A DNA stretch of 64,000 nt from Eunapius fragilis. Taxonomy: Eukaryota > Porifera > Demospongiae > Spongillida > Spongillidae. Under the pieces are notes generated by a model, which saw only the letters and a list, made by a program, of their open reading frames with translations, did no database searches and had not been told where the DNA came from. The translations under genes and the position numbers were made by a program. This document shows positions 1 to 64,000 of the stretch, piece by piece. The stretch's first letter is position 1. Each line of letters begins with the position of its first letter. The stretch is from positions 6,004,003-6,068,002 of the forward strand of contig OY811976.1 of assembly GCA_963681505.1 (NCBI GenBank), read 5' to 3'.

Positions 1-280
<280 letters not shown>

Positions 281-390
281 AAAACTTATCCTCTTCGCAT
301 AAATTAGCCGCGCTGTTACATTCATAGCCATGACACCTGTGCTTAATCATTTAAAATCTCCCTCCACACAATCAATCTTATTTATCCTTG

Positions 391-405
391 AACACATACA
401 CACGC

Positions 406-494
<89 letters not shown>
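391..494. repeat. (CA)n microsatellite
   Basis: About 100 bp of almost uninterrupted CA dinucleotides between the H3 promoter and the next gene. It generates long His-Thr frames that are not genes. Confidence 0.95.
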
Positions 495-501
<7 letters not shown>

Positions 502-625
502 ACATTGCATCTTGGGTCTGGGTACGAGCCCGCCCACCTCTGTGTACATGTAATTAGAGTATATTATACGCTACACACTCTCCTGCGCTGTCCACCTTTA
601 GTTCCTTAAAGTACACACGTCAGCC

Positions 626-3600
626 ATGTCCACCGGTGTACTATCCTCTCTCAGAAACAAGCTACTAAAGCATCGAACCGGAGGCGTGGAAGTTACGTTA
701 AGGTGCGACCGATGCTTAGCGATCATCAAGGTACTCTAGTTTACATCGCGGCATGCATCTATGTGTACGGAGTAATCGGGGCGGTATGTGCCGATCCACG
801 GGATCTAGAAACAGAAGGCTGGATATTTATGCTGTCTAGCTAACGAAGCAGGGGCGGATACAGTTATTCAGGAATGGGGGGCGGGGGAAGATTATGGTGG
901 AGGTGGTTGGGGGCGGGACCAGCATGAATAACCAATGAGGGTGCTGGACGAGGACGAGGATGTGGCGCGGAAGCTTTTGGAGAAGCTTCCGTATACATAC
1001 AGTTCTAGTAATAATCAATAGTTATCCTGATGTACCCCCCTTCTCCATACTTCTACATACCTCCTCCCTCCCCCTTGCTCCTTCCCTTCCTCATTCCCTC
1101 CCCCACCCTCCCTCCCTCCCTCCCTCCCTCCCTCCCTCCCTCCCTCCCTCCCTCCCTCCCTCCCTCCCTCCCTCCTCTGGGATGTGAGAGTATAGTACTA
1201 ATTAACACTACAACATTATGTTGTCCATAGGATGGAGACAAACGCTATAATTGTCAGGAGTGTCAGGAGAGCTATGACCTGTGCAATAAATGTTACAGTG
1301 AAGGAAAAGGAGAGGAGCACAAGGTCCAGTATGGTTTGGACCACGACTTCACCCTGGAGAGGTACTCTAACTTAGTGTTGAGTATCCGCATCCCAGACAC
1401 AAGAATTGAGACCTGCTTCAGAAATGCATTTCGGTAGGATTAATTGGGCTCATGGTGATTTTTAGTGTGTATCAATGGCACCGTCTCCTTAATTGTGTCA
1501 TGCAGGTACTACTCCCATCGACCTGTTTTTGGAAGATATGATCCATCACTGAACACATTTGTGTACATTACATTCTCCGAACTGCACAAGTTGGTGAAAA
1601 GATTTGCCTCTGGACTGAAGCAATTGATGCAAGGGTGGAATCAGATGATGGCCATTTGCAGTACTTCCAGAACAGAGTGGTACACAACAGATATTGCCTG
1701 CACATTTTTAGGGATTACTTCGGTATATGAAGTTTGAGTTATATTAATGTATGATGCTAACCGGCATGCATGCCTTCCCCAGGTACCTGTGGGATCCTGC
1801 ATGGACTGTGAGAGTGTGGCTTTCATCCTGAATGAGACTGAGGCCTCTGTCATTGTGTGCTCACATGATGTGATGAAGAAGTTGGAGCAGTTGGAAAGTA
1901 GTGCACTCCCATTCCTAAAGGCTGTGATTGTAATGGATATGTACTCATCTACTGATGTAAAGGCAAGGGGTTAGGTCCTGGGTAATACACACTTTCTCAT
2001 GTCCGGTTGTGTTGTTACAGTGTACAGAGAGTCCTCTAGCTCTTCGAATGAATGTGGTAACGTTCTCAGAGATTGTGGCAAGGGGAGAGAAGCAACCTGC
2101 ATCACTCAAGAACATTCAGTGCTTAACTCGAACTTTCATTTTAATATGCTTTCATATTCTTTCTTACTCCCCAGTCCTCCTCCTTCCTCCATTTACACCA
2201 TAACCTTTACAAGTGGGAGCACAGGTAGACCAAAAGGATGTGTATTTACGAGGAGCACATGGCGCAATAGGCTGCACATTGTGAGTCAAATGACCTTACC
2301 AACACTGTTGTCGGCTTGAAGTTTTATGGCGTCTTTTGAATAAAGAATATTCTGCCTGGAAAAGTGGTGTGGGTGTCATTCCTCGAGCCTTCACACCTTT
2401 TTGAAAGGCTAGTGATCCAGGATCTTATTCTAACTGGAGGAAAAGTTGGCTTTCATCGCAGCTCGTTGGATCATGTCAGTATATTTAGCCTGCATGCGAA
2501 TGCATGTATTTATGGTACTACTTTTTTTTTATTTGCAGTTATTGGATGATTTTGCTCTAGTCAGACCTACAACCGTCACCAGCACTCCGCGATTTTGGAA
2601 TCTTATCTATAACCAATACCTCCAGGCATTGCACCAAGAATACAAGCTCTACTTAAAAAATCATCCAGCTGTGCTGTGTGGAGACAGTACTACTGCTGAT
2701 ACAGCGATGCCTCTAGAAGTGCCCACTCCTGGTCTATTAACTGGGAATTCAATAAATTTGGAAGGGCATGGTGAGACAACCTCCAGGGCATCACTCCATG
2801 ACACCTTAACCTCATTGTTACCTCCCACCTTATTGTCACCTCCCACCTCATTGTCACCTCACACCTTATTGTCACCTCCCACCTCATTGTCACCTCACAC
2901 CTCATTGTCACCTCCCACCTCATTGACACCTTCCTGTGAGGCCACCTCAGTGTTGCCATCCCAGGAAGCTGCCTTAGGATCATCACAACCTGAGACCACA
3001 TCATCAGAACCATCACCCTCCGAGACCACACCCACCAATGCCACTTGCCCTAGACCACTGCCACCACCCCCTGAGGTCACCCCATGCTCACCATCGCCAT
3101 CCCCCAACACCACATCTCCACCACCACCCCACCACCACCTCGGGTCTCCCTCCACCTCAGACACCTCAGCGTTTGACCCACGTGCTGTTCCGGAGGACAT
3201 TCGCATGAGCGTCATGAAGCGGTTCCACTCCATCCTAGGAGGGCGGCAGACGGTGGTGTCGACAGGTGGGGCGCCCATTGCGCCGGACGTAAAGAGGTTC
3301 CTGCAAGAGTGCTTCATTGGGCGCTTCCAGGAAGGATATGGGGCCACTGAGGTAACACAGTAAAGATAATTACCTGGTGAAATGCACCCTCTGGCTAATT
3401 AATAGGGTGCACAGTCATGTGTTTCAATGCTATCACAGGAAGAATAAAAGTTACAAACATCCAGGCATCGTTTTTCAGGATAGTTTTTTTTTTCAACACA
3501 AAGCCAACCTAGGATTGAGTGTCTAGAGGGGGGAATAACGTTAAACCCATCCTGGGATTAAGCGTCCAGGGTTGGAATAACATAAAAACCATATGGTTTT

Positions 3601-6600
3601 TTCAAACAAAAACAAAACCGATTTTTTATTAATATGGATTTTGTCCGACATTGGATGCTCAATTCAAGGATGGTTTTTATGCTATTCCCATGACCCTCAA
3701 TTCCAGGGGTGTTTTTTTGTTTTAAAAAACAACCACGCCTGGATGTTTCTAGCTTTCTGGGATGATAGCGTACATGTACGAAAGGCTTTTCTGGGCGAAT
3801 TTACACTTGCATCCTTGATTTTAGTGGGACAGCCTATCACCATAGCTGCATATTTTTGATGCGTGTGGGTGAACCATTTTGCGCCCTATATGTCACTCAG
3901 GTTGGGGGCATCAGCCAGGGTAACAGCATCATTGGTCACGCTAAGGTGAAGCTGGTCGATGTGCCTGAAATGGGTTATCTCACCACCGATAGTCCTCCAA
4001 GAGGAGAGATCTGTGTGCAGACTGAAGCCATGGTGGACGGCTACTTCAAAAATGAAGCAGAGACTTCAGAGAAATTCGTTGATGGGTATTTCCGCACGGG
4101 GGATATTGGTGTCATGGAGAGCCCTGACAAGGTTCGCATCATTGATAGGAAAAAGAATATTTTCAAACTTGCCCAGGGAGAGTTTGTGTCACCAGAGAGA
4201 CTGGAGAACCTGTACACCAGCTCAAGTCCTCTGATTGAGCAAGTGTATGTCTATGGTAACAGCTTGCAGATGAATGTAGTGGCTGTTGTTGTTCCACACT
4301 CGGGCGGCCTTTTGGCATGGTGGTCCTCAAATTCCAAGGACATTGGTACGTTGCTCCAATGTGATTAAAAATTAAATGTAGCATAAACACTGATCTGCAA
4401 TAATGTAGGTGTGGTATTTAAGTTCATAGGTGCGTAATCTAATAATAACCAATGGATGCAATGCTCAGTGAATAATTCCAATTCCAATGTTCATTGGTGC
4501 CACTAAGCACATAAGACAAAGTTGTACTGTGGCTTAATGTATTTTGTGTTGTATATTGCTAACTACTCTCAATGCAAGGATATATTCATTCTTCATATTT
4601 AACATGTGTATGTGCTTGTAAGTATGAATGAGTAATATTGTCACTGGTTCATCGCACTATACATTTTTACTTGAAGATAGTGTTTATAGCTAAATTGCAC
4701 ACTATGCGTCAACAATTGTGTTTAAATATATTATGATGTTCCAAGCAATGGCATGTACACCATGTCTGAAAGAGCTGTGTAGTTTGACTGAAGTGAAGAA
4801 GTTGTATCTACAAGAAATGCAACATTGTGCTAGCCTTCGTGGACTGAAAGGATGGGAGGTGCCTGTTGGCATATTACTTGAGCCAGAAATTTTTACTGAG
4901 AAGAACGGTCTCTTAACAACTGCCCTGAAATTAAATAGGCCAAATTTGGAAAAGAAGTACCGAATTTTGTTAGAGGATCTTTACAATCAATCGTGTTCTA
5001 TTAAAACGTGAGTGATTAGTTATTTTTCCCACTTGTGTACATTGCTACTGCATGATCTGGTAACTGTAGTATAAAAACTGGTAGCTAGTTTGATATCGAG
5101 TAGTGTTATACCACATAGGGAAATACACACATGTTTGTGCGGTATTTAAAAAAAAAACTCACTCTTATAGAAATTCTTCCATTACTAGTTAATTTTCTTT
5201 TCAGGCATTTGGAAGTACTGATTGTGGACTATTTTCAGACAATCAAAAAGCTGCTGGTTCAAGAGCAGACATCAGTACTAAACTGTGCTCCTCCATCACC
5301 ACTTCCTGCCAATGTACTCACATTGTCATTTGCTCAGTTAGGGGGAGACTCAATTGCGGCAATGAGACTTGCTGGCCTGTTCGATGAACATTTTAACAGA
5401 GTGGTGTCTGTCCAGGCAATAATGACTGAACCTCTTCAAAACATCTTACAGCTTGTCCTACTCAAAGCCCACGGTGTTGAGGTTCAAACTCCGTCAATTG
5501 ATTGGAGCAAGGAGATTGTTCTTGATTTTATTAATTCAGATAGCCACAGACATTCTCAGCACCCAGTAGTACCCACAGATGGCAGTACTTCTGTATTTTT
5601 GACTGGTGCTACTGGATTTCTAGGACAGTTTATTCTTCTTGAACTGCTTAAAAACCCAAAATGCCGCCACATTTACTGCTTGGTTCGTGGTACAGAAGGT
5701 ATGGTGACAAAGCTTACCCTGAATATTTTGGGTTTATTGCTCCGTCCAATCATGTTTTAGAGTCATCAAAGAGAAAGATGCAGTCTGTCCTCAGTGAGCT
5801 TGAGCAGCACTTTAGCATTGGGGAGTGGTCCAATAAGGTTGTGGTGGTTAAAGGAGACCTGTGCAGTCATAACCTAGGTCTCAGTGAAGAGGACTACTCA
5901 CTGGTATGCAGTACAGCTGGTGTTATTATCCACAATGGAGCTGTGGTGAATGCGGCTCTTCCATATGAAGGTAGGCATTGTACCTGCCATATTTGCAGGA
6001 GGTGTTGATGAATATATACATGTACATATATTTGAATTAACTCTGGCAATCTGATTAAATCTAGCAATAGCATGATGCAGTTGCCATGCTGGGTTTTGTA
6101 GCAACGCTTATTTTGAAAACGGCGCCATGTGTATTTGGTATACTTACCATTGTATATGTCTTTTGGTGATCCCATGTGCTCAATTTTATATTTCTCTACC
6201 ACTCATCAAAGCTCTCAAGTCCTCCAATGTTGGAAGCACCAAGGAGATTATCAAGATGGCCTGCAAGGGTTGTCCAAAATTTCTGCATTATGTCTCCACC
6301 ATTGGTGTGTTTGCACCGTCCACGACCTCAGAACCAATATCAGAGAAAACCAGTGCATCACATGACCGGTCAGTACTGTGATACGAGATGCACCTTAATG
6401 GCTTGGTCATTGAACTGTACAGGTTGCATGAGCTCACAGGTTATTCACAGTCCAAATGGGTTTCTGAGATGCTGGTCTTTTCTGCTGTTGCAAAAGGATT
6501 GGTCAGTGGAAGCATCAGCAGGTATGTCAATGTAGTTTATTTTGATGGGGTGTTTAGGTCTACAGTATGTTTAATGTTGGTGGGAATGCTACCCTCAGGA

Positions 6601-9204
6601 AGGTTATAGCTCTGCCTGTTGATGAGCTCAAAGGCATGGCTAAGTATACAACCCCTCCCCAGCTATACAGCCTATTCAGCCTATCAACCACAACAACCAA
6701 AATAGGGTTTCTTTAGGGGTTTGGTCCCAGGCATTGTTTAAGAGAGGTCTGGAAAGGGTGACTCACTCAGTCATCAGCCACTGCCGCTACAAAGTCATCC
6801 GACCCACCTCTCCCATCTGTACCTGTATGCACACAATATATTTGCTTTATGTGTATCATGTATACTTTCTATCATTAACTTCCACAGGCAGGCGGCACCC
6901 TCTGGGCTTCTATCCCAATAGCCACCTAACCATTGCCTGCGTAATGGTTTTGGTACGCAGGCTGACCCAATGATAGCCAGCGCTTATCATTGGTCCTTGC
7001 TGGCTAGGTAGCAAACGTCCAGCTGTGGCTGCTGCCTGCCCCTCAGTGGGCAAAAACAACGAAATTGAACATGGGACAGAATTCGGGTGACCTTAAACCA
7101 TGCTTTTGTACTCAATGCATGGGGAGCCCAGGGAAAGCATTAAGGAATATTTAAAAGATGAATGGAACTGACAGTTTGTTTGACAGCCCTGTGGGCGCCG
7201 GATGTGATGACATTTACCTAAAGTCTCTTTTAATGTTGTGCCTACTTATTTAATGTGTCATATTGGGTGAACATAATGTATTGAAAGGCGCTATGATTCA
7301 AACAACTCACCTTGCACATTGCGTTGTCTTTGCTGTGTGTGATGTGCATGAAAGGAATTATCGACATATTTCCTGCTACAGCTGTTTTCGCCTCCAATAA
7401 AATTTGACAATTTCTGAGCTGGAAACAATTTAAGAATAATGCAAATGTACTAATGTGCATATCACATCAAACTTCATAACTAAACAATAGAACATGCCAA
7501 TTTAACTAATCCTTTATTTTTTGGAAAGGCACACCATAAGAACTCCTGTCATCCCTCTTATGCAAACTGACTCAGTACCCTTTATCTTTTCACTTGCACG
7601 ACACAGACCAGGCCTAATTGGACCCCACTCCCTGACTGGACATGCCAATCCTCAGGACTGGGTCTGCTGGCTTGTTAGAGGGTTGGCTAGGTTGAAAAAG
7701 TACCCCGAGGGACCAGGATGTGATGAGGTCATCTACTTCATACCAGTGGACTATGTGGCCAAGGCAATCGTATACTTCAGTATAGATCATGTCCAAAAGA
7801 ACCAAGGAAGTGAGTTCATTTGATCTAATGATGATCTAATATTTTCATTTGATCTAATGATGATCTAATATTTTCATTCCCTAAAGTGGCCAATATCTTC
7901 CATCTGGTGAATGATTCACATCCTATACCACATGCAAAATTGATTGCAATTATGGACAAATTGTTGACACTTGATATGGAGTCATGCAGTAAGTGTGGCA
8001 TATGATATGATGCTCACACATTCGTATATGTGTTTACATGCATGTGTATTTATTGATTTTTATTTATTGATTTTTATTTATTGATTTATGCCTACCGTAA
8101 AATCTCAATTAAACGCCACAGCATCTATTTGGGACGAAAAACATGAATACCCGTAGCACCGCTGTGCCCTGACATCACCAGGTTTTTGGATTGCAATCAT
8201 CGATTGCCCAAGCATGTGTGTAACCTTCAAACGCTCGTGCTGGTATTTCTATGGCTAGTATCCAAATCTTCGATGCAAACGTTTTTTGTCCCAAATAGAC
8301 GCCGTGGCATTTAATTAGGATTTTTAATTATACTGGTACATGTAAATTCACTAGTGTAAATGTATGTACTGTCTTACACCCATAGTGAACTTTATATTAC
8401 ATTAAATCTGCTTCATACCATGCACACTATGCATGTTTAATTCAAATCATATATATACTGCATGAACTTAACCATTAGTAGATTCTGTATAGGATTTGAG
8501 GTTGTTTGAATACAATTAGCAAAACACCCAATCCCACTATTTCCAATGTACTGTAGAATCAATTGGACTTATTTAGATAGAGTTGTCACATACCTACAAT
8601 GTAGTAAAACTGCCTGGGCTTAGAAAGCTCAGACAATAGAGATAATGCTCACTTGTTCCCACACTGCTTCTTCTCCTTCCGCATCTGATAAGATAGATTC
8701 ACTCAGATAAGAGGTTATTGCGTTGTATCCTCGTCATGATTGAAGCATAAAATGATGTACGCATGTAATATTAATTTATAGATTAATGAATGTATAATTT
8801 CCATAATTCCATAATTCCTTTTTTTTCTTTTTACTCAGTACAAATTCTAAATCGCCTATTTTATTTTCATGTCTTGTAATTGCATAAACACATCTATTTG
8901 TGTTTGTAGATGTCAAATTGGTCATGTTAAGTTCATGGAGCACTATTTCTTGCATGCTATTATAGGTTACAGTGAGTTCCGAGCTCTGCTAACAGCGAAA
9001 GCAAAGGCATTGGATGATCCTGTTATTTGTGCCTTGGATCTACTGTTGCCCAAAGCTGGTGGGTGGAGTCGGTCACATCATCTACAGAATAAGGAGACAA
9101 GAGACTTTCTTGCCAAAGCAGGCATTGTTTTCAGCATTGACAGTGGCGATGAGTACATTAGAATTTATCTGACATATTTAAATAACAGAGGCATGTTCAG
9201 TTAG
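626..9204 (+). CDS. Carboxylic-acid-reductase-like enzyme with N-terminal ZZ finger
   Basis: Predicted to activate a carboxylic acid with ATP, load it on a phosphopantetheine arm and reduce the thioester to an aldehyde. Exons: 626-730, 1231-1361, 1506-1722, 1783-1956, 2021-2118, 2175-2280, 2346-2474, 2539-3351, 3901-4345, 4746-5007, 5205-5698, 5761-5970, 6212-6368, 6423-6521, 7607-7809, 7887-7988, 8966-9204; 3984 nt, 1327 aa, all phases agree. Domains: ZZ finger (Cys27, 30, 43, 46, 53, 56; DGDKRYNCQEC then YDLCNKC); adenylation domain with TSGSTGRPKG (254-263), GYGATE (586-591), YFRTGDIG (Asp659), DRKK and NGLLTTALK (Lys801); carrier domain LGGDS with Ser876 for phosphopantetheine; reductase with GATGFLG (961-967) for NAD(P) and YSQSK (Tyr1121, Lys1125). 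Exon 8 carries a long Pro/Thr/Ser insertion. The exon 7 acceptor is weak and was chosen because it keeps frame. Bacterial CARs are about 1170 aa; the ZZ finger is not part of the usual family. Substrate unknown. Confidence 0.88.
1104..1172. repeat. (CCCT)n tetranucleotide repeat in intron 1
   Basis: About 17 copies of CCCT/CTCC in the first intron of the CAR-like gene, directly upstream of the ZZ-finger exon. Strand-asymmetric pyrimidine tract. Confidence 0.9.
2806..2932 (+). repeat. Coding 18-bp tandem repeat in adenylation domain
   Basis: Imperfect 18-bp units (CACCTCCCACCTCATTGT and variants) in frame in exon 8 of the CAR-like gene, giving repeated SPPTSL / SPHTLL hexapeptides. They start a longer low-complexity stretch (to about 3170) rich in Pro, Thr and Ser that sits between the A5-type core and GYGATE. 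The frame stays open throughout. Confidence 0.85.
7818..8340. repeat. Intronic repeats and a MITE with inverted ends in CAR-like intron 16
   Basis: A 29-bp unit (GATCTAATGATGATCTAAT core) occurs twice at 7818-7875, overlapping the start of exon 16 (7887). At 8046-8090 a (TTTATTGATTT)n-like repeat is present. From about 8098 to 8330 there is a roughly 235-bp element whose ends are inverted copies (core GCCACAGCATCTATTTGGGA and its near complement containing TCCCAAATAGACGCCGTGGC). This looks like a non-autonomous DNA transposon. Boundaries are approximate. Confidence 0.55.
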
Positions 9205-10931
9205 TGGTACTGGTATATGATTCTGTACTACCTGGGAATTGCATTATAATAACATCTTTGAAATGTTTATGCCATTTGGCCTTCAGGTTCCAACATCATT
9301 AAGAAGGCAGGCCTAGAATTTTCACTGAGTACATGTACGTTCATTACATATACGGTTGTATTGCAAGGGATCTGGGGTATTATTATATTCGTACTGTACT
9401 AACATACTCTCTTGAATCTCCTGTTTAACTTGGCTTTCAACCAGCTAGCTTTAACGTTCATTAAAGTAATGATAGAGAGATGGCTTATTCTATTCCGGCA
9501 GAGGAAGGAACGGACAAAGAGGCAACAAATCAATAGTCTTCTTCAATAGGACCTCTGATTCAAAGTGGTGTTTGGGGAGCGGACATAAGAGGAAGTAATG
9601 CGTGTGAAAATGTTACACATACAGTGTATGAAAGCCTTTACCACTTGAAGCTTGAGGCAGTTACTGGAGAATGACTTAAGGGTGAATCTATATATTAGCA
9701 TTCGTTAATAGTCACAAATCCTTGTTGATTAAGGCGAACATGAGGCTTTGAGCTATGAGTTGCATTGTCTATTTTCAGCACTTGAATTCAGTCTGCAGAC
9801 AATTAATCCTACATATCGTATTTTATAGTTCAAAGCTCTGTGACTATCACAACTATTTGCCCATTAGGGGATTGGAAAGCAAAACGTTTCTGCAGGGTGT
9901 CTCCCAGCAGTTCTAACACTATGTTATGAGACTACATGTCTTTATTAGGCCATACCAAATTAATCTTTAGATTCTTGTCTACCTGCATCCTTTTTCCTGT
10001 TTATAAGTATAATGAGGAGGACCTAAAACTTAAATCATTAGTTCGGTGTGGCCTTTTCATATTTGCGTTTTTTTTTTTAACATATGGCATGAGGTTATTA
10101 TTTAGTTGAAAGGTTTTATGACTTCATAGGCTTCCTAATTTATACGTGAAATTGCGTACAGAGAATGTCTGAGTTATAAATGTTATAATTATAATAATAT
10201 ATATTAACATCCCAAGAACACACATGATCCATTGTGTAAGTTTAAAAATAACATGATGGACAGTTTATTTGAAAATTTGCTGCACTTCTTCATTGAACTT
10301 TATTTTTGACTTTAAAAGTCATAATTAAGGTTAATTGGGTCAATCTATATATTGTGTACTATTAAATCATACCCTTGCTAAGGATCTTAGACAATGGTTC
10401 AAGTGTACATCCATTGGCTTACAATCATGTTTGTTCTGTGTAGCAGCTGTTTGTACATGATGAACCCATATTTTAATGTGTGGAACATGAGAGCTTGTTA
10501 AGCATGCATGAGCACTGCATATACACCATAACTATACAACGGACAAATACTCTCCTCAAAATTGTCACAAATTAATGTGCTATTCCAGAGAACTGCCTGA
10601 GTAAAAGCTGTATAAATATACTTAATTAGCGCAGTAAATATAAGCTATCGTATCAGATGTGAAGCACAGTTTATTCATGTATACACTACATGCATTAGAC
10701 AGTTGTAATAATACGTATTGCATTATCGTTGCTTACTGAAAGACTTGGAAATACGCATGCAATACACTTGGATGATTAGCCCACTCAATATATAAATACA
10801 CTGAATAGTTAATTAAACAGCAAATAAAATATTTCACCAAGTATTGTCATTTTCTATTCACTATAGGAATAATGATGTTTTACCTCTATACATGTATATA
10901 TAATATCAGTGACAATCTAGTTTCATCTTGT
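9205..10931. other. Intergenic, no gene recognised
   Basis: 1.7 kb of AT-rich sequence between the stop codon of the CAR-like gene and the stop codon of the minus-strand coiled-coil gene, which converge here. It holds the 3' UTRs of both. No long open frame, tRNA-like or repeat structure was recognised. Confidence 0.5.
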
Positions 10932-11907
10932 TCATTCAGGTTTTTTTATAAGCTCCTCCAACCTAGTTTTCTGTTCGCCAATAGTCCTCTCCAACTCAGA
11001 GATTCGCAAAGTAAGGTCACTTTCCTTCTTTAAGGCCCTCTGCTTTTCATTCTCAGAGGTCTATATACAGAAGCAATTACATATCTGGTGATGTATACTG
11101 TTACACTAAAGTATTGTGAACCTGTTCCAAAGAATTCAACTGGCTTTCCATATCCGTTTTTCTCTTAGAAGCAGCTTCTCTTTTCGTTTCATGATCGGCT
11201 ACCATGGACTCGTATTTCTACCACCATGCGTAAAAAAGATCTATATAACTTCAATGCTCAACGTGCGTGATCGTATACCATCTTCCATTGCTGTAATTCC
11301 TGCTCAAGGTCATGGACCTACACTCATGCACAAGTATGTTCAGAATCAGAGATAAACAAACGCATGCAACACTGTACACTCCCATACCTGTTTGCTGTAG
11401 TTCAGATCGTCAGCTTGTGCTGCCTGTAATAGAATCGCCATTATAGCAAGCGACAGATTGCTCAAAACCTATACCTGTTGAATGCTTTCATCCACCTGTT
11501 TAACTACCCTTATCACGTCATCGACGGCCTTACGTCTCTGCCTCTGGGTATCTTCCTTTTGCTTTTCCAATCTCTGCAACTCCATTCGCTCGGTTTGCAG
11601 CTTACGTTGGCATTGCTTCAGTTGTTCACGGACCTGTTGGAGCTCTTTGCTCTCTTGCGAACCATCCTTCTCGTTGTTGATGTAGCGATCGTCAAAGTAT
11701 AGGTGTAAACGCTAATCGTGCATGTTTGTTTTCGGGGATCTAGTACAACAATCACCTCTAATTGCTTCTTCAAAGCGTCTCTCTCGGCAACCGCGGCATC
11801 ACGCGCCTTCATGTCAGAATAAAATAATACAAAGTACACAAGTCTTGACATTGATGGTAGATCTTAAATACCTTCTTCGCATCGCTAAGGTCATTGGTAT
11901 TTGCCAT
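10932..11907 (-). CDS. Coiled-coil protein, copy 1 (192 aa)
   Basis: Small protein of unknown function made almost entirely of heptad-rich helix. Exons in transcription order: 11907-11872, 11806-11756, 11666-11475, 11433-11398, 11317-11279, 11217-11122, 11060-10932 (579 nt, all exons multiples of three, so all introns are phase 0). The protein starts MANTNDLSDAKK, contains ARDAAVAERDALKKQLE and KELQQVREQLKQCQRKLQ, and ends RTIGEQKTRLEELIKKPE. No signal peptide, membrane segment or zinc motif. It is a clear paralogue of the divergent gene at 12087-13155, exon for exon. The third exon is five codons longer than in the partner. I do not recognise the family; a cytoskeletal or centrosomal role would be guesswork. 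Confidence 0.82.
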
Positions 11908-12086
11908 TTGTATCGCATGCAAATCTCCTCACTCGGATCTTGAAGGCAAGGGGGTGGGACCATGTATGTATTTAACACCCTCCCCCACACTTGCCCACCG
12001 CACTTGAATGTAGATAGGGCGCTCACGTGTGAGTTTGTTTTGCTGTTCCACCCATAATACTCTTGTTTATCAACGGTTCAGAAAAT
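11908..12086. promoter_or_regulatory. Shared divergent promoter region
   Basis: Only 179 bp separate the start codons of the two divergent coiled-coil genes, so this interval must hold both 5' UTRs and probably a bidirectional promoter. There is no clear TATA box; GTGGGAC and CTCCCCCACACTTGCCC-type GC-richer patches are present. Function is inferred from the arrangement. Confidence 0.5.
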
Positions 12087-13155
12087 ATGGCTGCAGTTAG
12101 CGAAGATAAGGAGCTTCAGGATATAAAGAAGGTATCGCATAGTGTTGCAGGTCGTCCATGTGTATAAAGTGTAATTTATAAAGGAGCGAGATGTAGCGAT
12201 AGCAGAGAGAGAGGACCTCAAACTGAAGATAAAGGTATAAACGCGGCACAGACTCATATATAGCGGTGCATGATACATACGTTTATCGAATCGAAACGTA
12301 CGAAAGCACATGCCGCACATGTACCTGCATCAAAGCTGTATATGCGCACCACCAATGTTTGTTCTGCCTCACTCGAAGGAGAAAAACAGACAAGAGCTGC
12401 AAGCAGCACGTGCCCAGCTGAAGCAGTGCAACGATGAACTGCAAGTTGTACTCGGAGACAAGAAGAAAGCGGATGAGATAGTGAGAAGTCATTGGAGGAG
12501 ATGCAGGGAAGCTGAGAGGGAGATCGAGATGGTTGTAGATCATGCAGAAGAGGAGGTACAAAGTACATTTATGACACTGTCTCCCTTCATTCAAGCTGCA
12601 TGCTTCTATTGATCGTAGAAGTCTCACGCGATTGCCACACTAAGCGGTGAAAAAATCGAAAAAGTAAAGTTGTATTACTGCTGCATGCATGCATGTGGTA
12701 GAAAAACGGTATAGGCCTATAGCCGGTTGGCTCTGACAGCTGAATGTGCATATACATGCATGTACCTCGATATGTAGGTGAAGTCTCTCCAACGTGATAT
12801 ACAGCAATGGAAGATTGTAAGAAATTGCATGTGTGTGTACTCGTTCAGTATTATGAATAGTCTGCAATAGAAATATGAATCCACAAAGGCTTCGTGTGAT
12901 GCAGAAAGTGAAACCTATTACAAGGACATAGAAGTTCTTGAAGCAAAACTCAATGATGTGCAGCAGGTATGAATATTCATTATGCTGCAGCCTGTGGTTT
13001 TTGCTGACTTTTAATTTTATTTTTAGCTCATTGAGAATAAGAGGCAAATGGCCTCAAAGAGAGAATGTGATCTTACTGTGCAAGCCTCTGAGTTGGAGGG
13101 GACTATCAAGGAGCAGAAGGCTAGATTAGAAGAACTCATGAAAACACACGAATGA
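12087..13155 (+). CDS. Coiled-coil protein, copy 2 (193 aa)
   Basis: Paralogue of the minus-strand gene next to it. Exons: 12087-12131, 12184-12234, 12379-12555, 12619-12663, 12778-12816, 12871-12966, 13027-13155 (582 nt, phase 0 introns throughout). The protein starts MAAVSEDKELQDIKK, contains ERDVAIAEREDLKLKIK, then RAQLKQCNDELQ and KYESTKASCDAESE, and ends GTIKEQKARLEELMKTHE. Charged heptads with few Pro or Gly indicate a continuous coiled coil. Corresponding exon lengths (copy 1/copy 2) are 36/45, 51/51, 192/177, 36/45, 39/39, 96/96 and 129/129, so the whole gene was duplicated with its introns. No domain with known function was recognised. Confidence 0.83.
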
Positions 13156-13866
13156 ATATGATATGCCCAAGCAAGATTAATTATATCAAACAAGATTTTT
13201 TAGCACATCTGTTACTACATGTATAATTTAGTATGATGATTGTTTGCCATGATGGGGAAGGGGAGGGGGGGGGGGGGGGGGAGTACGCAATAGGTCTGAA
13301 TATCATTTTGCCACTATAACTATGCTATCATAAATATCAGATAGAGAATTTTTTTGGGGGGGGGGAGGGGGGGGGGGGGGGCACGTGCCCTCCTCCCTAG
13401 CTCTCCATTATCTACGGCCTTGCAATGCAAGTGGAATCTGCATGGGTGGGGTTAAGTTAAATGGAGTGAGGGAGATGTGCAAGAGGAAAGGCTGATCCCT
13501 AGTATATATAGCTCTAGCTGTTAGATGGTTGTATAAGTGACCACTTCAATTGTGCATCTACTGTTGTATTATGTACAAGCCACTGCATTGAATTGTTGGA
13601 ATTTTAATTTTCTCTACACTCCTATCAATTTTTCTTAATAGAAGAGGGTATATTCAGCAATCTAGTCATAACCTTTTATTGGTCAGGATAACTAGCCTAT
13701 CCAATGCAATGCACGGTGCCTGTATATACCTGTAAATCCAGGGTATGTATCTTTACATACATGAAGTTCTTTGTATGGTCAACTCGTATAGTTAATTAAA
13801 AGCAATGCAAGCCCCCTCCACAAATCACGTGAGATATTAATGCACACCGCCTTGTATTGATATTCT
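13156..13866. other. Intergenic with poly-G tracts
   Basis: Separates the coiled-coil gene from the phosphatase gene. Two guanine-rich runs (13261-13281 and 13356-13382) on the plus strand could form quadruplexes or simply be slippage tracts. A near-identical ancestral 5' flank is not obvious upstream of the paralogous phosphatase gene. The remainder is unremarkable AT-rich DNA. Confidence 0.5.
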
Positions 13867-16241
13867 ATGAGCTACATTTACGTGTTAGCTCTCCTTTCAG
13901 CGGGACTGCAGCTAGGGTATTGCCATGTGCAGCCCACGTTTACGGACCTGCTTCGCTACGATCGAGCTACAGCTAATATAGACGGTACGCCTCTTTAATA
14001 ACGCCTTATTCTTTCAAGACGTCGTTTTATGCAGGCTCCGTGAGAATTTACGCAACACCAACGCTTCTGGTGACGACTGGGGACTGGATCACCGTCGCCT
14101 GGGACAACACTGGCGTTCCCAGTAGGTCCGACTGGGTGGGCGTGTTCACGCCACCTGTAAATGGCTCGATCGACCTTCGCCACCACGCCCCCATCAAATA
14201 CCAGGTATAATGACATTATGTAGCTGGCGCTCTCTCATTACAACATAGGATGCCCTTTTTTACGAGGCATGCGCAATCGCCTTGAGATTGAAGAACAGTC
14301 GCGTCCCCAGACTTATCTTTAGCACCCCATGCATGTTTGCATTATTTATAGTAAAGCAATCTGCTCTGGAGTCGTTTGGTGTTGCTAAGCACGTCCCACG
14401 GAGTTGTGCCAACTCTTACCCCCCAATTTCAAGCCCTGCATTTGCATTGTATTCACATCCGTGTCCTATCTATCTATGTGCTTGAAAGAGCATTGGTCAT
14501 GTTTACCTCTATGACTATAATCTTTAGAATACAATGCTGTCCTTTACCCATGTCCAATGATGAGGGCTTTTATATGGTGTGCTTTTACGGCCTACTGCTG
14601 TTTGCCCACACCCTCCCTCACCCTCTTCTCGCCCTCTTTTTACCCCCTTCCTGCCTGCCATGTCACACATGTTGACTTCCTTTTCCAACCTCTTCAGTAT
14701 GCCAACTTCAGTTCCTCCTACATGAGCACAGGTGTGGGATCACTGAGGTTCCAGATGATCAACATGCGTGATGACATGATTGTCGGGTTTTTCACTGGAG
14801 GTGGGTTGCATTCCACACACACACACACATACACACACACATACACACATACACACATATACACACACATACTTTGATGCACTAGTGCATGTACGTTGTG
14901 GCTCCTTCTAATAGCACCTATATTTCTACTCTACACAAAATATACAAAATGTACTCTGATTATATGCGTGATTTTAATAATCCAAACAGTTAAGTATTCA
15001 CACACTTTAATAACTCCAATTGTGCATCTGTAGTACCAAGTGATAACAAGAGAGGCATGTATTTTACTCCACAAGATTATGGCGAGATCAACATCTGTTT
15101 GGATGGGTGTTTGTTGCATTCTGAATCTTTGGGTAATAATTTTAATAGATCCTTTTCTCTAATAAAATGTGATAACAAAGAGTCCCAAGCTTTGAACTTA
15201 ATTTGATTCTTATCATCATGGCTGCCAAAATGTGCTATATAATTTCTCATCTCTATGCAAGAAGGGTCTATTGCACCAAAATGCTTTAGCTAGGACTGTA
15301 TAAATTGGTTGTGTGCTGCCCTGCCCTATGAAGGTTCAGAGGATCCAGTGCTCTTGGCTGTCTCTGATGTGATCACATTTCAGAACTACAACGAACCACT
15401 TCAAGGACATCTGGTCCTAACCAATGATCCTACTGAAGTCATGTGAGGGTCATGTGGTGGCATTGCACACACACACATACACACACACACACACACCTCC
15501 TTTGTGTACTTTATCTCTCTCTTTGTCCACCCATCTCTTTATCTTTCCTTTCTTTCCCACCACCATCCAGCCTCATCTGGGTCACACGAGATGCAGACAT
15601 GCCTCAGGTGCACTGGGGAACACAGAGTGGAACCTATATCGTTTCTAAAATGGTCAGTTCTCCTTTCTTCTGTATCAGCCCATCCCATAATACCCATCAA
15701 CTGTCCTTTTTAAATATAATGATAAATGGTGTTGGTTACAGTAGATTTTCACATCATGGTCAAATAAGCCTCCCTACATATAGCAGTGCTGATGTAAGCT
15801 ATTGGGTTAGTAAAATAACGACAACCTGCAATTTTAAATATAAGCTTTATAATTATTTTGAACATGTAATCATTATATGGGACAGTGTCCAGCAAAATCA
15901 CCCTTCTGGATAGTTTTACAAGTTTTCAAATTTTTTCATTTTCCGTGAAATTTAAAGAGCTTCTATCAAATGGTCCTTACCCATCCTAAATTGGACTATC
16001 CATCATAAAGTTATTAGGCACTGAATTTATAATTAGCCATACATTTCAATGCGAGCATTACTTTTTTTTTTGCTTGTCCTGGAAAATTTGATAAAGTTTT
16101 ATAAGGGTGATTTTGATGGAAACTGTTCCGTATGTATCAAAATAGCAATTTTGTATAAATAGTTACTAAACAATAGTATAAAGATCAACCTCCACACACA
16201 CGTGCACACACACACGCACACATGCACATGCACACACACAT

Positions 16242-16312
<71 letters not shown>

Positions 16313-19300
16313 AGGCCACCAGTAGTACCTATCAAGCAGAGGACATGTGTGGATCCCCGGCCACAGACTTTGGCTTCCTGGACCCAGGAATGCTCCACCA
16401 GGTCACCATGGACAAGTAAGTCATTGAAGAACCAATGGTACACATTTATAAGGCAATGTTGGAATAAGATAGAAGACTTCATGCTTGGCCTATACTTGTA
16501 TGCATACGCAAGTACATGATAAAAATACCCCAAACTTCGGCTAATGTTGTTTACATATGGTACCATACAGTTTTTTTTACGAATGGGCAGTGTCCTGTAA
16601 AATCATCCTTTTGGGTAGTTTTACACATTTCTAATGTTTTGAGTTCCCCTGAACTGCAAAGAACCTCTATCAAATTGTCATTATTATTAGCATCCACAGT
16701 TGGACTATCCATCATAAAGTTTTGAGGGAAGATTGTGCACTAGGATACTGACAATCTTCCATATCATGTCATTTTAATCTTGTCACCGTCTTTGCTATTT
16801 TTGGTATCCAGTTACTTGATCACACAGGTCCATTCTCTTGGACTTCATGCATTCAGTTCTGTGTTGTGCTCAGCTGCTAATAATGTTCATACCTCTCTCC
16901 TCCAGCCTAGAGCCTGGGCAGACATACTTCTATATGTTTGGGGATACGTTTGGGGTCAGTGAGGAGTACACTTTCACAGCACCCCCTGGGCCAAGTCCTG
17001 ACTCTTCTGTTAGAGTTGTAGTCTACGGAGGTGAGCTGGTTTTCCTATCTTCCCCCTGTGGGTTCAAGGTCTGATTGTTCAGCATGTACCAACAGGAATC
17101 AGTTGGGGTGGAGATGTTTGTATGTTTGAAGTAACTGTGTAAAGCAGTTGCTCATATACTGTGGTCAGATTCAAAGTACCACACTGCACATTACAGGGTT
17201 AAGACCTTATGTTAAATGCAGGTGCACCAGCCAGATAGGAAAGCTGTGTGATTTTTGTTTGTACCATGTACGGCTGTTATTAACTATATCATATGTACAA
17301 TCCATGTTGACATCATGTACCTGTCACATCCTCCCTGAGCTGTGGCTGGCATGCATGTAAAAACTCTCCCTATTTATCATTCTCCTCCCCACTCCATCTC
17401 CATCCTCCTCCCCATTCTCCCACCTCTCCTCCCCCTCGCAGACATGGGTAATGGACAGGTGGACGACAGTCTTCAGATCATGGTAGCACAACAGCCAGCA
17501 CTCAACACCACCAACCTCATATACAACCAGATTGACCAGACTGACCTGGTCCTGCACATTGGAGACATCAGCTATGCCAGAGGCTACGCCAGTGTGGTCA
17601 GTTGGGGGTATAGTGGGTGTGGTTATACCAAGGGTGTGGTCAGTTAGGTTATAGTGGGTGTAGTTTTGCCAAAGTCGCTTGAACACACAGCTTTGTACTT
17701 GTAGATAGTTTTGTCAAAGTATCACTGGTGCCTCACCAAGCTGTATCATACCATACATTAGATCAGTATGCCTACCATACTGCTCCTATGTGCAATAGCT
17801 GTTCTATTCTTTTCATACATCTCATCTTACCTCTTGTATTACAGTGGGAGGAATTTTTTAACCAAATCCAACCCATTGCTACCCGTGTGCCATACATGGT
17901 GTGTATAGGGAACCATGAGAGGGACTTCCCTAACTCTGGGTAAGCTCTATGATGTTGTATACCTCGTGTGTTTTAATAGCACTTTTATGACCAGTTCATA
18001 TTACAATGGCACTGACTCCAATGGAGAGTGTGGAGTACCTTATGAGAAGAGATTTCCAATGCCCACACCAGCACAAGACCAACCTTGGTGAGGAAGGGAG
18101 GGTCAAGCAAAGGGGTGGAGGGATGGATGTCTTTACTGCTTAGTGGAATGCTTTCATATTTAGTTTCGTTACCTTCCCATAGGTTTGGTTTTGACTTTGG
18201 TAGTGTCCACTTTGTGCTGATGAGTACTGAGCACAGCTTCAGTACAGGGTCAGCCCAACTCCAGTACCTTGATGAACATCTTAGCACTGTGGACCGCTCC
18301 AAGACACCATGGCTGATATTTGCTGGTCACAGGTGAACAACCACATTGCTGCATGATATGCAGTAATATCTTGTCCCCAGACCTATGTACATTGACAGTA
18401 CCGATTGGATTTTGCCTGATGGTGTCCAGCCAGTTGCCCTCTTGCTAAGAGAATATGTGGAGCCATTGCTCAAGGTACATGTATAGAGTAAAGTTTGGAA
18501 TGCAGGATTTGTTTTATTTGCACATGTACTTGTATATTCTGCTGTCTTGTGGTCTGGGGATTACTACTACAATTAAGGGGTTAACCCTGATTCACCATAC
18601 CTCCTCAAGGCCATCAATATTTATAATGCCCTTGTTTCTCCCAATGACGCTCTTTTATCAACATTTGACTCCATCCACACCATTCGACATGTTTTGTCAC
18701 AGAATCTTGAAGACAAACAGTTTCAATCTCTCTTGCAATGCAGCACCCTGGCTGACCGAGCCTGACTTCTTTCCGTCTCATCCCCACATGCTAGCTCTTG
18801 GTTGCGCGTTACCCTATCACCAGCCTTAGGCTTGCATTTAACACCATCCGAATGTCAATTTGCCATCAAATGGTGGCTTGGTATTCAGCTATGTGAGCCT
18901 GGCTCTGTGTGTGCCCTTTGCCCAACCAAAGCCCTTGAGGCTCACCACGCCCTAACCTGCAAGAGGGGTAGTGATGTAATTGCGCGTCACAACCACCTTC
19001 GCGACACCTTGCATCACCTCTTCAAGAGAGCCTTATACAACTCTAAAAGCTGGAAGTTGGCAGTGGTCTTGGCCATGACCAGAAACAATCTAGACCTGCA
19101 GACATACTAGTCAACAACTGGGGCATCAATGGCAAACCTGCTGCGTTCGAATTATCTGTGTCGTCTCCGCTAAAACCTGACATAGTTTCCGAAGCGGGAC
19201 ACACAGCAGGCTCTGCAGCTTTTGCCACAGAACAGCGAAAGATATAAGCAAATTCAGGGATCTGTGATGAACTAGGCTGGAGTTGCATACCCCTTGTTGT

Positions 19301-22298
19301 TGAATCATTCGGGGCCTGGGGCCAACTAGCCTCTAACACATTCAAGAAACTTGCTTCCCGCATTTCAGTCCAGGTTAACTCCTCCACTTCCACCACTCTG
19401 GACAGCATTTACTAAACCTTTCCCTTGTGCGCTCGAATGCCAGCCCGGGTGAAAAAATACACGTAGTAACGCGTTATTACGCGTGAAAATGGGACATAAA
19501 TAACGCCAAAACACGCGATTTTCAAGATGATTATCTCCTTGATTGTGCAATACAATAGAGTAGAATTTTGCCTATACACAAAGCGGTCCAGTGTGTATAA
19601 AGTTCCAAAGACTGGTTGGTTTGGCATGCATCGCTCCGATGATATTCACATTCAATGTACTAGCTTAATTTCGCGGGCTTTTGTATACTTTCCCAAGAAA
19701 TCAAGTTCGTACTTGAATGTGAATATCTTCGGAACGATGCATGCCAAACCAACCAGTCTTTGGAACTTTATACACACTGGACCGCTTTGTGTATAGGCAA
19801 AATTCAACTCTATTGTATTGCACAATCAAGGAGATAATCATCTTGAAAATCGCGTGTTTTGGCGTTATTTATGTCCCATTTTCACGCGTAATAACGCGTT
19901 ACTACGTGTATTTTTTCACCCGGGAGAGCATTTCTTGCAAGGGCAGGCCCCCGTGCTAAAGTCTCAAAACTCTACTTAGTTGGTTGACTCATACATAGTT
20001 ACATAGTTTACTAGTTAAATACTTGTTTATCCTGTAAGTGCATTTGTCTTTTTAACCATTATATAATAAAAACCCTGATTAGTTAAAGGTTCATTTGCTA
20101 GCTAACAAACTATCAGTGGAAGGTTAGCAATTATGTCCATGGTTATCTAACTTTACCTAAGGGAAGTAATCTATTTCATAGCACAAATATTTTTAGTGCA
20201 AAAGTTTTATCAGTGCTAATGTGCTATTTTGCAATATACCTGCACACATGTGTACATTAACTTATAGTTTAGCTCAAAAATGTAATTTTAATCATTTACA
20301 GTATAAAGTTAAGTATCCAGCGATGATAAGTGCCAAATGGGTTAACTGTTTGCTCTAGAATTTTTGTCCATAATGTGAAAATGAACTGTCATAAAACCAT
20401 TTGGGCTAACTCCTAATATTTGGGTTTAAACAATGCAGTGCTATGGACCGCAAAACAGTAGACAATTTACCACTCATCGGTAACATATTTGAATTTTTTT
20501 AGATAGTGTTTAATTGCACCCTCTACCTTGCTGTTGCATAGTAATCAAATGCCAAAAGTGAAAACCTCAAGGATTGTGCGAAAGTTCAGTTGACAATTTT
20601 TTTACAGGGGGTAGGGGGGAGGTGTGATAAAGATAAGGCAGTCTGAGGGCTATGTAATGGGCTTTGTTTATCAAGTTGAGTGGTACTTACAACAGTGGGG
20701 CACTTTTAAGACAAATCATGTAGGCAAAGTCCTATAAAATTACTATCATCTCCCCTCAGAAATACAACGTGGATGTAGCCTTCTGGGGCCATCACCACTC
20801 CTACCAGCGGTCCTGCCCCGTGTTTGATGGGAAGTGCACAGAGGGAGCGACCACACACATTGTGGTGGGGATGGGAGGACAGGGCCTGTCACAGGACCTT
20901 GAGTACGTGAGGTTCATTTACTTTAATACAAAATATTTTTGAAGTGGGTGCAACAAACGTACAACTGAACTTTTTAAACACATTACTCTAATTTCTTAGT
21001 GGTGGGAGAGGAGGGAGATGTTGACAATGAAAAGTTATCTTGTCAATCATTTGTAATGTTACAAACTAAATTACACCATTTTGACTTTTATTGTTGTCTG
21101 AGTGTTGGAAGGCTGCATTGCAGGGTGCAAAGTGTTGGATATTTAAGCATGCTGCTGATACCTTCATTCAGCGCTGCTACCATAGCATATAGCCAGTGGT
21201 GAGAGATGTGGTGGTACCATACCTTGGCTAAGCATAGCTAATGCTCTTGAATCTATAATAATGTGATTTAATTTCTCTAACTAAATTGCTTATGTGCACT
21301 TATTGTGTATTAATTATCAGTGATACATGCGTGATGCATGCATGATACATGCATGTATGCTCATTGAATTATGTTCAAAAACAGAAAGAATTTTATTGCT
21401 ATGCCATTTATTTTACTTTTGAACTCAACTTTTTTTTAAAGTCAATGGTAAATCTCACAAACGCCTAGTGTGTGAATTTAATTTGACAGCATGACTGCAG
21501 TGTATGCATGTGGTATCTGTGTGTATTGTTAAAAACTATCCGAGTATCTTCAAGTAGATTTGAATTACAATGAATGTCTGCTAACAATATGGGCTTAATC
21601 CACGTTCCATCACTGCAGTCCAATCAACCCTGACTGGCTTGTGGCTATTGATGACCATGTAAGAGTACAACCTAATTATGTACAATACCCAGATTGTGCA
21701 CATAAAAGTGATACTTACAGGTGCAATTCACTTTGGAGTAGTGGCCACCTTAAACATACAGCTTTGGTTATAGTCAACCACATTTGCTTACTATTCATGC
21801 CTGTTTGAAGTACTAAGTGAAGTGGGATTGTTTTTCAGTTTCTAAATCGATATTAGATGGGAACAAAGTTGGCAGAACCCACGACATTAACATTTTAGGT
21901 TGTTATGTTTACCCGATGCAAGTCTGGCTACACTGTACATATATATACCAACAACCCTTGCATGGATTGTACACTCATTTATAGCCTTGTCCCATACAAT
22001 GGAAAGATCCCAACAAAGCTTGGGTTTGGATTATCCTAAGTAGTGGAAGGCACAAGGGAGTAATAAAATTGATTACTACTTTTAAAAGTTAACATAATTT
22101 AATAATTACCCATACGGACTATGAGTCATACGTTTGTGGTGAGAGATGTGGTGAGAATCTTTTCTGAATTATATTCTTTCTCTCCTGTTCCAGCACTGGG
22201 GCTTTTCCCGCTTCAGTGCTAATTCCACTACATTGGTGTTTGAATATGTGAGAGATGACGATGGTCACGTTCATGACACTCTTGTGCTCACCAAGTGA
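13867..22298 (+). CDS. Purple acid phosphatase, copy A (560 aa, complete)
   Basis: Secreted binuclear metal phosphomonoesterase of the long PAP type. Exons: 13867-13984, 14035-14204, 14698-14800, 15334-15442, 15571-15652, 16315-16415, 16906-17030, 17442-17596, 17845-17939, 17995-18087, 18183-18332, 18381-18474, 20760-20902, 21619-21658, 22194-22298; 1683 nt. A signal peptide ([19 protein letters not shown]) is followed by an Ig/FN3-like N-domain, including DWVGVFTPP. All metal-binding motifs are present: GDMG (Asp270), GDISY (Asp311, Tyr314), GNHE (Asn344), GHRPMY (His433), GHHHSYQR (His476, His478). Tyr314 is the residue whose charge transfer to iron gives these enzymes their purple colour. 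Intron 12 is enlarged by a retroelement remnant and a foldback element; introns 3, 4 and 5 hold CA repeats. Physiological substrate unknown. Confidence 0.95.
15879..16129. mobile_element. MITE family B, copy in PAP-A intron 5
   Basis: About 250 bp with inverted ends GGGACAGTGTCCAGCAAAAT and, at the other end, TTTTGATGGAAACTGTTCC. Related copies lie at 33147-33348, 50558-50798 and 56088-56378, and a partial one at about 16585-16725. All share an interior containing a TTGGACTATCCATCAT-type segment. No coding capacity, so a non-autonomous DNA transposon is the simplest reading. The superfamily is not determined because target duplications are unclear. Confidence 0.75.
16197..16313. repeat. (CA)n microsatellite abutting the exon 6 acceptor
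   Basis: More than 100 bp of CA repeat runs directly into the 3' splice site (CACACACCAG|GCC) of PAP-A exon 6, so the usual polypyrimidine tract is replaced by CA repeat. The same arrangement occurs in copy B at 60118-60183. Confidence 0.9.
18590..19975 (+). pseudogene. Retroelement C-terminal fragment, decayed
   Basis: In PAP-A intron 12. Translating in shifting frames gives pieces typical of the C-terminal part of a reverse-transcriptase-type polyprotein that is common in invertebrate genomes: [38 protein letters not shown] (a Cys/His cluster), then [19 protein letters not shown] and [19 protein letters not shown]. Stops and frameshifts (for example near 18763 and 19239) interrupt it, so it is dead. 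It is interrupted by the foldback element at 19444-19924 and resumes for about 50 bp beyond it. The exact retroelement clade was not determined. Confidence 0.75.
19444..19924. mobile_element. 481-bp foldback element
   Basis: A near-perfect inverted repeat with arms of about 200 bp, starting CCCGGGTGAAAAAATACACG and ending with the complement. The arms include the conspicuous ACGCGTTATTACGCGTG block. Because each arm encodes the complement of the other, the same peptide (starting [15 protein letters not shown]) appears on both strands; these frames are shadows. It is inserted in the retroelement remnant; flanks show at most a 2-bp AG duplication. Confidence 0.85.
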
Positions 22299-23680
22299 CA
22301 TGAAAATGGTGTTATTATAAATGCAGCAGTGCTTATCATCACATGCACTGCACATTAGTTTCGTCTTGTATTGTATGATGCTTGAAGGCAGACCAATGAA
22401 ATGAATTTTCAGCACGAATAGATTTGTGCAAGTACAGGTGATCATGCCACACACCAGCACCTTCTCACATGCCCAGTGTACGCATTTTATAAGACAACAG
22501 ATCATTTTATGTGAGCATGCACAAAGGCAATCAAATGGCATCTATATGCACTAATAAGGAGACAGGTTCACACTCTGAAGTCTTGATCTAAACATTTGTT
22601 TGGTGGAAGCAGCGACAACAGTATCAGTAACGAATTTCAATTACAAATAACTCTGGCAGAGAAGAAATTAGAGTGAAAATTATGGTATGGTAATGACACG
22701 GATGATATGGGTACCTCTGGTACAATATGGTGACAAATTGATGTTGAAGAAGGCTGATGCATCTAGGTCCACAAGCTTTTTAGAACACATCAGGAGATCA
22801 AAATACACTCTGCAATATTCCAAAACCCAAATTGATAAGACAATCGGCATAACTCATGTTAGGCAATTTTACTTGTTTAAATGTCACTCTGGTACAAATG
22901 TTGAACTCTCTCAACACATGCAATGTCATGTATGAGCCATGGCCATGGATTCATACAGGTCTGACATTACTTTGTATACAATGGAGATATCAAGTGTGTG
23001 AAGACCTCGCAAAAGAGAACACCTTTGGTAAGCCTTTGCAGCAATAGATGCACAATGTAACTGGGTTTTAAGTCTGATTATATATGAACACTAAAGTCAT
23101 AAATATTGTAAACTCTGTCTAATAATATATCACTCAAAGAGTACAAAGTCTGAGAGTACAAAGTGTTGGCAGAGCCATACCAAAGGTTTGCATTTCTGAA
23201 AAGCAATATTAAGTTGCCAGGTTTGAGACCATGTACAAAAAATTTGACAGGGATAACAGTGAAACTGAATCAGAAGAGTGAGCAAAATAGTTTAGTATCA
23301 TCTGCTTGAGTTGGTGGTAACAAGAAATCAGGAAAATTATTGATATATCAGTATAAGACGCAAGAGGGGACCGAGCACTGAGCCTTACTAGTAAAAGGTA
23401 GACAAGAAGACATTGATTCACCAATACAGACTTGTTGCGAGCGATCTGTAAGAAAGGGAAATAACCATCACACTAATGGTAAGCAAAGACTGCAGTACCG
23501 AATAGCTAGTTTAAACAGCAGCTTCTAAAAACAGAGAAATTGAATCAAAGGCTCACTCAATTTTAGATTGAATATCATGAAAGAAAGTCCATTCATTAAT
23601 TGTGGCTTGCAACTGAGTACAAGAAGAGCGCCTAGCAAGGAAAACCAAATTGATCTTTAGAGATAATATTATTTGCGAAG
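22299..23680. other. Intergenic, no gene recognised
   Basis: Contains the 3' UTR of PAP-A and about 1.3 kb of AT-rich DNA. Several short frames exist on both strands but none shows a domain, splice-linked neighbours or compositional bias. Confidence 0.45.
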
Positions 23681-23683
23681 AAA

Positions 23684-24030
23684 GGACATCGGAAGTTTCA
23701 GAAACTTTCATACTGGATTTGACCTCGACTGCATGTGAAATCATTAAAAACACGCGACCCGTTTATAACGAGACTCCTGACGATCAGATCGCTTAGCTAG
23801 TTGTTTTATTCGAATGATAGTACGAAAATGAGTAATTTAATTCTCGTTTGTTTTGTGTCGCAAAACTGCGCGGTTGTAGAGAACAAAAGGGTACTGCCCG
23901 TCCTCGTACCCAGTCCCGGAATTATCCTCTTTCTCCTCCTTCTTGACCACGCGTAACTTGGGATAGGAACACATTTAAAGAATGGAAATTTCACCAATAG
24001 CTTCAGAATTGGCTGGAGGAGTGCCTACTG
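23684..24030 (-). repeat. Interspersed repeat R3, copy 1
   Basis: About 340-bp repeat, minus orientation here, found again at 36887-37240 and 55738-56070. Shared landmarks are TTCTGAAGCTATTGGTG near the start, GACTGGGTACGAGGACGGG, ACCACGCGGTT-like, CGGGTCGCGT and a short terminal stem-loop. All three copies lie near a foldback MITE of family MF1. No long conserved frame. Confidence 0.75.
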
Positions 24031-24255
24031 TGATCAAAAAGTCGATTGTATATTTTGGTAATTGTATTGTTATATTGGGCCGTACTAAACGCTACTTGTG
24101 ACATTACATGGCAGAATCTTGACGAGTTTAGAATTGTCGATAACCAAACCGGAAAACTATAGGAGCAGTAAACTATAGGAGCAGTAGCAAATGATTTACA
24201 ATCAACTTCATCTATTTGGTAGTATAATTAGATATGAGGGAAAAATCCTATGAAA

Positions 24256-24397
24256 CAAGTAACTAAAAACATTCTCTATGAGAAAGTTGGTGAGATATAG
24301 GATTTGAAGGCAATGGTGGTGTAAATAGCAAGGAAACAAGGGTCTGTAATAGTAAGGGAAAATGTCAATATTTAGCAAACGAAGATAGTATATGCTG
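24256..24397. mobile_element. MF1 foldback MITE, left half (split copy)
   Basis: Left arm of a palindromic MITE that reads CAAGTAACTAAAAACATTCT, then GAGAAAGTTGGTGAGATATAGG, and on to TAGTAAGGGAAAATG. Its matching right arm is at 29219-29358. The two halves share private variants (GTAAATAGCAAGG, CTGTAATAGTAAGG) not found in other copies, so they are arms of one MITE now separated by 4.8 kb. Intact MF1 copies of 284 and 288 bp lie at 36557-36840 and 54607-54894. Confidence 0.85.
24393..24397. repeat. 5-bp target duplication TGCTG, left
   Basis: TGCTG immediately precedes CACAGTGG at the left end of the RAG1-like element; the same five bases (29219-29223) follow its right end. A GC-rich 5-bp duplication is what Transib/RAG-type transposases make. 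Confidence 0.8.
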
Positions 24398-24872
24398 CAC
24401 AGTGGTTTAAGAGCAGGACATTGGGTATGGGTATGATGCATTTTTTTTTTTGCATAAACATTGTTGTAACTGATTGAAGTGTTACATTTTATTAGTAAAA
24501 TAAGAAATAGAATTTTTTTTTTAAAGCTGTGCACATCGAAAGTGAATTTGATGTGCGTTTTTCATTTCTGCTTACTTGAATTTTATCTGCTTTCCAAAAT
24601 ATATAAATTTGCAGTTTAGTATGTGAGTAAATAGCGTTTGTTCTGCTATTTCCAATAATACTAAACTCATAGGTACTTGCTTCAAATGCGCGGTAATATG
24701 TTCCCTTTTATACGTAAAAAAACAAAAAAATTTCGATGTACCAACTTCAAGCACTTTTCTACACGATTCTAGGACCGAGCGAAGCAAGGAGTAACGGCCA
24801 ATCGAATCTCCCGTGCATTTCCAATCCTCCAACGTAGCCGACTCCAACCGACTTTCCGTTTAGTGCTGCAAC

Positions 24873-26076
24873 CATAGATTGAAGAATACCTGGATACGAA
24901 ACGCGGAGATAATTAGAAATGATCCGCGTTTCGGCACGTGACACATTTGGTGTAAAATTAAACTTATAAAGAGATAGCCTACCAAGGGCCGAAACTGACT
25001 TGCCATAATACGAGCATAATACGAGCGATACAGGTAACGATTACAGACAGTAAGATACCTGAAACACAGGCCAAAACAGATCCTCTTAACGAGTTGCTTA
25101 CAACTTCCGATACCGTTGGTCCGTTGTTTTCAATACATTTTGCTGTGGCCGGGTTACGTTCGGCTATTCTAGCTTGTCTACATCACCCAAGAATAAAAGC
25201 ACATTCAGCTAGAGAGAGAGAGCTTACAGATGTTTCAAACAGGCACGTTTGATGGAATTGCCGCCTATTTGGAAACGCTTTTTCTGTGTCATTGGTCTGC
25301 AGTCGATTCATCAATCGTGCTTACAAGGCATTTGTTCAATCAGCTACTACACAACTTTAAGTACTATAAGTGCATTCCCTACAAGTGATCATAGTAACTG
25401 CGTAGATGTGTCTAAGTGCTATATACAGTGTAGCTTGCACTGACCGTGCAAGAGATGTACCGAAACATATATCGGTCCAGGGACGATTTAATGAAAATAA
25501 CCCGCACAACTATAACTTCTATAAGACATTTGCATAACGTTGGTCCACCTTTGGTTGTATGCGTTCCACAGAACAACTCTTTCTGAACATTGAAAAACAA
25601 ATTTGGACTTTGTTGCGTGTGTCTGACTCACACACTATGTTCCGAAACACGGTGGGTCCGCGACCTGTTCACCAGGCAGTTGTACACACATGCTAAAGCC
25701 CCTTACAACGGCTATACGTTCGTTCCACAGAGGGAATAGCATAATGCTTTGCTTTTAGAAATGAATAGTTGGAAGCATCTCTAAGCTGAGATATATGTTC
25801 CGAAGAGGCGGAAATGACAGATACGGTACCTACGTAGAGTGTGCTCAGTGATTTGCATGAACAATAGTTACTAACCTGGAAAGCAAGATCAGTGGGAGTA
25901 CGAAGAATGCCTAAGATCTCGATTTTTCTCTTAAACAGCAGTGAAAGTAGGGGGGAAAGCGTAATCTACAAAAGGGTTAACCGAAACACAGTTCACTTGA
26001 AAGGGTCCGCCGCCTACTATTGACAATTCAATGGATCACGTGACGCGTTTCGTATCCAGGTATTCTTCAATCTATG
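24873..26076. mobile_element. Nested 1.2-kb TIR element, non-coding
   Basis: Perfect 33-bp inverted repeats at 24873-24905 and 26044-26076 (starting CATAGATTGAAGAATACC), flanked on both sides by the direct repeat CTGCAAC (24866-24872 and 26077-26083), a 7-bp duplication. The interior has no convincing ORF. It contains a spaced repeat in which CCGAAAC, GGTCC and CGTTCCACAGA recur (around 25458-25570 and 25640-25730, with a weaker CCGAAAC at about 25979). TIR and duplication length are compatible with hAT- or P-type elements, not with the host RAG1-like element. Confidence 0.75.
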
Positions 26077-26471
26077 CTGCAACTAAGGTTCAAACGCGCG
26101 ACATAGCGATGACTGATTAATTAATAATTATTTTAATAACTGTTTAGATGAGCCGTATCCTATGTGACGATCAGGGTGACGATTGGGTTCTTTTGTGTGC
26201 TGCTAGCTCCAGACAACAATAGCAGGCTACGGCAGCACCGTCTTTGTTCTTTTATGGAGGATTTGCGCTGTCTTTGTGCTCTTTGTGTCGTGCACGCATG
26301 CGTATATCGTATGCATACCTGTATATAATGACTTATGTGGGCGATTATACCCGTCTCTTTTTCTATATGCGAAGTGTGTTTGATTGCTATTTGGTTGTTT
26401 GATTGCTATTTGGTTGTTCAAAGCTGGTCGGTGACATTAGCGTGCTATTGCAGTTTGATTTCAAAGGTTTT

Positions 26472-28826
26472 ATGGCTCAAAAGGGAAAGTCGATTTCCAA
26501 CGCGGACGCTTACGACAAATACATAAAGAAGTTTAAAAGCGATTGGGAGGCTTCAGGGCACTTTATTAGCGATGAAAGCTTACTTTCTGAGAAGGATCAA
26601 AGTAGCAAGTTAAAGAAACATTGGTCTAATCGAATGGCCCTGCTGAGAAGGAAGTGGAATAAACTAAATCGAAATAAACGGTCAGAGAAGACAATAGAAG
26701 CCTTTCTCTCCTACCAACAAGAGTTATTTTACAATCCCTCCACTATAGTTGAAGGTGACATCACTATGTCATCTGCTTCATCGCCTGAACAGAATGTGGA
26801 AGGTGGAAGTACTGTTGAAGAAAACGAAGAAGTGCACATGAGGACTGTACCTCTGAGCCCGTTAGATGAACTCAGCCAAAGACACGCAAGGAGGAGAACT
26901 GATGCTATACTTACTCAATTGAAAGAGGAAGCAGAGAAGCAGATGATAACAGTCACTCAACTTTTGGGATACCTACTTTACAGGGTAAACTACACTCACG
27001 ATAAGGCTGTGGCTGAGGTTGGTAAGAAGTTGTTCGACCAGGAATCCGTAGACAGAGAGGTTACCTTGGATGAAGCTTTGTATATGCTGTCAACTTATAG
27101 GCTGGGCCGATCAGCCTACACAAGTTTGAGACATGATCTGATGCAAAAGGTGGACCTACCAGCTCATTATAAACTTATGCAACACAAGAACATGATTATG
27201 CCCAGTGTGACTTCTCCAATTGGAGTGTCAGGGGTCTCTGTAAACCTCTGTGAATCTGTTCGGATTCACTTTCAGAGACTTATTGGGATTCTGGGGTTGC
27301 AGCCTGGAACATATAGGATGTCTGCAAAGGAAGGTCTTGATGGATCAGGGAGGCATGCCATCTATGATCAAAAAGGAAATGTTGAGACTCACAACATGAT
27401 TCTCTGGATGTGGGTACCCTTAGAAGTCTCAAAAGATCTAGATCAAGACCAGCCTAGCACAAGTCAGAGCAATGTAATATGGACTGAAGGCACTCCTAAC
27501 AGCCCTGATGCTGCTCGACCGATATTGATCACATTGGGAAAAGAGGACAGTGATTTGCTAAACAAAATCGTTCCTCCAGTCGATGGTGAAATAGAACTGC
27601 TGCATAGAAGTGGTGTGACAGTTGACGATTATGGAAAGGTGTATGAATTGAAAATACAATTTCTTCGCTCAATGAACGATGGTAAAATGCAAAAGCTTTT
27701 GGTTGGGAGAGGAGGAGCATTTTGTATCTTATGTTCATTCACAAAAGAAGATGCTGTTTCTGTGGACCAAATTCAGGATGGATTTGAAATGGATAATGTG
27801 GATATCGATACATTGAAGGCTCTTTATGAAAGTTTGGAAGTTGATGGGGAAGTTTCAAAATCAAGAGGGGATTACGAGGAGCGAATGGGTTTAACTCAAA
27901 CTCCTATTACATCCTTTAATGTGCATACCTTTCCCATTCTTCATGCGCTCCTGAGGGGTTTAGACTACTGTTTAAAAATAATGTACAAGCTGAATGCAGG
28001 AGTGACTGCCTGGAGAGAAAACAAAGAGCAGGCCAGTCGGGTTAATAAAGCTAAGGAAAGAGTGAGGGAAATAATAAAAGAAAAAACTGGAATGATTATT
28101 GACAGGCCCGACAGTGTAGGAGGAGGAACCACAACTACTGGGAACACGGCAAGAAAATGTTTGTTTGAGGCAAAAAACCGTCAGGTTTTGATAGAGTGTA
28201 TACCTCTAAAGGTCAGATCAGATGGAGAGTGTGACAGAAAAGTCTTTGATGAATTTATCACTAACCTCTCTGTTGTTTTAAGAGCAATTTCATCTAAGCA
28301 AATAGTGAACACTCATCAACTTGACCAACTGTGTAAAGAAACAGCAATTAAACTGGTACATCACTGGCCTACTTTCAGATTTACACCAACCATGCATGAA
28401 ATTCTTGCACATTCAGCAGCATTGATTCATGCTAATGAGTCAAAAGGCTTAGGTACACTTTCTGAAGAGCCATTGGAGCATAATAATAAAAATCTTCGTG
28501 CATATCGTGAAAGATTGGCTCGAAAAACAACGCAGCAGGCGAACCTAACAGATGTGCTAACTAGACTGTGGATCAAGTCAGATCCAATAGTGAGGAGTTA
28601 TCGACGTGTGGTTCAATGTTCATTTTGCAATGGACCACACAATGTTCGCTCCTGCCCCCAAAGATTGGAGGTCACTAGTGGGTGCGTATCATTTGAAGAT
28701 CACTTGGTTGAGTGTATTTTTACTACTGGGGAGGGAACGGATCAAGGTGTACACATGGAATATGATGAAGATACTGCTATATCCCAACAATCTTCAACTC
28801 ACATGGCATCTGGTGATAGCATTTAA
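26472..28826 (+). CDS. RAG1-like transposase (784 aa, intact)
   Basis: DDE-type transposase that would bind the element ends and cut and paste it in the nucleus. The frame is open upstream to 26403, but the first ATG is at 26472. Comparison with the vertebrate RAG1 core, from memory, matches in order: GLDGSGRH (Asp290, first catalytic acid), VDDYGKVYELKIQF then CILC (zinc cysteines), LHALLRGLDYCLKIMYKL, GGGTTTTGNTARKCL (RAG1 has NGNFARKL), MHEILAH (the H-x4-H zinc pair, as HKTLAH in RAG1) and LSEEPLEHNNKNLRAYR (Glu669, like GNESGNKLFRRF). A CCHC-like knuckle (CSFCNGPHNVRSC) lies near the C-terminus. The second catalytic Asp is not at the RAG1 position. No RING or nonamer-binding domain recognised. 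AATAAA follows at 28950. Single exon, no stops. Confidence 0.85.
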   Translation: MAQKGKSISNADAYDKYIKKFKSDWEASGHFISDESLLSEKDQSSKLKKHWSNRMALLRRKWNKLNRNKRSEKTIEAFLSYQQELFYNPSTIVEGDITMSSASSPEQNVEGGSTVEENEEVHMRTVPLSPLDELSQRHARRRTDAILTQLKEEAEKQMITVTQLLGYLLYRVNYTHDKAVAEVGKKLFDQESVDREVTLDEALYMLSTYRLGRSAYTSLRHDLMQKVDLPAHYKLMQHKNMIMPSVTSPIGVSGVSVNLCESVRIHFQRLIGILGLQPGTYRMSAKEGLDGSGRHAIYDQKGNVETHNMILWMWVPLEVSKDLDQDQPSTSQSNVIWTEGTPNSPDAARPILITLGKEDSDLLNKIVPPVDGEIELLHRSGVTVDDYGKVYELKIQFLRSMNDGKMQKLLVGRGGAFCILCSFTKEDAVSVDQIQDGFEMDNVDIDTLKALYESLEVDGEVSKSRGDYEERMGLTQTPITSFNVHTFPILHALLRGLDYCLKIMYKLNAGVTAWRENKEQASRVNKAKERVREIIKEKTGMIIDRPDSVGGGTTTTGNTARKCLFEAKNRQVLIECIPLKVRSDGECDRKVFDEFITNLSVVLRAISSKQIVNTHQLDQLCKETAIKLVHHWPTFRFTPTMHEILAHSAALIHANESKGLGTLSEEPLEHNNKNLRAYRERLARKTTQQANLTDVLTRLWIKSDPIVRSYRRVVQCSFCNGPHNVRSCPQRLEVTSGCVSFEDHLVECIFTTGEGTDQGVHMEYDEDTAISQQSSTHMASGDSI

Positions 28827-29218
28827 ACAGTGGCACTTAAACTGAGTCCTCATTAGATTTGTAGTAATAACTAAAATTTCTATTGCATTGAACTGCAGTA
28901 ATCTTATACTTGATTACATTGGTTTGATTCTAGTTAATTAATTTGTATTAATAAAAATTATGTTATTCCACCACTTGTTAACGGTGGATAAAGAAATAGT
29001 TGTGTGTAGTTAACTACTGCAGGGTATCTTGTTATTCAGTTTTAAAACCAGTACTTTTAATCTTGATTATGTTGGTTTGATATTATGTAACATAAAATAC
29101 AAAACAGATATTAATCAATGTACATTAATTCATAACAGCTGTGGTAGTAATACTTAGGTGTGGTTGGATTCTAATAAATTTAAAATGTCCTCATGGACTA
29201 CACTTCTAAACCACTGCG

Positions 29219-29358
29219 TGCTGCAAGCGGGCTAAATATAGGACTATGACATTTTCCCTTACTATTACAGACCCTTGTTTCCTTGCTATTTACACCACCA
29301 TTGCCTTCAAATCCTATATCTCACCAACTTTCTCATAGAGAATGTTTTTATTAACTTA
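29219..29358. mobile_element. MF1 foldback MITE, right half (split copy)
   Basis: Begins with the second TGCTG (29219-29223) and continues as the inverted complement of 24256-24397, ending near CTCATAGAGAATGTTTTTAT. Outer target duplications of the MITE are not clear. Confidence 0.8.
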
Positions 29359-30985
29359 TCATCAATTCAGACTTTATAACTTTACAACAGACACTGCATG
29401 GATGGTATAATAGTATTCACATCCAACTGCAAATAAAAGCAGTCAGCACTTGCACTCAGCATTTTATAAACCATACACACAAACAAAGATCAAGTTGCAT
29501 TGTGGGACCAGGCAAACCCTAAAGCCAAAGAACCTTAATCCACCCAAGCATGTAATGCATTCTATAGGTCGCACCAAACCATCAGCACCAACAGCCACTT
29601 TGCGCTTGCTTCGGATGGTGTTGTGTTTCATGGATGTATAGTGCAAACATGAAATGAGGCTGTCTAGTAGCATGTATATGTACCATTCTTGACCATTATC
29701 ATATAACAATAGAGTCGAGACAAAGGGGATAGCAATCCTAGGAAGCACTACAGATGTGGATTTGCCAGCACAATTGGCGTTTGATTAGCATGAAAATGAC
29801 GAATGTATGGGAACTTTGGAGGTGAAAATATAAATGAACACCGCCTACATTACTATATTATGCACATCTCTTTACAGTTAATAAGCAGATTGGTACATGC
29901 ATGTACCCCTCTCCCAAGACGCACACTCGCACACGTCTTCAAAATTTTCCCATCAGCTTATCATGAAAGTGTATTAGACCGCTCTCATCACTGTTGCACA
30001 CAAGGTATGAGAAAGTAGTGGTGGCCCATGGGATATGAACATGTGTGTATGTGTGTGCATGTGTGCGTACATGTATGTGTGTATGTGTGTGTGCGTATGT
30101 GTGTATGTGTGTGCGTGTGTGTGTGTGTATGTGTGTGTATGTGTGTGTGCGTGTGTGTGTGTGTATGTGTGTGTGTGTCTGTTGCATGCAATAGGTTCAT
30201 TGCTGTATTGAGGTAGGGACATCCTTCTATTCAGTAACGATGCACATGTACATATCATTATCTGATATTTAAAAAAAGAATTAGTACATTTCTCTGAACG
30301 TATTACGAAATGCAATTTTCAGTAGGAAAATGTGTTTAATAGCCAGATGGAAGCATAAATGATGCAAATGTCAAGTGGGATGTAATTCATTACCTACAAG
30401 GAAAGAACAGTATTAAATGCTTTAAGCAACCAACACATATATGCTAACATATGGGACATGAATATCTGGACATAGGTGGATTTAGAGGGGCGGGGGTGGG
30501 GGAAGGGGAGGTCCAGGGGGTCCTCCCTTTTCCTTAATGCATACTTCAATCTATGCACCTAAGTCACTTCCTGTTAGTGTATCATTCGTGGATTTTCAAG
30601 CTGGTATATAATTTGCATGTGTATCAGGCATGCAGTAAAAGGAGGGGCACCCCTCCTATCATCAATTACTCACAATTACTCATACCGGAACCCCTAATTT
30701 CCTGCATCCGCCACTGCTGCAAGCTCACACCACATAATTCACTCAGTATATTCGTCCTAAGAAAGCTTCTTGGGTGTCTGCGTTCATGTACGTGTGTGTG
30801 TGTGTGTGTGTGTGTGTGTTGTGTGTGTGTGCGTGTGTGTGTGTGCGTGTGCGTGTGTGTGCGTGCGTGTGCATGCGTGTATGTGTGTATGTTCAAAATA
30901 AACCTCATTCTTATGCTACTTTCTTTTTATGCAAACCTTCGCAATGTTGTACACTTGGTCAATGTACACTGCCATGCCTTCACAC
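29359..30985. other. Intergenic with TG microsatellites, no gene
   Basis: Holds TG/CA-rich tracts at 30042-30178 and 30790-30890 and a GC-rich patch at 30480-30530. Only repeat-driven open frames are present. Confidence 0.5.
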
Positions 30986-31119
30986 TAGTCTCGTACCCAG
31001 ACCCTCAATCCCACAGCTGCGGGTGGATTACATCACCGCTACGTCTTTCTACGTCTTTCCACGTAGCGGTGATGTAATCCACCCGCAGCTGTGGGATTGA
31101 GGGTCTGGGTACGAGACTA
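30986..31119. mobile_element. 134-bp hairpin element with 9-bp target duplication
   Basis: Near-perfect palindrome with about 60-bp arms (TAGTCTCGTACCCAGACCCT at the outer end). It is flanked by CCTTCACAC at 30977-30985 and again at 31120-31128, a 9-bp direct repeat. A 9-bp duplication is typical of Mutator-like transposition. Inserted in a minisatellite. Confidence 0.8.
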
Positions 31120-31875
31120 CCTTCACACTGGTATACAGGAGTCTGCATATACATAGAAGTGTACAGCAGTGTGAAGGCATAGCAGTGTACATTGTGTGAA
31201 GGCATAACAGTGTACATTAGTGTGTATGTGTGTGTGTGTATGTGTGTGAGTGTAAATGTATAATACGGGACAGTTCACGAGAAAATGGCCCTTCGCGTTT
31301 ATTTATATAAAGTTATTGAAATGTTTCACTTTAAAATCGCTACATCTCTTATACGGTAAACGCTACTGACTTCCTATTTCCAACACTGCATACTATGCAC
31401 AATTGAAATCGGTTGTGCGTGTATGTGTGTGCGTGTGTTGTGTGTGCGTGTACATGTGTGTGCTTGTGTGTGTGTGCATATGTGTGTATGTGTGTTTTTA
31501 TAAGCATGCAGTGTACATTGGTGTGTGCATATAGAAACGTGTACAAATGTGAAGGATAGCAGTGTACATTGGCCAAGTGTACAACTGTTACAGTGTGAAG
31601 GAGTAGCAGTGTACAGGGTGTGTTCATCAGTGTGAAGACATAGCAGTATACATTGGTGTATGCGTACAGAAGCGTATACCAATGTGAAGGCATAGCAGTG
31701 TAAATTGGTTGTGTGTGTGTGTGTATGTGTGTATAGAAGCATATACCACTGTGAAGGCACAGCAGTGTACATTGGTGTGTGCGTATAGAAACGTATACTA
31801 GCAGTGTACATTGGCCAAGTGTACAACTATTACAGTGTGAAGGAATAGCAGTGTACAGGGTGTGTTAATACATGC
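31120..31875. repeat. Degenerate minisatellite (GTGAAGGCATAGCAGTGTACATTGG)
   Basis: The motif GTGTGAAGG-A-AGCAGTGTACATTGG recurs about ten times with variable CA/TG-rich spacers, often with CCAAGTGTACAACT or GCGTATAGAAACGTATAC between. The unit length varies, so this is a decayed, expanded array. No coding potential. Confidence 0.75.
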
Positions 31876-32039
31876 ATAGCAGTGTAGACCATGTGAAATG
31901 GTGGAGTATGAAGTGCTGAAGATAGGATGTCAATAGACTTATCAGTTCAGATGATGTAACAATTTTAATAAAAGGTTATACTATTTGTTTGGATGATTAT
32001 CATACTAGTCATATATCAACAAAATGCATGCACATGTGT

Positions 32040-32104
32040 GTAACACACACACACAAACAAACAAACACACACATACACGCACACACACACACACACACAC
32101 ACAT

Positions 32105-32193
<89 letters not shown>
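32040..32193. repeat. (CA)n microsatellite
   Basis: About 150 bp of CA repeat with a few CAAA and CATACG interruptions. Confidence 0.95.
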
Positions 32194-32194
<1 letters not shown>

Positions 32195-32367
32195 AAACCT
32201 TGATGGTGGCACTTGTCAGCACTTTCCCGGGTTTTCTAGGCCAACTTGATGCGAGTGCTCATATTCGGGGCATATCACCGGACAAGGGACGTGATTTTGG
32301 GTGTATTCTGTGCTAGTGAGTGATTGTATTTAGGTTTTTTTCTCTTGCTGTTTTAGCTTTGGGTTTA

Positions 32368-32613
32368 CAGGGGCGGATCCAGGATTTCAGAAAAGGGGGG
32401 TTGTTAATTAATATTCATGAAAGCGGGGGAGGTAGTCTGGGGAGGAGCCCCAGCCGCCAACGCTTTATATCATGCGCACATGTACACTACATAACGTCAT
32501 GATACTGCTTTGCCGTTTTTTTGCTCGCAGAGTTGCTGTTGCATTACGAATTTTTTTACTTCGTAATAATTCTTAATTGTTACCAATGATAATTTTCATT
32601 ACGGGTTTGCAAC

Positions 32614-32644
<31 letters not shown>

Positions 32645-32657
32645 GAATCCGCCGCTG
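32368..32657. mobile_element. hAT-like MITE with CAGGGGCGGATCC ends
   Basis: Left end CAGGGGCGGATCCAGGATTT; right end, read inward, CAGCGGCGGATTCGGGG after a long poly-C run (32616-32644). Direct repeat GTTTA(CA) flanks both ends. CAG-starting ends with GGCGGATCC are frequent in hAT-type MITEs; the visible duplication is 5-7 bp rather than the standard 8, so assignment is tentative. A related relic may lie at 30480-30715. Confidence 0.65.
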
Positions 32658-33146
32658 GTTTACATTGAGTGTGAAGGGGTATCCAATCGTCCAAAGTTGA
32701 CCGGTTTGGACGACGTCAGAAATTGGTGCGTTTTTAAAAATAATTCTTACTATGACAATAGTACCATTCGCTATTCTAGTAATTACAATTGTCATCACCA
32801 GCAACACCATCGTCATCAGTTACATAACCACTATTACTACCAACGCTGTCATCACAAACATCACCTTTATCATCACCATCGCTATCACCTTCACTTTCAC
32901 ACCTCATCACGTCATCAGTCGTCGCCGTTATATTTATTGTCGTCATCATAACAAATCCAGATAGCATCATTGTCATAATTATTTATCATCGTCATCTGTA
33001 TGACCGCTCTCAACCATGCACGCCGTCCTCGTCCTCTTGTCCTCGACTTGAATATCGTCGCCATCGTACCCGCCTAACCGTTGAAACCAAACGAGTCGAG
33101 CTTGATCGTCTTCACTCATGTTACACGTTGCCATATCTGGATGTAT

Positions 33147-33348
33147 GATACTTTTTCAAAATTTCCAGGACAAGCAAAAGAAAAGTAACGCTAGCATTGA
33201 AATGTATGGCTAATTATAAATTCAGTGGCCTAAAAACTTTATGATGGATAGTCCAATTTAGGATGCATAAGGACCATTTGATAGAAGCTCTTTGGAGTTC
33301 ACGGAAAATCAAAAACTTGAAAAGGGTGATTTTGCTGGACATATATAA
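33147..33348. mobile_element. MITE family B, truncated copy
   Basis: Shares the family interior (GATGGATAGTCCAATTTAGGATG) and the right end AAGGGTGATTTTGCTGGACA with the copies in PAP-A intron 5 and at 50.6 and 56.1 kb. The left TIR is missing. Confidence 0.7.
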
Positions 33349-33493
33349 GTAAAACGTGAAGCGACATTTTCTCGTGAACTGTCCATAACATGCAATATTA
33401 CGAAATTTTTTCTCCGTAGCGTCGTTTGCGAAAAAAAGAATGGTTTGGTAAAAAACGAAATTAGCATAATAATGGCGGTGTTCAGCTATTAAG

Positions 33494-33985
33494 TCCCTTT
33501 CATGTTGGGACATCCATGCCAAGGGATGCATGCTACTCGCTCTCACAACATCAGGGCTTCCATCTCCACCAGTAGACGCCTACTGGGACAACTGCCAGAG
33601 GCTGGGAATTGAATGGACAGCCTGTTAAAATTCCTGCTGTGCCAGAGCCTCAGGTGGCACATGACCCTCCAACAGCTTCCCGATAGCCTCGTCGAACAAG
33701 AAAACCACCAGATCGCTATTAAAGAAAAGGGAGCAGTAACTACATGTAGCAACTCATTATGAAAATTTGGTGGCATACGGATTGGAAGACAATATTGGTG
33801 TAAAAAGGAAGGAAACAAGTGTCAAATAATAAGAGAAAAATGCATGTAATAGTTTTATATGTAGACATTTGTTATGTTGAGGTGTTTAAATTTCTTTCAT
33901 TTTTTACACCACAATAGCCTTCTAACCCTATATGCCACCAACCTTCTCATAGAGAATGATTTTAATTTGTTACTTGTATCCTTCA
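33494..33985. repeat. Repeat module plus decayed MF1 copy
   Basis: 33494-33600 (CATGTTGGGACATCCA, CATCAGGGCTTCCATCTCCA) is repeated at 51761-51870. It is followed by a diverged MF1 foldback MITE (about 33736-33985; TTGGTGGCATACGG at left, CTCATAGAGAATG at right). The same order, module then decayed MF1, occurs at 51.76-52.33 kb, so the two loci are copies of one composite segment. Confidence 0.65.
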
Positions 33986-34189
33986 TGATAAATTTATAAA
34001 ATTGGTCCACTTTATTATCGCTACATCGCCCGAATGGTAAATGCTATTGACTCCTATTTTCAACACTGCATACTAAAACTATTTCGATTCACTTATGGTA
34101 AAATAGATTTTGGGGTCTTGCATTACCTTTGTGCAACGCCCGTTAAATTACCACTTGCATTGGGGGTCAAACCCACCAACACACGCACA

Positions 34190-34231
34190 TACACACAAAC
34201 ACATGCACGCACACACACAACACACACACAC

Positions 34232-34290
<59 letters not shown>
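34190..34290. repeat. (CA)n microsatellite
   Basis: CA-rich tract of about 100 bp with AACACACACAT interruptions, downstream of the receptor-like gene. Confidence 0.9.
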
Positions 34291-34291
<1 letters not shown>

Positions 34292-34671
34292 TATCTATAC
34301 ACCCGCCACGCATACATTGTATATACAAATACACACGCGCACTTTAACATGCATGCACTTACACGCATACATGTACATACAAATGCACACACGATACACA
34401 GGCTGTGTATGCCAAGCCATACATACAGAGGTAGCATGCACTGTAGGGCTTAACTTAGAGGGATTTGTTTCAATGGTGTTAAATTGGCTAGAACTCTAGA
34501 AGCATGAGACACGCCCCTTACCATAGCAGGATGGGCTCAAAAATACGCATGCAGAATAGAGAAAATTGATTGCCGCATTATACACGGACCACTTTGCTTA
34601 GTGAAATAGAATAACAAAAACATTATTTATTGTATTGGAGTAAATTTATCGTTCAAGAGTTAGTTTTAATT

Positions 34672-37600
34672 TCATTTTGATTTCCTCATCCATCTTTGGT
34701 AAACAGCACTTTCTAGCACTGTAGTAGGATTTGCACGAAGAAATTCAATCATTTCTTTCTGTTGAAATAGAATCTTTGTCAACAGATTGACAGTAGCGAC
34801 ACCACACTGTACCTCACCTCTTCAGTTGTTATTGTTCCAGCATCTATCATTGCACGAAGTGGTTGACTTATATCTCCTAACGGTATGCGTTTGTCTTTCA
34901 TGAAATGAATTAATTGAAAAAGGATTCGTCCAAGATTACTAAAATCACTGTTCCGTAGTTGATCTCTGTCTGTTTCATCTGGTACAAGGAAGAAGCCACA
35001 TAATGAAAAGAAATTAAGTGGTATAAATGGTTGCTTCATACTTGATACATTTACAACTGCTTTAGTGAAGTCCCCTATCTTGAATTGGGGTTTTCTTCCT
35101 TTTGTAGTTACAAATATGTTCAGAAGGACAAGGTCTCCATGATATATACCATAACTATGAAGCATTAAAAGGGCATCCAGAAGCTACAGTAGTGTAAACA
35201 GTGTTAAACATAACTAAACGGTACTCATAAAATACAATACTAAAGTACCATAAGAATTTACCTGATTGAAAATGTCATAAATATCAATCTTCTGCTGTTC
35301 ATTTAAATGTCTAACAAGATATTCTTTCAGATTCCCTCCATCACAATATTCTGTTTTAATACACACAAATTCAGATGTGTCCATTGGTATGTTGAAACTA
35401 GGCCAGAGCTGTAATCAGCACTCAAAAAAGCATGCCAAAATTGCACCTTACTTTTCAAACTTTATCCAAGGCAATAGTGATCTTTTCCTCCAATTTGGTG
35501 GTGGCTTTGCAATCCAGGTGTCATAATATTTTACAATGCCATGGATGTTCTCATATTCTGATATATCTCGTACTTTAGTTAGTGCTTCCAGTTCATCACT
35601 TTTAGTATTACTGTCACTGCATCAAAAATTACGTTAAAACAACACAGGGAAGCAAAGTAACACGCTTACTGTTTGAATGTTTTAATTGCACATATTGTTC
35701 TATCTAAACGATGAGTTGCTTGAATTACCACTGATGACTTTCCAAAACCCAAAAATGCAAAATGGACATGGTCATCTTCCAATTTTCTGTCTACATAGTG
35801 AAAGTATTTGACAAATTAAACGAAAAGATGTGTATTCCTAGATGTGTCTTTTCAAAAAAAAATCTCAATACAATGTGCAGGAATCTACAATGTGAGAAGT
35901 AATGCTAATCTATTTCTATTTGTGAGGTTAATCAGCGTACTGTATATGTGTACTTAGCCAATAAGTCAGCAATCAATTTGGTGCATTCAGATTACATTTC
36001 AGAATAACCTCTGCATCTTAAATTATTACCTACTGTACATATAAAAATAAATTCGGTACATACGTATATGGTCTCTCTGGGAAAATCTTTGAATGCAAAA
36101 AAACGTAATAGCAGACAGGAGGACAAGGCAGCCAATGATGACACCCGCAGCAATTCCACCAATAGCTGTAATTAAATACAGGTGGTTAGGTGCATTATTT
36201 AGTACATATCATGTAATCTATTTATGATCTAAACTTAACACACCTACTAAAATCATTTAACACATCAAAAAAATCAATGGCTAAGTTCAGCCAAAGCAAT
36301 TACCCCATCTACACAGCCATATCAACAATTCAGCAAATATCAAATGTGCCAAGTGAACAATAAAAATTCGTGCTGAAAAGCACATGTGTGAACTCAAATG
36401 GGAGTTTATTGTTGTAAGTGGAAAGCATACCTTCTGATGTAAGTTGTTCAACGGATGGTATTGGAGTAGCTAAGAAAGAAACCAACATATTGAAAAGAAT
36501 ATATGCACGACTCCTTGCATATCTAGGAATGATCTGATCTACAACTATTGAATACACAAGTAAATAAAAACATTCTCTACAAGAAAGTTGGTGGGATATA
36601 GGATTTGATTATGACATTGGTGGTGTAAAAAGCAAGGAAACAAGGTCTTATCAGAAGGGAAAATGTCATAGTCCTATATTTAGCACATTTCTAGGGCATG
36701 TGTTGTTTGTGTGCTAAATATAGGACAATGACATTTTCCCTTCTGATAAGACCTTGTTTCCTTGCTTTTTACACCACCAATGTCATAATCAAATCCTATA
36801 TCCCACCAACTTTCTCGTAGAGAATGTTTTTATTTACTTGTTTTCTTTATTTTTTTTCATATATTATATAAAAGCGAGTCCTCCAGCCGATTCTGAAGCT
36901 ATTGGTGAAATTTTCATCGCTTAGAAATGTTCCTGTTCTGAGTTATGCGTTGCCAAGAAGAAGGAGGAGAAGAAGAAGAATAAGAAGACGACCCGCCCCT
37001 TGTTCCGAGACTGGGTACGAGGACGGGCAGTACACTCTTGTTCTCAACAACCACGCGGTTCAGCGACATGAAACAAAAACGAAACTACTCATTTTTGACT
37101 TCTAGATCGATTGCTAAAACAAGCTACACGATCCGATCGTCGGGAGTGTTGTTACAGACGGGTCGCGTTTTTTTAATGACATTCATAGTCGTGGTCAAAT
37201 CCTATATGGAAGTTTCTAACGAAACTTCCGATATGGTTACATAATTCAGACAAAGGCACACCTCGTTATCCTTGCATGCCCAAAAATCCACAAATGGAAT
37301 GATATTGCTAGCAATTAACTGAGGCATGAAATAATTAGTCTGTGCACACGAATTGCTTACTAGCACCATCTCAACAACATCGAAACATTTGTGACTCTCG
37401 ATTGTGAAACATTTAGTAAAACATTATTAAGTCATAAACAGTAGGTTTGTATCCTAAACCATGGCATAAAGTTACTATGATATGGTTTAGGACCTAAACC
37501 AAGCAATGCCCATATATGGGAGAGAGTTCACATGTTAATGATCATGATATGACATGTTTTGGTAACCTTTAGCGTCGTGTTCATTAACATGTATATGGCC

Positions 37601-40600
37601 ATTGCTTGGTTTAGGCATATCATAGTTCAGGACCTAAACACTCCTTATATATGGAATTTTCTTAATACGAACTCAGAAGTTCTGATCGTGGCGATAGTGT
37701 AAAAGTTAACATCAGCTTCTGGGTGTTTTAATATACATATAAATGAACACAAAAAAATTATGCATGCCCTAACATCAAATGCATCTCTGATACACTTCCA
37801 CTGGTTACCTTGAAGCGATACAGTAGAGGTAATTCCAGGAGAATTACAACCACCTACAATAGAAAGGGTTGCACACACACTGTGCCTGATCTGAACTCAA
37901 TAGAGAACGCTTACCAGCAGCAAAATTTATTACACCAGAATATCCCCCATCTATACCACCACAGGTAGCTGTAACAATGGCCTCATACTGGTCACATAGG
38001 GGGGGAATATTAATAATGACTTGCAGCTCCATCACTGTGCCATTGAATAGCAGAGTCCCATTTCCCCTCCTGACCACCACAGAATATGCCAGGAGGGTTG
38101 GGGACAGAGTACCAGGGGGTAGACCCCAGGATAACCTGACAGAGGTACCAGTAGAAAGAGCAGTCAAATTGCTTGGAGCAGTGGGAGAACCTACAAGATG
38201 CAATTTGTAAAAGAGAGCGTAAGAGTACATTAAAGGCTGTAGGTGGATTGCTTAATTCTGTGTAAATAAAATTTCATACATGACAATATGAACTGATGGC
38301 ATCCCATGATTATCTCAGGTCTTTATTTCATTGCTAGCTTTCCTATTCTGAGCTGATCTCACATAAACACAAACACTCTTGTAAACCTTGTTATCAAGAA
38401 AACAAGGATGGCAATGCAAATTGATTGAATCATACACCTAATGCACGTTACTTTGATCGAAATTTATTACACATGGCACAATAGCAAAACGAGAGTTGAG
38501 TTCAATTTATGCGGTTAAACTGCTTTCAATGCATATGGTTTAAATGTAAATTCAAACATGTTAATGATAGATTGACCCACTTTAATCTTCATGTAGGTGT
38601 TGCAATTCGCTTTTCCCAAAAAGAACAATTAATATAGCAAAAAGGACTACTTGCAAGGTTGTGGCTGAAAATAACACTAGCATGCGACTAGTGTCATTAA
38701 CTATCTCCCTCATTTAGATCGAGTTTTTTTTCCAATTTAGACAAAATCTTGCTGGAAGCATTCTTCATGTTTTAGACAGATAACATTCACCTTCTGTTGT
38801 CAACACACATGATTTCAAAATTTATATGGTTCGTTATCAATATCGTGGGCAATTTTTATACGCTTCACTATCCGGATTATAATCTGCAGTACCAATCGTT
38901 GAATGATCTCAAGTGAATTATAAATGAAGCCTTATGTATTTCTGTTACATTGTTGAGTCAAAGGTTTCTACACCACTAAATGCGAGGAGCAGAGGTTGAA
39001 ATGGAATGCCTACATGTAGGTTAAAACCACATTTTTTGCCTACATGTAGGCGTGACGTCAATTTATCATTAAGGTACAGCAAAAACACATGATTTGTTTC
39101 AATGTCGTCTGACAAATTTATACCCCAATTGTAAGAAAACATCGTATTCTGGCATACCTCTAACCCATCTAACTATTGAACAGAATAAATCCATATTCAT
39201 TGATAGAAGATTTAGAAGAAAAGGATGTACACACAAAATTCAATGCAGTAGTGGAAATACACGATTATAAAAGGTACTGAATTCATAACTCCTGTAACTC
39301 TTCATGAAAAGATTTGATTTTTGTAATTATTGCTTTTGATTTTGCAAAGGTTTGCACATTACATTAGCCCACACAGTTTTACTGCAAATCATTGGTTTAT
39401 CAATTGAAGCAATTCAAACCACTGCTCTTGAAACCAATTAAGTCCAAATGCTAATGTGATTTTCCCCACATACCATTTGATTTTTTGCTGAAAACATACA
39501 TATCTGAACTCAATAGAGAACGCTTACCAGCAGCAAAATTTATTCCACCAAAATATCCCCCATCTATACCACCACAGGTAGCTGTAACAATGGCCTCATA
39601 CTGGTCACAGAGGGGGGGAATATTTATAATGACTTGCAGCTCCATCACTGTGCCATTGAATAGCAGAGTCCCATTTCCCCTCCTGACCACCACAGAATAT
39701 GCCAGGAGGGTTGGGGACAGAGTACCAGGGGGTAGACCCCAGGATAACCTGACAGAGGTACCAGTAGAAAGAGCAGTCAAATTGCTTGGAGCAGTGGGAG
39801 AACCTACAAGATGCAATTTGTAAAAGAGAGCGTAAGAGTACATTAAAGGCTGTAGGTGGATTGCTTAATTCTGTGTAAATAAAATTTCATACATGACAAT
39901 ATGAACTGATGGCATCCCATGATTATCTCAGGTCTTTATTTCATTGCTAGCTTTCCTATTCTGAGCTGATCTCACATAAACACAAACACTCTTGTAAACC
40001 TTGTTATCAAGAAAACAAGGATGGCAATGCAAATTGATTGAATCATACACCTAATGCACGTTACTTTGATCGAAATTTATTACACATGGCACAATAGCAA
40101 AACGAGAGTTGAGTTCAATTTATGCGGTTAAACTGCTTTCAATGCATATGGTTTAAATGTAAATTCAAACATGTTAATGATAGATTGACCCACTTTAATC
40201 TTCATGTAGGTGTTGCAATTCGCTTTTCCCAAAAAGAACAATTAATATAGCAAAAAGGACTACTTGCAAGGTTGTGGCTGAAAATAACACTAGCATGCAA
40301 CTAGTGTCATTAACTATCTCCCTCATTTAGCTTGAGTTTTTTTTCCCAATTTAGACAAAATCTTGCTGGAAGCATTCTTCATGTTTTAGACAGATAACAT
40401 TCACCTTCTGTTGTCAACACAGATGATTTCAAAATTTATATGGTTCGTTATCAATATCGTGGGCAATTTTTATACGCTTCACTATCCGGATTATAATCTG
40501 CAGTACCAATGGTTGAATGATCTCAAGTGAATTGTAAATGAAGCCCTATGTATTTCTGTTACATTGCTCGAGTCAAAGGTTTCTACACCACTAAATGCGA

Positions 40601-43600
40601 GGAGCAGAGGTTGAAATGGAATGCCTACATGTAGGTTAAAACCTCATTTTTTGCCTACATGTAGGCGTGACGTCAATTTATCATTAACAAACTGCAAAAA
40701 CACATGATTTGTTTCAATGTAGTCTGACAAATTTATACCCCAATTGTAAGAAAACATCGTATTCTGGCATACCTCTAACCCATCTAACTATTGAACAGAA
40801 TAAATCCATATTCATTGATAGAAGATTTAGAAGAAAAGGATGTACACACAAAATTCAATGCAGTAGTGGAAATGCACGATTACAAAAGGTACTGAATTCA
40901 TAACTCCTGTAACTCTTCATGAAAAGATTTGATTTTTGTAATTATTGCTTTTGATTTTGCAAAGGTTTGCACATTACATTAGCCCACACAGTTTTACTGC
41001 AAATCATTGGTTTGTTTATCAATTGTAGCAATTCAAACCACTGCAGTGGTTTGAATTGCTACAATTGATAAACAAACCTATGATTTGCAGTAAAACTGTG
41101 TGGGCTAATGTAATGTTAATGCTAATGTGATTTTCCCCACATACCATTTGATTTTTTGCTGAAAACATACAGAGGTATTCTACAAAGGCAGTGTGGAGTG
41201 TATTCATTTGGCTTCAATATCAGTCTAGTGATATGGTATTCTACCTCAGTATAATCATAAATGTATTAGTAAATAAATAAAGGTAGTTAATAAACCAGGC
41301 AATAGCATGCGAGGTCCACAGAGTGTAAGGACTATTTAGGCAATACAGAAGTGTAGTACATATTCTCTTATTAGCTGGCTCATGTTAATGTCAATTGTTT
41401 TGGGTGTCCCCAGCGGGGCACATTTGTCCATCAAGAGGCACAGAACAATTAGTATGTACATGTAATACGCGTGTAAACAAAAATATTAACTAGCCTTTAA
41501 ATGGCAGCTATATATCGGTATGGGGTAAAAGCGAGTTGTTCTAAGCTCTCACCTTCAAATACAAATCTTCTAAAGAGCAACGTGGGGATACAAAGTCCTT
41601 GCCCTTCCTAAATTAGGTGATCTTCGGCCCTTGGTTATTAAGTTATTCGGCACATTTTCTAATTGTGTCTGGGAGCGTGTTACATACCAGGTGGTTTGGC
41701 TCTGCAAGGACACCTAAAGAAGTTAGAGCCTTGAAGCTTCAGCCCAGATAAGGACTTGCAAAACCATTAAACGTCACTGGAAAGCTGAAGTGATTAATTG
41801 CCAAACATTTTGTTTTCTGTGCCCTTTGGTGGGTAAACGTGCCCCATGGGGGACACACAGGACAATATACTTGACATTAAAGTTGGTTTGCTATATAGTA
41901 TTGCGCCCTACAATTGCTAAGTTTACCTCCATGCACGCATTCTATTATGTACATTGCTTACAACATTCAATAACAGTCTGATCCATACATGTACCTGTAC
42001 TTTAACATACACATACCACACATTACCTTGTACTGTAAGGTATGCAGTACTGCTACTTATAAATGTTCCATTTGTCAGAAGGATTCTGCACAGGATTTGA
42101 GACACACCAGCTGATATCCCCCAAACAGTGAGCTTAACGAGTGTCACATTTCCGATAGAACATGGTGCACTAGTATTGATTCCCTGTTGAGGTGAAAACT
42201 GAGTAGCAGGAGTGTTGTTGACAAGATAGAAGATTGTTTGAGCATCCGTGGAAGCACAACTTAATTCAGACACAGATCCCAAACAGATAGTAGTACTGGC
42301 AGGCATCTGAGAAGATACTATGGTACAACATAGTGGACAGTAAAACATTGGGATCTTTGTGCTATGCAATCACTAGGTTTCAGTGCCCAACCTGTGTGTA
42401 TTTATTATAACACGTGCATGTTGTGCAATTTTATTAAGATAAAGTATTTCACAGTGAGCAAATGTCATACACACACATCTCTGTATTTAGACCAATTGAT
42501 AGTTACAAAGCTCTCCATGCTGTGTACCTAAACCCACATGGTTTAAAAACCACTTAGTCTGCTTCAGAAACGTTCAAATTTGTCCATATTTAGTTAGTAT
42601 GCAGGTAGTCATAGAGGTTTCTTTTGAGCGAACTAGGAACACATTTCCCAGTCAATTCACATAATTTGATGTCCTTATAACTTCAACTTCCTTGCTCCAT
42701 CCTATTCCACACAATTCTCGACCACACAGGCTGTTTATTATCAATGTTAATGGCTGCCTATACATGTGGGGTAGAGGCAGGGGGGTAGAGATAGCCTATG
42801 CACATGGAATGCAGGCAGCCTATACATGTGGGAGCCTGTACACGTGGGTGGGTGGGTGGATGGACGGATGGATGGTCGATCACCACCAGTGTACTTTGCA
42901 ATGAATGGGTGGATGGTGTCCCCAAAATAATTGCTAATTTCTAATGCACTGGACTTCATCATGTTTCTACCATGGTGTACAATTATACACATTTCAGTCG
43001 GTTGAGCACGTGTACGGCGAATTAACTCCCTAACGTGATTTGCTGCACAGCACATGATGCAGCCACATGCATGGTGGAGTTTAAATGGAAATGTGCACAT
43101 TGGAATTGTTTGTCATTCTAAGTGTTGTGCACGTGCTGCAAACTTCTGAGGTAGGAACCCCGAAGGAGAAGCGCCAACAAGCGACATAGGGCAGAACTGG
43201 GATGAGGCAATGACTTCTTCCACTGCTGTCAACCTGATCCTGGAAGGGATGCGCAAGATGCAGGAGGAGCTACTGAGCGTTTGGCGCAGGCAAGAGGAGG
43301 TGGCTGAGCAAAGTGGGAGGAACCCGCAGAAGGAGAACTGTGCATTCAAGAGAAAAGGGAATGAGCTCTAACACAAGTTCAATGACCAGGTGGCGTACAA
43401 GGTCGCGGCGGCTGCTGCGGCGATCAGTAGGTGCTGGGAGGTGCAGGAGTGTGAGGTGCATGAAAACTCTGTAGAAATCTCTGTACGTGGGTGTTTAAAA
43501 GGTTGTCTTACCTTCTGGAAGGAGGGGCTAGATGCTCTTCCTTGGATATTGGACACAATTGAGAATGGTTACTTATTACGAGCCTGCACCCTATTCCTCC

Positions 43601-46600
43601 TCTAATCAAAGATCAGCTTTGGTAGGAATGGATTTTGTTAATGGGCCTGTGGCAGACTTGCTTGCAAGAGGGTAGTACCTGAGGTACCCATGTGTGCAGT
43701 CCCCTATCAGTGATAACCAATCACTCTGGAAAAGAGGCTGGTAGTGAATCTAAGACACATGAACAGGTCGCTCTGGAAACAGAAGTTCACGTATGAGGAC
43801 TTGCGTGTGGTGATGATGCTATTTGAACCTGGTGAGTGGATGTTTTCGTTTGATCTGAAGTCAGGCTATCACCATATAGATGTGGCTCAAAAACATCGTA
43901 AGTACTTGGGGGGTTCATGGGAGGGTATGTTGTACAGATTTGTGGTATTGCCTTTTGGACTGTCATCAGCACCTTACATGTATGTTTTCACAAAGATGAT
44001 GCATCCATTAGTTAGGTTATGGCGTAGTAAGGGCCTTAAGGCAGTGGTTTATTTAGACGATGGCGTTTGTGCATTAAAAAATGAAAAAGAAGCCACTATG
44101 GCTTGTAATTGGATAAAGGAGACGCTGGCAAAAGCAAGATAGGTATACAGCTAAGTCAAATCAGTTTGGCAACTCACACATAAGCTAGAGTGGCTTGGCT
44201 TTGACCTAGATCTGGGGCAGGGATGTATTTCTGTGCCTACACAGAAGATCAGTGCTCTTATAAGGTTAACCTAGTAATGGCAGTTCAGCAAACTACCCAC
44301 AGAGCAAGCTTGGTTTGGTAAGATCATATTCATGAGCCTCGCTTTAGGTCCAGTTGCCAGATTTATGACACAAGAATTGTATTCATTATTGGAGACCAGG
44401 AGTTCATGGTGTGAATTTCTAGCAGTGCCAAAAGAAGCAAGGGAGGAGCTTTTATTTTGTGAAGATTGCCTACAAGAGCATAGCTCACAGCCTATATGGT
44501 ATAGCCCATCTGCAGTCAGATGTGTGTACTCGGATGCAAGTGATACAGGTTATGGAGGATATACTGTGGAGCACGTATGCACATTGCTCAAGGTAACTGG
44601 TTTACCTAAAGAAGCTAAACAGAGCTCAACTTGGAGAGAGCTGGTAGCGGTGGGAAGGGTGTTGATGTCAGTGGCCAAAAAATTGCGTAACATCAGAGTG
44701 TGTTGGTTTACAGATAACCAAAATGTTGTTCGAATTCTGAAAGTAGGCAGTTGCAAGCTCCATTTGCAGGTAGAGGCCTTAATGGTGTTGAAAGCATGTG
44801 TAGCCAATAATATCAGGTTGGAGCGAGAGTGGGTTCCAAGGGAGAAAAATCAGCTTGCAGACTACTTCAGTCGTTTATTGATTATGACGACTGGTATATT
44901 GACCAGAAAGTGTACAAATTGTTGGATGCAAAGTGGGGTCCACACACAGTGGACAGGTTTGCTACATGTTATAATGCACAGGTCCAGCAATTCAATTCCC
45001 GATATGCATGCCCGGATGCAGAAGCGGTGGACGCTTTTACAGTAGACTGGTCTAAAGAAAACAACTGGTGGTGTCCACCCCAATGTTGGTGCCACGAGTA
45101 CACAGGCATGCGGAGCATTTTAATGCACAGGGGACACTGGTTGTGCCTATGTGGGAGTCAGCCCCCTTTTAGCCTTTGCTGTACACTTGTGCTAACGGAT
45201 GGGCACCATTTGTGTTGGATTGTCCGAACAGCTTATTCAGCAAGGTAGAGATGGGTCAGCCCTGTTTAAAGGGAAGTTCCCTAACGCAGATGTGATTGAA
45301 TTGCTGTGAGAATTGATTTCAAGCATGTATAAATTAGCCTTGCTGGCTATGTTGTGCCTATAGCCTCAGCGGCTATGCTGTGTCTGTAACCTTGGTGGCT
45401 GTATGTTTTGCGTGTGTATTAGCCTCGGTGGCTACATTGTGCTTATAGCCTTGGTGGCTGTATGTGTGTGTTAGGTGTATGTATTAGCCTCTGCGGCTAT
45501 CTTGCGTCTATAGCCTTGGTGGCTGTATGTGTTGTGCGTGTGAATTAGCCTCGGTGGCTACATTGTGCCTATAGCCTTCAGTGGCTGATGGGCTGTGTGA
45601 ATGTATTAGCCTCAGTGGCTATAGTCTTGGCGGCTATTGTGTTGGACCCATATCTCAGCGGTGGTGGTACTTAGTGTTGTAGCTTATGTCCGGCCTCAGC
45701 GGCTGTGGCATGGCTAAAGTGCAGTGGCAGCAAAGGATAATGCAGTTTACACTGTCCTTTTTTGCTGCAGGTGTCTTCAAATCGGGAGCTTGGCCCCCTG
45801 CTGAGTAATCTGGAGGACCTTGAGCTGCAAAGGTTGGCCAAAGCGCTACCAGCAACAGTGCTGAGAAGCAAGGCAGACAGTACCACAAAGATGTACCTTG
45901 GTGCCTATCAGCGTTGGAAGACCTGGGCGGATGCAAGACAAGGAGTGCCAAGCTTCCCAGAACAAAAGTTTCACCTGGTGCTGTACTTACAGCACCTCAG
46001 TGAGTCCACAGAATCCAAGGCTGCAGTAGAGGAGGCAGTGCATGCGCTCTCCTGGTTCCATGCGTTAGCAGGGCTCCATGCAGCCATTGGGTGAGTCACC
46101 CTTAGTTAAGGCTATTTTAGAAGGTTTGAGGCCCATTTTGGCAAAGCCTAAGGTTCGGAAGGAACCAGTTGCAGCTGAGATGTTGAGGGCCATGGTGGAG
46201 GCTGCTGGAGCAGCTCCATCCCTGACGGAGGTCAGGCTGTTGGCTGTGTGTCTTGTGGCTTTTCCCGGGTTTATGCGGTGTGATGAGCTGATAAGGTTCA
46301 AGGGTGAGGACATCACATTCAATGCTGAGAGCATGGTAATTAGAATAATGTCCAGTAAGACGAACCAGTACCGGGAAGGTTCATTGTTGGTTATAGCCCA
46401 TACGGGTAAGCTGACATGCCCTGTTGGTATGATGGAGAAGTATTTCCGTATGGGGGAGCTAGAAAACACTCCTAATGAGTGTGTGTTTCATAGAATATCA
46501 GTTACCAAAAACGGAGAACGGCTAAGAAAAACAGGAGGCCTTAGTTATACCAGATTGAGGGAATTACTATTGAGTAAAATTTAGAAGTTGGGTTATGACC

Positions 46601-49499
46601 CTAAGCATTTTGGGTTGCATAACCTTAGGGCAGGCGGGGGCCACAGCGGCTGCAAATGCAGGTGTATCCGACAGATTGTTCAAGCAACATGGTCGCTGGA
46701 AATCTGAGTCAGCCAAAGATGGCTACATCAAAGATTCAACTGAAAAACAACTAAAAGTGTCCAAGCAGCTGGGCATATAGCGGGGGGGGGGGGGGGGCGT
46801 TCTTTGTGTTTTCTATGTGGTTGTGTGTGAGCAGCGTGCACAATGGACTTGAACCAGATTGGTGGTTGGCAGGGAGGTGGGAGACGTCACGACCAGGACG
46901 ATAGAAAGCAGAAATGGAAAGTTCAAGACCGGAATGGAACTGTGTCATGTGTGTCGTGACAGAAACAATTCATTTAGTTTAGGGGAATGTTTTCCTGGGT
47001 GCAGGTTTTGTCCTGAAGAGTTTTCTTGCTCTGTGTGTTGTGTATTGCGATGTTGCTGTAGATGTTGTCTTATGTGGTTATGTGTATGTGTGTGACGCAA
47101 CATGCACAACGGACTTGAACCAGATTGGTGGTTGGCAGGGAGGCGGGGGACGTCACATGCTGCAGCTGCATGGGGAGAGAGTATTCATATTCTGCCAGTT
47201 TAACAATCCTTTCTGAACATTTGATGGTCATGCTTTAATTGACAAGCTCTAATTGATTACTTGGTCCTAATTTACACATAAAAGTGAAGCTATTTGCTTG
47301 TGATATGCGCAGTTACTAACCACGCGTATCTCAATCGACTTGATGCGCTGACTTAGGACCAAAAATAATAATTAGAGCTTTGCAATTGCAGGGCCAAGCT
47401 CAATATGACATCTACACTGTCAAATGTAAATGGATGTTAAACTGGCAGAACGCGAATAAATTAATTTTCTGTACACCATGGTAGGCAGTTGGACCTGGTA
47501 CAAGAAAGTGTATGAAATTTCATACACATGTAGTAAACCTTTTTAAATTGCTGTGATCTGGAACTGTGACACATGATGTTGGTTTTAAATCAATAAATGA
47601 ACCCCATTTCATAGAATGGATCTGATATCCCCTATGTCAGATATCTTTATATCCTTTCACAACATCTTGTAATAAGTTTTGATTCAGTGCAATATCAATT
47701 ATGAGACTACAATCACCAAAACTTACAAGCACTTTTTTTAATTTGTTCTGTACCCTTAGTATGTAGTATGCCCACTCTTTTTGTGGAGATGACGTGCACA
47801 TTTTTGGGGGGTAGAGGCAACCTATGCAAGCAGTCTATGCATGTGCACATTGCTCAGTACATACATGCTTACATGTCAAGCTGTATATACATCCCAACAC
47901 AAACAACATACCACACTAGAATTAGATAGCTACCATGAACATCTCCTGGTTGTGGTTCCACACGTACGTTACACCTATGCATGTATGCCATCCCTTCCAT
48001 GTGGATGTTGCATACCATATTATCAACATTAACCTTATATCTGTGCAAGGATGCAATGCCTTCCACATGTACTTTAAGGGTATGCGGTAACTCCTTACCT
48101 TGAACATTGATGTAACTTATGCCTAAGATGTGGATGCATGAATAAGGCATACTTGTGCAATAGGGTTGTGGATCTATCATTTAGACAATAACAATTTTTA
48201 TCTACTAGAACTCAAACAGTTTCAAAACACAGCATGGTAAAGGATGGTTAGGTAGGCTTCCACCAGAAATTGAGTTATTGTTTGGATTGATGTGAATGGT
48301 GGGTTCCTGAAGTGATGGAGTGATTTGAGCGAGTGGGTGAGCGGTGCTGATGTATATCGTGGTGATTGGCAGTTGTGTGATACTGTGGGTTAGTTTGCAG
48401 AATCAAATCAATTATTGTGGCCTTTAGTTGGATGTTTAACAAAAAACATTGCCAAGATACAGATCTCATCTTACAACCAGCCCTGAATGCAACACCATGT
48501 CAGAATGATACAATAGTTACACACAGCCTTCAATACAATCATACAACTACATGTTCCCACTTGCTCTCTAGAATATGCATAAATGGGTAGTGAATATACT
48601 AGAACAGAAGGTGAAACAGGCAAGAGGTGTAGTGCATTGTTTTGCTTTCCAACAGCTAATTGAAAGCAAGACAAATTAAGAGTAACTGAATCATTATTTC
48701 TTCTCTGAACCTTGAGTCGAAACAATAATTACTATCCCAGGTCACTTCCCCAACCAGGAGACAACATACACTCATGTTATCTAGCAGGCATGAATGAGCT
48801 AAATGCTTTTCTGTTATGTTGTTCTGTATGGCAGGTTGTCTGGGGTATATACAAGTGGTTTTGGCATTTACATGCAGTATGCGAACATGTATCGAGCAGC
48901 GTACATACTGCCAAAACACAATGTGACCTCCACATCAATGATAAACACTTTGGCTGCTTCTATCATTGAGTAATCAAAATTGTCGTTCAGAACAAGTGCA
49001 TTTCAATTTTGCCTATTACACCTGCACTGTTGATAATCAGTTGAACATAGAAATGATTAGAACAAGTACGCCCCAAAGGGACAAATCAACGTGGAAAACA
49101 TATTTCCATTACATATAATTAGATAATGAGCTGAACAAATAGAAAAGATACAGTTTCCTGCATGCCAAAGTTGGAGACATTTGAACATATTGGTTTTAAA
49201 TCATGCGTATTATAATGGGACACACTGCAGGGAGCAGTGAATATGTACATTGCATCTCTAAATACAGAAATGTGTTTGTGAATTTTGCTCGCCATGACAT
49301 GCCTTTTTAAGAATGAAGGCAGCCACCAAACTTTAAAAGTACATACAACATAAAATAGAGGAGCTCTCAATGTGAAAGCTAAATATACTCACAATGGTAG
49401 TGGCCAAGAAGAAAACCAACTACTATACTCACTAGAGTGACTGGACTTTATTGCGAGAATGGCAAAAATTAGTGCACAGAGATTGGACTGTTCCATCAT
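34672..49499 (-). CDS. Receptor-like kinase: signal peptide, Ig, FN3, FN3, TM, kinase (655 aa)
   Basis: Predicted single-pass surface receptor. Exons in transcription order: 49499-49433, 42317-42027, 39803-39528, 38190-37915, 37853-37809, 36469-36431, 36165-36064, 35787-35670, 35616-35452, 35397-35262, 35183-34818, 34758-34672; 1968 nt, all phases agree. Signal peptide starts MMEQSNLCALIFAILAIKSS; then an Ig-like domain (SELSC to ILCRILL), two nearly identical FN3 domains, a transmembrane helix (GGIAAGVIIGCLVLLSAITF) and a kinase domain: LGFGKSSVV loop, CAIK lysine, YCDGGNLKEYL hinge, HGDLVLLN catalytic loop, GDFT in place of DFG. HRD Arg and DFG Gly are replaced, but Lys, Asn and both Asp residues remain, so activity is uncertain. 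VKYYDTW and ENLK-like features recall eIF2-alpha kinases rather than tyrosine kinases. Intron 1 (7.1 kb) holds a DIRS-like element. Additional ectodomain exons in intron 1 cannot be excluded. Confidence 0.82.
36557..36840. mobile_element. MF1 foldback MITE, intact copy (284 bp)
   Basis: Long palindrome starting CAAGTAAATAAAAACATTCT with arms of about 130 bp and a short loop around GGGCATGTGTTGTTTGTG. It lies in an intron of the receptor-like gene, directly followed by an R3 repeat. Confidence 0.9.
36887..37240 (+). repeat. Interspersed repeat R3, copy 2
   Basis: Same family as 23684-24030 and 55738-56070. Ends with a stem-loop GGAAGTTTC-TAAC-GAAACTTCC. An AAGAAGAAGAAG-type tract lies after the first 80 bp. 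Confidence 0.75.
37889..39501 (-). repeat. Tandem segmental duplication, unit 1 (FN3 exon)
   Basis: 1613-bp unit repeated immediately at 39502-41171 at very high identity. Each unit carries one FN3 exon (276 nt, phase 1-1) and its upstream intron, so the duplication adds an FN3 domain without breaking the frame. Differences are scattered single bases and small indels. Confidence 0.92.
39502..41171 (-). repeat. Tandem segmental duplication, unit 2 (FN3 exon)
   Basis: Second copy, about 57 bp longer because its end contains an extra inverted segment that makes a 144-bp palindrome (40972-41115). Both units end with GATTTTTTGCTGAAAACATA. Confidence 0.92.
40972..41115. repeat. 144-bp near-perfect palindrome
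   Basis: 72-bp arms centred on CCACTGCAGTGG with one mismatch and no spacer. Unit 1 of the tandem duplication has only one arm at this place, so the inversion arose after or during the duplication. Confidence 0.9.
41389..41880. mobile_element. MITE-like element with imperfect 60-bp inverted ends
   Basis: Left TTAATGTCAATTGTTTTGGG with GGTGTCCCCAGCGGGGCAC; right GGGGGACACACAGGACAATA then TTGACATTAA. Arms are about 70 percent similar by eye. Non-coding, in intron 2-proximal part of the receptor-like gene's first large intron flank. Confidence 0.55.
43744..44142 (+). pseudogene. DIRS-type reverse transcriptase domain
   Basis: Frame of about 130 aa with RT landmarks FSFDLKSGYHHIDV, LPFGLSSAPYMYVFTK and VVYLDDGVC (the YxDD-type catalytic aspartates). 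The family normally continues in the same frame into RNase H; here a stop after TLAKAR and further stops to 44330 break it. Upstream FWKEGLDALPWILDTIENGY (43520-43570) belongs to the same polyprotein in another frame. Confidence 0.85.
44332..45060 (+). pseudogene. DIRS-type RNase H domain
   Basis: Frame encoding YSDASDTGYGGYTVE, STWRELVAVGRVL, WFTDNQNVVRILKVG and EWVPREKNQLADYFSRL: the four acidic RNase H positions are recognisable. After DYFSRL the coding sequence shifts frame (DYDDWYIDQKVYKLLDAKWG) and ends in broken pieces around 45240. Confidence 0.85.
45320..45700. repeat. Minisatellite of TAGCC-N-GGTGGCTA units
   Basis: About ten copies of a roughly 35-45 bp unit built on TAGCCTCGGTGGCTA or TAGCCTTGGTGGCTG with TGTGCCTA or GTATGTGTG spacers. 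Each core is itself a small stem-loop (TAGCC pairs with GGCTA). It sits between RNase H and recombinase of the DIRS-like element. Confidence 0.8.
45762..46780 (+). pseudogene. DIRS-type tyrosine recombinase
   Basis: Core-binding part 45762-46094 (STTKMYLGAYQRWKTWADAR), catalytic part 46078-46584 and tail 46585-46780 in another frame. Catalytic residues: Arg in FPGFMRCDELIRF, the HNLR box in GLHNLRAGGATAAANAG, the His in QHGRWKSES and the Tyr in DGYIKDS. A frame change near 46090 and a stop at 46582-46584 disable it. Such enzymes integrate DIRS elements without target duplication. Confidence 0.85.
47186..47462. mobile_element. MITE-like element with inverted ends
   Basis: Left ATATTCTGCCAGTTTAACA, right (inverted) GTTCTGCCAGTTTAACATCC; interior AAGCTCTAATTGATTACTTGG and its approximate complement. 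About 275 bp, non-coding, directly after the DIRS-like element. Confidence 0.6.
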
Positions 49500-49501
49500 T
49501 C

Positions 49502-50280
49502 CTGCAATAAGAAGGGAAGGGCAATTTCAATGAATTATCATCAAAACATGTGCTCCCTCTATTGTCTATATGTCATGATTTGAGAAACTTTGGTTGGAAG
49601 AATGGCACAGCAAGCATGATGAGCAGTAGGAAAATAAGAGGGTTTACAGAGCTAGCTTAATGACTCAGTAACACGTTATCTGTTTCTGGCATTGCTGATA
49701 GATCAAACCAACTCTTTAATTAATTACACTTCTGAAAATAGCTGACAATGGGAATTTGTTAAGAACACTTTCAACATATCATTATAATACTCACAGAATC
49801 TTTTAAAAGATAAACGGCTATCCATTCATGCATGAAAAATCTAATGGTAGTTATTAGCCTCGCATTCACAAAGTAGGTTTACAGAGCTGTCCTCAATATC
49901 AACATGCAACCATCAGATCATTTTTGCTAAAATGGACAAATGTGGGGAATTTTCCTGGGGATTCACATCCGAGTCAATTAGCACCCCACGTGCACACACA
50001 TACACATATTACACGCACGCACGCACACACACACACACATACGCACACTCACACACATATACATACTGCCCCAATCATCATTAAAACGCAAGCCCATTTT
50101 TAAATTGTTTTAATTACAACGCTAGTGGAGTCTGGGATAAGGCCTTGCCTGGTAGCCCATAATTTACGTTGCCTTGCGCCGTAAGCGATTGAGGGTTAGA
50201 TATATGTACAAGGTTTCGTGCGCGAAAGCATAGTATGTCGAATTGACTGACTGCAGCTTAATGTCCCCCTCAACTCACCT
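49502..50280. other. Upstream of receptor-like gene, no other gene
   Basis: Probable 5' UTR exon and promoter of the minus-strand receptor-like gene lie here, because an acceptor site (TTATTGCAG) is seen just before its start codon. A CA-rich tract is at 49990-50065. No TATA box or other motif could be assigned. Confidence 0.4.
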
Positions 50281-50486
50281 CTACACAACCAATTCTTGAA
50301 ACGCCGTGACGTGAGCGGTACCCAACTTTGGCGTAACGTTAGCGTATACGGGCCCGTAACAGTGCAAGTAAATGAATAATGATACGTTATTCATTTAACA
50401 GGGCTATTACGGTCCCGTACACGCTAACGTTACGCCAAAGTTGGGTACCGCTCACGTTACGGGCGGGATAAGAATTGGTTGTGTAG
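50281..50486. mobile_element. 206-bp foldback element
   Basis: Arms of about 90 bp: CTACACAACCAATTCTT, then GAGCGGTACCCAACTTTGGC and AACGTTAGCGT, with the complement in reverse order to 50486. The loop contains GAATAATGATACGTTATTC, itself a small palindrome. No clear target duplication. Confidence 0.8.
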
Positions 50487-50557
50487 CACAGTAAACGGAA
50501 GGAGTGTCACGTGCGATTTGATTAAATTACGATGAAATAATTAAATTATATTAATTT

Positions 50558-50798
50558 GGAACAGTGTCACTCTTATGATACTTCATCAAATTTTCCAGGA
50601 CAAGCAAAAGAAAAGTAAGGCTCGCATTGACATGTATGGCTCATTATAAATTCAATGCCTAATAAGTTTATGATGAATAGTCCAATTTAGGATGCGTAAG
50701 GACCATTTCATAGAAGTTCTATGTAGTTCACGTAAAATGAAAAAAATTGAAAACTTGAAAAACTATCCAGAAGGGTGATTTTGCTGGACACCGTCCCA
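50558..50798. mobile_element. MITE family B, full copy
   Basis: Starts GGAACAGTGTC and ends TTTTGCTGGACACCGTCCC, with the shared interior. Flanks are AT-rich (TTAATTT / ATTTAATT), making the duplication ambiguous. Confidence 0.75.
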
Positions 50799-50859
50799 TT
50801 TAATTATATATTTGTAAATACAGAAATGTGTGAATTTTGCTCGCCGTGACATGCTTTGT

Positions 50860-50878
50860 ACCCTAACCCTAACCCTAA
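50860..50878. repeat. Short telomere-like repeat
   Basis: ACCCTAACCCTAACCCTAA, three copies of the metazoan TTAGGG repeat in complement. Too short to mark a telomere; may be a chance or repair-derived interstitial tract. Confidence 0.6.
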
Positions 50879-51025
50879 AATAAAGATATTATATATTCAA
50901 ATTCAGACTGTGCATCATTGGGAGGCTCCTCCATTTCAGCTAAAGAAAGGGTTGAATTGATGGGTTAATTGGGGGGGGGGGGGGGGGGGTCAAATTTCAT
51001 GTCCCCACCAATGGTACTCTTTCTT

Positions 51026-51263
51026 ATAGAGGGGTTGCAGTGTCATCCCGGGAAGGTTCATAACAATAGCAGTAACAATCGCCGCCATGTTTTTTGGTGC
51101 CCTAACCATTGATTTTTTCAATAAGTGTCGAGCACGTACGTTCACGTACGTGACACGCATTTATAAACGATGACGTTTAATAGTTAGGACACCAAAAAAC
51201 ATGGCGGCGACACCAAACAAACATGGCGGCAACCTTCCCGGGATGACACTGCAACCCCTCTAT
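51026..51263. mobile_element. 238-bp foldback element
   Basis: Ends ATAGAGGGGTTGCAGTGTCA and its complement; inner arms include CGCCGCCATGTTTTTTGGTG and CACCAAAAAACATGGCGGCG; the centre has the palindrome ACGTACGTTCACGTACGT. Non-coding. Confidence 0.8.
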
Positions 51264-51604
51264 TGGCAGTGCTTACTAAGTTATACTACAGTGTGCACTG
51301 GTGGTGCTCCTGTATAAATAAATAAATATATATATATATATATATAGCTACATAGAGTCCTGATGCTTTGTCTCTGTTGTGTAAGTAAATATCAGGACAC
51401 TTCAACTTACAGACAATTGGTAAATTGAAATTGAAGCCATGTGTGTAATGCTCTGCATAAACTCTGTATAAACTCTACAGAGACCAAATTGGTAGCAATA
51501 ATATTCACTGCCACTATATGCAAGGCTTCCATCTGTCTATAAGTAGCTAGTCTACACACTACAAAAAATTGTACATCCTCCAAGATAGAAAGATGCCAAT
51601 GCTA

Positions 51605-52330
51605 CACACACACACATGTACACACACACCCACACACACATGTACACACCCACCCACAAACACATGCACAAACACACAATGGTGAATGGTGATCTTTAAA
51701 AAGCTCAGCAAGCTGTATCTATTGGACCTCCACCAGTGGACACCTCCCTAGCACCATCAAGTCCCCTTCATGTTGGGACACCCACGCCACCACAAGGCCA
51801 CCAGTGGATGCTACTTGCTCCTCCACATCAGGGCTTCCATCTCCACCAGTAGACACTCTTCCACGTGGGATTCCCCACCCACTTCACCAGCAGATGCCCC
51901 TCGCTCTTCCAACCAGGGCACTTCCCTCTTCCATAGATCTTGCACCTTCACGTTGGGATCCCCCCCCCCCCCCCCCCCCCAACCCCTTTTTTCCCTTTCC
52001 ATCCAGGAGACACACTCCCTCCTCCACACAGTATACCCCTCCTAAACTGTGTAACACCACTAATGGTCTTATTTCAAAATAGTCTAGACTAGTTATGTTC
52101 TATCTCATGAAAAATATAAAAACATTCTCCATGAGAAAGTTGGTTGGAAGGCAATAGTGGCGTAAACAAGGGTCTAAAATTAAGGGAAAATGCAATAATC
52201 CTATATTTTGCATATTTGTAGGACATTATGTTATTCAACAATGTTCTATTATTTACTCCTTGTTTCCTTCCGTTTTACACCACTAATACCTTCCAATCCA
52301 ATATGCCACCAACTTTCTCATATAATTACT
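51605..52330. repeat. CA tracts, repeat module and decayed MF1 copy
   Basis: CA-rich 51605-51680; module 51761-51870 shared with 33494-33600; poly-C at 51959-51980; decayed MF1 foldback MITE about 52115-52325 (AAAACATTCTCCATGAGAAA to CCAACTTTCTCAT). Confidence 0.6.
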
Positions 52331-52436
52331 TGCATGCAAGGCTTCCATCTCTAGGTCAGCAGATCAGCTTGTCCACACATCACAAAAAATAAATCGCACA
52401 TCCTCCAAGAAAGGAAGGTACCAGTGTGCTACACAT

Positions 52437-52484
<48 letters not shown>

Positions 52485-54606
52485 ACACACACACACACAC
52501 ACAAGGAAATTCCAGTGTTACTTAGGATTGGTGGTTCTGGTGAGGATGGCTGTCAAATTTACTACATGTATAACCAAATGCAAAGTGTATGGAAGTCACC
52601 CGTAACATGTTTGGAAGCGGCATTGCCCAGATCCAAAATTAAAATGTACTTAAAATGACACAAAGTGCACTAATCTCAGGTGGGTATGTGACTGTATGTC
52701 TCATTAGTTGCAGAGGTCTACACACAAAGGCATTAGCTATTAGTTGGCCTATCTGTTTGTCACCACCTCAAGTAAATCAACATTCCTGGGTGTTTTCCAT
52801 TGGTGACTTTGCATCTGGTCATAGCAAACTGACAGCAGTACTCACCAGAACCACTCATTCTAAGTAACACTGGAGTGTGTGTGTGTGTGTTATGTGTGTG
52901 TGTGTGTGTGTGTGTGTGTTGTGTGTGTGTGTGTGTGTGTGTGTGTTTGTGTGTGTGTTTGTGTGCACGTGTGTGTATAGCATCATACACTGCGTGTGAT
53001 AGATCCTCTCTGTAAGAGGGACTTTAGTAGACTGGTATATTAGCCTGGTAGGAATATTATTTCTACTGTATTCCAAAGTTTAAGATTGGGACATGGAAAT
53101 TTTATGTAACAATTAGACTGAGAAGGTAAGTTCTAAGACATCTTAAACCTCTCAGTGGTACACACGCTGAATTTGAGTATGTATAGTGATTGGCATGGGA
53201 TATGTGTGTGAGAATGGATGCATGTAATGGAATATGGGACATGAGGCATGGTACATCATGATATGGTAGGTGCTGTGAGACAGGAACATATAGTCCAGTA
53301 CATACAACACATCAGTCCAGTACATACAACACATCAGACCATTACATGCAACCAATGGGGAGGAGGGGGGGGGGGGGGGGGCAAGGCCCTTCCCCTGACA
53401 AAAGTGTTGGGAAATTTTCCCCCATGACCCCCGCATGCTCCTCCACCACTGTACATACAACACACAGTTCAGTTACATGCGTGAGAAACACATCAGTGTA
53501 ATAGAGGCCTATGGACATGACCATGTAGAGGAGACCATGGGATATGAGCATACAGTGGAGGGCATGAGTGCATTATTGGGACATGAGAGATCTGAAAAGA
53601 CATACTACCATGATACGATTACGACCACTAAAGAAATAGAAGGTAATGAATTATGTGGTTGATTTGCACATGTAGGACCGAACATAAAGAGAATGAATCT
53701 GAATATAAACATAAAAATAGTTGAGAAAGAGGTTGTATAGTAGGCCAATGAAGGCACTGTAACAAAGATAAAGAAAAAAAAATTCAAATGGACAAAGCTT
53801 ATGAGTGTATCTGTGTAGCACACATCATAACAATTTACACGGTATACAGTGTCTTATGGTGGAAAGAGTGTGCATAGGCGTGACATGAGACGTGCGTGTG
53901 TGTGTGTATGTGTGCGTGCGTGTGTACATGTGTGCATGGGTGTGTATTTATATACACTTGCAAGTGGGCGTGCCCATAGATGTATGGTGTGCCAGCCATG
54001 CAGATGAAATGAAAAACGGTGGGCGTTTAAAATACATGTGCCTGCAGAACGTAAATCGCAACAATAAGGATTACATGTGTTTCAGAATGCATGTGGCTTT
54101 AACTCGACCACGCCTCTCCCGGTCATAGATGATACACCGTGTCTCATGGCTCTGACGTACAGTTATAGGCATTAGCGTTGTGAGCCTATAAATGGCCACG
54201 CAATTGGTGGTAGGCCTACCTAAAGAGTTGGACCAAATCGACAGGTACACGATTTCTACATGATGTTGTGCGTGTATCGGTACGGTACTGGTAGTGCGTG
54301 CCGTGTTGTGTATGGTGATGGTAGCTGAATCCACGCATTTGTAAGAAGTGATACTTCATGCATGATCAGTTGTACATGTTAATATCGTGGGGCATGGGCA
54401 CGGGAAGGTATTGTACATTCGGAGTAGCGGGAACCATATGCATGTCGTGATAGGTTATAATTAATGGCGCGAAAAGAATGAGAAATGTGCAATTACTTTG
54501 CTACCATAGAGAAATTTAATGGTGTGCATGCATGGTATGAAGTGTTGAAATAGCTTTTACCGTTACGTTGGGAAGTTGTAGCAATTCAAACGTGAATCAT
54601 TTTTAC
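52331..54606. other. Intergenic with CA/TG tracts, no gene recognised
   Basis: (CA)n at 52438-52503 and (TG)n at 52873-52975, a poly-G run at 53362-53381. The frames around 53150-53660 are short, unspliced and driven by composition; no domain is visible. Confidence 0.5.
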
Positions 54607-54894
54607 AAGTAAATAAAAACATTCTCTATGAGAAAGTTGGTGGCATATAGGATTTGAAGGCAATGGTGGTGTAAAAAGGAAGGAAACAAGGGTCTAGTAA
54701 TAAGGAAAAATGGAATAGTCCTATATTTAGCACACGAACAACATACTATATCCTACATATAGAAATGTGCTAAATATAGGACTATTCCATTTTTCCTTAT
54801 TACTAGACCCTTGTTTCCTTCCTTTTTACACCACCATTGCCTTCAAATCCTATATGCCACCAACTTTCTCATAGAGAATGTTTTTATTTACTTG
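54607..54894. mobile_element. MF1 foldback MITE, intact copy (288 bp)
   Basis: Starts CAAGTAAATAAAAACATTCT, arms of about 125 bp almost fully complementary, loop around ACACGAACAACATACTATAT. The loop resembles the sequence flanking the RAG1-like element (ATTTAGCAAACGAAGATAGT), which fixes where that element inserted. Confidence 0.9.
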
Positions 54895-55054
54895 TTTCAT
54901 TGATTTTTATTCATACCCGATTATGAGCCGTATAGCATGTTAAGTAATCCATCTTGATATGAGAGGGAGGTTGTAAAGGTACGACATACCATTGAGTGAC
55001 CTTAACTTTTTTCGCCGAGCGAGATGCACGTTCAGGACTATGGCAATATCGCTG

Positions 55055-55345
55055 TCTTTTTTCAGGATCTGCTCGATACCTTGCACGTCGAGAGGTCCGT
55101 TCCTTTTCAGGATCTGAGGGGGCTTTTAAGGGGCGGCCGAAATAGAAGAGAGGTTATTAATTGTCGCCCCAGCGCGATCGAACCCACAAACGCATTTTGT
55201 ATCGGGCCAGAAGCAGACAGCACCCTCTCCCCCACTAATCGCATCTCGATACCTTGCGCGTCGAGAGATCCGTTTCTTTTCAGGCTCTGCTCGATAGTTT
55301 TCACGTTTGAGAGGCCCGCTTCTTTTCAGGCTCTGCTTTGTAGTT
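55055..55345. repeat. Degenerate direct repeats with GTCGAGAG core
   Basis: CTCGATACCTTGC-CGTCGAGAG followed by CCGTTCCTTTTCAGG-type sequence occurs at 55067-55110, 55246-55285 and, more diverged, 55284-55330. The repeat includes a possible stem (CTCGA/TCGAG). Function unknown. Confidence 0.55.
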
Positions 55346-55737
55346 CCGCTCGGGCTGAATCTAATACGTCGTCTCTAGTTTTGAGGTACTATGCTCGTCG
55401 TTTGGCTTTCTCCTTATCCTGACGTGCATGAAGGCATTTTGAGAAAAAAAAACTTCACTAAGTTACAAAGAGCGTCAAACCTAAACGATAGAATGATTAT
55501 AGTACGCACGTGCACGTTATTAAAAATACATAACCGCCAAAGTTAATTACCACTACGTGTAGTGCCCAGACCGTACACATTTGATGTATACTGCTAGTAC
55601 TTCGTATAAAGAGCGACGTAGGACCTATCCGAGTCGTGTCAGTGCAGTAAGCTATACGTGATTTGCTAACACAACCACCGATAAATGTCATGTAGCCTCG
55701 AGACGTTTTGACCACAGAAGCGAAAATGCCAGTAAAT

Positions 55738-56070
55738 TCTGAAGCCATTGGTGTGATTTTCATTTCTTAAAAGTGTTCCTATCCCGAGTTATGCGTGGTC
55801 AAGAACAAGAACAAGAAGAAGAAGAAGAAGAACGAGAAATACGTGGGACTGGGTACGAGTTTCAAAAATTGTTTTGTTCTCTACAACCACGCGGTTTTGT
55901 GACATCAAACAAACACGAAACTGCTTGTTGTTGCCTTCTTGTACGACGACGATAACAAGGTAAGCCATCCGCTCGTCGGGAGTCTTGTTAGAAGCGGGTC
56001 GCGTTTTTTTAATGACATTCATAATCGGGGTCAAATCCTATATGAGAGTTACTAACGTAACTCTCGATAA
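55738..56070 (+). repeat. Interspersed repeat R3, copy 3
   Basis: Same order of landmarks as the copies at 23.7 and 36.9 kb: TTCTGAAGCCATTGGTG, GACTGGGTACGAG, ACCACGCGGTT, CGGGTCGCGTTTTTTTAATG. Terminal stem-loop is GAGAGTTAC-TAAC-GTAACTCTC. Confidence 0.75.
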
Positions 56071-56087
56071 CGTAATTATTATGTAAT

Positions 56088-56378
56088 GGAACAGTGTCCA
56101 GCAAAATCGCCCTTATGATACTTTAATTTATCAAATTTTCGAGACAAAGCAAAAGAAAAGTAACGCTCGCATTGAAATGTATGGCTAATTATAAATTCAG
56201 TGCTTAATAACTTTATGATGGATAGTCCAATTTAGGATGCGTAACGATCATTTGATAGAAGTTTATGGAAAATGAAAAGAAAAAAAAAGACTTGAAAAAC
56301 TATCCAGAAGGGTGATTTTTCTGGTCACTGCGGTCCCTAATAATTATAGCGAAGTATCATTTTTTCGGACACTGTCCC
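56088..56378. mobile_element. MITE family B, full copy
   Basis: Begins GGAACAGTGTCCAGCAAAAT; right side has both GGGTGATTTTTCTGGTCACT and, 40 bp on, CGGACACTGTCCC, so the end may be duplicated or rearranged. Confidence 0.7.
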
Positions 56379-57304
56379 ATTTTATACAATTTCGTGTGCA
56401 AATACTTTTCCGGTTCAGCATTTAGCCGACATGAAAACGGACGCAAATGCCGCCGTCTGCCCATGTATCCCTGGTGGATCTGGCCGGGGGGAGGGGGTTT
56501 CGGCGGCAAATTTGACCGTAGATTAATAACCTATGATTTGACGAAACCCCATCAGTTATGTCACTTATGTGTAAAATCGTTGGAATATATCGGAGCGCCA
56601 CTTCTCAGCTTTCGTATTTCGTATTCAACCCTACACGGAAGGCGTCCACCCGCCCCCGTGGCCAGTTTTCGAGGTTTAAAATTCGATCCAAATCCTTGAT
56701 CCAAGCATAGATATTAGAGTAGATATCTATGATCCAAGCCAGGTGTGGCATGCATATAACGCTATCAAATAGAGTTTGTTATTATTTAGTATTAGGGATT
56801 GTATTTTTAATATGCCCTTGAGGACCAATAATTGTCAAAATGGCCCCAGTAACCTATCATTGTTCAAAGGCTCCCCGAACCAAAAAAGTCTATGTTATGG
56901 GAAAAACAAATGGCATGAAAAAGTGTACCGCTGTGCTGCAAATCACAATAAAAGGCGGCAACTGAATACTTTGTGAAGATACTATTTTAACACACAGAAG
57001 AAGACAATAATTAGGTTAAAAAACATTGATCTTGTGTACATGTCTATGGGAAGCTATATTTTGCTTTCCAGAACCGAAATCATCAATGTAATGGTATATA
57101 TATGCACCTAACAATCATTCTAAACATAAAAATGAAGTGGCAAACCTTTTATAACCTGCGGTTGGTTAATAAAATTCCATTTTTGATACATTTAAATAAC
57201 TGCATAAATTTGTTCTGAATAAATTAGAAACATTACTGCTTAAAAATTCAACACAAATTCTAACCACACTACCCCTATGTACTAGCAATGGAACACATGC
57301 TATA
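56379..57304. other. Intergenic, no gene recognised
   Basis: AT-rich, with a small GC-rich patch (56430-56520). One 101-codon frame at 56394-56699 has no recognisable domain. Confidence 0.4.
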
Positions 57305-57655
57305 GAGCTCTTTCATGGTCACATCACGCGTGGGCTTTAATTGCGTTAATTGCTTAATTGTCCGCCATATTGGTGCTCGGTTTACTATGGAAATATATGG
57401 GCTTATGCTCGGTTTTGGTACTTTTGATACGTATAACTCGCGCTCCGAGGGCACAAGTAAAAATCATATTTTTGCAAATGTTAGTCATGTGTTAGACCAC
57501 AATAATATATATTTAAACGCCACTCTGAAGTCATTAATGTTACGTACCAAAACTAAACATAATATAAGCCCATACTTCTCCATTGTAAACGAGCACCAAT
57601 ATGGCGGACTAATTAGAAGATGAATGCTATTAAGTCACTCGATGAAAGAGCTCCA
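57305..57655. mobile_element. 351-bp foldback element upstream of PAP-B
   Basis: Ends GAGCTCTTTCAT and ATGAAAGAGCTC; arms share GTCCGCCATATTGGTGCTCG and TATGGGCTTA with their complements. It lies about 165 bp upstream of the PAP-B start codon and so may sit in its promoter region. Confidence 0.75.
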
Positions 57656-57819
57656 TAGGATGTCTTTTTTGAACACCATAACTTTCCTGAGCATAAGAAA
57701 TTAATTTAACGCGTGTTCCAAATTATAGCCATAAAGTCTTCCGTAACAATCAATGAAATTCAAAGACGTGTTTATTTAATCAGTTAAGCTTTTTTTTCAC
57801 AATCACGCGACTAGCCACT

Positions 57820-58878
57820 ATGAACTACATTTACGTGTTAGCTCTCCTTTCAGCGGGACTGCAGATAGGGTATTGCCATGTGCAGCCCACGTTTACGGAC
57901 CTGCTTCGCTACGATCGAGCGACTGCTAATATGGACGGTACGCCTCTTTCTGTTTGTTCCATAATATTCTTTCAAAACGTCGTTTTATGCAGGATCCGTG
58001 AGTATCTCCGCAACACCAACGCTTCTGGTGACCTCTGGGGACTGGATCACCGTCGCTTGGGACAACACCGGCGTTCCCAGTAGGTCCGACTGGGTGGGCG
58101 TGTTCACGCCACCTGTCAATGGCTCGATCGACCTTCGCCACCACGCCCCCGTCAAATACCAGGTAATGGCTTATGCCCGACATACATGTAGGATACCCGT
58201 TCTAACAAGCTAGCCGAGAGGTATATGCATGTACGTGGCATCGCTTCAGTTCATCATTGTGCTCGTAATCTGATTGCGCAATCTGATCAGGTTACATGTA
58301 TTGTGCTCTGTTTACGTAGTAAATGCAATCTGTTCCGGAGTTGTTAAGCGATTCCCACGGGGTTGTGCAGCCCTGACCTGTATAGCATTGTGTACTTGTT
58401 GTTAAAAGTTTTGCATGTGTTGTTATGCGTGCACGCATTTACACCTCCGCGTTCTGTCTATCAATGTGCCTTGAACAGTTTAGTGCAAAGCATAGGTTAC
58501 CAGTTTTGATCTACAATCATTCTGACGTTGCACTCTCCATTACTCTAATTCATATTAGAAGATCCCGCCTAAATGCATGCATGGATGCAGGTAATAGCAG
58601 ACTCCATTGTTCAAGGGTTTTATAGCTATGGTGTGCTTTACTGCCTTGTGCCTTCTTCCCACCTCCTCTCACATCATAACCTCCACCTCACCTATCACTT
58701 TTGCCTTTCTTCCCTGCCTGCCATGTCATCATCTATGCTGACTTCCTTCTCCAACCTCGTCAGTATGCCAACTTCAGTTCCACCTACATGAGCACCGGTG
58801 TGGGATCACTGAGGTTCCAGATGATCAACATGCGTGATGACATGATTGTCGGGTTTTTCACTGGAGGTAGGTTACATT

Positions 58879-58965
<87 letters not shown>

Positions 58966-59485
58966 ATATGTGAGTGATTCATGGAAGTGACTGATTTTAT
59001 GCATGTGAAAGTGAAAATGGAGGGCAGGTTTTAAAGAGCAGGTATCTTGCCATCTGTGGTGGCAGGACTTATCAATTCACGACATGGAGTGTGATTGGTG
59101 CGACCTTGCAGATCATAGGAGAGAGAAGCAGAGATGGCACCATATCCATGTTGATACACATGTATTCGTTAACACGGCAATCATTTATATTTGCAGTGTG
59201 TTTTACCCTACAAAGTGATGGGGAGAGCCACATCTGTTTGCATGGGTGTTTGTTGTACATGTACTGAACCTTTGTGATTGTCATTACAATAACTGCACCG
59301 AAATGCTTTAACAAGGACTGTATTGCTTGAATATAAGTTGGTTGTGTTTTGTAGGTTCAGAGGATCCAGTGCTCTTGGCTGTCTCTGATGTGATCACATT
59401 TCAGAACTATAACGAACCACTTCAAGGACATCTGGTCCTAACCAATGATCCTACTGAAGTCATGTGAGGGTCATGTGGTGGCATT

Positions 59486-59529
<44 letters not shown>

Positions 59530-62500
59530 CTCTGTGTACTTTATCTCTCTCTTTGTCCACCTATCTCTTTATCTTTCCTTTCTTTCCCACCACCATCCAG
59601 CCTCATCTGGGTCACACGAGATGCAGACATGCCTCAGGTGCACTGGGGAACACAGAGTGGAACCTATATCGTTTCTAAAATGGTCAGTTCTCCTTTCTTC
59701 TCCATCAGCCCACCGACTCCAATTCCAATGACAACTTTGTAGGATACATGCACTTGTATTAATGGTACCCTTCCTAATGTACACAGAAATTATATTCACT
59801 ACATGGTATAATAAAACCCCTACATTTAGAACACGCAATGCCCACAATTGGATTATCAATTAACCACAACTTGCCATCTTTAATTTTTAAGAATATGATT
59901 GTTAACTTGAAAATTGTTATCAAAGTAATCAAATGCTTGATCAGGATGATTATTTTGCACAAAATTTTTCTTTCATATCAATAAAAATGATTCATGGTTA
60001 ATTTTAATTTCATTTATAATGAATTGTGATGTATGTATTTGTAACATATGATAGTTTGGCCTAAACAGCCGCCCAATGTAAATAAAAAATAATAGTGAAC
60101 ACACATTCATACATGTAAACACACACACACACACATACACACACACACACTCACACACATACACACACACACACACACACAAGGCCACTAGTAGTACCTA
60201 TCAAGCAGAGGACATGTGTGGATCCCCGGCCACAGACTTTGGCTTCCTGGAACCAGGGATGCTCCACCAGGTCACCATGGACAAGTAAGTCATTGAAGAA
60301 CCAATGGTACACATTTATAAGGCAATGTTGGAGTAAGAAGACTTCATGCGTGGCCTATACTTGTATGCATTAGTTGTAATGATGCAGATCTTGTCACTTT
60401 CATTGTGCCTTAATTTTTAGCACCCAGTTACTTGATTGCAATTTAGGTCCATTAATGGTGTGCTCTATATAGATAAGCATTCAGTTCTGTGTTGTGCTCA
60501 GCTGCTAATAATGTTCATACCTCTCTCCCCAGCCTAGAGCCTGGGCAGACATACTTCTATATGTTTGGGGATACGTTTGGGGTCAGTGAGGAGTACACTT
60601 TCACAGTACCTCCTGGGCCAAGTCCTGACTCCTCTGTTAGAGTTGTAGTCTACGGAGGTGAGCTGGTTTTCCTATATTCACTCCTCTGGGTTCAAGGCCT
60701 GTGTGTGTTCGGCATGTACCGACAGGAATCGGTTGGGGCGGAGATGTTTGTATGTTTGAAGTAACTGTGTAAAGCATTTGTGACACCTATGCTGTCCGAG
60801 TCAAAGTATCATACTGCATGTTACAGGGTTAAGACCTTATGTTAAATGTAGGTGCACCAGCCAGATAGGAAAGCTGTGTGATTTTTATTTGTCCCATGTA
60901 CGGCTGTTATTAACTATATCATATGTACCAATGGTGTACATGTTGTAACTCTCCTTTTCATCCTCCTCTTTACTCCATCTCCATTCTCCTCCCCATTCTC
61001 CTCCCTCTTCTCCCCCTCGCAGACATGGGTAATGGACAGGTGGACGACAGTCTTCAGATCATGGTAGCACAACAGCCAGCACTCAACACCACCAACCTCA
61101 TATACAACCAGATTGACCAGACTGACCTGGTCCTGCACATTGGAGACATCAGCTATGCCAGAGGCTACGCCAGTGTGGTCAGTGGGCCATGCGTGTGGTC
61201 AATTGAATTGGGGTACAGTAGGTGTGGCTGTGCCAGTAGTGTAGTTACCAACAGTGGAGTCAGATTGTTAAAGTGGGTTGGGGTACTAAGGGGTTACAAA
61301 TCCTTGGTGCACAGTAGTTAAGCAGTCTGCATACGTAAGTCTACATTGCTGTCTGCACTTACATGTGAATGATGCCTGAATAAAAAAAATGGTTGTGTCA
61401 TGCATATGAAAGCATGAAGACATAGAGGGATTTGGCGGTTTACATATATGCTGACTGCTGAACTGCTGTACGTCAGTACGTGGTAGCATCACTTGGCACT
61501 GATAGATCTGATGTGGGTTAGAGGTCACTGTCATTGCTACTAAACCTTCAAAAGTACTGCAACTGCAAATACCTGGGATGCCGCCATTATTTCACTATCT
61601 ACTTGCCAATTTGCGGACTTGAAATAAAATGGCTGACAAAGTGCTACAGTGGTATAGAAAAGGGTCAAGTGGGCAGGGCTGAAGTGATGATTCATGAATG
61701 GGGGTGGCAAATAGAATTGGCACGTGACTGGTGTCATTGAATAGACAATCAATCAAAAAGCTGAGCCACCGCACTTTAAAAGGTAGGGGGCTATAATCCC
61801 CTTAGCCCCCCCCCCCTCTACTCCCCTTTACTATCCCTTATATGTGTACTCCTATTAGATGACAAACTGAAACTGTTTCCTGCATTCAAAATAAGACTCA
61901 ATGTAGATTTTAAAAAACCACAATTGTAATTATATACCTATGTTCAGCGCAACCAATTATGAAATTCGCCCTTCCCTCCTCATACCCCCCCCCCCCCCCA
62001 CCTTCACAAAAAAATGCTTATGGCAGATGCTGAAAATGAAATGCCATGTGTTCTGGACTCGCACATGAGGTTGTGGATTAAAGATTATGCATGAACAATA
62101 CTACATCATTCCATGTTATGCATTGTAATAATGCCAGCACAGGCTAACAAGTATACGATACTGAAATATCCGTAACATATGCAATTTGTTATCCCACATG
62201 AATGTGTAGTACATACATGTTACTTGTCGCGTGCTGCTTCATATATGTACAATGTTCAATAGCTGTTCTATTCTTTTGATCCATCTCATCCTACCCCTTG
62301 TATTACAGTGGGAGGAATTTTTTTACCAAATCCAACCCATTGCTACCCGTGTGCCATACATGGTGTGTATAGGGAACCATGAGAGGGACTTCCCTAACTC
62401 TGGGTGAGCTCTTTGATATGACATGCATTGTGTTTTAATGCACTTTTATGACCAGTTCATATTACAATGGCACTGACTCTAATGGAGAGTGTGGAGTACC

Positions 62501-64000
62501 TTATGAGAAGAGATTTCCAATGCCCACACCAGCACAAGACCAGCCTTGGTGAGGAAGGGAGGGTCAAGCAAAGGGTCGGAGGGATGGATGTCGATACTGC
62601 ATAGTGGGATGCTTTCATATTTAGTTTCGTTACCTTCCCATAGGTTTGGTTTTGACTTTGGTAGTGTCCACTTTGTGCTGATGAGTACTGAGCACAGCTT
62701 CAGTACAGGGTCAGCCCAACTCCAGTACCTTGATGAGCATCTTAGCACTGTGGACCGCTCCAAGACACCATGGCTGATATTTGCTGGTCACAGGTGAACA
62801 ACCACATTGCTGTGTGGATAATGCATTAATATCTCTTCCCCAGACCGATGTACATTGACAGTACCAATTGGAATCTGCCTGATGGTGACCAACCAGTTGC
62901 CCTCTTGCTAAGAGAAAATGTGGAGCCATTGCTCAAGGTATCGATTAATGTCATGTGCACATGCATGTAAGCAGGTGATGTCTGAACATCTCGTGTGCAG
63001 AAAGTATGCAATCTCCCGATATGCTTTAATTTACACTGCTGCTCTTACCTTTCACTGATGTGTCCAGAGTACGTGAAAACATTTACCAATGGAAATGTGA
63101 ATTGTCAATTAAAACATGTAACCCAATGGCAACAGCTGTGATGAGTAGCAACTGCCAACCTCATTTTTCAACTCTTGTAATATTCACCAATATCAAAACA
63201 ACTCTTTCCACTCGTATTGAACAACAACATGGATGAATCTTGCACTCATGTTTGCACATACAGTATGTGTGCTATATATATTGCTTTGTAGGGATTGTTG
63301 CTGTGAAAAGGGGATCTAACGCTTTTCAAACTATTTAGAGATACATGTTCATAGGCAATTCTTTCATATAAGTGTACTGGAATTGGTTTATACATATGGG
63401 AGTTAATTTTTAATTATGTATACATTCCAATGTATGCATAACTTTCCATGGTTCTTTATGGAAAATTAGATCATATGATTAGGTCTCGTTTTGCAGCAGC
63501 AACAATCCCACATGTAAAACAATCATAAGCAGCATTCATCAGTAATCAATTGGAGTGTAGACCAAAAATAAACATTGAAGGTGTCTGATGATATAATCAT
63601 ACCCATTTCCTTGTCATTGAATAGTTTTCTGTCCTAGTTCAATGAGGGAAAAAAACATTGGTGTAGGAAAGGGTGAATTAAAAGGTTCAGTCTGTACTTT
63701 TTCAAGGGGAGAGTAATAAAGATAATTTAAGTGTTTGTCAGTTGTGTTTTTAAATCCTTTTTACACAATTAATTACAAGGAGGAGCAAATAATCCCCTCC
63801 TCCTCCACTCATGCATAGACTTACCAGGTTGTGTTGTAGTTATGACCTCACAGCAGTTTCAGGATATGATACATGTATTGCACAGGAATGTAGGCTAAAT
63901 CCTACATGTATATAATTACTATCATCTCCCCTCAGAAATACAACGTGGATGTAGCCTTCTGGGGCCATCACCACTCCTACCAGCGGTCCTGCCCCGTGTT
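57820..64000 (+). CDS. Purple acid phosphatase, copy B (cut by window end)
   Basis: Paralogue of the gene at 13867-22298 with identical exon lengths: 57820-57937, 57993-58162, 58764-58866, 59355-59463, 59601-59682, 60184-60284, 60533-60657, 61023-61177, 62309-62403, 62456-62548, 62644-62793, 62844-62937 and 63936 to the window end. Signal peptide [19 protein letters not shown]. Metal motifs GDMG, GDISY, GNHE, GHR plus PMY, and GHHHSYQR are all intact in the visible part, and no frame break is seen, so it is likely functional. Protein differences from copy A are few (for example NMDG for NIDG, EPGM retained, TVPPGP for TAPPGP). Introns are alignable but diverged in repeats: intron 8 is larger here (1.1 kb) and intron 12 lacks the retroelement found in copy A. 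The last 1.7 exons and the stop lie beyond the window. Confidence 0.94.
58880..58963. repeat. (CA)n in PAP-B intron 3
   Basis: Sits just after exon 3 at the same place as the shorter tract 14816-14872 in copy A. Intron 4 repeats are likewise matched: 59487-59529 here and 15468-15496 in copy A. Confidence 0.9.
60118..60183. repeat. (CA)n abutting the PAP-B exon 6 acceptor
   Basis: The repeat runs into the splice acceptor (CACACACAAG|GCC), matching copy A. The acceptor has no pyrimidine tract in either gene. Confidence 0.88.

Follow-up and report, generated by a model that had tools for sequence, protein, structure and literature searches.

A fairly recent Transib insertion in the genome of Eunapius fragilis and the probable two-part 12/22 signals at its ends

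The window analysed here, by which we mean the whole stretch of 64,000 nucleotides (positions 6004003-6068002 of contig C6, in a genome of 219 Mb and 24 contigs), harbours a complete Transib element of 4,821 bp, nested insertion included, at positions 24398-29218 of the forward strand. The element starts with CACAGTGGTTTA, ends with TAAACCACTGCG, and is flanked by the target-site duplication TGCTG on the left (24393-24397) and on the right (29219-29223), neither of them with an assigned strand. The initial annotation of this DNA had described a 4821-bp unit with TGCTG on both sides, and its coordinates were correct, as was its report of an intact open reading frame of 784 amino acids. This ORF encodes the transposase and occupies positions 26472-28826 of the forward strand, ATG and stop codon included, reaching 807 amino acids if counted from an in-frame TTG.

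The element interrupts a palindromic MITE, whose left arm (24257-24367, forward strand) and right arm (29247-29357, reverse strand) measure 111 bp each and are 98% complementary. This MITE is common in the genome, with at least 72 matches to a query made of the left arm and part of the loop (best 40 of 1,735 candidates scored). The empty site is preserved in three unoccupied copies (L063, L064 and L065): the flanks of the element plus a single TGCTG align with them across the junction, which makes it visible that the element entered a site of a known kind, as proposed initially. Inside the element lies another insertion, of 1.2 kb and with 33-bp inverted ends (24873-26074), bordered by the left (24864-24872) and right (26075-26083) copies of the 9-bp repeat TGCTGCAAC, all three features being unstranded. 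This nested insertion is missing from all five other copies compared (L002, L003, L026/L033, L005 and L015).

The two ends of the element are built from the same kinds of parts, set at different distances. Upstream of the ORF, on the forward strand, positions 24398-24421 form a 12-type end, with the heptamer CACAGTG, the 12-bp spacer GTTTAAGAGCAG and GACAT, followed by TGGG. On the reverse strand, positions 29185-29218 form a 22-type end, with the heptamer CGCAGTG in the window copy, a 22-bp spacer and GACAT, followed by TTTT. More generally, 12-type ends consist of CACAGTGGTTTA, seven variable bases and GACAT, usually followed by NGGG, and 22-type ends of CACAGTGGTTTA, 17 variable bases and GACAT, usually followed by TTT, which results in heptamer spacers of 12 and 22 bp, respectively. 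The 12-type end lies upstream of the ORF in the elements checked (the window element, L010, L008, L019 and L023). The initial annotation does not mention this asymmetry. It did describe CACAGTG ends, which holds for the left end of the window copy and for most ends of the family, but not for the right end of the window copy, whose CGCAGTG (CACTGCG on the top strand) appears in no other end read. The right ends of most other copies carry CACAGTG (CACTGTG on the top strand), and other changes of the right heptamer are found in a few copies (GACAGTG in L027, ...ACCACTAAA in L046). The imperfect TAAACCACTGCG end was considered as a feature of the family and rejected, being unique among the copies read.

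Among 89 heptamer-like matches in the fetched loci, 29 were of the 12-type, 24 of the 22-type and 36 of neither class, the latter including matches internal to the ORF and decayed ends, which were left unpaired. Seventeen end pairs were formed in these loci and, with L061 set aside, all 16 elements having both ends show the 12/22 asymmetry. L061 (C5:11649951-11653998) was a candidate for a symmetric 22/22 element, rejected as an inverted duplication: its inverted repeat extends past the heptamers (arms 1-93 and 4058-4150, with the would-be element start at 52) and one of its flanks is the reverse complement of the other.

At the genome scale, the pattern CACAGTGGTTTAN{0,30}GACAT, that is, CACAGTGGTTTA followed by 0-30 bases and GACAT, was found at 234 sites, versus 2 for the reversed pattern. 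Searches with a fixed spacer returned 109 sites for 12 bp and 110 for 22 bp, with zero in both controls; these two lengths account for 219 of the 234 sites, and the remaining 15 are left for 29 other spacer lengths. Since these patterns fix the first 12 bases (CACAGTGGTTTA), they measure spacing and not the conservation of the heptamer. A 12-type pattern without the GTTTA requirement, and with NGGG, matched 64 sites and none in the control. Pairing was performed on 200 listed sites (100 of the 110 with spacer 22 and 100 of the 109 with spacer 12), where 47 of the 48 adjacent facing pairs within 8 kb combine a 12 with a 22, one is 22/22 (the inverted duplication L061) and none is 12/12, while six further adjacent pairs within that distance do not face each other. 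In the first 100 of the 234 sites, the spacer measures 12 or 22 bp in 94 cases and 15, 20, 21 or 24 bp in six; the facing pairs are mixed in 21 of 22 cases there, a value reached by 6 of 100,000 shuffles. Since non-autonomous copies receive both kinds of end from their parents, these 12+22 pairs alone are no proof of a pairing rule.

The block of each end that closes with GACAT, which we will call the second part, differs from family to family, with variants such as GATGATGACAT, GATGTAGACAT and GACCAGGACAT. With a shift of 10 bp, positions 13-24 of the 12-end line up with positions 23-34 of the 22-end in all five families compared, agreeing at 8, 8, 11, 10 and 10 of 12 positions, five of which are always GACAT. 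In family A, to which the window element belongs and whose row in this comparison joins the 12-end of the window with the 22-end of L034, a 2-bp shift ties with the 10-bp shift at 8/12 each. The seven bases preceding GACAT vary between families, but within a family both ends tend to carry the same ones: within-family agreement amounts to 34 of 49 bases, versus a permutation mean of 23.4, and is reached by 8 of 5,040 permutations (seven families, with three variants of family F omitted), families A and B agreeing at just 3 of their 7 variable bases. Judging by this pattern, we think that the second part acts as a recognition element.

Between families, third codon positions differ by 57-60%, dN ranges from 0.25 to 0.35 and dS is not computable; synonymous sites are saturated, so that unconstrained bases would have been scrambled. 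Common to family A and the family of L010 and L008 are the heptamer, GTTTA, GACAT and the two spacer lengths; in L007, where the comparison covers the 22-end, this end likewise has the heptamer, GTTTA, GACAT and a spacer of 22. Because families with saturated synonymous sites share it, selection probably keeps the 12/22 layout. These families represent common ancestry and not independent tests, and the evidence of the shared layout points to a constraint on the layout, not by itself to a pairing rule.

The common ancestry of the families, which is plain for all those of this genome, is also the starting point of the best-surviving alternative, in which a Transib would have merely inherited the 12/22 layout from one ancestor, without any function, its enzyme needing approximately the first 12 bp only. 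This reading draws further on HzTransib, whose ends are described as symmetric in the available text of PMC8289069, and on the argument, put forward for invertebrate RAGL elements in the parts available of PMC8289069 and PMC7204232, that these rely on their terminal 15-17 bp. Even so, we regard it as improbable: GACAT and both spacer lengths persist while the bases of the spacer change and third positions diverge to the extent given above, the variable portion of the second part agrees within families, and the concentration of the sites on spacers of 12 and 22 is as strong as described.

The protein itself belongs to the Transib superfamily. Even though a Pfam search with the ORF proteins returned no credible family, the comparison of the window protein with PDB sequences matched HzTransib with an E-value of 2e-27 and the amphioxus RAG1L with 2.5e-7, and a profile built from the families of this genome improved these values to 3.1e-30 and 2.1e-12, respectively. 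A match of this kind had been anticipated by the initial annotation, and the one to HzTransib is significant. Alignment with HzTransib, BbRAG1L and RAG1 places the catalytic DDE triad at D290, D403 and E669, and the zinc ligands at C418, C421, H642 and H647. The triad of HzTransib has been published as D126/D225/E436 (PMC6941560, as far as its text is available), and these positions agree with the alignment once a constant offset of 17, derived by hand, is applied. Over the shared core, the window protein is 31% identical to HzTransib, 25% to BbRAG1L and 21% to mouse and zebrafish RAG1. In an unrooted tree of seven sequences, BbRAG1L and the vertebrate RAG1 proteins group together with 100% support, leaving the window protein outside; in the underlying alignment, 13 residues of HzTransib (236-248 of its chain) are absent, and L010 is truncated at its end. 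As the tree has no outgroup, it cannot place the window protein relative to HzTransib in nearness to the root of RAG1. On the identity figures and the tree grouping, we file the window protein with Transib, and not with RAG1 or RAG1L, an assignment made by sequence comparison. The element encodes one protein only, as is stated for Transib in the accessible text of PMC4411706: no second long ORF was found in it, the next longest overlapping ORF being of 108 amino acids, and no RAG2L gene was found beside the one long ORF. The initial label of RAG1-like transposon is thus adequate for a member of the superfamily from which RAG1 presumably arose, but the protein is closer to HzTransib than to RAG1L or RAG1, and the label fails in its narrow sense.

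Besides the triad and the aligned zinc ligands, the transposase has three regions whose likeness is to RAG1L more than to HzTransib. The first one is the stretch that leads from the CxxC ligands to the downstream core (residues 421-483; 27732-27920, forward strand). By hand count, 70 residues separate the second cysteine of CxxC from the conserved downstream histidine in this protein, versus 61 in BbRAG1L and 31 in HzTransib, and from its length in the alignment we infer that it would be the equivalent of alpha11-alpha12. The second one is the C-terminal zinc-knuckle-like motif CSFCNGPHNVRSC (residues 716-728; 28617-28655, forward strand), a Cx2Cx3Hx4C tail with identical spacing in L007 and L008. 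It is one residue shorter than the Cx2Cx3GHx4C motif, which defines the tail of invertebrate RAG1L according to the text seen of PMC7204232, and has no glycine before the histidine. The third one, at approximately residues 132-217 (26865-27122, forward strand), is collinear with the nonamer-binding domain (NBD) of RAG1 and RAG1L and matches it weakly, with E-values of 0.012 for the amphioxus BbRAG1L (a score reached by 0 of 200 shuffles), 0.36 for mouse RAG1 and 0.14 for both references together. The resemblance of this region to the NBD of RAG1 is suggestive.

The long stretch after the CxxC ligands, which is short in HzTransib, and the likeness of the Cx2Cx3Hx4C tail to the CTT* of RAG1L would also be expected of a RAG1-RAG2-like (RAGL) transposon that is missing its RAG2L gene, that is, of a true RAG1L lineage. 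We consider this origin very unlikely: identity to HzTransib exceeds that to BbRAG1L, the unrooted tree groups BbRAG1L and vertebrate RAG1 without the window protein, nothing above 108 amino acids overlaps the element as a second ORF, and both kinds of feature are reported for Transib Subgroup I (Tao et al. 2022, in the available part of PMC9435367). When pieces of BbRAG1L and HzTransib were used as queries, the strongest matches were the same Transib loci, and none closer to either protein was found among these. No relatives were confirmed in prokaryote genomes or viral contigs.

The element has many relatives in this genome. The ORF search found at least 79 matching stretches (best 57 of 290 candidates scored), and searches with the 5' and 3' ends of the element gave 42 and 25 matches, respectively. 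Near-identical copies occupy different sites: L002 and L003 are 99% identical to the window ORF and open only from approximately residues 63 and 142, with dN 0.009 and dS 0.018 between the window and L002, and a dS of likewise about 0.018 to L003. Of the family A matches listed, that of the window is the sole one with a complete ORF. Two other families have long open frames, represented by L007 (769 amino acids) and L010 (730 amino acids, without the zinc tail), both of which share 58% identity with the window protein. Among the matches listed, four cover residues 639-784 only; two of them sit in elements that internal deletion has shortened to 1,859 and 1,852 bp and that retain both ends, and a third one within a facing end pair 2,078 bp apart.

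The duplications tell the same story of mobility. Initially described as 5 bp long, they are perfect in 14 of the 16 elements with both ends, two of these 14 being homopolymers and others including TGGAG, CATTG, CAGCC and CTCTC, while one further element matches at 4/5 bases and another at 2/5. Apart from these two duplications and the heptamers of L027 and L046, the other copies have the same kind of ends and the same duplication length as the window element, as the initial annotation would have it. The window element is, then, a fairly recent insertion of a cut-and-paste Transib transposon. It may supply the enzyme. As the CAC of its right heptamer is lost, and CAC is reported to be critical for cleavage in RAG and ProtoRAG (PMC8289069, text available in part), this copy is probably itself a poor substrate. 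A host gene domesticated within a dead transposon at this locus, for which one could invoke the loss of CAC and the sole complete frame of family A among the matches listed, is the least credible of the explanations, since the copies of family A are young, as the dS of about 0.018 to L002 and L003 indicates, and an intact ORF is expected in them without any host function.

With high, though not complete, confidence, we explain the locus as a fairly recently transposed DNA transposon of the Transib superfamily, with a single gene, the transposase, and with two-part 12/22 signals at its ends. The transposase would cut at CACAGTG through the hairpin pathway that HzTransib and RAG are reported to use, excise the element and insert it elsewhere with a 5-bp stagger. 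Each end would work as a two-part signal, the first part being CACAGTGGTTTA and the second one the family-specific block ending in GACAT. Both parts would abut at the end upstream of the ORF (12 bp from heptamer to GACAT) and be split by 10 extra bp, approximately one helical turn, at the other one (22 bp). The second part may be read by the NBD-like N-terminal region of the transposase, by its zinc tail, or by both, and synapsis might bring a 12-end together with a 22-end, much like the pairing of a 12RSS with a 23RSS by RAG.

A more far-reaching idea, which we put forward as a tentative one, is that the asymmetry of 12 bp versus one extra turn, together with CACAGTG, predates RAG2 and V(D)J recombination, and persists to this day in a Transib family as a functional 12/22 pairing rule, with the second part and the transposase of the family evolving together. 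If true, the 12/23 rule would have been inherited from transposon synapsis instead of being a vertebrate invention. Two views coexist in the literature, as represented in the available texts: according to one, RAGL transposons do not obey the 12/23 rule and only a few Transibs do (PMC8355894), and according to the other, asymmetric two-part ends trace back to an ancestral RAG transposon (PMC8289069). The several diverged families of this genome and its abundant 12/22 layout make the origin of the 12/23 rule testable. Useful for such a test are the three families with long open frames (those of the window, L007 and L010) and the natural variation of the second part, which both ends of a family share for the most part.

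Among known systems, the signals of V(D)J recombination share with this element the heptamer CACAGTG (at the left end of the window copy and at most ends of the other copies, but not at the right end of the window copy), a 12-bp spacer at one end and approximately one extra helical turn at the other one. They differ in that the longer spacer is of 23 bp, instead of 22, and in their A-rich nonamer ACAAAAACC, in the place of which this element has GACAT followed mostly by TTT or NGGG. ProtoRAG of amphioxus (BbRAG1L, PDB 6b40) has a related core, 5-bp duplications and two-part asymmetric ends (TR1 and TR5). Contrary to the element described here, its two conserved parts lie 27/31 bp apart, its TR5 is GCCATCTTG and RAG2L is present; asymmetric pairs are reported to be preferred (PMC8289069, from the part of the text available). 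By our own count, GACATTTTT agrees with this TR5 at 6/9 positions, which may be due to chance. An algal RAGL element has spacers of 4/13 bp in the text consulted of Tao et al. 2022 (PMC9435367).

Within Transib, the closest solved relative is HzTransib (PDB 6pqn and others), with which the DDE triad and the zinc ligands align. Unlike the window protein, it has far fewer residues from the CxxC ligands to the downstream core, and its symmetric ends, noted above, are those described for most Transib families (PMC8289069, same portion of text). In the phylogeny of Tao et al. 2022, Transib divides into Subgroups I and II, with an NBD equivalent in both subgroups and with asymmetric ends, an equivalent of alpha11-alpha12 and a RAG1L-type tail in Subgroup I (PMC9435367, within the text available). 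The window element resembles Subgroup I in its single transposase gene and its asymmetric TIRs. It also has a stretch that, by its length, may correspond to alpha11-alpha12, and a zinc C-terminal tail, which is of the form Cx2Cx3Hx4C instead of the RAG1L-type Cx2Cx3GHx4C (CTT1). A 12/22 layout extending over many families of one genome, in which the heptamer is the vertebrate consensus and the second part is specific to each family, was not found described in openly licensed text, figures and supplements aside. The nearest precedents for the ends are Transib5 from Drosophila melanogaster and Transib2 and N1-N3 from Anopheles gambiae, with asymmetric 12/23 TIRs composed of heptamer and nonamer parts and spacers of 12 or 23 (±1) bp, as opposed to other Transibs, with symmetric spacers of 20-22 bp, and to RAGL transposons, which do not follow 12/23 (PMC8355894, citing a 2005 paper and taken from the accessible text). 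In contrast to these precedents, the element described here has spacers of 12 and 22 bp and, instead of an A-rich nonamer, a family-specific second part ending in GACAT. Asymmetric two-part ends were, then, already known in Transib, at least from the texts accessible to us, and the layout of this element is a variant of them.

The Transib element itself carries a nested insertion of 1.2 kb (24873-26074) that resembles a DNA transposon, with inverted ends of 33 bp and a flanking repeat of 9 bp, or of 8 or 7 bp when the shared bases are counted to the element. A piece 84% similar to this insertion lies close to the Transib copy at 3.3 Mb of contig C5 (positions 5-525 of the fetched locus L033). 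The MITE carrying the Transib insertion (24240-24397 and 29224-29360) seems to be highly abundant, the genome search having returned 1,735 candidate places at first look, 40 of which were scored.

Among the listed genome sites, many facing pairs of one 12-type and one 22-type Transib end are separated by 0.98-1.9 kb, such as those of approximately 1,107-1,118 bp with the second parts GGACCAG/TGACCAG. Judged mostly from their ends, these short pairs are presumably non-autonomous elements. At the locus of a lone 22/22 pair (C5:11649900-11654050), palindromes are nested and there are several inverted duplications, including that of a 22-type end copied together with its flank.

Elsewhere in the window, two near-identical minus-strand ORFs 1.6 kb apart (37844-38230 and 39451-39843) look like a tandem duplication, the first having a weak fibronectin III match (E 0.0047, under the cut-off). 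From its domain matches, the stretch 3856-5760 may be a carboxylic-acid or aminoadipate reductase-like gene: parts of it match NAD_binding_4 at E 2.8e-9 and a phosphopantetheine site at E 1.2e-5, and there is a weak AMP-binding match at E 0.0064. Finally, 43744-46584 would perhaps represent a DIRS-type retroelement: it contains a fragment of a reverse transcriptase (Pfam PF00078 at E 4e-13), and behind this a tyrosine recombinase is matched weakly (PF00589 at E 0.004, under the curated cut-off).
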